Shown here piece after piece: positions 1 to 42,688 of a stretch of 42,688 nucleotides of DNA. Numbering within the stretch: the first letter of the stretch is position 1; each line of letters opens with the position of its first letter. The DNA lies in assembly GCF_017468685.1 (NCBI RefSeq), contig NZ_JAFUHT010000080.1:1-42688 (forward strand), read 5' to 3'. This DNA is from Methanobrevibacter sp. GTDB lineage: Archaea; Methanobacteriota; Methanobacteria; Methanobacteriales; Methanobacteriaceae. The notes beneath the pieces are model-generated. The model saw only the letters and a list, made by a program, of their open reading frames with translations. It had not been told where the DNA came from and did not search any database. The translations under genes and the position numbers were made by a program.

Positions 1-79
1 AATAAATAATGTAAAACTCTATGAGCATATAATAATCTAAGTATTTATTTCAATACTTCAATTAATATTTTGAATAAAC

Positions 80-89
80 TTATATATAA
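80..89 (+). promoter_or_regulatory. TATA box upstream of RraA-like gene
   Basis: The stretch TTATATATAA fits an archaeal TATA element. It lies about 58 bases before the preferred ATG at 147, leaving room for a short leader that includes the GGTGA site. Assignment is by sequence pattern only. Confidence 0.5.
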
Positions 90-146
90 AATCTGTGAAA
101 TGTATTTTAACTATGTTTGATAAATAGATATTTGAGTGGTGAAGTC

Positions 147-884
147 ATGTCAATAAGTCCAAAAGATATATTGAATCAAAATAATAATTTAAACAAACGC
201 ATTGATATAGATAAAATTAACTTAAATAATGTGTCAGTTGATGATTTAAGGTATAATGGTAAAAATTATGATGAATATATTAATTTGATGTCTTTGTTGG
301 AGAATGTTTCTGCTTGTCAGGTTTCAGATGCTTTTAATGGAATTTCCAGAAGGTCTGGTGTAATTCAGTCAATCAAACCAATCAACAATCAGAAAGTTTT
401 CGGATCCATTTTCACTGCTGAAACTACCAGTGATGATTGGGGAACTTCTGCATTGGCAATTGATGAAGCCAGTGAAGGAGATATATTATTTTTTAAAGTA
501 GATTCTGAAGATAAGGCTATTTGGGGTGAACTTGCTTCTACATGTGCAAAAGATAATGGCATTAAAGCTGTTGTCATTTATGGTTCTGCAAGAGATTTGG
601 ATGCTCTTTTGTATATTGATTTTCCAGTATTTGCATCTAATTTCTGTCCTAATGCAGGATCTGCTTTGGGTTTAGGTAGCTTGAATGAAACTATCGAAAT
701 TGAAGGATTTAAAATTAATCCAGGTGATTTTTTCATTGGTGATGAATCAGGCATTGTTGTAATTCCTCAGGAATTATTCACAAAAACCATGGTTGCAGCA
801 TTGGAAGTAAAAATTAAGGAATCCAATATTATAAATGAAATTGATGATGGCAAGTCTTTAGCTGAAATTGTTGGACTCAAATAG
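147..884 (+). CDS. RraA-like family protein (HMG aldolase/RraA fold)
   Basis: The 245-residue product has the RraA / 4-hydroxy-4-methyl-2-oxoglutarate aldolase-like core: ACQVSDAF near residue 60, then a stretch ending in GIKAVVIYGSARDLDAL, which matches the family's G-x-x-x-D-G-x-x-R-D segment in position although the usual Asp-Gly is replaced (YGSARD). A later GDFFIGDESGIVVIP segment is the typical family C-terminal signature. The reading frame is open to a TTG at 117, but ATG 147 is preceded by GGTGA at the usual distance, so I start there. The N-terminal 45 residues are longer than in compact RraA proteins. In methanogens the substrate of these proteins is unclear; some relatives are aldolases and others only bind RNase E, which archaea lack. 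No operon partner is evident: a TATA box precedes it and gar1 follows after a separate promoter. Confidence 0.8.
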   Translation: MSISPKDILNQNNNLNKRIDIDKINLNNVSVDDLRYNGKNYDEYINLMSLLENVSACQVSDAFNGISRRSGVIQSIKPINNQKVFGSIFTAETTSDDWGTSALAIDEASEGDILFFKVDSEDKAIWGELASTCAKDNGIKAVVIYGSARDLDALLYIDFPVFASNFCPNAGSALGLGSLNETIEIEGFKINPGDFFIGDESGIVVIPQELFTKTMVAALEVKIKESNIINEIDDGKSLAEIVGLK

Positions 885-931
885 AAAAACATTTAAATAG
901 AAATCAATATTTATATATAAATATATCGATA

Positions 932-943
932 CCTTTATATATA
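932..943 (+). promoter_or_regulatory. TATA box for gar1-tfb
   Basis: CTTTATATATAA sits about 52 bases upstream of the gar1 ATG. A second TATA-like run lies just before it at about 909-922. Together they suggest an independent promoter for the gar1-tfb pair. Confidence 0.5.
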
Positions 944-994
944 ACCTATTTCTAATTATATAAATGATACAGATTTGATTTTAAGTTTGATTTT

Positions 995-1266
995 ATGAAA
1001 TTTTTAGGAAATAGTTTGCATATAGCAAACTCTGGAAAATTAATAGCAAGGTCCACTAAAACACCTTCACCTGGTGGTATAGTATTTGATAGTAATAAGA
1101 ATAAAATTGGTAAGGTTAATTATGTTTTTGGACCTACTAAAGAACCCTATATTTCTATTCGTTTGTTCAAATCAGCAAATCGAGAGAAAATAGAAAAAAA
1201 TTGTGGTGAAAAACTATTTGTATCAAAACCAAAATCCAAAAAACCTAGAAAAAGGAGGATGAAACC

Positions 1267-1282
<16 letters not shown>
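995..1282 (+). CDS. gar1: H/ACA RNP protein Gar1
   Basis: This 95-residue protein is Gar1, the small beta-barrel subunit of the archaeal H/ACA pseudouridylation complex with Cbf5, Nop10 and L7Ae. The family pattern is seen as a short Gar1/RimM-like barrel: [17 protein letters not shown], then [31 protein letters not shown], where IGKVxxVFGP is the most conserved stretch. The C-terminus is a basic tail rich in Lys, Arg and Pro. Length is normal for archaeal Gar1. There is no clear Shine-Dalgarno, but the ATG follows a TATA box by about 50 bases. The 3' end overlaps the start region of tfb, a gene pairing (gar1-tfb) seen in other methanogens, so the two are probably co-transcribed and translationally coupled. 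Confidence 0.9.
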
Positions 1283-2259
<977 letters not shown>

Positions 2260-2268
2260 TTTGCCTGG

Positions 2269-2311
2269 ATTAATGAAGTAATTACTTTATTAATCACTTT
2301 TATCTTTTTTT
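2269..2311 (+). terminator. Hairpin plus T-rich tract after tfb
   Basis: Two 13-base arms (2269-2281 and 2282-2294) are complementary with one mismatch and no loop bases to spare, followed by a T-rich run. It begins ten bases after the tfb stop codon. It may instead be an operator for the next gene, since it ends close to that gene's ribosome binding site. Confidence 0.45.
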
Positions 2312-2321
2312 GGAGTTTATT

Positions 2322-2792
2322 ATGAATAAAAAATTATCTGCAGTTATTATAATTGCTGTCATTCTTATTATCGTTGGAGGATATCTAATTATTACAAATC
2401 CTTTTAGTGAAAAGGTGATAGATGAATCTTCAATAACTTTAAAACCACATGATTTCGATAGTTTTTCAATAGATATTCCTGAAGGCTCAAACTTCACTAT
2501 TCAAAATGAAATGGATGGAATGAAATCATATCAGAATAATGGAAGTTATGGAGATAATTTTTCAAGAATAATTATCAATAAAAACCTGACCGATTCATTA
2601 ATTGGGGATAATTCTCAATCTATCTTAAACACCAGTGAAGAACAGGTTTATTCTTCTGTTTTTAAAAATGATACGATCTATAAATATGTATCAATACATG
2701 ATGGTGTGGATATTATTCTTATTGGTGATGATTTGAATCTTTTAAAAGAAATTGCTGATACTATAGAGATTAAAGATGTTAAAAATCTTTAA
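2322..2792 (+). CDS. Small membrane-anchored extracellular protein
   Basis: This gene encodes 156 residues. An N-terminal hydrophobic segment (about residues 5-24, after MNKK) acts as a signal or membrane anchor, and the remainder is a hydrophilic domain predicted to lie outside the cell. The domain contains the pattern 'FDSFSIDIPEGSNF' and ends with 'LLKEIADTIEIKDVKNL', which is the layout of the many short Methanobrevibacter proteins with one lipoprotein-like or PsbP-like exposed domain. I do not recognise a specific function. The ATG at 2322 is chosen because GGAG lies seven bases upstream; a TTG at 2310 overlaps that site. The gene converges on the glycosyltransferase gene, with its stop touching it end to end. 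Confidence 0.65.
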   Translation: MNKKLSAVIIIAVILIIVGGYLIITNPFSEKVIDESSITLKPHDFDSFSIDIPEGSNFTIQNEMDGMKSYQNNGSYGDNFSRIIINKNLTDSLIGDNSQSILNTSEEQVYSSVFKNDTIYKYVSIHDGVDIILIGDDLNLLKEIADTIEIKDVKNL

Positions 2793-4685
2793 TCATTTTG
2801 AATATTTTTCAATTCTGTAAATTAATTCTTTTATTATGCCTTCATTATCTGTTTTTTTAACTTTGGAAAGTTTCTTTTCATATTTTGGAAGTTTTTCTAA
2901 AAAGCTTTTAACTCTTGTGGCATTCATCACTTCATGGTATTCGCCATAACCCAAACGCTGCACATAGTATCCGTTTAGTGTCTGTTCAAAATTTCCAATA
3001 GCTGGAACTGAGTAAATAGGTTTTTTAAGTGAAATTGCCTCTGAAATAAATGTAAATCCTCCATTACATATCACGGCTTTTGCAGAAGCAAGGTCTTCAT
3101 AAAACACATCTTCATTAAATTCTTTGTATGTTAAATTTCCATCGGTTTTATTCACATTGAATCCATATACGATAAAGTTTTCATTTTTCAAAGCTTTTAA
3201 TTTACGAACAAGCTTTCCACTTTCTTTACTTGTTTGATAGACTATGATGTGATCGCCATTACTTGGCTTGAGTTTTAAAATATCTTCACGAATGACCGGA
3301 GGATATATCACAGCATTCTTTTTAGCCCTGACTGGTGGGTAAAAGAAACTGGTTAGAATATGGACTTTCGGTTTTACGACGTATGTTTTAATCACTCCTT
3401 TTGCTTTAAGCATTTCCATTCTTTTGCTTGCAGGATAATGGATTTTAGTTTGAGTGATCATATGGATATTGTCTAAACTGATTAAAGGAATGTCCAGAAG
3501 TTTTGATACCATTGTCGCATATATTTCAAAATCAGTGACTATTGCATCAGGACGCAATTCCCTTGCTTTTTTATATAGCTTTTCATATCCTATTTTCATA
3601 TTTGTAGGGTTTCTTTTTAAGGCATTTGATAATGTCTTGAGATTATTAACTTTATTGTTAATGTAGACAGTATTGAAACCTCCAATTTCATAAACATTGT
3701 CAAATTTTGAATTTAAATAGTTATAAGCCCGGTCGCTTGAAAAAATATAAACGTCGTATTTTTCTTTTATGCGTTCAAGAATGACACTGCTTCTTATTGC
3801 ATGTCCCATTCCTTCACCACAGATGCAATAGAAAATTACCTTTTTTTCCCTATTCTTTTTAATTTTAAAACGAGATTTGGTGGAATTTATTTTTTGAATG
3901 GACTCATCATAGTTTTCCTTGATTTCATTGATCATTTCAGTTGTTTTATTCAGTCTTTCAAGTCTGTTTGTTGTGATTTTTTCATGTCCATGGTCAAAGT
4001 TATAGTTGAGCTCTTCGGCATCTGTTCTTTTTCCCAAAAAGTCATTAACAGTACTTTTGCCATATTGTCTTATTAGTGTTTCAATGCCTTCTTCTTCCAG
4101 CCTTCTGGTTGAAACACCTATTTTTGCATTTCTTAAAACTTTAAAACGTTCTTTTTTAGCTAATCTTTCAATATAATCAGTATCTTCGCCGAAATTCAAT
4201 TCTTCATCAAAACCTCCGCATGCATCATGGAGTTCTTTTCTTGCAATTATTCCATAGCATCCTGCTCCGTGAGGCTTTATCTTTTCAACACTTATCATGA
4301 AGTAATTTGCAAAATCATGGTATAATTTGTCTTCTACTTTGTTTGACATAGGCACCATTTGGGTAATTGCTATTCCCAGCCTTTCCATTCTAAATTCATA
4401 AATGACATTGCGCAAATATTCATCGGTAAGCTTCAAATCCGAATCTAAAAATAGTAAGTATTCTCCTTTTGCTATTTTAGCACCATTATTCCTACCTACT
4501 GCAGGTAAACCTCCATCAACAACTATGCATCCATATGATTTGGCTATGTCTCTTGTTTTATCAGTTGAGTTGGCATCGGCCACTATAATTTCATAGTCAT
4601 CAAAACTTTGCTTTTTAATGCTGTCTAATAAAACTGGGAGGTACTCCTCTTCATTATAAGTAGGTATGATAATGCTTAATATCAT
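2793..4685 (-). CDS. Two-domain glycosyltransferase (GT2 + MJ1255-type GT28-like)
   Basis: The 630-residue protein fuses two glycosyltransferase domains. Residues 1-230 are a GT-A fold family 2 enzyme: SIIIPTYNEEEYLPVLLDSI, EIIVADANSTDKT and the metal-binding LFLDSDLKL. After a charged linker (about 235-280), residues 280-630 form a GT-B fold domain of the MJ1255/'teichoic acid biosynthesis-related' type, recognisable by IFYCICGEGMGHAIRS at its start and NGGFTFISEAISLKKP near the C-terminus, the nucleotide-sugar-binding region. There is no transmembrane segment, so it is probably cytosolic or membrane-associated. By analogy it may build glycan on a lipid or on a cell-wall or glycolipid precursor; donor and acceptor are unknown. 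Start codon ATG 4685 has no obvious Shine-Dalgarno. A 450-base AT-rich region lies upstream. Confidence 0.8.
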   Translation of the reverse strand: MILSIIIPTYNEEEYLPVLLDSIKKQSFDDYEIIVADANSTDKTRDIAKSYGCIVVDGGLPAVGRNNGAKIAKGEYLLFLDSDLKLTDEYLRNVIYEFRMERLGIAITQMVPMSNKVEDKLYHDFANYFMISVEKIKPHGAGCYGIIARKELHDACGGFDEELNFGEDTDYIERLAKKERFKVLRNAKIGVSTRRLEEEGIETLIRQYGKSTVNDFLGKRTDAEELNYNFDHGHEKITTNRLERLNKTTEMINEIKENYDESIQKINSTKSRFKIKKNREKKVIFYCICGEGMGHAIRSSVILERIKEKYDVYIFSSDRAYNYLNSKFDNVYEIGGFNTVYINNKVNNLKTLSNALKRNPTNMKIGYEKLYKKARELRPDAIVTDFEIYATMVSKLLDIPLISLDNIHMITQTKIHYPASKRMEMLKAKGVIKTYVVKPKVHILTSFFYPPVRAKKNAVIYPPVIREDILKLKPSNGDHIIVYQTSKESGKLVRKLKALKNENFIVYGFNVNKTDGNLTYKEFNEDVFYEDLASAKAVICNGGFTFISEAISLKKPIYSVPAIGNFEQTLNGYYVQRLGYGEYHEVMNATRVKSFLEKLPKYEKKLSKVKKTDNEGIIKELIYRIEKYSK

Positions 4686-5133
4686 ATGTTTAAGTTTATT
4701 TTTTAAATTAATAAGTTTTTTTAAAATTTGTCTATTTTTGCAATTTAAACTAATTTAAGTTAATTTCTCGAATGAACTTTTCTTACAGATGTAATGTTAT
4801 TTTAACTTAAATCAATATTGTTTGAAAATTGGATTTTGCATAATGAATTTGTCTAAATATTTTTAAATTCGTATTGTTTATATTTAATTTATCTTTTTAA
4901 TTAACAGATTCGTATTTTTCTTTTATTTATTTTTTTACTAACATTTGCTAATTTACTGTATGACAATCTTTTCCGAGTAACTCAGAATTTTTTACACATT
5001 TTTAATTTATCATTATTTGCAATGCATGTTTTTTATTTAAGATGTATAAATCCTTTAAAATAATATTTGGGTATTATTTAAGCTTATTTAATTATTTAAA
5101 GCATTTACAGTTGAAATGCACCTCTCTTTATTA
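4686..5133. other. AT-rich non-coding region upstream of glycosyltransferase
   Basis: No ORF or RNA gene could be supported. The segment is upstream of the glycosyltransferase gene and downstream of the EamA gene, both on the minus strand. It holds the motif at 4798-4820 that recurs before the adhesin. It is otherwise low-complexity T-rich and A-rich sequence. Confidence 0.6.
4798..4820. promoter_or_regulatory. Surface-gene upstream motif, copy 1
   Basis: The core TTTTAACTTAAA is followed by CAATATTG. The same arrangement, with one base inserted, occurs at 14440-14463 in the adhesin upstream region. The shared block is 23 to 24 bases and close to identical. Function is inferred only from position. 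Confidence 0.35.
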
Positions 5134-5982
5134 TTAATTTTTAACACTTTCTTTTTTGCTCAGCATTGTCATTGCAATAATTGTTAATAAAAATCCGCAA
5201 GACATTAGTATTGTCGGTGTTGCTGAATATATTGCAAATCCAAATATCAATGCTGCAAAAGGTTCTGCACCGGATAGCAATATGGATGATACTCCTGAGT
5301 CAATATGCTTCAAACTGACTGTTGAAAATATATATGGTAATGCAAAAGAGAATGTTGAGTGTATTATTAGGAATATAACAGATAATGACGGATTAATATT
5401 AATAAAATCATTGATTTGATTAAAACTTGTAAATGGGAGTAATGCAAGGGATATGAATATTACTGAGTAAAATAATATGGTATATGTGTGTGTTCCGCTT
5501 TCAATAGATTTTTTAGAGCTCATCAGATAAACTGCCCAAAATAGGCCTGCACCGATTCCTGAAACAATTCCTATAAAAGGGATATCTGATAAACTGGTCT
5601 CCAAAACTCCTGTCATCAAAACACATCCAAAAATCGCCAGTATCATACAAATTATTTTTCCGGATGTGATTTTTTCTCTAAATAATACATAAGCAAAAAT
5701 CAAAACGTATATTGGAGCCAGGGATAAGAGTACTGCTGCTAGTGAAAGTGAAACTGTATTCATTGATTCATTATAACATAGATTTAGTCCTATTATGCAC
5801 ATTGCACAAACCAAAAACAATGGTAGGTCTTTAAAATTAATTTTTAACAGTTTCGTATCAGTCAATAAGATTGCAATCAGAATTGGAATTATGGCTATTG
5901 AAAACCTTAAAAACAACAATGTGGTTGCATCAATTCCGTTTTGGGTTAAAGTGCGGACAAAAATTCCGCTGGATCCAAACAT
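5134..5982 (-). CDS. EamA/DMT-family permease, 5' end frameshifted
   Basis: The product is a drug/metabolite-transporter superfamily permease made of two EamA repeats, with the usual GSSGIFVR segment in helix 1 and about nine remaining hydrophobic helices. From ATG 5982 it gives 282 residues, but it lacks the first half of helix 1. The missing part (KIYLILPILAGF) is encoded immediately upstream in the same frame without any start codon. A good ATG exists at 6023 in another frame: reading ATG plus six As leads to a stop ten codons later, while one more A would join it perfectly to the EamA frame. So the gene appears to carry a one-base deletion at 6015-6020. It follows the 6031-7116 gene by only seven bases and is probably in its operon. 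Substrate unknown. Confidence 0.78.
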   Translation of the reverse strand: MFGSSGIFVRTLTQNGIDATTLLFLRFSIAIIPILIAILLTDTKLLKINFKDLPLFLVCAMCIIGLNLCYNESMNTVSLSLAAVLLSLAPIYVLIFAYVLFREKITSGKIICMILAIFGCVLMTGVLETSLSDIPFIGIVSGIGAGLFWAVYLMSSKKSIESGTHTYTILFYSVIFISLALLPFTSFNQINDFININPSLSVIFLIIHSTFSFALPYIFSTVSLKHIDSGVSSILLSGAEPFAALIFGFAIYSATPTILMSCGFLLTIIAMTMLSKKESVKN

Positions 5983-6030
5983 AAAACCTGCTAATATTGG
6001 AAGAATAAGATAGATTTTTTCATAGTATCA

Positions 6031-7116
6031 TCATAAGTATGAATAAATATTCCATGATACGGTGTAGTATTCACACGAATTGTTCAGGGGAACCTTCAAA
6101 TCATTTATTAGTTTCATTTCATTATAGTTTGGGTCAATATGATAAGTGGTTTTATTCAGGTCAGTTTTTTCCCAATTAATAATATTAGCACTTACATTTC
6201 CCAATTCAATATCTCCACTTGGATTAACAACATCTACAGTGTAATAGTCAGGTTCTGCTCCTGCAAATGCTATTGTGAATCTTAAAAATATAATTGCCAA
6301 CACTACAAACCAGATTAAAAAGCGATTAAATAAATATCTGACTTTTTTAGATTCATGTTTTTTATACACTGGTTGTATTAATTCATTTTCTTCAAGTAAT
6401 CTCTTATCATTCAATGCTTTACCTATAATATAATTAATGTAATAGCCGTTTCTGTAAACTAGATACAGTCCAAATAATCCTACATATGATGGTGTTGCAA
6501 ACATTCCTCCATCAAGGATTCCAATCAGAAGGCAGCTTGAAAAGGTCGCCATCAGGAAATTTGTAAACCATGGACGTTTCTGAATGGATAAAATCAGGGT
6601 TGCAAATAATATTGGAATAAGTAAAACTGCTAAAAATGCAAAATTTGGGAGGTAAGCATATAGGCCGACGCCAGTGTTAATGTCACTTTGAATGAATGGT
6701 CCAATAATTTGAGTTAAAACTTCTCCTAAAATGGACTTTAATAAGTGAGTATGCAGAATACTTGTGGAACTCATGCCGTTAGTCATGGAGCAAAAAACTG
6801 TATTGAGTCCAATGCCCATTTGCAACCTAAAGATAACTTCAAGCAAAATTCCTAAAATCAATAAAACTGCACCTAAAACAATGGAAATCTTTAAATATTT
6901 GGTTGTGTCAATATCTTTTTTAATAATTTGTGATGAAATTAGAAACAAACCTAAAAGACCAAAAAATATGATGTCTTTTCCTTTTGATGATCCCATTAAA
7001 AATAGATAGGTAACAGGTCTGATAATTGGAGTTAACATATCTGTGAAAAAAATTATGCCGGCAAGTAATATGAATGCAGCTCCAATTAAAATAGTTTTAT
7101 TAATCTTCATCAACAA
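6031..7116 (-). CDS. Polytopic membrane protein with extracellular C-terminal domain
   Basis: The 361-residue protein starts with a hydrophobic helix and has about seven to nine predicted membrane segments between residues 8 and 285, including a long LNTVFCSMTNGMSSTSILHTHLL loop-like polar stretch near 105. The last 75 residues, after FAFAGAEPDYYTVDVV-like sequence near residue 285, are polar and probably face outside. I do not recognise the family. The start at 7116 has two in-frame Met codons close together (residues 1 and 3). It is divergent from the TauE gene, whose start is 35 bases away, so the two share a very short promoter region. The EamA gene follows seven bases downstream. Confidence 0.6.
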   Translation of the reverse strand: MLMKINKTILIGAAFILLAGIIFFTDMLTPIIRPVTYLFLMGSSKGKDIIFFGLLGLFLISSQIIKKDIDTTKYLKISIVLGAVLLILGILLEVIFRLQMGIGLNTVFCSMTNGMSSTSILHTHLLKSILGEVLTQIIGPFIQSDINTGVGLYAYLPNFAFLAVLLIPILFATLILSIQKRPWFTNFLMATFSSCLLIGILDGGMFATPSYVGLFGLYLVYRNGYYINYIIGKALNDKRLLEENELIQPVYKKHESKKVRYLFNRFLIWFVVLAIIFLRFTIAFAGAEPDYYTVDVVNPSGDIELGNVSANIINWEKTDLNKTTYHIDPNYNEMKLINDLKVPLNNSCEYYTVSWNIYSYL

Positions 7117-7151
7117 TACTTTAATTATTAATACTTTAAATAAGTGATGTT

Positions 7152-7961
7152 ATGTTTCCCATAGAATATTTCATAGGATTGATTCTAATAGGTATATGTG
7201 CAGGATTTGCATCAGGACTTCTAGGTGTTGGTGGAGGATTTTTAATCGTACCCTTACAATATTTCTTGTTGAAATATATTGGGGCGGAACCTAATCTTGC
7301 AATGCTAATCTCACTTGGAACAAGCTTGGCAATTATTATCCCAACATCATTAAGTGGAGCATACAGGCACACCAGAACTATGGACAATATTATAAATCCT
7401 GGAATTCGCTTTGGAATATTCGGAATCATCGGTGGAGTCATAGGAGGATTTGTTGCATCAGGACTATCTTCCAGAGTATTGGAAATAATATTCGGATGTT
7501 TGTTGTTGTTCATAACTGTTAACAATATTGTTAACATCAATAAGGAAAGGGAAGAAGCCAGAATTCCAAATAACATGGTCGTAACAGCTATTATCGGTTT
7601 GCTTGTGGGATTCTCATCAGGGCTCCTGGGTGTTGGTGGAGGAATATTCTTAATAGCTATTCTAACAGCACTTCTCGGATTTTCCATGATTGAGGCAATA
7701 GGAACCTCATCAATATTCATCAGTTTGACTGCAATCGGAGGGTTCCTGTCATATATTGTTTCAGGATGGGGAGTCAGTACATTTCCATATTCAATAGGTT
7801 ATGTAAGCATCATTAATTTCTTATTGATTGCATGTTTTTCCGTGCCGTTGGCTTCAATAGGTGCAAAATATGCTCATAAAGTTCCGCAAAAAAAGTTAAA
7901 AATTATTTTTTCAATATTGGTATTGTACATGGCATTGAAAATGCTGGGAGTACTTCCTTAA
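7152..7961 (+). CDS. TauE/SafE-family sulfite/anion exporter
   Basis: This 269-residue permease belongs to the TauE/SafE (DUF81) family. The internal duplication that defines the family is plain: SGLLGVGGG occurs at residues 21-29 and again at about 156-164, each at the end of a first helix of a half. Seven to eight hydrophobic helices fill the rest. Family members export sulfite, sulfoacetate or other small organic anions, or take up such compounds; nothing here fixes the substrate. The ATG follows a GTGAT site at short distance. A TPR protein begins nine bases after its stop with a strong GGTGA site, so the two form an operon. Confidence 0.85.
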   Translation: MFPIEYFIGLILIGICAGFASGLLGVGGGFLIVPLQYFLLKYIGAEPNLAMLISLGTSLAIIIPTSLSGAYRHTRTMDNIINPGIRFGIFGIIGGVIGGFVASGLSSRVLEIIFGCLLLFITVNNIVNINKEREEARIPNNMVVTAIIGLLVGFSSGLLGVGGGIFLIAILTALLGFSMIEAIGTSSIFISLTAIGGFLSYIVSGWGVSTFPYSIGYVSIINFLLIACFSVPLASIGAKYAHKVPQKKLKIIFSILVLYMALKMLGVLP

Positions 7962-7970
7962 GGTGATAAT

Positions 7971-8324
7971 ATGGAGAGAAAAACCGGAGAAAATTTTGAT
8001 GATAAAACTGCAGAAGATATTTTTGACAAATTAAAAAATGTTGAAGGTAAAATTAAACCCAAACGCAAGGGCAAGTTTGACAATATAACTAATCTTATGC
8101 AGGAGGCAGAAAGCTTAGTAAAAGACAATAATTATGATGAAGCTATAAACTTATATAAAGAAGTTATTTATATCTTGCCAGATTCATCAAAAGCTTATGA
8201 AGCCATTGCAAATATCTATAAAAAGCAAAGTGATGTCGAAAGCGAAAAAGACATTTTGAAAAAAGCCATAAGTAACTGCAGTAAAAACACTGAGTTTAAA
8301 AAAAGATTAGATGAAATAAAATAA
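7971..8324 (+). CDS. Small TPR-repeat protein
   Basis: A soluble 117-residue protein with an acidic/basic N-terminal third and, from about residue 42, a tetratricopeptide pair: AESLVKDNNYDEAINLYKEV then PDSSKAYEAIANIYKKQSD, the A-x-x-L-x-x-x-x-x-Y-x-x-A pattern of TPR helices. TPRs mediate protein contacts. The start is supported by AAGGTGATAAT directly before ATG, the commonest initiation context in this window. It lies nine bases behind the TauE gene and was probably transcribed with it. Partner unknown. Confidence 0.75.
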   Translation: MERKTGENFDDKTAEDIFDKLKNVEGKIKPKRKGKFDNITNLMQEAESLVKDNNYDEAINLYKEVIYILPDSSKAYEAIANIYKKQSDVESEKDILKKAISNCSKNTEFKKRLDEIK

Positions 8325-8335
8325 TTAAAATAATT

Positions 8336-8349
8336 CTAGCTGATGCTAG
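8336..8349. terminator. Hairpin between convergent genes
   Basis: CTAGC-TGAT-GCTAG forms a five-base stem with a four-base loop between the ends of the TPR gene and the small membrane protein gene. The T-tract is weak, so this is a modest candidate for a bidirectional terminator. Confidence 0.3.
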
Positions 8350-8359
8350 AGTTAAAGTT

Positions 8360-8560
8360 TCATAACAGCATTCTTATAATAAAACCAATAATGAATAGTG
8401 CAATTGCAAAGTAGATTATGAATCTTCCATGTTTTTGGTATAGTGGTGTGTCTTTTTTGAAAAAAACCAGAACAGCACCATATAGTAATCCAATAATTGG
8501 AGAGAGTAATGCAATGATGTATCCAATGATTGGAATAATTATTGTTCCTTCATTTTCCAT
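8360..8560 (-). CDS. Small two-helix membrane protein
   Basis: The 66-residue product consists of two hydrophobic helices (about residues 6-33 and 45-66) separated by a short basic loop, FFKKDTPLYQKHGRF. It looks like a DUF4870/DUF4190-type small membrane protein, but I cannot assign a function. ATG 8560 is preceded by GAGGTGAAACG, a strong ribosome binding site lying directly after the stop of the upstream gene at 8572. It is the last gene of the minus-strand operon that begins with pyrH. Confidence 0.65.
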   Translation of the reverse strand: MENEGTIIIPIIGYIIALLSPIIGLLYGAVLVFFKKDTPLYQKHGRFIIYFAIALFIIGFIIRMLL

Positions 8561-8571
8561 CGTTTCACCTC

Positions 8572-8817
8572 TTATTTTTTAAATGGATTAATTTTGTCTA
8601 AAATTCCTGATGTAACAAGTCCGATTGCAGCATTATATATCATATCTGCTTTTGCTTCATCAACGCCTAATTTTTCACTAATTAACTTAGTGATTGTGTC
8701 TTTGTTCTTGTTTCCAGCTAAAAATGTACTTTCTAAAATTCCATTTACGCTTGCTGCCTGGTTGGTATCTAAACCAGTTTCTTTACTTAATTGTTGTATG
8801 AAATCTTCTGCATTTAT
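8572..8817 (-). CDS. Small helical protein with an ATA start position
   Basis: This reading frame encodes about 81 residues, beginning INAEDFIQQLSKETGLDTNQ and ending ILDKINPFKK. It is a coherent amphipathic, mostly helical protein with no transmembrane segment, and it fits the operon exactly: a GGTGA site at 8822-8826 overlaps the stop of the upstream gene, and the stop is followed by the ribosome binding site of the next gene. But no ATG, GTG or TTG is available. ATA at 8817 sits four bases after GGTGA, the same spacing as in the TPR gene at 7971. It would be missed by gene finders that require standard starts. ATT at 8820 is an alternative but too close to the site. Function unknown. Confidence 0.55.
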   Translation of the reverse strand: MNAEDFIQQLSKETGLDTNQAASVNGILESTFLAGNKNKDTITKLISEKLGVDEAKADMIYNAAIGLVTSGILDKINPFKK

Positions 8818-8825
8818 AATATCAC

Positions 8826-9680
8826 CTATGAGATTAATTTAACGCCCATGCCCATTGCACATATTTGGATATTGTCTCCATTAAGTCCAATTAGGGCGTA
8901 GTTCATTGATAAATCTAAAACTCCATTGCCACCATTACTTTTAATTTGATTTGCAAGTTTAATCAAACATTCATCTTTTCCTTCCTTAATTTTTTTCAAA
9001 TGTTCCTGTTCTTTTCTTTCAGGTTCCAAATTGATTAGCCTAACATCTTTTTCGATAATGACTTCACTTTGATAAATGCCGATAATTGAATGTTCCATAT
9101 CTTTCAAATCAGTGCTTGTAATGAAATAAAAACCCAAATTATTAATTGTTTCATTGCTTGCAGCCTCATCAAAGTAAGGAATGGGTTCAGTTCTTATCTC
9201 GACTGATTGGGGTTCCCAATGAAACAATGATCTGTTTTTGATACGGATTTTAAGATATTTACCAAAATTCTTAAAATGATTGATGAAATTTGATAATATT
9301 CCTCCGAGTACAACTAGAATAATATAATTCACCAATGTTGGAAACGCCGCTTGCAATATAATTATTATAGAACCTGCAGTAATCAGATTAATTCCTAATG
9401 TGGGGTTTTTTAATATAAAACTATAAAATGTTGTATAAATAAACAGGATAAATGCACTAATGGCTCCCACATTCTCTCCAATGATTTTATTGGCCAGTAC
9501 GGTTTCGACATAGCCTGCAGCTACTGGTGCAAAAATCAGTCCTAGATTCCATCCGAAAATTGCTATGTTGAAAAATAGAAAAATTCCATATACGAAAAGA
9601 CCTACTGCAGTGCCTGCACCGATACAGATGATTGCTTTTCGTGTATGTTCCAAATCAATTTCTTTATTTTTTATTTTCAT
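8826..9680 (-). CDS. Membrane protein with C-terminal YbjQ-like domain
   Basis: Residues 15-150 contain about four hydrophobic helices, including one run with VGLFVYGIFLFFNIAIFGWN. The C-terminal 130 residues are soluble and end in GGNGVLDLSMNYALIG...ICAMGMGVKL, which matches the YbjQ/UPF0145 (DUF74) fold seen in the neighbouring gene. YbjQ domains form pentamers and are called heavy-metal-binding in databases, though the evidence for metal is thin. A paired soluble and membrane-bound YbjQ suggests a joint assembly at the membrane. The ATG comes one base after the stop of the 9682 gene (TAGCATG), with no own Shine-Dalgarno, implying translational coupling. Confidence 0.7.
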   Translation of the reverse strand: MKIKNKEIDLEHTRKAIICIGAGTAVGLFVYGIFLFFNIAIFGWNLGLIFAPVAAGYVETVLANKIIGENVGAISAFILFIYTTFYSFILKNPTLGINLITAGSIIIILQAAFPTLVNYIILVVLGGILSNFINHFKNFGKYLKIRIKNRSLFHWEPQSVEIRTEPIPYFDEAASNETINNLGFYFITSTDLKDMEHSIIGIYQSEVIIEKDVRLINLEPERKEQEHLKKIKEGKDECLIKLANQIKSNGGNGVLDLSMNYALIGLNGDNIQICAMGMGVKLIS

Positions 9681-9681
9681 G

Positions 9682-10005
9682 CTATTCGTATTTTATAGCA
9701 GTGCCATATGCGGTTATAAGTATGGTGTTTCCCATTGTACCGCCAAGATTGTCATAAGAAATTTTAAGTCCAATAATAGCATTTGCACCTAAGCTTTCCG
9801 CTTTTTCAATCATACTGTTCAGTGACATGTCACGGGCTTTTTGTATTTCTTCTTCATATCTGGATGTTCGCCCACCTACAACATCACGAACTCCTGAAAA
9901 TAAATCCTTATAAATATTGGCGCCGATTAAGGATTCGCCAGTAACCAATCCCTTATATTCAATAATTTCCTTATTTTCAAGAGTGTTTGATGAGGTTAAA
10001 ATCAT
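9682..10005 (-). CDS. YbjQ family (UPF0145) protein
   Basis: The 107-residue protein is a complete YbjQ/UPF0145 member: [35 protein letters not shown] at the start, [19 protein letters not shown] in the middle, and [15 protein letters not shown] with a C-terminal [10 protein letters not shown] strand. These are the family's conserved elements, and length is typical. Family proteins assemble as pentamers; their role is not settled. AGTGATATA precedes the ATG. It is followed one base later by a membrane protein with a second YbjQ-like domain, an association that supports a joint role. Confidence 0.88.
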
Positions 10006-10012
10006 TATATCA

Positions 10013-10204
10013 CTATTTCATGAATGTCATTACTGCCCATATGATTAAAAATATTGCAATAACTACATATAGTATTAATTGTGATCTTTTTCTTTGTTTT
10101 AATCTTGCATCCCAGACTTTTTGACAATCCGGTGAGCATACAAGTTCATTTAATGGTATTGGGGTTCCACAAATTGGGCAATGTTTATGAGGGTCTACTG
10201 CCAT
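10013..10204 (-). CDS. DUF2116-type zinc-ribbon membrane protein
   Basis: A 63-residue protein with an N-terminal zinc ribbon, [20 protein letters not shown] (two CxxC-like pairs, residues 8-29), a basic stretch RLKQRKR, and a single C-terminal hydrophobic helix (about 43-60). This is the layout of the DUF2116 Zn-ribbon family, frequent in methanogens. It is probably tail-anchored with the ribbon in the cytosol. GGAGATGATAAA precedes the ATG. It lies 12 bases after tatD and eight bases before the YbjQ gene in the same operon. Confidence 0.8.
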
Positions 10205-10216
10205 TTTATCATCTCC

Positions 10217-11005
10217 TTATATTTTAAAAAATTCTTTAGTATTTTTGTTAACTTGAATAGCTAATTCTTCAGCATCAATTCCCATGCATAATGCAATTGT
10301 ATTGAGGATATGAGGTAAATATTTCGGTTCATTTCTATTCTTTTTAGGTTTGAAATCAAAGTTTTTTGGTATTAGGAATGGTGCATCAGTTTCAATCATT
10401 AACTTTTCAGGTGGAATTACACTCACTGCTTCCTGCAGGTCTCTTCCTCTTTTCATGTCACAAATCCATCCGGTTACACCAATGTAACAACCTAAATCGA
10501 CATAATTCTGTGCTTCAACTTTTGTTCCGGTAAAACAGTGAACAACAGATTTTTCAATGACTCTGTCATGTCTTTTTAAGATTTCATATAAATCCTTATG
10601 AGCTTCCCTTTCATGTAAAAACAGGGGCATATCAAGTCTTTCAGCAAGTTCCACTTGAGCTTCAAACCATTTCCTCTGAAGATCTTGCGGTGAAAAGTTT
10701 CTGTTATAGTCAAGTCCGCATTCTCCAATTGCAACAACACAATCATTTTTAGCTATTTTTTCAAGTTCAAACATGCTGTGGCCATTGCAGGTTTTTGCAT
10801 CATGAGGATGGACTCCTGAAGTTGAAAATAAGGTTCCAGGATATTTTGAAGCATATTCTGTAGCTAACTGGCTGGAATTGACATTGGTTCCAGTAATGAT
10901 GAACTGTTTAACTCCAGCTTTTTTAGCTTCTTCAATGATTTCAACCCTGTCTTTTCTAAAAGACTTATGCATTAGATTTAAGCCGATATCAACAAGATTA
11001 TCCAC
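10217..11005 (-). CDS. TatD family metal-dependent hydrolase
   Basis: The 262-residue protein is a TatD-type TIM-barrel hydrolase, related to bacterial TatD DNases with 3'-5' exonuclease activity. Metal-ligand motifs are present in order: DIGLNLMH at residues 6-13, SGVHPHD near 64, GECGLDYNR near 95, FLHERE near 130, VHCFTG near 155 and ETDAPFLIP near 206. Start is GTG 11005, chosen because GGTGA lies four bases upstream and the family N-terminus is complete. It follows the pyrH stop by eight bases. Role in DNA repair or RNA turnover is inferred from relatives. Confidence 0.9.
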   Translation of the reverse strand: MDNLVDIGLNLMHKSFRKDRVEIIEEAKKAGVKQFIITGTNVNSSQLATEYASKYPGTLFSTSGVHPHDAKTCNGHSMFELEKIAKNDCVVAIGECGLDYNRNFSPQDLQRKWFEAQVELAERLDMPLFLHEREAHKDLYEILKRHDRVIEKSVVHCFTGTKVEAQNYVDLGCYIGVTGWICDMKRGRDLQEAVSVIPPEKLMIETDAPFLIPKNFDFKPKKNRNEPKYLPHILNTIALCMGIDAEELAIQVNKNTKEFFKI

Positions 11006-11013
11006 TTTTTCAC

Positions 11014-11691
11014 CTATTCATTAATGACTCTGGTTCCTACAGTTTCACCGTTTACTGCTTTTATTAGGTTTTCAGGTTCAAAACCGTTTGTAATGACTGT
11101 TTCTAAATTGGATCTTTTAATCATCTGAACTGCAGTAGTGTCAAAGAACTCATAGGTTCCTGCCTTAACATCTTTACCGCTTAAAAAGTCAAGTAAATCT
11201 GTAGCGGTAATTTCAGGAACAAGTTCTGCATCATCGAATTTATTAGGATCTTTGGTGTACATTCCATCAACAGAAGTTAGGTTAATGAGTTTGTCTGCTT
11301 TGATGTATTCTGCTAATATTGCTGAAACTGCATCAGTACTGTGTGCAGGTTCAGTTCCACCCATAACAATTATTTTTCCGGTAGCTGAGAATTCAAGAGC
11401 TTCCTGGAAATTATGAGGCACTCTTTGATAAGCTGCATCTCCAAGAGCAGATAACATTAGTTTAGCGTTAATTCTTGTAACTTCAATTCCGATATCATCA
11501 CATTGTGCTTCGCCAGCACCTAAATCACGAACAACACCAATATATTCTCTTGCAGGTTTTCCTCCACCTACAACAACAAATAATTCATGTTCTTTTGACA
11601 GGTCTTTTAAAATAGCACTGTATTCCTGGAATTTTTTACAATCATATTCCTTAAGTAAAATTGATCCTCCAATTGCAACAACAATTTTCAT
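11014..11691 (-). CDS. pyrH: UMP kinase
   Basis: PyrH makes UDP from UMP and ATP in pyrimidine synthesis. The 225-residue sequence is the archaeal amino-acid-kinase form: GGSILL near residue 8, [12 protein letters not shown] at about 40, [22 protein letters not shown] near 109, and [15 protein letters not shown] near 138, where the ATP-binding loop DGxYTxDP is typical. Length matches archaeal UMP kinases, which lack the GTP regulation of bacterial enzymes. AAGGTGAATAT precedes the ATG. It is the first gene of the operon that runs to 8360. Confidence 0.92.
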
Positions 11692-11776
11692 ATATTCACC
11701 TTATAATAATTTATCATTGCAATATTATTTAAAGTTATAATTAACAAATGTTATATCAACAGATTAAGGTGTAATA

Positions 11777-12469
11777 ATGAATCTTGAAAATCAAATTTAC
11801 GTTAGAAAATCATGCAGAAATTATACTGATGAAGAAATCGACATGACTCCAATTCACGAATTCATATCAAATGTTAAACCGTTAGATGATTCAATCAAAT
11901 ATGATTATGAAATTTTGACTAATGATAAAGTTAATATTCGCACTCGCTGGCAAGCACCGTACTACTTGGCACTCTTCAGCGAGAAGAATGGAAATTACTT
12001 GGAAAATTTGGGTTTCATATTCCAACAGCTTTCCCTATATCTTCAAAGCATTGATATTGGCAGCTGTTGGGTGGGAATGGCTTCCTTAAAAGAAAAAAGA
12101 GATGATTTTGTTATTTCAATTTCTTTTGGAAAATCCGATAAAATGACACGTGACAGATCTGCTTTCAAACGTAAAAGTTTGGCTGAGATTTCAGATTACG
12201 CAGATGAAAAGCTAATCCCTGCACAGCTTGCACCGTCAGCTATTAACTCACAGCCATGGTATTTTAAACATTCTAATGATGGATTTGACGTATATCAAAT
12301 TAAACAGAATATTATTAAACGTCAGGTTTTAAAAAAGTGGAATCCAATTGATGTTGGAATATCCCTGGCCCATATGTATGTTGCCAATGAAGAGAATTTT
12401 GAATTCTATAAAAAAACTGATTTTGAAAATATTAAAGGTTATACTTATACTGGAAGTATTAAAATTTAA
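11777..12469 (+). CDS. Nitroreductase family protein
   Basis: The 230-residue product starts with RKSCRNYTDEEID, the usual N-terminal nitroreductase pattern, then a GFIFQQLSLYLQSIDIGSCWVGM stretch and a later APSAINSQPWYF, which matches the FMN-phosphate-binding 'APSxxNxQPW' motif of the TM1586-like group. Such enzymes use FMN and NAD(P)H, but physiological substrates are mostly unknown. In strict anaerobes they may be reductases or ligand-fragmenting enzymes. It has a TTAAGGTGTAATA site before the ATG. It stands alone between the divergent pyrH operon and the convergent aquaporin gene. Confidence 0.8.
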   Translation: MNLENQIYVRKSCRNYTDEEIDMTPIHEFISNVKPLDDSIKYDYEILTNDKVNIRTRWQAPYYLALFSEKNGNYLENLGFIFQQLSLYLQSIDIGSCWVGMASLKEKRDDFVISISFGKSDKMTRDRSAFKRKSLAEISDYADEKLIPAQLAPSAINSQPWYFKHSNDGFDVYQIKQNIIKRQVLKKWNPIDVGISLAHMYVANEENFEFYKKTDFENIKGYTYTGSIKI

Positions 12470-12491
12470 AAAAAAGAAAAAAATAGAGGAT

Positions 12492-13175
12492 TTAAGCTTC
12501 CTCTGTAGCTAATCCTTTGTACAATAAACCTGCAATGACTGCACCGACAATTGGAGCTAAAATAAATACCCAAACTTGTTGCAATGCTTGTCCTCCAAGG
12601 AAAAGAGCAGGTGCTAAACTACGTGCCGGGTTAACAGAAGTACCTGTTAATGGGATTCCCATAATGTGTACAAATGCTAATGTTAAACCAATTACAATAC
12701 CTGCAACAGCACCATTTTCTGCTTTTTTGGTAACTCCGAGAACTGTAAATACAAATACAAAGGTTAAAATAATTTCTACAAGAATAGCTCCTACAACATC
12801 TAATCCTACACTAGATGCAGAGCCGAATCCGTTTTGACCAAGACCAGTTGCTGCATATCCTCCAAGACTTGGAGCAGAGTTAATGATTACTGCTAAAAGA
12901 GCGATACCTATAATTGCACCGATACATTGGAAAATGATATACATTATCAAGTCTTTTGCATCAATTCTTCCATCAATCCACATACCGATTGAAACAGCTG
13001 GATTGATGTGACATCCTGAAATGTCACCGATTACATAAGCCATAGCTACGATAGATAAACCGAATGCTAATGCAATTCCAAGATTACCTAAAACAGAACC
13101 TGCTATAGCTGCACTTCCACAACCGAATAGTACAAGAACCATTGTTCCTATTAATTCTGCGATATATTTTTTCAT
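12492..13175 (-). CDS. aqpZ: Aquaporin of the AqpZ type
   Basis: The 227-residue channel has six membrane helices and the two half-helices with NPA boxes: HINPAVSIG (N58-P59-A60) and TSVNPARS (N182-P183-A184). The selectivity filter reads Phe38, His170, Thr179, Arg185, with the same relative spacing as Phe43, His174, Thr183, Arg189 of E. coli AqpZ. That predicts a narrow water-selective pore rather than the wider AqpM filter of Methanothermobacter, which lacks the His. The ATG has GAGGG upstream. It stands 38 bases before the surface-protein gene on the same strand but is transcribed after it, so a read-through from 14346 is possible. Confidence 0.92.
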   Translation of the reverse strand: MKKYIAELIGTMVLVLFGCGSAAIAGSVLGNLGIALAFGLSIVAMAYVIGDISGCHINPAVSIGMWIDGRIDAKDLIMYIIFQCIGAIIGIALLAVIINSAPSLGGYAATGLGQNGFGSASSVGLDVVGAILVEIILTFVFVFTVLGVTKKAENGAVAGIVIGLTLAFVHIMGIPLTGTSVNPARSLAPALFLGGQALQQVWVFILAPIVGAVIAGLLYKGLATEEA

Positions 13176-13212
13176 AAATTTTCCCTCAGTGTAACATTAA
13201 TTCTTCATTATA

Positions 13213-14346
13213 TTAAAATCTTCTTATTCTTTTTAAGAATAAATATGCAATGAATAAAACGAATAATATTAATATGAATGGGAATATGTGTAATAATATT
13301 GAATCGTTTACTTTATCGAAGTGATATTCACTTTCAAAGCCCATATGTTTTGCATCTGTATGATTCTGTGTAACTTTTGCAAAGTTATATAATAAGTCAT
13401 AATATCCTATATGTGCTCCGTCATATTCAATTGAATCAGGTGCTCTTCCATTTGCATCCATATACTCTCTGACTATTCCTCCCATCTTGAAATAATCATA
13501 AACTGAGTATGTGTCTTTTGCTAAAAATGAAATTCCCATTGGATCTTCTGGCTCGTCATATGCTTTTGGAATATCTAAACCGTTTCCATTTAGATAGGAA
13601 CTGGTTTGATATAAAAGCTGAGGACCAGTATAGTTACCGTAAGTTCCTTTCATTTCTGTATCATTGCTTTTTATTAGAGCTTTACTTGCATTGGCCATAA
13701 CTGCTGGTTTTATAATGTTGTGTGTAATTAAACCGTCGCTTAGAATTTTTGTATCGTTTTCATGAGTGTTAACGATGTCTACAATTTCTTGTGCGATTTG
13801 TTTGTTCATTTCTTCATCATATCTGGCTAAATAACCGTCATTTGCATTGTCTGGGAATTCTTTTGTTGGTTGTACATAGTAAATTCCAGCATTTTTAAGA
13901 AATGTTCCCGGGTCATGCATTCCAGCTAGGCTTTCATTTGAATAGTTGTCGTCCCATGCTCTTCTTAAGAAGTTTGTATTGTTGTCTAAATCATAACTTC
14001 CGGTATTTACGAATACAATTTGTTTTCCTGAGTTTACTGTTGATGTGGCCAGTTGCAGGTAATTTCCGGCATCCGATGCCGCCAGACAAATGCTCACATC
14101 ACTTGTCACTTCTATTGCTCTCCACCCCTCTCCAGGTGCAGGGGCCTGATTGTCAACGATTACTTGTAGTTCTCCACCACTTATTTCTTCTATATAACTT
14201 TTTATAGAATTTAACATTTTTATATCGTTATCATGGTCTATAATAGTATCTGATGTGATAAAAACTGTTTTTGCAGCACTCACATCTTGAATAACTGGTG
14301 CTATTATCAATATTGCCATGATAAGTATTGCAATTTGTCTTTTCAT
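13213..14346 (-). CDS. Surface protein with pseudomurein-binding-repeat-like segment
   Basis: The 377-residue protein has a signal peptide (residues 1-24, ending VSAAK), a long extracellular domain, and a C-terminal membrane anchor (about 352-371) followed by KRIRRF. Residues about 287-325 (REYMDANGRAPDSIEY, then a Gly/Tyr-rich stretch) resemble the pseudomurein-binding repeat, whose core is xNGRxPxxV. The N-terminal part, with TVFITSDTIIDHDNDIKML near residue 27, is the domain often found in Methanobrevibacter surface proteins, of unknown fold to me. It probably attaches to the pseudomurein wall or acts on it. It is divergent from the adhesin gene, sharing a 465-base upstream region. Confidence 0.65.
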   Translation of the reverse strand: MKRQIAILIMAILIIAPVIQDVSAAKTVFITSDTIIDHDNDIKMLNSIKSYIEEISGGELQVIVDNQAPAPGEGWRAIEVTSDVSICLAASDAGNYLQLATSTVNSGKQIVFVNTGSYDLDNNTNFLRRAWDDNYSNESLAGMHDPGTFLKNAGIYYVQPTKEFPDNANDGYLARYDEEMNKQIAQEIVDIVNTHENDTKILSDGLITHNIIKPAVMANASKALIKSNDTEMKGTYGNYTGPQLLYQTSSYLNGNGLDIPKAYDEPEDPMGISFLAKDTYSVYDYFKMGGIVREYMDANGRAPDSIEYDGAHIGYYDLLYNFAKVTQNHTDAKHMGFESEYHFDKVNDSILLHIFPFILILFVLFIAYLFLKRIRRF

Positions 14347-14439
14347 GTCTCTTTACCTTGGGTATTAATTATGTTTTAATATTATTTTTATAAATAAAAT
14401 AGTTTTCCCACAGATTTTAATATTTACTTTAAAATGTAA

Positions 14440-14463
14440 TATTTTAACTTAAAAACAATATTG
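14440..14463. promoter_or_regulatory. Surface-gene upstream motif, copy 2
   Basis: TATTTTAACTTAAAAACAAT followed by ATTG. It matches the 4798-4820 block except for one inserted A and a T/A change. Confidence 0.35.
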
Positions 14464-14535
14464 AAGTCTTTAAAAGCATAGTTTTAAATAATAATCAGTT
14501 TAATAGGTATTTTGAGGATTTAGAAAGATTATCTT

Positions 14536-14555
14536 TTATTTTAAGTTAAATATTG
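14536..14555. promoter_or_regulatory. Surface-gene upstream motif, shortened copy 3
   Basis: TTATTTTAAGTTAAATATTG resembles the other two copies with a C-to-G change and a three-base gap before TATTG. In such AT-rich DNA chance similarity is possible. Confidence 0.25.
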
Positions 14556-14811
14556 CTTTGATTTAATAAATTTTGATTTTGACTTTTAAATTGGATTTGG
14601 CTAATAAATTTTGGCAATTTATTTATTTAAAATAAGTTGTGTTAGGACATTATTTAAAATGTTCCTATTAATTTATGGTCATTTTGCAAATTTGATGGTG
14701 TGAATCATCATTTTTTAATCTAAAACTGAAAATAAAAAGATTGATTGCTAGTTAATAGCTTTTTGTTAATTAATAGTGTTTATAATCGTCCTCAGATAAG
14801 GTGATTTAAAA

Positions 14812-17800
14812 ATGTTAAATAATAATAGAAAGATGATTATTGGAAGAAATTTCTTATTTTGTCTATGTATTATTGGTTTGATGTTTACTGCATTTGGTGT
14901 TGGTGTTGACAATTCATTTGCAGCCGAATTAAATGATACAGTTGATGAGGTAAGTTTGGAATCTGATAATGTGGAACAACTAGAAAATTCTCAAAAAAAT
15001 GAAATTTTGGAGGTGAATTCTCAGGATTCACAAGATTTGTTGGGTGCTACACGTACTCCAAGTGGAAATATTTATAAAAGTATTCAGGATGCAGTTAATG
15101 CAGCTAATGCGGGAGATACAATTGTATTAAAAGGAACTTATCGTTCAAATGGAAATGACTATATTAAAATTACTAAGCCTCTGACAATAGTTGGGGATTC
15201 AACAGCCGTACTTGATGGAAGACATTTGTCCATTGCCATGGATATTAAAAGTGGTGGTGCGGGCACTGTGCTGAGAAATATTAAATTCATCAATGGTGAA
15301 GGTGATCTGGGATCTGCCGTTTATGTTCAGGCGAAAAATGTCAGAATTGAAAATTGTATATTTGAAGATAATCATGCAAACAAATGTGGTGCAATTCACA
15401 CTGAATGGAATTTAAACACTGTTTCAGGATTGATTGTTGACAATTGTCAATTTAGACGAAACACGGGTTATTATAACAATTTCAATGATGAATCTGCAGG
15501 TGCGGCAGTAACTATGTTTGGTATGGATTCAGAAGTTCGAAACTGTGTTTTTGAAGATAACTGGGTTAAGGCAAGAGGAGCTGCATATGGGGGGGCAATA
15601 CAAGTTGGTTTGGATTTGCCCGGCTCTAATGCAAAGGTAACTAACTGTGTTTTTAAAAATAATCGTGCAATAAGTCTCACATCAAGCTCTCATGGAGGGG
15701 CAGGATGTGTTCGTGAAGGATCTTCTTATACCAACTGTATATTCATCAATAATTTTGCTAATGAGGGAGGTGCATTGACTTTCCATTCATCAGGTGTTAT
15801 TAAAAACTGTACATTTATTGACAATAATGCTGACATCTATGGAGGTGCACTTTCCACAGGATTATTATATGATTATATGGAATTAAGTGTAATCGATTGT
15901 AATTTTGAAGGAAATACTGCTCCAAAAGGAGGTGCAATTCAAGCAAACGGTTTGAATATTCTCATTGACAACACTAAATTTAAAGGTAATGTTGCATCTC
16001 AAAATGGTGGCGCCATCAATGTTAAAGCACAGGAGGTTACAATTAGAAATTCTGTCTTTAACTCCAATAAGGCAAATGTAGATGGTGGGGCCATTTTCAT
16101 TGATGGAATAAACACTGTAGTTGACAATTCACAATTTGTTGCTAATGAAGCGATTCCTGATGTCAATAAACTTGAAGACGGATTGGGAGGAGCTATTTAT
16201 GTAAATAGTGAACTTGCCCATATCAAAAATAATTCATTTAGATATAATACTGCAAGAAATGGAAGTGCAATTTATTATGATAAATTCGGTAAAAAGCTCA
16301 CTTTGGAAAACAATGTCTTCTCTCAAAATCAGGCATGGGTTTATCATTTGCCGATTTATGCAGAGGATATCTATTATGAAGATAGCGAGCACATTAAAGT
16401 AGTTCTGTTCGGTGGAAATAATCTTGCGGACTTTGATAATCTTGAAGTGTCAAATGCAATTTATAATGCAGCTGACAACCTTAACATCATGATGGATAAT
16501 CAGTATCCGTTGGATGGAGCAACCAACAGTGGAGATTTATATCAGGACGGTCGTGAATATAACATTCACGTTTTACTAACAGTTCAGCATGAGGATGGAA
16601 CATATGTCTATAATGAGGTTGGTCATACAAGTTATTTGGGAGAAATTTCTGTTGATTTGGATAATCTGAAACCTGGAAAATATTTCGTTTCAGCAAAACA
16701 TTATGAAGACAATTACTATAAGGCAATTACAAATGTAACTTCATTTGTCGTAAAACCGAAAGTGGATAATGAAATCACTAAATCAGTTTCAAAAGAGACT
16801 GGAAACTTTGAAGATATCGTAATATGGACTATTACAATTAAAAATCATGGCCCTAATAATTCCACTGGTGTTAAAGTAACTGATGTATTGCCTAATGGAT
16901 TAATCTGGTTAAACGACACTTCAAATGGCAAATATGACCATAACAGTGGCATTCTTGATGTTGGTGATTTGAATGTTGGTGAAACATTTACATTTGATAT
17001 CATTACAATAGTTGATGCTACCGGAGACATAGTCAATATCGCAAATGTATCTTCAAATGAATTTGATACAAACACTTCCAATAATTATGCCGAAAAAGGT
17101 ATTTTCATAAATCCTGCCAGTGATTTGGAGGTTATCAAAAGCGTTTCAAATACTCAACCAAACTATAAAGATCAGATTGTGTGGACTATCCAAATAATCA
17201 ATAATGGTCCGGATACTGCCCACGATGTTGAAATGAAAGATGTGCTTCCTAAATCTTTGATTTTCATTGATTGTGACGGCGATTATGATAACGTTTCAGG
17301 AATCTGGAAAATAGGAACTTTGGAATCTAATAAAAAAATAACATTGAACATCCGCTGTATTGTTAACGGCACAGGACAAATTGAAAACTTTGTCAAAGTC
17401 AATGGCAGTGAATATGACTATGATTTAACAAACAATAATGATACAGAAAGAATATTTGTAAATCCTGCTAGTGATTTGGCCATTGTCAAAACTGTTGATA
17501 GGGATAATGTTAATTTTGGAGACACTGTAAAATGGACTTTAACTATTTCAAATAACGGTCCTGATGTGGCAACAAATGTCAGGGTTGTTGATTCATTGCC
17601 TGACGGATTCATATATGTTGATTCTATTTTAACAAAAGGAAAGTATGAAGATGGTATTTTTACAATTGATGCATTAAATGTTGGTGAAACAGTAACTATT
17701 GATATATTTACACTTGTTGAAGCTACCGGTGAAGCTAATAACTTTGCAAATGTAAATTCTGATGAGTATGATTATAATCTAACCAACAATCAGGATGATG

Positions 17801-19752
17801 AAGATATTTTTGTAAATCCTGCAAGTGATTTATCAGTTTCCAAAACAGTCTCTAATCCAAATCCGTTATATCATGAAAATGTTACCTGGACAATTGTGGT
17901 TGTCAACAACGGGCCGGATGTTGCGCACAATGTAACTGTTTGTGATTTGCTTCCAAATTCATTAGTTTGGATTTCAGATGATAGTTTGGGCGAATATGAC
18001 CATTTAAAAGGAATTTTATTCATTGAAGAATTGGGTGTTGATGAATCATTCACCTTAAATATTGAATGTATGGTTAATGCAACCGGTTCAATCCAGAATG
18101 ATGTGTCAGTCAATGCCAGTGAGTATGATTATAACTTGACTAATAATTTCGACAATGAAATCATTGATGTTGAAAAATCAGCCGATGTATATGTAATCAA
18201 ATTGGTCAATAACACTTCACCAAATTATAGGGATTTGGTAAAATGGACATTGATTGTTTCCAATAATGGGCCGGATAAGGCAACTGAGGTTTATGTTGAA
18301 GATTCTTTGCCTGAAGGTTTATTATTGGTTAACTATACTGCTACCAAAGGATTTTATGATGATGGCCGTTGGGTAGTGTGCTGCCTGGAGAATGGTGAAA
18401 CAGAAACCCTTGAAATTATTTGCAGGGTAAACAAAACTGGTGAAATCACCAATTTTGCATCAATCCATGCTCATGAATATGATTACAATGAAAGCAACAA
18501 TAATGACAGTGAATCAATTGGTGTTCCTCCAGCGGTGGATTTGAAAGTCATTATCGACGTGAACAATACCAATCCAATTTTTGGTGAACGTGTCAGCTGG
18601 CTTGTTTCTGTAGTGAATAATGGTCCGGATAATGCAACTGGTGTTGTATTAGAAGACATTTTGCCTAAAGAGTTGATTTATGATGGATATGAATTGACAA
18701 AAGGAACATTCAGTAATTTAATTTGGAATATTGGTAACTTAAACGTCGGAGAAGTGGAATATTTGAACATAACTACTGTTTCAAATGATTTAGGCATTAT
18801 TACAAATAATGTTGGAGTTGATGCCAATGAATATGATTGGAACATGTCAAACAATTTCGATGATTCCCATATTGATGTTAGACCTATTGCAGATTTGTCA
18901 ATCATTAAATTGGTAAATAAAGATTCTCCAAAATATGGCGATAAGGTTAAATGGACATTGATTGTAATGAATAATGGTCCAAATGTAGCAAATAACGTTA
19001 AGGTTAAAGATGTGTTGCCTGAAGGATTAAAATATCTTAGTTCCAATGGTGATTACACAGGAAATATCTGGAATGTTGGACGTTTAAATGTTGGTGAGCA
19101 AAAAACAATTGAAATAGTTTGTAAAGTTATTTCAACTGGTAATTTCATTAATAATGCTGATGTATGGGCAGATGAACTTGATCTTGATGAGTCTAACAAT
19201 CATGCAAGCGAATCAATCAGTGTTGCTCCGGCTAGCGATTTGGCAGTAACTAAAATTGCATCAAAATATCATTATAATGTAGGTGATGTAATTGAATATG
19301 TGATTGAAGTTGTTAACAATGGTCCTGATACTGCTCATAACATTAAAATAACTGACATATTGGATGATTTGTTAAAACTAAAATCATTTAAGGTTTCTAA
19401 AGGTAAATTCAATAAATTTACAAATGTCTGGACTATTCGTAGCCTTGGCTATGGTGAATCCGCTAAATTAATTATCAAAGTTGTTGCAACTGGCTCAGGC
19501 ATTATAAAAAACACTGTTGAAGTAACCAGTGATACATTTGATTATGATAAGTCCAATAATAAGGATTATGCCATAGTAAATGTGACTAAAAAACATTCCA
19601 ATGATGTTTCAAACCCTTCTAAAAATAATATGAATGTAAAAATGCCAAGTAATCTTCAAATGCATCAAACAGCTAATCCGTTTATGCTTTTGGTGGTTTC
19701 TGCACTATTCTCTATAATATTTTTAGGAGACAATATTTCAAGGAAAAGATAG
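14812..19752 (+). CDS. Adhesin-like protein: beta-helix plus eight DUF11 repeats
   Basis: The 1646-residue protein is exported and membrane-anchored. A signal peptide covers residues 1-38 (ending NSFAAE). Residues about 80-560 form a right-handed parallel beta-helix of the Chlamydia polymorphic-protein type, with many turns of the form N-C-x-F-x-x-N-x-A-x-x-x-G-G-A. After a single Ig-like spacer (about 570-640) come eight DUF11 repeats of roughly 117 residues (starting near nt 16766, 17123, 17474, 17827, 18184, 18538, 18893, 19238), each with WTIxxxNNGPDxAxxVxVxDxLP. A C-terminal helix PFMLLVVSALFSIIFLG precedes a basic end. This architecture is common in gut Methanobrevibacter and fits contact with host mucus or partner cells. 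AAGGTGATTTAAAA precedes the ATG. Confidence 0.88.
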   Translation: MLNNNRKMIIGRNFLFCLCIIGLMFTAFGVGVDNSFAAELNDTVDEVSLESDNVEQLENSQKNEILEVNSQDSQDLLGATRTPSGNIYKSIQDAVNAANAGDTIVLKGTYRSNGNDYIKITKPLTIVGDSTAVLDGRHLSIAMDIKSGGAGTVLRNIKFINGEGDLGSAVYVQAKNVRIENCIFEDNHANKCGAIHTEWNLNTVSGLIVDNCQFRRNTGYYNNFNDESAGAAVTMFGMDSEVRNCVFEDNWVKARGAAYGGAIQVGLDLPGSNAKVTNCVFKNNRAISLTSSSHGGAGCVREGSSYTNCIFINNFANEGGALTFHSSGVIKNCTFIDNNADIYGGALSTGLLYDYMELSVIDCNFEGNTAPKGGAIQANGLNILIDNTKFKGNVASQNGGAINVKAQEVTIRNSVFNSNKANVDGGAIFIDGINTVVDNSQFVANEAIPDVNKLEDGLGGAIYVNSELAHIKNNSFRYNTARNGSAIYYDKFGKKLTLENNVFSQNQAWVYHLPIYAEDIYYEDSEHIKVVLFGGNNLADFDNLEVSNAIYNAADNLNIMMDNQYPLDGATNSGDLYQDGREYNIHVLLTVQHEDGTYVYNEVGHTSYLGEISVDLDNLKPGKYFVSAKHYEDNYYKAITNVTSFVVKPKVDNEITKSVSKETGNFEDIVIWTITIKNHGPNNSTGVKVTDVLPNGLIWLNDTSNGKYDHNSGILDVGDLNVGETFTFDIITIVDATGDIVNIANVSSNEFDTNTSNNYAEKGIFINPASDLEVIKSVSNTQPNYKDQIVWTIQIINNGPDTAHDVEMKDVLPKSLIFIDCDGDYDNVSGIWKIGTLESNKKITLNIRCIVNGTGQIENFVKVNGSEYDYDLTNNNDTERIFVNPASDLAIVKTVDRDNVNFGDTVKWTLTISNNGPDVATNVRVVDSLPDGFIYVDSILTKGKYEDGIFTIDALNVGETVTIDIFTLVEATGEANNFANVNSDEYDYNLTNNQDDEDIFVNPASDLSVSKTVSNPNPLYHENVTWTIVVVNNGPDVAHNVTVCDLLPNSLVWISDDSLGEYDHLKGILFIEELGVDESFTLNIECMVNATGSIQNDVSVNASEYDYNLTNNFDNEIIDVEKSADVYVIKLVNNTSPNYRDLVKWTLIVSNNGPDKATEVYVEDSLPEGLLLVNYTATKGFYDDGRWVVCCLENGETETLEIICRVNKTGEITNFASIHAHEYDYNESNNNDSESIGVPPAVDLKVIIDVNNTNPIFGERVSWLVSVVNNGPDNATGVVLEDILPKELIYDGYELTKGTFSNLIWNIGNLNVGEVEYLNITTVSNDLGIITNNVGVDANEYDWNMSNNFDDSHIDVRPIADLSIIKLVNKDSPKYGDKVKWTLIVMNNGPNVANNVKVKDVLPEGLKYLSSNGDYTGNIWNVGRLNVGEQKTIEIVCKVISTGNFINNADVWADELDLDESNNHASESISVAPASDLAVTKIASKYHYNVGDVIEYVIEVVNNGPDTAHNIKITDILDDLLKLKSFKVSKGKFNKFTNVWTIRSLGYGESAKLIIKVVATGSGIIKNTVEVTSDTFDYDKSNNKDYAIVNVTKKHSNDVSNPSKNNMNVKMPSNLQMHQTANPFMLLVVSALFSIIFLGDNISRKR

Positions 19753-19757
19753 ATTAA

Positions 19758-19790
19758 AGTAGCATTTTGCTACTATTTTTTATTTTTTTT
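19758..19790 (+). terminator. Hairpin terminator after the adhesin gene
   Basis: AGTAGCA-TTT-TGCTACT makes a perfect seven-base stem (19758-19764 with 19768-19774) followed by a long T-rich run. It starts six bases after the stop codon. Confidence 0.75.
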
Positions 19791-19908
19791 AAAACGATTT
19801 TTCAAAATTTTCCAAGTATATGAATTATTAATTTTGTGCTTAATTATTTTATATGTTGTAGCAATAACTGCTCAAATAATGCTCCAATTCTGCAATTTAA
19901 ACAAAACC

Positions 19909-19918
19909 TTTAAATAAA
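19909..19918 (+). promoter_or_regulatory. TATA-like box upstream of histone-fold gene
   Basis: CTTTAAATAA is the best TATA match in the 266-base gap that follows the adhesin. It lies about 105 bases before the ATG, so the leader would be long or the true element is elsewhere. Confidence 0.3.
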
Positions 19919-20018
19919 ACTTTTGATAAATAATTAGTTAGATATTGATGTAATAATAATTTTTTGGAAAAATTACTCATTGACTCAATATTTTTAAAAA
20001 CTCAAAAGAGGTGTAATT

Positions 20019-20456
20019 ATGTCTGAAGAAGAAATGATTGAAGAAACTTCTGAAGAATTTGTCGAAGAAGATGAAGAAAAATTACCTTTCGCTAAAGCTG
20101 AAGTTGTACGTTTAATGAAAGAAAATCTTGACGACGACAAAATGATTAGGGAAAGAGTAAAAGTTGAAATGAACAAATTCTTAGGAGATGTTTTGAAAAA
20201 TGTATGTAAGCAATTAAATGATTACCCATATACAACTATTGAGTATGAAATGCTTAAAGAGTCCACTTATCCATACACAAACATTGAAAGAATTAATCAA
20301 GAAAAAGAAAGAATCTTATTACATTTAGAAGCTATTAAAGCAGATTGTAATGCATTAGCTATGGATGTTCAAAAAACTTTAAAATTAAAAGATGTTGTTG
20401 AAGAAGATTCATTTGTAAGCTTCTCAGCAAACGATGAAGAAGAGGAAGAAGAATAA
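20019..20456 (+). CDS. Histone-fold protein with coiled-coil tail (candidate histone variant)
   Basis: This 145-residue protein begins with an acidic stretch, then [14 protein letters not shown]...[23 protein letters not shown]...[11 protein letters not shown] (about 22-82). The order short helix, loop, long helix, loop with TTIxxE, short helix fits an archaeal histone fold, starting with the LPxA that begins many archaeal histones. A long helix with heptad-like Leu/Ile spacing follows (about 90-130), and the C-terminus is a run of Glu. Histone variants with C-terminal coiled coils have been described in Methanobacteriales, and this may be one; I infer it from pattern only. The acidic ends make classical DNA wrapping less likely. 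GAGGTGTAATT precedes the ATG. It is a single gene, converging on the ZPR1 gene. Confidence 0.6.
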
Positions 20457-20464
20457 ATTCTTCC

Positions 20465-21046
20465 TTAATTATCTTCAATATGACTAAAACCTGTTTTTAA
20501 TTCACTTAATTCCTCTTCAGGAATTTCAAGAATTTCCACATTTTCACTTACAATATTACTTTGTCCGAACGGATCAAGAATAATTAAAGTGGCAGTGCCA
20601 TTGCCTTTTTTAAGCTCCTGAATTTGATTCAAAATATTATTTGCATTTTTTTGGGATTCAGCATCATCAAACAAATTCAATGCTTTTTTTACTGCACTCT
20701 CGAAACGTGTAAGAACACCTTCCACATTTGTCACATAACCCTCGGATTTTGGACCAGGTTCCACTTTCACACCAAGTTCTGGTATGATGACTGTTGCAGA
20801 TTGGGATCTTACAACTCGAATCGACAGATTATTTCTATTTATTTCAAGAACATACTTTGCAGGATCATTTTGTTCAAGTGCAATAATGTCTGAGTGTTTA
20901 AATCCACATGATGGACATTGTATGGTTGTTTCCATTACTTTACCAAAGTGAGGTATTTCAATTTCTTTCATTATTGATTTTGCAACACCTTCAATGCCGC
21001 ATGCAGGACATTTAATTATCATTTCATTAATTGTTTCATCATTCAT
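20465..21046 (-). CDS. ZPR1 zinc-finger domain protein
   Basis: The 193-residue protein is an archaeal single-domain ZPR1: a CPACG...CPSCG zinc finger (residues about 13-46) with the intervening IPHFGKVMETTI, then a beta-strand domain with VRSQSATVIIPELGVKVEPG, followed by EGVLTRFESAVKKAL, as in the family. Eukaryotic ZPR1 binds eEF1A and acts as its folding factor, so a role with aEF1A is plausible. It overlaps the end of the 2PGK gene by eight bases (ATGAATGA), so the two are translationally coupled. There is no separate ribosome binding site. Confidence 0.88.
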   Translation of the reverse strand: MNDETINEMIIKCPACGIEGVAKSIMKEIEIPHFGKVMETTIQCPSCGFKHSDIIALEQNDPAKYVLEINRNNLSIRVVRSQSATVIIPELGVKVEPGPKSEGYVTNVEGVLTRFESAVKKALNLFDDAESQKNANNILNQIQELKKGNGTATLIILDPFGQSNIVSENVEILEIPEEELSELKTGFSHIEDN

Positions 21047-21983
21047 TTAAAACATAACCTTTTTTGTTTAATTCGTTAACAATTTTTTCTAATCTTTCGG
21101 GATTGGAGGCACATATTGTAGTTTGCCTATATTCGGATAATTTATACAATTCATTCAAGTATTCCTTTTTACTTTCATCTTCATTAATATTTTTCAGGAA
21201 TGTATTTGCTGATTCGCTATCTGAAACGCCAATATTTCTTATTAATGGTTCTTTAAAACCTTTGATGTTATAGGTTATTTTTTCCAAGGTTCCTTTATTT
21301 TCATTAATAATTATATTGATAACGTCATCCAAATCTTCAACTTCGTTAATAAGCTTAATTGTCATGCAGGATTTATTTATTATGCCTAAAATCTTTTCTA
21401 AAGTCTGGTCAATGGATTCGGAATTGATGATGTGTACATTATTTGTTCTTGCTTGATTTAAAAGATGGTCATGGATTATTCTGTTTTCCTTAAAGAAATC
21501 AAGCTGTTTTCCACCTCTATGTATTTGAACAGCTCTTTTAACAAATCTTTCTTTATGAGACTCCTCATCGGAACTTAAAATGAAAAAGTAAATGTTGGCG
21601 TAATCACTGAATTGTTCAGTGTTAATCAATCCCGGAACTAAATGAACTCCCTCTATGATGATGTCATCATAGTCAGTAATCGCTCTTTGAATAATTTTTT
21701 CCAAGGCAGGAATTACATATGATGCATGGTCATCAAATCCTGCAGATACTAACTCATCATAACTGGTGTATCTGCTTTTATTTCTAATGTTTTTATATGC
21801 ATCATAGGAGGAGCTATGCAGTGCTGGAGCGTATTCTTTACCTATTATTCCTCTGACGACTGCTCTTATAAAATCACTTTCAATTAAATGTTTAATATTC
21901 AATTTTTTAGCCAATTCAGCAGCAATAGTTGATTTTCCAATTCCTGATGCACTTCCAATTAAAATTACATAAGGTTTTCTCAT
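21039..21983 (-). CDS. 2-phosphoglycerate kinase
   Basis: The enzyme makes 2,3-diphosphoglycerate, the precursor of cyclic 2,3-diphosphoglycerate, a compatible solute or phosphate store in Methanobacteriales. A P-loop is seen as GSASGIGKST near residue 10, with an ESDFIRAVVRG segment near 36, and EGVHLVPG near 110 and a conserved KRAVQIHRGGKQLDFF near 150. The family usually has a longer N-terminal ATP-cone-like domain in Methanothermus-type enzymes; here only the kinase part plus a C-terminal domain is present. Two Met codons lie at 21989 and 21983; GGAGA is next to the first, so the second, seven bases on, fits better. It is divergent from the DUF1611 gene and coupled to ZPR1. Confidence 0.85.
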   Translation of the reverse strand: MRKPYVILIGSASGIGKSTIAAELAKKLNIKHLIESDFIRAVVRGIIGKEYAPALHSSSYDAYKNIRNKSRYTSYDELVSAGFDDHASYVIPALEKIIQRAITDYDDIIIEGVHLVPGLINTEQFSDYANIYFFILSSDEESHKERFVKRAVQIHRGGKQLDFFKENRIIHDHLLNQARTNNVHIINSESIDQTLEKILGIINKSCMTIKLINEVEDLDDVINIIINENKGTLEKITYNIKGFKEPLIRNIGVSDSESANTFLKNINEDESKKEYLNELYKLSEYRQTTICASNPERLEKIVNELNKKGYVLNE

Positions 21984-22176
21984 GTGCATTCTCCAAAAAA
22001 GTTTTTTGATTATGTCTTATATATTTAAATTATTCTTATAAAAACATTATACTTTATTAATGTGAAAAATTATAATTAATTATAATAACATTTTTTTAAA
22101 ATTATTTTTTAAAAATTTAATATAATAAATTACATGATTAGTTATAAGTTATAAATTATAGGTAGGGGTGAAGTTT

Positions 22177-23229
22177 TTGTATTCAGTTAAGTCAGTTAAA
22201 GATATTCAGGATTTAAATCCATTTATAGTTGTTGGTTGTGGAGGTGGAGGAGAAAAATTCTCCAATCTCGAAGGTATTGAAACAGTAGGATTCATTGACG
22301 ACGATGTTAAAAAGCAAGGAAAACAGTATTGTGGTCAAATCGTATCTAGCAGTTTGGAAGAATGTTTAAAAGATGCGCCTGAGGCTAAATCTCTGGTTAT
22401 AATGTTGCCAATCGGTGCAGAAGGAACTGCTTTAAAATATGCTGTTCAAGCTATAGATGCAGGTTTAAATGTTGTCACTTCTTTTAGATCATTATCCATT
22501 GAAGAAAATTTATCTTTAAAAAAGTTTGCTGATTCAAAAAATCTCATAATTAAGGAAATCGGTCCTCGTCTTGATGTTGTTGAAAGAATAGCTGGTGTTG
22601 CCCCTAAAAAATCATGTGAAGTTTTACCTAAAATATCTTACACTCCTAAAGCACCAGTGATATTCGTTGGAGGAACATCTCAGGAATGTGGAAAAAGAAC
22701 CACTACTAAAATGCTTGGTTTGGCAAGTAGTGAAAGAGGATTAACTCCTGCAATAATTTCAACTGATGAAATGGGATTGGAAGAACCGACTGATTTTAAC
22801 TTTAGGGCAGGAAGTTTATCTGCAATGGATGTTCCGTCTGCAGTATTGTCTGCTATAAAATATGTTGAAGAAACTAAAAAACCGGACATTATTTTCATTG
22901 AAGGTCAATCCAGTTTAACTGAAAACGGCAATCCTCATCCAAGAGGTTTGTCTGCAGCAATTTTAATTGGTGCTGCTCCTGATGCAGTTATTGTGGGTCA
23001 TAGGCCTAACCATCCATATAGGGAACCTAAAGGTATTGAAGAAGAAATTAGAGCTATTGAAGCTGTTGAACCGACTAAAGTTGTAGGTTTATCTATCAAT
23101 CTTAAAAATGCTAGTTTAGATTTGTGTACTGAATACTTTGAGGATACCTATAATTTGCCTGCTGAAGATGTTTACAATAATGGCGCTTCTAAATTGTTAG
23201 ATGCAATATTTGAATATTTAGAGGAGTAA
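22177..23229 (+). CDS. DUF1611 P-loop protein
   Basis: A 350-residue two-domain protein. The N-terminal half (about 10-130) is Rossmann-like, with [12 protein letters not shown] and VGFIDDD. The C-terminal half (about 160-345) has a P-loop [16 protein letters not shown], then [25 protein letters not shown] and [11 protein letters not shown], all typical of the DUF1611 family. Related proteins (DgcN) act in D-amino-acid metabolism as N-acyltransferases, but the archaeal function is not known. GTG 22168 and TTG 22177 are both in frame; the GGGGTGA site (22165-22171) overlaps the GTG and is correctly spaced for TTG, so I use TTG. sepF begins five bases after the stop, so an operon is likely. Confidence 0.8.
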
Positions 23230-23234
23230 TTTAA

Positions 23235-23807
23235 ATGAGTTTTACAGATGATTTGAAAAGAAGTTTAGGCTTTGAAGAAACAGAATCTAGCAAAAAACAG
23301 AAAAACAATGGGCCTAGTATTATGGATTCTATTCGAGAGGTTTTAAAACCTAAAAATCCTAATAGGCAACAAGCTAATCCACAACAGCAATATAGGCCAA
23401 ATCCACAACAACAATATAGACCAAATCCTCAACAGCAATATAGGCCAACTCCTAGACCTGCACAAAATCCGGCTCGTCCTCAACCAAGACAAGCTCCGAT
23501 TTATGATGATTTTGATGATGTTGTGATTACTCCTGAACAATCATTTTATGAGATTGTTTTAATCAGACCAAAAACAATTGATGATATCAATTATATTGTC
23601 GATCAGGTAATCGAAGAAAAAAATCCGGTCATTGTTGATTTGTCATTTTTGGAAAAAGAAAGTGCTCCTAATTTTAAATTAGCTGGAGATAAAATTAAGC
23701 AAATGAGAGCCAGATATGGAGCTCAGGCTTTATTGCTTTCACGTAGTGAAGAGAAAAATTTAATTATTATCTCTCCTAAGAAAGTAAAAGTAATCAATAA
23801 AGGATAA
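23235..23807 (+). CDS. sepF: Cell division protein SepF
   Basis: SepF anchors FtsZ to the membrane in archaea lacking FtsA. The 190-residue protein has an N-terminal amphipathic membrane-targeting helix (MSFTDDLKRSLGFEE), a proline/glutamine-rich linker (about 45-90), and a C-terminal SepF core (about 100-190) with YEIVLIRPKTIDDINYIVD, NPVIVDLSFLEK and ALLLSRSEEKNLIIISP. The linker contains three tandem NPQQQYRP units and a partial fourth. In M. smithii SepF has been shown to be the FtsZ membrane anchor. GAGGAG in the end of the preceding gene is its ribosome site. It is followed by a clear terminator. Confidence 0.95.
   Translation: MSFTDDLKRSLGFEETESSKKQKNNGPSIMDSIREVLKPKNPNRQQANPQQQYRPNPQQQYRPNPQQQYRPTPRPAQNPARPQPRQAPIYDDFDDVVITPEQSFYEIVLIRPKTIDDINYIVDQVIEEKNPVIVDLSFLEKESAPNFKLAGDKIKQMRARYGAQALLLSRSEEKNLIIISPKKVKVINKG
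23376..23447 (+). repeat. Three 24-base tandem units in sepF linker
   Basis: Units start at 23376, 23400 and 23424 and encode NPQQQYRP three times. They differ by a few silent third-position changes, so they are maintained at the protein level, or have diverged since duplication. Confidence 0.85.
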
Positions 23808-23828
23808 GTAGATTGATTTCTACTTTTT
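23806..23828. terminator. Hairpin terminator after sepF
   Basis: AAGTAGA-TTGATT-TCTACTT (seven-base stem, six-base loop) followed by T residues, overlapping the sepF stop codon. It also faces the end of the TDT transporter gene. Confidence 0.65.
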
Positions 23829-24729
23829 AACTATTTTTTAAAAAAACCAGATATCTGGTAAGTACATAAATTACTAAAACTGTAGCTATAACTATTTCTA
23901 TATTCAAGATGCTGTTCAACACAGCATTCGGACTAATTTTTGTATAAATTCCTTTAGTTGCAAGAGCGCTGATGACAAATGGGAATGTAAATGCAGCAAA
24001 ACTTGGGTAAAAATCTAAATTTCTGAATTTAATGAATTTGTATAATGCAAATATGTAGCATATTGCTGCAATAATGTATAATCCAATTGCAAACTCATTT
24101 GAAATGCTTTCAGCGGAATTCAAATATCCTACTATCAGTATGCTGAATAATGCTGTAAAAATACATGTTAAAGGTTTGTTCATGTCTGGAATTTTCCTGA
24201 AGATAAATTCACGGTATACAACCAGTGGTGTAGTTATTAACATTCCTATGAATCCTATTATGAAGAATATGAAATCAATTTGGCGGATTCCATGAATGTT
24301 TGCAGTGATTGCGGCCAGGGTAATTCCAACATAGACTATCCAGTAGGTGGGATAGACATTCGAAATATTAAAATCACGTATGATAAAATGACATGTGAAG
24401 TAAATTATTAATAAAATATGGAGCACAATTCCAATAATCCATATGGTATATGCAATACGAGGTATAAATGGTTGGAGATATGTAGATAAAATCATTAAAC
24501 TCATTGAAAATGTGCCTGAACTGCTTACAATCACAGGATTTTTGAAGTCTTCCTTAATTGAATTTGGGTATAAAATAACTTTAAAAACAATTAAAATTAA
24601 AAATACTGCTCCAATGCCTGCACATAGGTATCTCAGGTATGGATGAATGTCTTGAAGTAAGTTTCCAAGAGAAAACAATGCAAGGATTAGTCCTGAAATT
24701 GGAACAGGTATCTTTTCAATGAAATTCAT
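23827..24729 (-). CDS. TDT/SLAC1-family transporter
   Basis: The 300-residue membrane protein has about ten hydrophobic helices, starting IPVPISGLILALFSLGNLLQ, which is characteristic of the tellurite-resistance/dicarboxylate-transporter (TDT) and SLAC1 anion-channel family. Length is right for the family. The ATG comes two bases after the TatD-like gene's stop (TAACATG), with no Shine-Dalgarno, so it is coupled to that gene. Substrate is unknown; relatives move malate, tellurite-related anions or small monovalent anions. Confidence 0.82.
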   Translation of the reverse strand: MNFIEKIPVPISGLILALFSLGNLLQDIHPYLRYLCAGIGAVFLILIVFKVILYPNSIKEDFKNPVIVSSSGTFSMSLMILSTYLQPFIPRIAYTIWIIGIVLHILLIIYFTCHFIIRDFNISNVYPTYWIVYVGITLAAITANIHGIRQIDFIFFIIGFIGMLITTPLVVYREFIFRKIPDMNKPLTCIFTALFSILIVGYLNSAESISNEFAIGLYIIAAICYIFALYKFIKFRNLDFYPSFAAFTFPFVISALATKGIYTKISPNAVLNSILNIEIVIATVLVIYVLTRYLVFLKNS

Positions 24730-24730
24730 G

Positions 24731-25492
24731 TTAATCTTTTAATCTAAAAAAGTTTTTGGCATTCTTTTCAGATACTTTCTCAATATCGCTTTTCTTAAAT
24801 CCTTGTTTTGTTAATTCACGTATTGTTTTAGGCACTGAAAGAGGATCAGATTCTTTATTGCTGATATCACTATTCAATAAGAACCTGTCAAATCCATAAT
24901 TGTCAAGAATGGAAATTGCTTCGAATTTGTCCATCTTTTGAGGCTGTACGGTTAATCCCAACATGCAATCAGTATCTATGACGTCTTCAACAACATTCGG
25001 ATTTATATGGTCAATTACTGCTTGATTTTCATCAATATGCTGTGGGAGGATATCTAAAATCTCTTTTAAAACTTCCCTTTTGTTTTTTCTGGGGGTATGA
25101 ATGATTACTTTGGATTTGGTTTCACTTGCAATGTCTAATTGCTGTTTGAATATGTCGATTTCATTTGCAGTCAAATCCTCAAGTCCAATTTCACCAATGG
25201 CAATAATGCTGTTGGTTTCAATCCATTCGTATAACTTTTCAAATATTTTTTCAGGGTTAACATAGGAGTTTGTCGGATGGATTCCTAATGCAACCTTCAA
25301 TTCAAGTCCATGCTCTTTTGCCCTTTTGGTATCTAACTCAAGTATTCTATTTAAATGATTTAAAAGCACAATGTCTTGAGGTATTTTATATGGATAATAA
25401 CTGCAGGTAATTGCACAATCTATTCCAGCTAAATACATTGCTTTAAAATCTTCTCCGCTTCTGGCATCCGCATGCATATGTGTATCTATCAT
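24731..25492 (-). CDS. TatD-like metal-dependent hydrolase
   Basis: A 253-residue amidohydrolase-fold protein distinct from the tatD gene at 10217. It opens with MIDTHMHADARSGEDF, has ALGIHPTNSYV near residue 80, IIAIGEIGLEDL near 115, VIIHTPRKNK near 147, and FLLNSDISNKESDP near 225. These match metal-ligand sites of the TatD-related archaeal 'metal-dependent hydrolase' group. The frame is open to 25519, but GGAG lies five bases before ATG 25492, giving a start right at the conserved IDTHxH motif. It is coupled to the TDT transporter downstream and divergent from the FilR1-type regulator. Confidence 0.82.
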   Translation of the reverse strand: MIDTHMHADARSGEDFKAMYLAGIDCAITCSYYPYKIPQDIVLLNHLNRILELDTKRAKEHGLELKVALGIHPTNSYVNPEKIFEKLYEWIETNSIIAIGEIGLEDLTANEIDIFKQQLDIASETKSKVIIHTPRKNKREVLKEILDILPQHIDENQAVIDHINPNVVEDVIDTDCMLGLTVQPQKMDKFEAISILDNYGFDRFLLNSDISNKESDPLSVPKTIRELTKQGFKKSDIEKVSEKNAKNFFRLKD

Positions 25493-25677
25493 TTTTATCT
25501 CCATATCAATTTTTATCAAATTTTAATATATTTTTCATCTTTAAAAAAAATATCTAATAATTTCATCATTTTTAAAGTTTTTGCAAGTGCGATTTTTCAC
25601 ATTTGTTCACTTAAAGTTAGTTTATATGCTATGGTAATAAAAATATGGATGTAAGTAATACCACATAGGTGATTAAT

Positions 25678-26454
25678 TTGAATGAGAATAAAAACTATTT
25701 AAAAAACTATGATAATGTATCTGAAGATGTAAAATATGCTGCAAACTCAATAATAAGATTAAAAATCTTAGCTTCATTGTTTGAAAAGCCACAAAATATG
25801 AAAGAGTTAGCAGATAATACTAAACTAAATTATAGCTCAATTTCAACCACACTAAATGGATTAGAATTAAAGGATTTTGTTTACCGTGAATCAAACAAAT
25901 ATTTTTTATCTAATTCGTTAAAAGTACAAATGCAAAATGTTTTGGAGCTTAAAGAAGTTGTAAATCTATTGAATAAATTTTTCAACATTATTGACGGACA
26001 TGTCGTTGACATGGTCCCTAATAAATCTGTTGCAGAATTATATCTTTTAGGCAAGGCAAACCTTCTTGAATCCAAAGGCATCGATGCATATAAGATTAAT
26101 AATTTTATAGAAAATGCATTGAATGATGCAGAAAGGGTACGTTGCATTCTGCCTTTTTACCATATCAGTTTCAATGAAAAGCTCAATGATTTGGTAAATG
26201 ATGACAAACATGTTGAAATATTAGTTTCTCAGGAAATTTTTAATATTTTTGAGAGAAATTCTGAAGCAAAATATCTGTCTTCATTTAAAGGAAAAAATAA
26301 TTTCTTATTAATCGTTACAGATAAAATGATGATTTTAGGTTTGTTTAAGGAAGATGGTCATTTTGATCAAAACCGATTGTTAACCTCTAAGAATAGGGAT
26401 GCATTAAAATGGTCCAACAATCTGTATAAAACATTTAAAAAGAAAAATAAATGA
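25678..26454 (+). CDS. FilR1-domain winged-helix transcription regulator
   Basis: The 258-residue protein has an N-terminal ArsR-like winged helix (about residues 22-85: RLKILASLFEKPQNMKELADN, then NYSSISTTLNGLELKDFVYR) and a C-terminal domain (about 95-258) of the DUF1724/FilR1 type, with KANLLESK and a VEILVSQEIFN segment, known from methanogen regulators of cell filament formation. Regulated genes cannot be seen. TTG 25678 is preferred over GTG 25669 because AGGTGA overlaps the latter and is correctly spaced for the former. A strong two-way terminator follows it. Confidence 0.82.
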   Translation: MNENKNYLKNYDNVSEDVKYAANSIIRLKILASLFEKPQNMKELADNTKLNYSSISTTLNGLELKDFVYRESNKYFLSNSLKVQMQNVLELKEVVNLLNKFFNIIDGHVVDMVPNKSVAELYLLGKANLLESKGIDAYKINNFIENALNDAERVRCILPFYHISFNEKLNDLVNDDKHVEILVSQEIFNIFERNSEAKYLSSFKGKNNFLLIVTDKMMILGLFKEDGHFDQNRLLTSKNRDALKWSNNLYKTFKKKNK

Positions 26455-26469
26455 GTAGTATACTCATTT
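26449..26469. terminator. Two-way hairpin terminator
   Basis: AAATGAGTA-GTA-TACTCATTT is a perfect nine-base stem between the convergent FilR1 and glyS genes, and T-rich on one side, A-rich on the other. Confidence 0.7.
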
Positions 26470-28158
26470 ATAATATTTTTCCAGATAATTGTTTAACTCA
26501 TCAATTGGAATTCTTTCCTGAGCTTCACTGTCCCTGTCTCTTACAGTAACCTGATTGTCTTCTAGACTATCAAAATCAACTGTAACTGCAAGAGGAATAC
26601 CTATCTCGTCAGCTCTGGCATATCTTTTACCGATAGTTCCGCTTGCATCATATTCAACAGTAAAACCATTCATTCTTAAGGTTTCTGTTAACTCTTGTGC
26701 AATCTCACGAGGACCTTCCTTGTTAACAAGAGGGAAAATTCCAACTTGAACTGGAGCTACTGACTTGTCGAATTTGAAGTAGTCTTTGCCTTCAGTTTCG
26801 GTAAATGAGTGTAATAATACTGAATAGGTAATACGGTCAATACCGAATGACGGTTCAATGACATGAGGAACAATCTTTTCACCAGTTATTTCCTCTTCAA
26901 CATCTTCAAATATGAGTAAATCCTCAGTTACTTCGTAAACTTTATCCAATTCAACAGTAAACTTGCCGTCAGATTCAATTGCTGATTTGATATCTTCAAC
27001 ATCAGCATCTTCAATTGCTTGTTTTACTTTAGGAGAATCTCCTTTGAATATTGGTCCGAATTTAGACAAGTTAGGTTTGACAATGGTTTTTTGAACCTTT
27101 TTAGGTTCATCATATTCAACAAAAACGTTCAATTCATCATTACTGAATTTTGAATGTGATGTTAAGTCATAATCTCCTCTATCAGCAATACCGATGATTT
27201 CAACCCAACCGTATTTGTCTGTTTTAACTTCAACGTCCCAACAGTCAAGAGCATAGTGAGCCATTTCTCCGGCCAAGTGTTGTCTGAATCTTAAAACATC
27301 TTCCGGAATACCGATTTCAGTTAGGAATTTGCGTGCTAAGTATAATTGATAAATTAACATTTCATTAGCAACAATACCTTTGTCCAACGCTTCACGGGCG
27401 GTAATTTCCAAAGGCTCTAAATTGTTTTCCTGAACTTCCTGTGAATTTAGGCGCAATATAACATCTTCAATCTGTGAAAATTTAGGGTGTGTTTTGTCTT
27501 TAGGGTTTAAAAATATTTCTGCTTCTGCTTGTGTGAATTCTCTGAGCCTGATTACTCCCTGTCTTGGTGAAATTTCATTACGGTATGCTTTTCCAAGTTG
27601 AACAGCTCCAAATGGCAATTTTCCTCTAAAGAATCTTTCCAAACGTTTAAATAAAATAAAGATTCCCTGAGCTGTTTCAGGTCTCATGTAACCTACTTTA
27701 TCCCCTTTTGCACCGATTTCAGTTTTAAACATTAAATTGTAGTTCCAAATGTTGGACAATTTGCCTCCACATTCAGGACAGACAATGTTGTTGTCAATGA
27801 CGATTTGGTCAAGCTCTTCGTTTTCTAAGCTTTCCACATCTTCACCGATTACTTCTTCAATGATGTGGTCTGCTCTGAATACTTCACCACATTCTTCACA
27901 TTTACACATTGGATCGGTAAAGTTGTCAACGTGTCCTGATGCTTTGAGAACTTCTTTAGGCATTACGGTTGGACCTTCAATTTCATAGAATCCTTCACCG
28001 GATACGTATTGTTTTCTCCATTTCTGCATGATGTTGTTTTTAAGACTTGCTCCTAGAGGTCCGTAATCAGTAAAACCAGATACTCCAGAGTAAATCTCAA
28101 ATGATGGCCATAAAAATCCTCTTTTAGCACTAACATTACTCATTTTATCATGATTCAT
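26464..28158 (-). CDS. glyS: Glycyl-tRNA synthetase (archaeal alpha2 type)
   Basis: GlyRS charges tRNA-Gly. The 564-residue protein is a class II synthetase of the eukaryotic/archaeal type: KRGFLWPSFEIYSGVSGFTDYGPLG at the N-terminus, motif 2 region AYRNEISPRQGVIRLREFTQAEAE near 190, motif 3 EPSFGIDRITYSVLLH near 435, and an anticodon-binding domain from about 465. A CKCEECGEVF...CPECGG pair near residues 85 and 128 forms a zinc-binding insert. ATG 28158 has TAGGAGTT upstream at nine bases; an alternative Met at residue 6 is possible. The gene is last in the tfrB-trmJ-Fe/S-dcd-glyS operon, 12 bases after dcd. Confidence 0.95.
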   Translation of the reverse strand: MNHDKMSNVSAKRGFLWPSFEIYSGVSGFTDYGPLGASLKNNIMQKWRKQYVSGEGFYEIEGPTVMPKEVLKASGHVDNFTDPMCKCEECGEVFRADHIIEEVIGEDVESLENEELDQIVIDNNIVCPECGGKLSNIWNYNLMFKTEIGAKGDKVGYMRPETAQGIFILFKRLERFFRGKLPFGAVQLGKAYRNEISPRQGVIRLREFTQAEAEIFLNPKDKTHPKFSQIEDVILRLNSQEVQENNLEPLEITAREALDKGIVANEMLIYQLYLARKFLTEIGIPEDVLRFRQHLAGEMAHYALDCWDVEVKTDKYGWVEIIGIADRGDYDLTSHSKFSNDELNVFVEYDEPKKVQKTIVKPNLSKFGPIFKGDSPKVKQAIEDADVEDIKSAIESDGKFTVELDKVYEVTEDLLIFEDVEEEITGEKIVPHVIEPSFGIDRITYSVLLHSFTETEGKDYFKFDKSVAPVQVGIFPLVNKEGPREIAQELTETLRMNGFTVEYDASGTIGKRYARADEIGIPLAVTVDFDSLEDNQVTVRDRDSEAQERIPIDELNNYLEKYYK

Positions 28159-28170
28159 AAATATTAACTC

Positions 28171-28758
28171 CTAATCTTTTTTCAATTCATAATCTAATTT
28201 AACTCTACTGCTTTCTGGGCGAGTTTGACCCATATATTTGCTATTTCTATCAGGGTGTCCATAAGGCAATTCTGCAGGGGAGGTCATTGTTTCAAATACA
28301 ATCTGACATACTCTCTGACCAGGATATAATGCAACAGGCATTGCACCAATGTTAGATATCTCCAAAGTGATGTTTCCTTCAAAACCAGGGTCAATGAAAC
28401 CTGCTGTAACGTGCATTGTAACACCTAAACGGCCCATGCTTGAACGACCTTCAACTCTTGCAACAAGGTCATCAGGCACTTTAACATATTCTAAAGTGGT
28501 GGCAAGGGCAAATTCATTTGGATGAATTATGAATGCTTCACCTTCAGGCACTACGGTTGATTCCATATAGGATGCGATGTCCTCTTCATCTTTAGGATCA
28601 ATGTATGGTTTTCTAATCACTTTAAATACTTTAAACTCATCTCCCAATCTCATATCAACAGAAGATGGTTGGATTTGCTTCTCATCTCTGAGAGGTTCAA
28701 TTCCAATTTTTCATTCTTTTAAACATTTCTTTATATCTTTATCGCTTAAAATTGCCAT
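28171..28758 (-). pseudogene. dcd: dCTP deaminase with an internal TGA
   Basis: Dcd deaminates dCTP to dUTP for thymidylate synthesis; the archaeal form may be bifunctional. The full frame runs from ATG 28758 (MAILSDKDIKKCLKE) through TGA at 28711-28713, codon 16, and continues with KIGIEPLRDEKQIQPSSVDM to the normal end. The conserved QPSSVDMRLG, RVEGRSSMGRLG and HVTAGFIDPGF motifs are intact downstream. The family has Gly at the TGA site (KEGKI), so GGA to TGA is the likely change. Initiating at ATG 28653 gives only 160 residues, losing about 35 that form the N-terminal part of the nucleotide pocket. Either read-through occurs, the enzyme is inactive, or this is a sequencing error. The upstream ATG is 20 bases after the Fe/S gene. 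Confidence 0.8.
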
Positions 28759-28777
28759 TTTTTCACACAAACAAAAA

Positions 28778-29599
28778 TTATTCTTCAATTAAATTATACA
28801 TCCTATTGATTACATTATCAATAGTTTTGTTATCGTAATCAACAGTTATTGCATCAAATTTACAAACGTTGGCGCAAAGACCACAGCCTCTACACATTTC
28901 CTGATTGATAGTTATTTTACCATTTTCAAGATGTATTGCATCAAACATGCAGTCCTGTTTAAGACATTTTAAACATTTTTTACAGTTGTCTTCATTGATT
29001 TTGACGGAAACTCCATCAAGTCTTGAAATCTTATTTGCAATTTCATCTTCCAGATTTGGAACAACTTTCCACAGACAGCAGCATGGACAGCAATGACAAA
29101 TTGTTAATAATCCTTCGCCGGGTCTTACATTCATCCAAACGGAATCAATTTTATTTCTACCAATAATATGACTTAAACCTGCAGCATCAGCTTTATCAAC
29201 ATGATCTAATGCCTCTTCGACGGTTGCTGTATGTCCGATTGCTCTTGGAATTTTTCTGCTGGTCGGTCCAAGGAAAATACAACCAATATCCTGAGGATAA
29301 TCTTCACACTTATTGGATGTTCTGCAAAGACAAGTATCCATTATGACAATGTCATCGCATTGTTTGATAACTTCTTTCATTACATCAGTAGGTAGGAAAT
29401 CTGAACCGTCACTTTCAATCTTTTGATTGATTGGAATGGTATTTGGAAGAACCAATACTTCATCTTTTTCAAAAAGCATTTTGTTGATTACTTTTTTAGC
29501 CACTTTTGATTTTTTTGTAAGTCCAGCAATCCAAAATCTCCAATGAAATATTCTATTTACAACGAAGATACTTATTTCTGCAAAGCTTATACGTCTCAT
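28778..29599 (-). CDS. Ferredoxin-like 4Fe-4S protein
   Basis: The 273-residue protein has a basic N-terminus, a middle region with several Cys (CLCRTSNKCEDYPQDIGC near residue 90 and CHCCPCCC near 173), and a C-terminal two-cluster ferredoxin domain: NCKKCLKCLKQDCMF and MCRGCGLCANVCKF (about 207-250). The C-x-C and Cys-rich middle parts suggest extra metal or cluster sites. It looks like an electron-transfer or sensor protein of methanogens, with unknown partners. It overlaps trmJ by four bases (ATGA-type) and is followed by dcd. Confidence 0.75.
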   Translation of the reverse strand: MRRISFAEISIFVVNRIFHWRFWIAGLTKKSKVAKKVINKMLFEKDEVLVLPNTIPINQKIESDGSDFLPTDVMKEVIKQCDDIVIMDTCLCRTSNKCEDYPQDIGCIFLGPTSRKIPRAIGHTATVEEALDHVDKADAAGLSHIIGRNKIDSVWMNVRPGEGLLTICHCCPCCCLWKVVPNLEDEIANKISRLDGVSVKINEDNCKKCLKCLKQDCMFDAIHLENGKITINQEMCRGCGLCANVCKFDAITVDYDNKTIDNVINRMYNLIEE

Positions 29600-30504
29600 T
29601 GTTCACCAAGTTTATTTTTTAGTCTTCTTAAGATTCCTTTAAATGTATGCGCTTCTCGGCTTGTTATAAAGGCTCTTGAAATAATGTTGTTGAAAGTTTT
29701 CAAGCCGTTTTTCTTTTTATGGTCTGGAATATCCAAACTGTTTATCAATTCTTTCATATCCTTTAAAAGATAATCCTTTTCAAGGGCAGTGCTTTCATTC
29801 AAACCTTCTACACCAAATTCATGCTTGTTTTTAAATAATTCATAGAAAATTATTGCTGCAGCATGGGATATGTTCATGATAGGGTAAGTCGGATCAGTTG
29901 GAATTGATACGCAAATGTCACAGTCTCCGATCTCCTTATTTGAAAGTCCATCACCCTCTCTTCCAAACAGTATTGCTATTTTGTTTGAAACATTTAATGA
30001 TTTGCCAAGTTCCTCAGGCTTGATTGGGATTCTTGACAGATTATAGCTTCCTCCAACGGTGCCTGTTGAAGCCACTTTAAAGTCAATCCTCTGTGATTGG
30101 TAAAATTCATCCAATGTCTTGTAGATTTTAGCGTTTTCAACAATATACTTTCCATGAGTGGCCTGATAGTAAGCATCATTGGTTAATGTTGGTGGATTGA
30201 TTAATACAAGATTTTTCAATCCAAAGTTGGCCATTGTCCTTGCAAGAAAACCAACGTTTCCAGGAGTTTCACATTCAACAAAAACTATGTAAATGTTTTC
30301 CTTAAATAAGCTAGTTTCCTCATCTTCCTTATCTCTTATAAGTTTAACTCTTGCTGTTCCTCTGGATTGGGGTTTTGATTTTGCTTTTTTTGTGGAAGTT
30401 GATTTTTTCTCTGATTTGCTTTCCTCTTTCTTTTCAGGTGAAGTCATTGCAGTGGTTTCAACTACTTTTTCCTCACTAACAGCAGCATCTCCTATTTTAA
30501 TCAA
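29596..30504 (-). CDS. trmJ: TrmJ-type tRNA 2'-O-methyltransferase
   Basis: The protein (302 residues as written) is a SpoU/TrmH-family SAM-dependent methyltransferase, closest to TrmJ, which methylates the ribose at tRNA position 32. After a Lys/Ser-rich N-terminal tail (about 1-65) come the SPOUT motifs: VFVECETPGNVGFLARTMANFG (motif 1), AILFGREGDGLSNKEI (motif 2) and IPTDPTYPIMNISHAAAIIFYEL (motif 3), forming the knot. The start is uncertain: TTG 30504 is adjacent to AGGAG, which is too close, and ATA 30495 sits nine bases after AGGAG. The basic tail, which archaeal relatives often lack, may bind tRNA. It follows tfrB by 11 bases. Confidence 0.85.
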   Translation of the reverse strand: MIKIGDAAVSEEKVVETTAMTSPEKKEESKSEKKSTSTKKAKSKPQSRGTARVKLIRDKEDEETSLFKENIYIVFVECETPGNVGFLARTMANFGLKNLVLINPPTLTNDAYYQATHGKYIVENAKIYKTLDEFYQSQRIDFKVASTGTVGGSYNLSRIPIKPEELGKSLNVSNKIAILFGREGDGLSNKEIGDCDICVSIPTDPTYPIMNISHAAAIIFYELFKNKHEFGVEGLNESTALEKDYLLKDMKELINSLDIPDHKKKNGLKTFNNIISRAFITSREAHTFKGILRRLKNKLGEQ

Positions 30505-30515
30505 CTCCTATGATT

Positions 30516-31991
30516 CTATTCGTAAGCTTTATTTAATAATTCAAGAATATGCATTGATTTGACATTTTCACAACCAATTGCATCCAAACCGTCCTGTAGG
30601 TTCAATTCACAGAACGGGCAAATTGTAACTACGGCATCTGCACTGGTATCCTTAATCATTTCAGCTTTTGATTTGGATAAGTCCATTGCAATTTCAGGTT
30701 TTCCGGATTTGATTCCTCCGCCTGCACCACAGCATTGGCAAGGATATTTCATTTCCTCAAATTCAACGCCAGGAATCATTTCAATAATGTTTCTAGGTGC
30801 ATCCTTGATGCCCTGGCCTCTGCCCAAGTGGCATGGGTCATGGTAGGTCACTTTCATATCAACCTCTTTTAATTTGGAAGTGTCCAATTTATCCTCTAAA
30901 AATTCACTGATGTCCATAACGTTTAGATTGGAACCAAATTGCGGATGATTATTCTTCAATGTAGCTCCACAACCTGAACAAATTGTAATTACTGTATCAT
31001 AATCTTTAAATACTTCTTTATTTTTATCAACAAGCTCCTGTACGAGTTCGGTCTGACCAGTTCTTAAAAGTGGGGATCCGCAACAGACTTGACCTTCAGG
31101 AACATCAATGTCAATTCCATTTTCCTTAAGGATTTTGACTAATGTATGTCCGATTTCAGGGAATTTATAGTCAACCATACATCCTGTGAAAAATGCAACT
31201 TTTGAACCAGTTTTATTAGTTGCTTCCTCAATGAATGGAGTTTTGTCTGTTTTAATACTTCTTCCGGTTGCCTGTATGTTTTCTTTAAACGCAACATGCT
31301 CAGGAAGAGGGCCGGAACCGTTTGCAACAGCTACTGCTCTCATCTTTTCAATTGCATCTCCAAAGGTATTGATATTTTTAGGACAAACAGCTAAGCATTT
31401 GCCGCAGCTGGTACAGTTATACAATCCGTCATCAAGTGCTTCCCTGAGCCTGTCAAAATTATCTCGTGGGTCGGTTTCAAATTTTCGGATGTATCTCATT
31501 AAGTATGGTCCGCCGAATTCCTCAGCTGCAATATTGACAACAGGACATGTTGAAAGGCATGAATAACATTCGATACAGCTTCTTACTTTTTTGGTGTCTT
31601 TTGTATCTTCCTTGGTTATGCTTTCATCAATGCCTTTACATTTATGGTCGCATTGAAGGGACAATTCCAAATCCTTAACTTTAGCTTCAATGCTGGACTT
31701 GTCAACAATCAAATCTTTTATAACTGGGAAATTGAGAGGTTCAATGATTGCTCCGTCCTTGATTTCTTTCTGGCATGCTAAAGCTCCATTGCCTTTAAAT
31801 AGTATTCCGCAAGATCCGCATTGACCTGCTCTACATGAGCTTCTAAAACTAATGTCTGCATCATATTTTTCATTAATAGCCTGAAGAGCATCAAGAACTT
31901 TCATCTGAGGTGTCTTTTCAATTTCATAACACTCCAAATGAGGTTCACTGTCAGTTTCACTATTAAATCTTGAAACATAAACTTTAATCAT
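30516..31991 (-). CDS. tfrB: CoM/CoB fumarate reductase subunit B
   Basis: TfrB is one of two subunits of the thiol:fumarate reductase that reduces fumarate with CoM-SH and CoB-SH, giving succinate and the heterodisulfide in the reductive branch of the incomplete TCA route. The 491-residue protein joins an N-terminal 2Fe-2S region (CRAGQCGSCG near 54), two 4Fe-4S clusters (CIECYSCLSTCP near 142 and CTSCGKCLAVCP near 196), and an HdrB-like C-terminus with two CCG domains (CMVDY...CCGSP...CSGC and CHLGRG...CCGAGGG...CPFC). TfrA is not in this window. GAGGGG precedes the ATG; a TATA-like run lies at about 32030-32040. First gene of the minus-strand operon. Confidence 0.92.
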   Translation of the reverse strand: MIKVYVSRFNSETDSEPHLECYEIEKTPQMKVLDALQAINEKYDADISFRSSCRAGQCGSCGILFKGNGALACQKEIKDGAIIEPLNFPVIKDLIVDKSSIEAKVKDLELSLQCDHKCKGIDESITKEDTKDTKKVRSCIECYSCLSTCPVVNIAAEEFGGPYLMRYIRKFETDPRDNFDRLREALDDGLYNCTSCGKCLAVCPKNINTFGDAIEKMRAVAVANGSGPLPEHVAFKENIQATGRSIKTDKTPFIEEATNKTGSKVAFFTGCMVDYKFPEIGHTLVKILKENGIDIDVPEGQVCCGSPLLRTGQTELVQELVDKNKEVFKDYDTVITICSGCGATLKNNHPQFGSNLNVMDISEFLEDKLDTSKLKEVDMKVTYHDPCHLGRGQGIKDAPRNIIEMIPGVEFEEMKYPCQCCGAGGGIKSGKPEIAMDLSKSKAEMIKDTSADAVVTICPFCELNLQDGLDAIGCENVKSMHILELLNKAYE

Positions 31992-32029
31992 TCTTTCCCC
32001 TCTAATTATATTAGCTTGTAAAATATTAT

Positions 32030-32040
32030 AATATATATTT
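32030..32040 (-). promoter_or_regulatory. TATA-like box for tfrB operon
   Basis: On the minus strand this reads AAATATATATT, about 40 bases before the tfrB start. It shares a 106-base divergent region with the iorA promoter. Confidence 0.4.
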
Positions 32041-32053
32041 ATAGTTTGTTGTA

Positions 32054-32067
32054 CTATATAATATATT
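32054..32067 (+). promoter_or_regulatory. TATA box for iorAB
   Basis: CTATATAATATATT lies about 31 bases before the iorA ATG, implying a very short leader that includes the GAGG site. Confidence 0.45.
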
Positions 32068-32097
32068 GTTATTAAAGATTATTTTGAGGAAAATATA

Positions 32098-33993
32098 ATG
32101 AATTTAAAAGAATTAGTTACAGGAGTGTCTGGTGAAAAACAATTTTTACTAGGTAATGAAGCGGCTGTTAGAGGAGTAATAGAAGCAGGCGTTTCCATTG
32201 CAGCTACATATCCGGGAACTCCTTCATCAGAAATTGGAAATATCTTATCAGTATTGGCTAAGGATGCCAATATATATTTTGAGTTTTCTACTAATGAAAA
32301 GGTTGCTATGGAGGTTGCAGCTACTGCAGCTGTGTCAGGCCTCAGGTCATTTACATTCATGAAGCATGTCGGTATGAATGTTGCGGCAGATTCATTCATG
32401 ACTACAGCATATTCTGGAGTAAATGGTGGAATGGTTATCCTATCAGCAGATGACCCATCACTTTTCTCATCTCAAAATGAACAGGATACACGTAATTACG
32501 CAAGATTGGCAAATGTACCTATTTTAGAACCGTCAAACTGTCAAGAAGTAAAAGACATGGTCAAATATGCATTTGAATTGTCAGAACAATTCAAAATACC
32601 TGTAATTGTCAGAACAACTACAAGAGTATCTCATATGAGAGGAGTAGTTGAGTTCGGTGACGTTAAGGACAATTCAACAAATAATGATAACCACTGGAAG
32701 AGAGGTCACTTCAAAAAAGACCCGTCTAAATATGTGCCTGTTCCAGCATTTGCAGGAGATATGCATGTAAGATTATGGGATAAAATCCACAAAATTGAAG
32801 AGTTAACCAACAAAAGCAAATATAATACTGAAATTGAACTGTCAGGTGAGAAAAAATACGGTTTAATCGCTTCAAGCAGTGCATACAATTATGCTCATGA
32901 TGTATGCAAATTCAATGATTTGGACATTAACATCCTGAAATTAGGATTTTCATATCCGTTCCCACAGGAAAAAGTTGCAGAATTCCTGAAAGACCTGGAT
33001 GAAGTATTCGTCGTTGAAGAAGTCGATCCAATAATTGAAAGAGATGTCTTATCATGCATTGGAGCTAAAAAGCTTAATGTTACTGTTCATGGTAAGTTGG
33101 ATGGCACTTTCCCATTATATCACGAATTCAACTCAGATGTTGTATCAGAAGGTTTGAATAAGGTATTGAACTTCAAGGAAGATGACGCTAAAGCTAACTA
33201 TTCATCAAGTCTTGAAAAATTGGAGAAAGACATTCCATCACGTGCACCTGTATTATGTGCAGGATGTCCTCACAGGGCAATGTATTACGGAATAAACATT
33301 GCAATAGATGAATTGGGCTTAAAACCTGCTGATGTAATTTTCGCATCAGATATTGGATGTTATACTTTAGGAATAAATCCACCGTACAATGCTGCAGATT
33401 ATTTATTGTCAATGGGTTCCAGTGTAGGTGACGGCTGCGGATTTTCAATCTCAACCGACCAGAAGGTGGCAAGCTTCATTGGAGATTCAACATTTTTCCA
33501 CAGCGGTATCTCACCATTAATCAATGCAGTTCACAACAAGCACAACTTTGTCTTAACAGTTCTTGACAACAGAATCACTGCAATGACTGGTGGTCAGCCA
33601 AACCCTGGAATTCCGGTTGACGGAATGGGGGATGAGGCACCTGAAGTGTCAATACGTAAACTAGCCCTTGCATGTGGTGTTGACTATGTTCGTGTAATCA
33701 ATCCGTTTAATTTGGATCAGGTTGTTAAGACTTATAAAGAGGCATTTGAAAGAAATGACACTGCAGTAATTATTTCAAAAGCACCATGTACTTTAATTAA
33801 AGGTTTAACCAAAAAACCTTCTGTTAGTTTTGTTGAGAAAAACTGTAATAACTGTGACAAGTGTGTAAAGGAACTTGCTTGTCCGGCAATCTCAAAAGTA
33901 AATGGTAAAATCACAATCGACCAATCACAATGTGACGGATGTAATGTATGTATACAGGTATGTAAATATGGTGCTCTAGAGGCAGGAAGGTGA
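32098..33993 (+). CDS. iorA: Indolepyruvate:ferredoxin oxidoreductase, alpha subunit
   Basis: IorA, with IorB, oxidises aryl pyruvates (indolepyruvate, phenylpyruvate, 4-hydroxyphenylpyruvate) to aryl-acetyl-CoA, reducing ferredoxin, or runs in reverse to make aromatic amino acids. The 631-residue protein has pyrimidine-binding region (LLGNEAAVRGVIEAG...ATYPGTPSSEIGN), a TPP domain with GDGCGFSISTDQ and IGDSTFFHSGI near 445-470, and a C-terminal two-cluster ferredoxin domain (NCNNCDKCVKELACP and CDGCNVCIQVCKYG). TPP, CoA and Fe-S are required. GAGG precedes the ATG. iorB overlaps or abuts its stop. The convergent aryl-CoA ligase fits the same pathway. Confidence 0.95.
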   Translation: MNLKELVTGVSGEKQFLLGNEAAVRGVIEAGVSIAATYPGTPSSEIGNILSVLAKDANIYFEFSTNEKVAMEVAATAAVSGLRSFTFMKHVGMNVAADSFMTTAYSGVNGGMVILSADDPSLFSSQNEQDTRNYARLANVPILEPSNCQEVKDMVKYAFELSEQFKIPVIVRTTTRVSHMRGVVEFGDVKDNSTNNDNHWKRGHFKKDPSKYVPVPAFAGDMHVRLWDKIHKIEELTNKSKYNTEIELSGEKKYGLIASSSAYNYAHDVCKFNDLDINILKLGFSYPFPQEKVAEFLKDLDEVFVVEEVDPIIERDVLSCIGAKKLNVTVHGKLDGTFPLYHEFNSDVVSEGLNKVLNFKEDDAKANYSSSLEKLEKDIPSRAPVLCAGCPHRAMYYGINIAIDELGLKPADVIFASDIGCYTLGINPPYNAADYLLSMGSSVGDGCGFSISTDQKVASFIGDSTFFHSGISPLINAVHNKHNFVLTVLDNRITAMTGGQPNPGIPVDGMGDEAPEVSIRKLALACGVDYVRVINPFNLDQVVKTYKEAFERNDTAVIISKAPCTLIKGLTKKPSVSFVEKNCNNCDKCVKELACPAISKVNGKITIDQSQCDGCNVCIQVCKYGALEAGR

Positions 33994-33998
33994 TGAAA

Positions 33999-34583
33999 AT
34001 GGATAATCATTATAGTATATACATTTGTGGAGTTGGAGGTCAGGGAATCATTAAGACTTCCACAATTATCGGTGAAGCTGCAATGAATCAGGGTTTGGAT
34101 GTAGTTATGAGTGAAATTCACGGAATGTCTCAAAGAGGAGGATCAGTATCTACTGAATTGAAGATTGGAGGATACAATTCATCAATCATTCCTAAAAAAG
34201 GAGCAGACATGTTGCTTTCATTTGAACCAATTGAAACAATCAGAGGATTGGATAAGGTAAACTCAGAAACTAAAATAGTCTACAATACTCATCCGATTAT
34301 TCCATCTTCAACAGATAAGCCTTATCCTAGTGTTGACAGCATAACAAAAACATTAAATGAAAACTTTAAGCATGTGCTTCCTGTTGATGGAACACAATTG
34401 GCGATTGATGCAGGAAGTGTATTGGCTTTAAACATGGTTCTTTTAGGTGCTGTCACTGCTGATGATAAATTCCCTCTGACAAAGGAATCTGTAATTGAAG
34501 CTATGAAAAATAATTTAAAACCTAAATTCCATGCAATGAATTTAAAGGCTATCGAAAGTGGATACAAATCCATCAAAGGTTAA
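33999..34583 (+). CDS. iorB: Indolepyruvate:ferredoxin oxidoreductase, beta subunit
   Basis: The 194-residue protein is the gamma-like catalytic partner of IorA: YICGVGGQGIIKTSTIIGEAA at the N-terminus, then EIHGMSQRGGSVSTELKIGG, and GADMLLSFEPIETIR, the standard motifs of the family's gamma domain. ATG 33999 is chosen because GGTGA, overlapping the iorA stop, lies five bases upstream; earlier GTG and ATG codons at 33990 and 33993 overlap that site. Stop at 34583 is followed by a promoter for the next small gene. Confidence 0.93.
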   Translation: MDNHYSIYICGVGGQGIIKTSTIIGEAAMNQGLDVVMSEIHGMSQRGGSVSTELKIGGYNSSIIPKKGADMLLSFEPIETIRGLDKVNSETKIVYNTHPIIPSSTDKPYPSVDSITKTLNENFKHVLPVDGTQLAIDAGSVLALNMVLLGAVTADDKFPLTKESVIEAMKNNLKPKFHAMNLKAIESGYKSIKG

Positions 34584-34610
34584 ATTATAAATAGTATTTA
34601 AATTAAAATA

Positions 34611-34620
34611 TTATATATAA
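34611..34620 (+). promoter_or_regulatory. TATA box for small conserved gene
   Basis: TTATATATAA lies about 17 to 26 bases before the ATG at 34637, implying a nearly leaderless transcript. Confidence 0.4.
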
Positions 34621-34636
34621 AAACAGTTGTGGTATT

Positions 34637-34915
34637 ATGGCTTATAAAATTGACAATGCTATTGTAAAAAAAGACAGGAACGGTAAAGTAACATTGATTG
34701 ACCCGGAAAATATTTTTAAGGATGAAGATGCTTTTATTGCTGTTAAAAGTGATGATTTAATAACAATTCAGCTTTTGATTAATGGAATATTAAGCAATGA
34801 CTTCAAAAACTGGAGAGAATTAGGGACTGTTCCTGAAAACGAACCACTAAAAAGCCTTTTTGTACGTTTAGGCTATTCAAGAGAAGATATATCTAATTTA
34901 TTAAAAGAATTTTAG
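34637..34915 (+). CDS. Small protein of unknown function
   Basis: A soluble 92-residue protein, beginning MAYKIDNAIVKKDRNGKVTL and ending EDISNLLKEF. I do not recognise a family. It has no membrane segment or Cys. Charged and helical C-terminal half and LFVRLGYSREDI near residue 76 suggest a small folded domain. It has its own TATA box, with GTGGT before the ATG, and lies just after iorB, so it might be read with it or apart. Confidence 0.55.
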   Translation: MAYKIDNAIVKKDRNGKVTLIDPENIFKDEDAFIAVKSDDLITIQLLINGILSNDFKNWRELGTVPENEPLKSLFVRLGYSREDISNLLKEF

Positions 34916-35043
34916 ATATTTCTTATTTTACTCTTTTTTTATTGTTTAATTTTAACTGATGTTCCATTAGATACAATACTTAAAATTAAAACTAAATTTA
35001 ATTTATAAATTTAATCTTGTAAATGGTATTATGTCTTTGATTC

Positions 35044-35208
35044 ATGAATACGGTAAAAATGTATAATAATGGAAATGCTGATGGCTTTGAGCTAGGTATT
35101 GGGCAGATTATTAAGCGATTGTTGGAATTTGGTGAGGATTGTGAAGTAATTGCTCAAAAAACTAAAATTTCTTTAGAGAAAAGATTTTTAATCAAAGAAA
35201 AAAAATAA
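35044..35208 (+). pseudogene. Fragment resembling the C-terminus of an Rpn/PD-(D/E)XK nuclease
   Basis: This 54-codon ORF (MNTVKMYNNGNADGFELGIG...) has the look of the C-terminal tail of Rpn-type recombination-promoting nucleases or related transposase-like PD-(D/E)XK proteins, which end with an x-G-x-x-x-G-x-x-x-x-x-K-x-L-L-x-x-G-x-x-x-x-x-I-x-x-x-T-x-x-S pattern: here IGQIIKRLLEFGEDCEVIAQ then KTKISLEK. No N-terminal nuclease domain is present upstream, and the preceding bases are not coding. I read it as a remnant; a small functional gene cannot be excluded. There is no Shine-Dalgarno near the ATG. Confidence 0.45.
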
Positions 35209-35212
35209 GTTG

Positions 35213-35236
35213 TAGAAAAGAAGTTATTCTTTTCTA
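35213..35236. terminator. Hairpin terminator at the ACT gene end
   Basis: TAGAAAAGAA-GTTA-TTCTTTTCTA is a perfect ten-base stem covering the end of the ACT gene (stop at 35234-35236), and it also follows the Rpn-like fragment. It lacks a strong GC core. Confidence 0.55.
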
Positions 35237-35665
35237 TAAATCTTTAATATCTTCTGTTTCTAATATTTTAACATCACTGTCTTGTAAAGCTTCGATAGCT
35301 TTTTCCATGTTTTCCAATCTCATTACAACAATAGCTTCATCTGTTTTACTACTTACAAATGCATAAAGGTATTCTAAATTGATGCCTTTTTCATCAAAAA
35401 CAGATAATGTTGAGTTTAATCCGTTAGGTTCGTCGGGAACTGCTAAGATAATGACATCGTTTTCTTTAACAATAAAACCGTCTTTTTCAAGTGCTTCAAT
35501 GGCTTTATCATTATCAGATACTATTAATCTTAAGATTCCGTATTTTGTTGTATCTGCAATGGATAATGCACGGATGTTAATGTTTTCTTTTGCTAATGTG
35601 TCAATAGCTTTTTTAATTCTTCCTTCTTTGTTTTCAACGAAAATTGAAATTTGTTTCACTGCCAT
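35234..35665 (-). CDS. ACT domain protein
   Basis: The 143-residue protein contains two ACT domains (about residues 4-70 and 75-140), starting ISIFVENKEGRIKKAIDTL and, in the second, NGLNSTLSVFDEKGINLEYLYAF. ACT pairs bind amino acids and regulate enzymes. It is translated just after the PaaK-type ligase (stop of paaK 8 bases upstream), an association common in methanogens, where it may sense aromatic amino acids. GGTGATAAT precedes the ATG. Confidence 0.88.
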   Translation of the reverse strand: MAVKQISIFVENKEGRIKKAIDTLAKENINIRALSIADTTKYGILRLIVSDNDKAIEALEKDGFIVKENDVIILAVPDEPNGLNSTLSVFDEKGINLEYLYAFVSSKTDEAIVVMRLENMEKAIEALQDSDVKILETEDIKDL

Positions 35666-35673
35666 ATTATCAC

Positions 35674-36975
35674 CTATTCAAAGTTCCTTTCGTCAATTAC
35701 ACGAACAGCTTTACCTTCACTTCTTGGAAGTGTTTCAGGTTCACATATTGTTACGTCAACTCTTAAACCAGTTTCTGATCTGATGGATGCTTGGATTTGT
35801 TTTTCAACTTTTTCCATTTCTTTCATTTCATCGGAGAACAGTTCTTTTGATGCTTCTACTTTTACTTCGACTTCATCAAGAATATCTGGTCTTGTCACGT
35901 GAATTAAGTAATTTGGACTTGCACCGCTGACTTTGAGCAATGCTTTTTCAATTTGTGAAGGGAATACCATTACTCCTTTAATTTTAAGCATGTCGTCGCT
36001 TCTACCGGTGATTCTTGTCATTCTGACTGTTGTTCTTCCACAGTCACATTTTTCACCAATGAGTGAGGTCAAATCTTTTGTTCTGAATCTTAAAATTGGC
36101 ATACCGTTTTTAGTTAAAGAAGTTAAAACTAATTCTCCTTTTTCACCGTAATCTAGGGTTTCTCCAGTTTCAGAATTAATTATTTCAGGATAGAATTGGT
36201 CATCTTGAATGTGCATTCCGTTTTGACATTCACATTCCTGAGCAACACCCGGTCCCATAACTTCTGTTAGACCGTAAATGTTGTATGTTTTAATTCCAAG
36301 AGATTTTTCTATTCTTTTTCTCATTTCACTGGTCCACATTTCAGCTCCATGAATTCCTGCTTTAAGGTTTATGTCTTCTAGTGGAATTCCGGCTTTTTCT
36401 CTGGATTCTCCAAGATACATTGCATAAGAAGGAGTACAGGTTAGAATGTCACTTTGGAAGTCTACCATAGTGTCTAATTGTCTTTGGGTGTTACCTGCAG
36501 AAATTGGTACTGTAATTGCTCCCATTTTGTTTCCTCCATGGTGGATTCCAAATCCTCCGGTAAACAGTCCGTATCCGTAAGCATTTTGAATGATGTAGTC
36601 TTTTTCAGCTCCGGCCATTTTAAGTCCACGTGCAATACATTCTCCCCAAACATCCAAATCATTTTGGGTGTATGCGGTTACGGTTGGTTTTCCGGTTGTT
36701 CCGGATGATGCATGAACTTCTACAATTTCTTCCCGTGGAACTGCAAGTAATCCTAATGGATATGCTTCTCTTAAGTCACTTTTTGTGGTGAATGGAATTT
36801 TTTCAATGTCTTTTAATGTTTTGATGTCTTCTGGTTTTAATCCGATTTCGTCGAATCGTTTTTTATAAAACTCAACATTCTCATATGCAAGTTTTACAGT
36901 TTCTTGTAGTCTTTCCAGTTGCACTTTCTCTTTTTCTTCTTTTTCCATACATTCTGCTTTTTCATTCCAAAACAT
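35674..36975 (-). CDS. paaK: Phenylacetate-CoA ligase-type aryl-CoA synthetase
   Basis: PaaK-family enzymes activate aryl acids such as phenylacetate or indoleacetate with ATP and CoA. The 433-residue sequence has the family's AMP-binding site [14 protein letters not shown] near residue 90, [15 protein letters not shown] near 240 and a C-terminal [37 protein letters not shown] region near 300-340, with the usual zinc-like CDCGR. In Methanobacteria such ligases pair with IorAB to assimilate environmental aryl acids into Phe, Tyr and Trp by running IOR in reverse. Its orientation is convergent with iorAB, so the two are neighbours but not one transcript. It precedes the ACT gene by eight bases. 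Confidence 0.92.
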
Positions 36976-37194
36976 AGTATCCCTATTTTTCCAAATTATT
37001 TCTTATATGTTAAATTATTAATTTTTGTTCATATAAAACTTGTTGTATTGTTTAGTTTGTTTAATGATTTTTTATACGTTCAAAGGTAAATATTGATTTT
37101 AACTTGTTAAATTATGAATAAACATCAATATTTACTTTATTTTATCTATAATCTTTTTATATTACTTATTTTAAACATTGTAATGGTGAAAATC

Positions 37195-37992
37195 ATGAAT
37201 GATAAAATCAAACAAGATAATATAGAATTTGAAAAGAAAAACTATCAAAATGCACTGAACTGTCTTAATCAGGTTCATAAAAATGAATATGGCTATAAAT
37301 TTTCTTTAATTGTTAAACTGGATTCTTTCATGAGGCTGAAGAAATATGATGAGGCTTTAAAAATCATCGATTTGATTATTGAGGAATCACCTCACATTGA
37401 AATTTTCTGGGCAGAAAAAGTTAGATGTCATCTGTTCTTAAATGAGGATGCAAAAGCATTGGATGCATTAAAAGAGCTTGAAAAATTATGTGGTGATGAA
37501 GATAAGGAGGGGTTTGTCAGAATTGCCAGATTCTATAGTATTTTAAATGAGAATGACAAGGTTATAGAAAACTGTGACAATGCATTAAAGGTTGATGAAA
37601 ATTATCTTCCTGCATTATATGAAAAAATGCTCGCTACTTCATTTTTAAAGGATGAAAAAATGATTGATGATATTAGTGAGTATATCTTAAACGCATCAGA
37701 CAATGATTTGTTAAGTATGCTGCCAGTAATAATGATTAATCTATTTTCTGAAAAATATGAAAAGGCTTTAGATTTGATTGAAAACTGTGAACTTGGAGAG
37801 ATTGATGAGGAACATAGGCAATTGTTGAAGGGTGCAGTTTATAAAAGGATTTGTGACGATTTAAATGCTCAGATTATGTTGTCTGAGAAGGTTGATTTGG
37901 ATGTTCGTGATGCTGTCAGGCTGATGCTGGAGTTCAAAGAGACCGGAAAGGACCATGGTGAATTTAATGGTGTTGAATATTATATATTTTGA
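37195..37992 (+). CDS. TPR-repeat protein
   Basis: A 265-residue soluble protein built of helical TPR-like pairs: NYQNALNCLNQVHKNE, KYDEALKIIDLIIEESP, EDAKALDALKELEKL, and NDKVIENCDNALKVDENYLPALYEKML. Such proteins act as scaffolds. ATG 37195 has GGTGA five bases upstream, so the earlier in-frame Met codons at 37114 and 37183 were not chosen; the hydrophobic stretch they would add is just translated promoter sequence. Function unknown. It ends where a 20-base palindrome begins. Confidence 0.72.
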   Translation: MNDKIKQDNIEFEKKNYQNALNCLNQVHKNEYGYKFSLIVKLDSFMRLKKYDEALKIIDLIIEESPHIEIFWAEKVRCHLFLNEDAKALDALKELEKLCGDEDKEGFVRIARFYSILNENDKVIENCDNALKVDENYLPALYEKMLATSFLKDEKMIDDISEYILNASDNDLLSMLPVIMINLFSEKYEKALDLIENCELGEIDEEHRQLLKGAVYKRICDDLNAQIMLSEKVDLDVRDAVRLMLEFKETGKDHGEFNGVEYYIF

Positions 37993-38010
37993 TGTACATT
38001 TATGTACATC
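37991..38010. promoter_or_regulatory. Palindromic operator candidate before symporter
   Basis: GATGTACAT-TT-ATGTACATC is a perfect nine-base inverted repeat. It overlaps the TPR gene stop and lies 92 bases before the symporter ATG. A third half-like AATGTATAT follows at 38011-38019. A TATA-like TTTAAATAA lies further on at about 38030-38038. Confidence 0.5.
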
Positions 38011-38101
38011 AATGTATATTATGGTAATGTTTAAATAATTTTGTCGTTAAATAATTAATTGTAATATTAAAATGTTTAATATTTCTTAGAGGTAATTAAT
38101 T

Positions 38102-39712
38102 ATGGACGTAATGATTTTAGCAATTGTATTTATAGTCTACATATTCGCACTCGTTTTTGTAGGTTATTATGCATACAAAAAGACTAATTCCTCTGAAGAC
38201 TTTATGATAGCGGGTAAAGATACTCACCCATTCATTATGGCAATGAGTTATGGAGCTACTTTTATCTCGACTGCAGCTATTGTTGGTTTTGGAGGAGTTG
38301 CCGGTCAATATGGTATGAGTGTATTATGGTTAGCATTCTTAAACATTATCATAGGTATATTCATAGCATTCGTATTTTTAGGTAAAAGAACTCGTCGTAT
38401 GGGTCACGCATTAGGCTCATTGACATTTCCGGAATTTTTAGGAAAACGTTTCGACTCTAAATTCATCCAATATGCTTCAGGTTTAATAATTTTCTGTGCA
38501 ATGCCAATTTATGCAGCAGTGGTATTAATCGGTGCTGCAAGATTTCTGGAATCATCCCTGCTTATTGATTTTAGTATTGCATTGCTGATATTATCAATTA
38601 TTATTACATTTTATGTATTGTTCGGTGGAATACGTGGAGTAATGTACACTGACGCACTTCAAGGAACAATCATGGTTCTAGCCATGGTATTCTTATTGGT
38701 ATTTATATACTGGTTACTTGGAGGAGTGGACACCGCAAACACAGCACTGACACAAATGAGCAATCTGTATCCGGCAGATGCCTTGGCAACTGGTGGTACG
38801 GGATGGACATCGTTTCCGGAATTTGGAACACCGTTCTGGTGGTCACTTGTATCTTCAACATTAATCGGTGTAGGTATTGGGGTACTCGCACAACCTTCAT
38901 TAATCGTAAGATTCATGACAGTTAAATCAGACAAAGAATTAAACAGATCTGTTTTAATCGGAGGAATATTCATTGCAATCATGCCGACAACCGCATACAT
39001 TGTTGGATCTCTTTCCAATGTATACTTCTTTGACAAGTTAGGTCAAATTGCAGTGGATGTTGTAGGAGGAAACATCGACAAGATTATCCCTACATTCATT
39101 ACAATGGCACTGCCTGAATGGTTTGTATATATATTCCTCTTGTCCCTGATTGCAGCTGCAATGTCAACAATATCATCACAACTCCACACTCAGGGAACAG
39201 CATTCGGTGTAGACATATACTCAACAATAAGGGAAAAATCCAAACAGAAACTCGATCAGGTATCTATTTCAAGAGTAGGTATTCTAATTGCAATTATATT
39301 GGCATTGGTAATGGCATTCTCACTTCCTGGAAGTGTGGTTGCACTTGGAACAAGCCTATTCTTTGAAATCTGTGCAGCAGCATTCCTGCCAGTATTTTTA
39401 GGAGCACTCTACTGGAAAGGAATTACAAGACAAGGTGCTATTGCAGGAATTGTATCTGGAACATTCGTAAGTCTCTTCTGGTTAATATTCGTGTTCAAGA
39501 AAACCGCATTAGGACTTGGAATCTGCCAATTCCTCTTAGGTGTTGAAACAATCCTTCCAGCTGCACCATGGCCGTTTATTGACGTAATGTTGATAGCAGT
39601 TCCAATTTCAGCATTATTTACAATTGTCGTAAGTTTACTTACCAAACCTCCGGCACAAGAGGTCATCGACAAAGCATTTTCACAAATCGATAAAAAAGGA
39701 AGTGACGCATAA
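38102..39712 (+). CDS. Sodium:solute symporter (SSS family)
   Basis: The 536-residue permease has about 13 hydrophobic helices. SSS-family markers include NSSEDFMIAGKDTHPFIMAMSYGATFISTAAIVGFGG near residue 30 (the Na2 and substrate-binding region of helix 1-2), FPEFLGKRFDS, and IMPTTAYIVGSL. The C-terminus is polar. SSS members carry sugars, amino acids, pantothenate or organic acids with Na+; the substrate here is unknown. ATG 38102 has GAGGT upstream. It is coupled to the small gene that follows by a TAATG overlap, and is preceded by a palindromic site. Confidence 0.88.
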   Translation: MDVMILAIVFIVYIFALVFVGYYAYKKTNSSEDFMIAGKDTHPFIMAMSYGATFISTAAIVGFGGVAGQYGMSVLWLAFLNIIIGIFIAFVFLGKRTRRMGHALGSLTFPEFLGKRFDSKFIQYASGLIIFCAMPIYAAVVLIGAARFLESSLLIDFSIALLILSIIITFYVLFGGIRGVMYTDALQGTIMVLAMVFLLVFIYWLLGGVDTANTALTQMSNLYPADALATGGTGWTSFPEFGTPFWWSLVSSTLIGVGIGVLAQPSLIVRFMTVKSDKELNRSVLIGGIFIAIMPTTAYIVGSLSNVYFFDKLGQIAVDVVGGNIDKIIPTFITMALPEWFVYIFLLSLIAAAMSTISSQLHTQGTAFGVDIYSTIREKSKQKLDQVSISRVGILIAIILALVMAFSLPGSVVALGTSLFFEICAAAFLPVFLGALYWKGITRQGAIAGIVSGTFVSLFWLIFVFKKTALGLGICQFLLGVETILPAAPWPFIDVMLIAVPISALFTIVVSLLTKPPAQEVIDKAFSQIDKKGSDA

Positions 39713-39825
39713 TGATGGTTTTAGGAATAGAAGACCCATGGATTTGGGGTTGTTATTTAGGAATTATCTTATCAACACTTCTGTGTGTTGGTTACGGTAT
39801 TGTAAACTGGAATAAAGGAGATTAA
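39712..39825 (+). CDS. Symporter small accessory protein
   Basis: A 37-residue protein, MMVLGIEDPWIWGCYLGIIL followed by STLLCVGYGIVNWNKGD, with one hydrophobic helix (about residues 11-33). The pattern GIEDPWIW...YGxxNWN fits the short accessory proteins encoded right behind SSS symporters. The ATG overlaps the symporter stop by one base (TAATG); a second ATG at 39715 is possible. It is too short for most gene finders and is followed by a terminator. Confidence 0.8.
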   Translation: MMVLGIEDPWIWGCYLGIILSTLLCVGYGIVNWNKGD

Positions 39826-39846
39826 TTTCTCCTAACTTATCTTTTT
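39816..39846 (+). terminator. Hairpin terminator after symporter operon
   Basis: AGGAGA-TTAATT-TCTCCT (six-base stem, six-base loop), followed by AACTTATC and a T-run to 39846. It overlaps the end of the small accessory gene. Confidence 0.7.
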
Positions 39847-39874
39847 TATATCATTAATTACAAATTCATTATCA

Positions 39875-40072
39875 ATGAATGCTAATGGCTCTGAAAGAAT
39901 TTTTACAAAAGAATTTTTCCTGATATTTGCAGCATTGCTTTTTACCGCTCTTGTGATGTGTGCATTGATGTCAGTAACTGAATATGCAACAACAATGGGT
40001 TCAACAAAATCAAAATTTATATTAAAAGGAATTGTATCTAAAAATGAAGATTGTGAAAAGTTATATTTCTAA
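39875..40072 (+). pseudogene. Truncated MFS transporter (N-terminus only)
   Basis: Translation gives 65 residues. The first 45 (IFTKEFFLIFAALLFTALVM, then SVTEYATTMGSTKS) are the N-terminal helix and loop of a major facilitator superfamily permease, which normally runs about 400 residues. After GSTKS the sequence turns polar (KFILKGIVSKNEDCEKLYF) and stops. The rest of the transporter is missing and is not found further along. The break at about 40,012 lies directly before the XRE/ImmA/PIN operon, so the gene was probably cut by insertion or deletion there. Confidence 0.65.
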
Positions 40073-40099
40073 TCAAGCAAATACGATTTGTATTAAGTA

Positions 40100-40639
40100 T
40101 TAGTTATAACACATCTTATCATCTTTATCATAGAAATCTTTAAAAGACATTTGGGGATGTTTAGGATTTTTCAACAATTCTTTCCATATCTTTTCTGCTT
40201 CATCAAAAGTCAGGTATCCTTTTTCATAGCAGGTCACAATTATTTTTGATGTTGTTACATGTTCTAAATGGTATTTTCTCACAAAATAACATACATCATC
40301 CAGATTATTGCTTGCAAGTATTCCATTTTTAGCTATTGCAAGTGAGATGACACTTAATTCTCCTTTACCAATATCTTCTGTTTTATCGTCTGTTATAAAT
40401 GTGTAATATTGATTAAATTCATCACTTCCAAATTCAAGATCATTAATTTCAACATATCCATCCTGAATTAATGATGTTAATCTAGTTTTAATATCTTGAG
40501 GTGTTTTTTTGTTGTATAGTTCCTCTTTGACTTTAGTGGTGATTATGATTTTTGAATATTCTTTTTTCAGCAATTCTGTTCTATTTATTTGTAAAAATGA
40601 TGAAAGACAGTCAGTATCGTAAAAAATTGGTTTAGTCAT
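40100..40639 (-). CDS. PIN-domain nuclease (putative toxin)
   Basis: The 179-residue protein has a PIN-domain layout of acidic residues: FYDTDCLSSF near residue 8, VKEELY near 40, IGKGELSVISLA near 90 and SNNLDDVCYF near 110. VapC-type PIN toxins cleave RNA with these residues. The C-terminal helix segment (about 130-179) is charged. ATG 40639 has GGGTGA upstream and overlaps the end of the ImmA gene by eight bases; earlier in-frame starts at 40648 and 40651 are too close to it. It is the last gene of the XRE-ImmA-PIN operon. Identification as PIN is by motif spacing, without a search. Confidence 0.72.
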   Translation of the reverse strand: MTKPIFYDTDCLSSFLQINRTELLKKEYSKIIITTKVKEELYNKKTPQDIKTRLTSLIQDGYVEINDLEFGSDEFNQYYTFITDDKTEDIGKGELSVISLAIAKNGILASNNLDDVCYFVRKYHLEHVTTSKIIVTCYEKGYLTFDEAEKIWKELLKNPKHPQMSFKDFYDKDDKMCYN

Positions 40640-41387
40640 TGGTATCATCACCCTTATCTACATTAAATACAAGGTCTCCTCTATAACCATCAAGTAGTAG
40701 TTCTTTTTTCTTGCTTTGGCTAATTTTAGCTGTTTCATCTAGGTATTCGATTGTATTAATGTATTTTCCAAGGGTCATGTATTGGTCTTCTTTGGGGGAT
40801 GGTCGGTATAGTTCATCCCCATATCCTCTGATTTTCGCTTCATAGGATATGTATTTGCCTCTAAATTTGTCATATTCTTTTCTTGTAATTAATTTATTAT
40901 TTAAAAGACGAATTAGTAGTGTATGATGGCTGATTTGGAAATATTGCTCAACAGAAATGATGTTTGTAAGATCCCATTCATTGATACTGTTCATCTCACA
41001 ATACTGGAGGAAGCCTTCATCGCTCATGAGAAGGTATGATGCAAACTTATCTGCTTCTCTTTCAGAATCATCTCTTAAAGGATTGTTGCAGATAATAGGT
41101 TTTCCTGAATTTTCTTCTATTAACAAGTGGTAAAGTTCATGGGCTAGAGTAAATCTTTGCCTTCCTTTTGTCATCGTTGAATTGATTCCAATGATTTCGA
41201 TATTTCCATCCTTGATACACATTCCACTAGTTTTTTTAGAAAATGGAATGTATAATATGGTCAGGTCTGGAAGCTTTGACAAAACCACTGATGTGATGTC
41301 AACAGATCCATAAGGAGTCAAGCCCCATTTTTCTCGTAATTTGATGGCTTCGCTATTTAGCTGGTTGTCAGTTTTCAAATTAATCAT
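40632..41387 (-). CDS. ImmA/IrrE family metallopeptidase
   Basis: The 251-residue protein has the ImmA/IrrE zinc-peptidase core: FTLAHELYHLLIEE (HExxH, near residue 81) and READKFASYLLM (third ligand Glu, near 110). ImmA cleaves the XRE-type repressor ImmR in ICEBs1; IrrE/PprI cleaves DdrO. Residues 1-70 match the usual N-terminal part. The C-terminal 90 residues are charged. It overlaps the XRE gene and the PIN gene by eight bases each. The natural target is probably the XRE protein next door, or the antitoxin role of that protein. Confidence 0.85.
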   Translation of the reverse strand: MINLKTDNQLNSEAIKLREKWGLTPYGSVDITSVVLSKLPDLTILYIPFSKKTSGMCIKDGNIEIIGINSTMTKGRQRFTLAHELYHLLIEENSGKPIICNNPLRDDSEREADKFASYLLMSDEGFLQYCEMNSINEWDLTNIISVEQYFQISHHTLLIRLLNNKLITRKEYDKFRGKYISYEAKIRGYGDELYRPSPKEDQYMTLGKYINTIEYLDETAKISQSKKKELLLDGYRGDLVFNVDKGDDTND

Positions 41388-41706
41388 CCATTTTACTTGT
41401 TAAGTATTGCATATTCATATAAATCCTATTCATGCTTGCTATGCCTTTAAGGTCATCTGCTTCAATGCTTGTGCTTCTAAGTGCAAATTTTGTATGGTCA
41501 AATTCATCACTCCTACAAAGCAGATAGCTTTCGCTACATCCGAATAATGAGCATAGATTGTTTAAAATGGATAAAGTAATATTCTTGTTGCCATTTTCCA
41601 TGTCAAGCAAATCTTCAGTTGGAATATCCAAATATGAAGAAACCGCCTGAGGAGTCAAATTCATATTTTCTCTGAGAGTTTCCATTCTTGCTCCAATGTT
41701 TTTCAT
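41380..41706 (-). CDS. XRE-family helix-turn-helix regulator
   Basis: The 108-residue protein begins with a Cro/C1-type HTH (about residues 8-65): RMETLRENMNLTPQAVSSYL and ILNNLCSLFGCSESYLLC. The C-terminal tail FALRSTSIEADDLKGIASMN is typical of XRE proteins paired with ImmA/IrrE peptidases. It probably represses its own operon and neutralises or controls the other two products. AAGGTGATTAACC precedes ATG 41706, and a TATA-like run (TTATATATTATAAA in the minus strand, about 41745-41765) lies upstream. Confidence 0.82.
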   Translation of the reverse strand: MKNIGARMETLRENMNLTPQAVSSYLDIPTEDLLDMENGNKNITLSILNNLCSLFGCSESYLLCRSDEFDHTKFALRSTSIEADDLKGIASMNRIYMNMQYLTSKMDD

Positions 41707-41947
41707 GGTTAATCACCTTAAAAAGAATATGGTATTATATTTTAAAAATTTATAATATATAAATTTCTATTAAATGCAATCGAATACAATTTATGAATAT
41801 AATAGTACATAGGTTTGTAATCTATATAAACAATTAGAGAGAGCATTTGCAAAGTAATATTTTTAGCTATGACAATAATCTTTGTAGATTGATTATTTGA
41901 TATTTGACAACATCAATGTTTTTTTGAGGGTCATGTTTTATATATAA
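41707..41947. other. Divergent promoter region
   Basis: Between the XRE gene (minus) and the gene at 41993 (plus). It is AT-rich, with TATA-like runs on both strands and no ORF. The plus-strand TATA at 41937-41947 is close to the operator that follows. Confidence 0.5.
41937..41947 (+). promoter_or_regulatory. TATA box next to an inverted-repeat operator
   Basis: TTTATATATAA lies directly before the inverted repeat at 41950-41982, so a transcript starting about 25 bases on would begin inside that repeat. Confidence 0.5.
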
Positions 41948-41949
41948 AT

Positions 41950-41982
41950 GAAACGTATATTTGGATACAAAATATACGTTTC
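41950..41982. promoter_or_regulatory. 13-base perfect inverted repeat, operator candidate
   Basis: GAAACGTATATTT-GGATACA-AAATATACGTTTC. It covers the expected transcription start and ends 10 bases before ATG 41993. A hairpin in the 5' leader is the other reading. The arms are too long for chance, even in AT-rich DNA. Confidence 0.7.
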
Positions 41983-41992
41983 AAACACTATA

Positions 41993-42393
41993 ATGAATCT
42001 AATATTAGATACTGAAAACTCACATCCAACAATAATAACAGTTAGAGGAAAAGATATAACATTACTGTTAATAGAGTCCAGTATCCTTATTGATTCATCA
42101 CAAGTTGCTAAAATATTTGACAAGAAAGAAAAGACAGTAGCAACCAAAGTACAGAAAAGTAAACTTGAAAATACGAAACAGAGAATGTTAAGCTATTAAA
42201 AAGTTACGGGTTAATGAATCCTGAAGCTGTTAAGCCCAGACCATTCTATGATCTTCGCCAAATGTTGGAAGGACCTGCTGAGTATTATTTCAAACAGATT
42301 GATGATCTTGATCTTATCGATGTTATTGTTAGAGTAGCTATTGGCAAACATCGTGAGTGGATCCATAACAGAGATATTAACAGTGGCCATTGA
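41993..42393 (+). pseudogene. Frameshifted gene with HTH-like segment, unknown function
   Basis: Two ORFs join into one gene. The first (41993-42199, in frame with an ATG at 41948 inside the operator) ends after KTVATKVQKSKLENTKQRML. The second, open from 42169, begins KYETENVKLLKSYGLMNPEA and ends REWIHNRDINSGH. Adding one A to the run GAAAA at about 42167-42171 joins them. The product would have a short strand region, then DSSQVAKIFDKKEKTVATKV, which resembles a DNA-binding HTH (as in Rha/RhuM-like proteins), then a helical C-terminal part. I cannot name the family. With a strong operator, it may be an autoregulated gene from a mobile element. Confidence 0.5.
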
Positions 42394-42563
42394 TTATTGA
42401 AAAACTACTTTTAAAAACTCGTGCATATATATCGGGGTTTAATATACAAATTGAAATCCGAAAACCCTTCCGTTAATGTTAATGTTGATTCATTAAAAAT
42501 GTGAATATTGAATTAAATCAGTGTTTAATTGAACTTAAATCGGTATATATTTATAGTTTTTCT

Positions 42564-42688
42564 CTAAAAGTTTATACCATTTAGTTCAAGCCAATTTTCA
42601 TAAAATGATTTTGATTCGATAATGTCATAGAATTTTTCTTCAAACAAGTTTATTAATTCTTTTGTGGAATTATAAGTTGTTTTGTAGA
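42564..42688 (-). CDS. 3' end of a gene running past the window
   Basis: On the minus strand the last 125 bases translate without a stop as YKTTYNSTKELINLFEEKFY, DIIESKSFYENWLELNGINF, then TAG at 42564-42566. The partial protein is helical and charged, with no motif I can identify. The start lies outside the window. Confidence 0.45.
   Translation of the reverse strand, partial: YKTTYNSTKELINLFEEKFYDIIESKSFYENWLELNGINF

Follow-up and report, generated by a model that had tools for sequence, protein, structure and literature searches.

What is a perfect inverted repeat doing between a TATA-like box and the start of a broken gene in a methanogen chromosome? The question is raised by a 42,688-nucleotide stretch of Methanobrevibacter sp. 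(contig NZ_JAFUHT010000080.1), hereafter the window, in which the initial annotation read such a repeat as a strong operator of the broken gene, like those of tightly repressed phage or ICE genes, and as a possible binding site for the product of a nearby XRE gene.

Results

The repeat and its neighbors in the window

The repeat occupies 41949 to 41983 and consists of perfect 14-bp arms (41949–41962 and 41970–41983) around a 7-bp spacer; the spacer is as initially described, and the arms, given then as 13 bases, are 14 bp long. First-order Markov simulation of the window, run 60 times, never gave a perfect 14-bp repeat with a spacer of 3 to 20, and an Rfam search for an RNA element at the repeat returned no match at E 0.1. 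A TATA-like TTTTATATATAAA is indeed found on the plus strand (41936–41948), directly before the arms. Read from left to right, the window harbors a symporter gene, an MFS remnant, the XRE-ImmA-PIN block, 47 bp, the TATA-like box and site (41936–41980), a provirus gene fragment, and an insertion-element-like contig end. The sodium/solute symporter-like gene (38102–39712, plus strand; named by eye) is a conserved flank that anchors the locus in relatives, and the MFS remnant (39842–40005, plus strand) corresponds to a gene whose end lies shortly before the site in genomes G022, G035, G077, and G084. The contig-end repeat (42548–42688, minus strand), probably the end of an insertion element, also terminates three further contigs of this genome (C20, C34, and C81), and the assembly is thus broken at a repeated element. 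Contig C16 carries a copy, 89% identical, of the noncoding stretch 3′ of the broken gene (42387–42510).

The broken gene (41994–42393, plus strand) starts at an ATG at 41994 and continues from one frame (41994–42199) into another (42169–42393). An intact homologue spans both frames, with the switch near 42165 to 42172 as assembled, and a single open frame passes this point in the homologues examined from the genus, which bears out the initial view that the frame is broken. The gene is a fragment of a provirus-associated family with weak similarity to Rha-like regulators (E 0.01–0.05). Its intact homologues are found in provirus-like clusters, where they follow a tandem pair of ~310-aa proteins and precede, or lie near, a pseudomurein endoisopeptidase (PF12386, PHROG 37889), and also on IMG/VR contig UViG_3300021541, in agreement with the mobile-element context first proposed. 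The tandem proteins look capsid-like by eye only, and the one tested has no Pfam or PHROG match. Such clusters (L184–L202 and L239) occur in many Methanobrevibacter genomes, where the tandem proteins (MITKGND.../MLTKGND...) precede an intact version of the broken gene and variable defense-like cargo.

Similarity between the broken gene and its homologues begins at 41986 to 41992, and the upstream region of the homologues is different and harbors no such repeat; the conservation expected of a phage or ICE early-gene operator is therefore not found. The divergent XRE-ImmA-PIN operon (41706–40100, minus strand) is as initially described, with HTH and Peptidase_M78/IrrE domains identified by Pfam; its third gene, which gave no Pfam match, is termed PIN-type from PADLOC candidate models and by eye only. 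The operon lies in what appears to be a mobile block (40095–41888, minus strand), whose homology to two other genomes (G021 and G034, which have no such repeat there) is confined to roughly this interval. Ahead of the XRE gene, a promoter-like stretch of ~40 bp (41823–41862) has 80 to 91% identical copies at several further places in the same genome. The closest operons of this type, with 88% (L287) and 85% (L288) DNA identity, lack the repeat, and the suggestion that the XRE protein could bind it is therefore unsupported.

The repeat is a member of a genus-wide site family

The repeat contains a 29-bp core (41952–41980, plus strand) that can be written AACGTATATT-N9-AATATACGTT or, with its 8-bp center, AACGTATATT-TGGATACA-AAATATACGTT, and this core is a member of a family of sites that recurs in the genus. 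With one mismatch or less, ACGTATNTTN9AANATACGT is found in 38 of 66 genomes of the genus vs none of 77 other Methanobacteriales genomes. The shorter exact pattern ACGTAT-N15-ATACGT gives about 49 matches in 67 genus genomes, vs 29 for ten other spacings (N16–N25) pooled, many of these being one recurrent, coding-looking sequence. About eight exact N15 matches with one common, coding-looking sequence were set aside by eye. We used this spacing control as background in preference to the reversed pattern, since the latter is not dinucleotide-matched and CG is rare here. In a score matrix built from 20 sites, trusted sites lie at 24 to 38, and random sequence reached 12 a single time in 4 Mb. Copies are found before, behind, and between unrelated genes, and the palindrome is not an operator private to the broken gene. 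We also considered a viral origin of the site and rejected it: of six pattern matches on viral contigs, five are coding sequence and one has no scored site, and none of the contigs is methanogen-like.

A copy linked to a recombinase gene lies at the replication terminus

One copy of the site per genome precedes, by ~85 bp, a conserved tyrosine recombinase gene that is single-copy and encodes 359 to 367 aa (G000:C30:60702–61784), and the window core has the same arms as this copy. The catalytic domain (R, K, HxxR, H, Y) is recognized by PF00589 (E 4e-14), and the corresponding residues can be assigned by eye to SGMRLKEL, TKGELKDR, HILRH, AGHS, and DKYIH. The protein aligns end to end with the archaeal XerA model at 95 bits, below the curated XerA_Arch cut-off of 220 bits, and with XerC models, again end to end and below cut-off. 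Close relatives of this Xer-type recombinase were found in Methanobrevibacter only, the same genus as the site.

Conservation at the xer-linked copies extends into both flanks. We sampled skews as 20 x 20 kb in three closed genomes; GC and TGGT/ACCA skews switch sign at the xer-linked copy in each of them (G011, 85,380; G014, 1,260,185; G033, 1,944), in G033 even though this copy is not opposite cdc6-1. This position at the skew switch makes the xer-linked copy very probably dif. The window locus, by contrast, is ~0.27 to 0.29 of the chromosome from cdc6-1 in the closed genomes G011, G014, and G028, which have no site there. The window repeat has arms and a center within the ranges of dif (arms of ~10–13 bp, center of 6–11 bp), and lying as it does off the terminus, it is dif-like rather than dif, a satellite site at another locus than the xer-linked copy.

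Homology between genomes breaks at the center of the site

In nine genomes, that of the window included, the site is found behind the symporter/MFS gene pair in one orientation, with a carboxymuconolactone-decarboxylase-like gene beyond it where the contig extends that far (family names by eye); named Methanobrevibacter MAGs, several of them ruminant-derived, have the same site at this locus. The gene adjoining the site varies: it is an SDR gene in G003, G069, and G070, a SpoIIM gene in G035 and G089, an Rpn-like gene in G022, a convergent gene in G084, and the provirus fragment in the window. Two genomes have no site at this place; in G061 the MFS gene is followed directly by the decarboxylase-like gene, and in G067 a 585-bp gap separates the two.

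Pairwise comparisons place the changes of neighbor within or close to the core. Between G084 and G077, 93% identity extends from −399 through core position 18, beyond which the two are unrelated, whereas G077 and G070 have the site and right cargo in common to +767 and do not match to the left of −15. Elsewhere, a 647-bp stretch common to G089:C14 (at its second site) and G000:C73 begins at position 19 of the site, and in G089:C28 and G090:C24 the Rpn-like modules are alike essentially from position 11 up to the stop codon. A site-RhuM block is common to G064 and G090 and follows a different gene in each. The breaks at 10|11 and 18|19 are the borders of the 8-bp center (core positions 11–18; 41962–41969 in the window, plus strand), as expected for strand exchange by a tyrosine recombinase at these points, which makes the center the putative crossover region. 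Most of these genomes are MAGs, and some mosaic junctions could therefore be assembly chimeras.

These data bear on two other explanations of the site. The better of the two, which we nevertheless consider unlikely, is that it is an operator or promoter element at which a genus-wide regulator, possibly an autoregulating Xer, covers the transcription start and represses the gene that follows. The TATA-like box just upstream of the site in the window is kept in the xer-linked copies and in copies of the window locus, and the xer-linked copy lies ahead of xer; however, xer apparently has its own TATA box further downstream than the site, many copies lie 15 to 100 bp behind 3′ ends without a TATA box, and downstream genes are unrelated or, as in G084, convergent, so that the site is no promoter there. 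Neither the breaks of homology inside the site nor the absence of the repeat from homologues of the window gene and of the XRE operon fits such a regulator. Less likely still is neutral turnover around a conserved protein-binding site, in which neighbors change by ordinary insertion and deletion and a 44-bp element is under selection. The retention of −15 to +29 at the window locus while left and right neighbors vary, and the finding of mostly one site per locus, speak for this explanation, but independent loci break at both borders of the center, modules that carry a site recur at unrelated loci (L123/L145 and L146/L150), and the main copy is linked to the terminus and to xer.

Small modules are found next to and between sites

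Two sites enclose one module in G000:C51 (a PIN-type pair, by eye), G089:C28 (Rpn-like), and G089:C14 (XRE-ImmA-PIN); within these pairs, similarity in direct orientation is no better than in inverted orientation. The window has one site only, and no score above background was found at the left end of its module (about 40095), where a second site was sought. RhuM, Rpn-like, and C73-type modules each occur beside sites at more than one genomic place; this does not hold for the window cargo. Some sites have 100 to 200 bp of adjacent sequence in common across loci, as if the repeat were a terminus of a MITE or small transposable element, but this sequence is the promoter-like region of module genes and is unlike between module types, no fixed element length is seen, and the site is fixed at one chromosomal place across species while the cargo changes, which together make a transposon end very improbable.

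Module genes adjoining the sites at L100, L114, L115, L145, and L163 have in common a promoter-like region in which CACTTTGTAAAATTTAC-type boxes are repeated ahead of a TATA box, which suggests that these genes are under common regulation. At L146:6104–6590, an intact Rpn-like gene is followed by partial tandem copies of its 3′ end.

Discussion

We propose, with a probability of about 0.72, that the window repeat is a satellite dif-like site of a genus-specific, single Xer-type recombinase, at which modules may enter or leave the chromosome. In this model, which is drawn from comparative sequence data, the recombinase would bind the two ~10- to 11-bp arms (AACGTATMTT), and strands would be exchanged at either edge of the 8-bp center, at 10|11 and 18|19 in the 29-bp core. 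The terminus copy, directly ahead of the recombinase gene, would be dif, the main site, and satellite copies would be docking points for small modules (Rpn, RhuM, XRE-ImmA-PIN, and PIN pairs). Most likely, paired sites with matching centers are bound via their arms, and strand exchange joins or releases the module. In the window, a provirus gene fragment would have been joined on the right of the site, with the XRE-ImmA-PIN module on the left; with a single site present, we infer rather than trace the route by which this cargo arrived. Exchange of the window site with dif itself is not expected, because the center TGGATACA differs from that of dif. A protein bound to the site may, as a side effect, repress at the TATA box, although the strong operator initially assigned to the broken gene is at odds with the recurrence of the repeat beside unrelated genes and, in one copy, beside xer at the replication terminus.

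Several known systems resemble the one proposed here. XerS/difSL of streptococci and XerH/difH are single-recombinase Xer systems with the site beside the gene (PMC5357621); as in these, the Methanobrevibacter system has one Xer (about 355–367 aa), whose gene adjoins a ~30-bp inverted-repeat site with a wide center, but it is archaeal, has another arm sequence, and has extra satellite sites elsewhere in the chromosome. In the classical archaeal system (PMC2958812), dif has 28 bp (11-6-11) and lies apart from xerA. Common to both archaeal systems are an Xer-type enzyme and an inverted repeat at the skew switch of the terminus; the Methanobrevibacter site differs in being 29 bp, with other arms and linked to xer, and its enzyme falls under the XerA_Arch cut-off. 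In Acinetobacter, small modules that encode toxin-antitoxin and other functions lie between dif-like pdif sites (PMC6449649), and this arrangement in one genus only is close to that described here; Acinetobacter modules are mainly on plasmids, whereas the Methanobrevibacter sites are chromosomal, with usually one intact site per locus and a single recombinase. Finally, a single-recombinase dif system, dif/XerL of Legionellales, was revealed by LME-1, a mobile element with a dif mimic (PMC9765430); LME-1 enters dif itself, unlike the modules considered here, whose sites are at other loci and have another center. We found no description of archaeal dif modules or of a Methanobrevibacter dif in the literature searched, the coverage of which was incomplete, and we claim no priority.

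We lean toward the broader view that Methanobrevibacter has an archaeal single-recombinase Xer system, with dif beside the gene and genus-specific satellite sites that exchange defense- or toxin-antitoxin-type modules and pieces of proviruses, and that this is an archaeal counterpart of bacterial dif modules. The xer-linked copy provides a concrete dif candidate for a major genus of gut and rumen methanogens, and ACGTAT-N15-ATACGT is a simple sequence rule with which to find the associated modules. Our findings suggest that an archaeal chromosome-resolution enzyme is exploited to swap small gene modules, as in Acinetobacter and Legionella; if this reading is true, the spare sites would mark, across the genus, the points at which small defense- or toxin-type modules are swapped.
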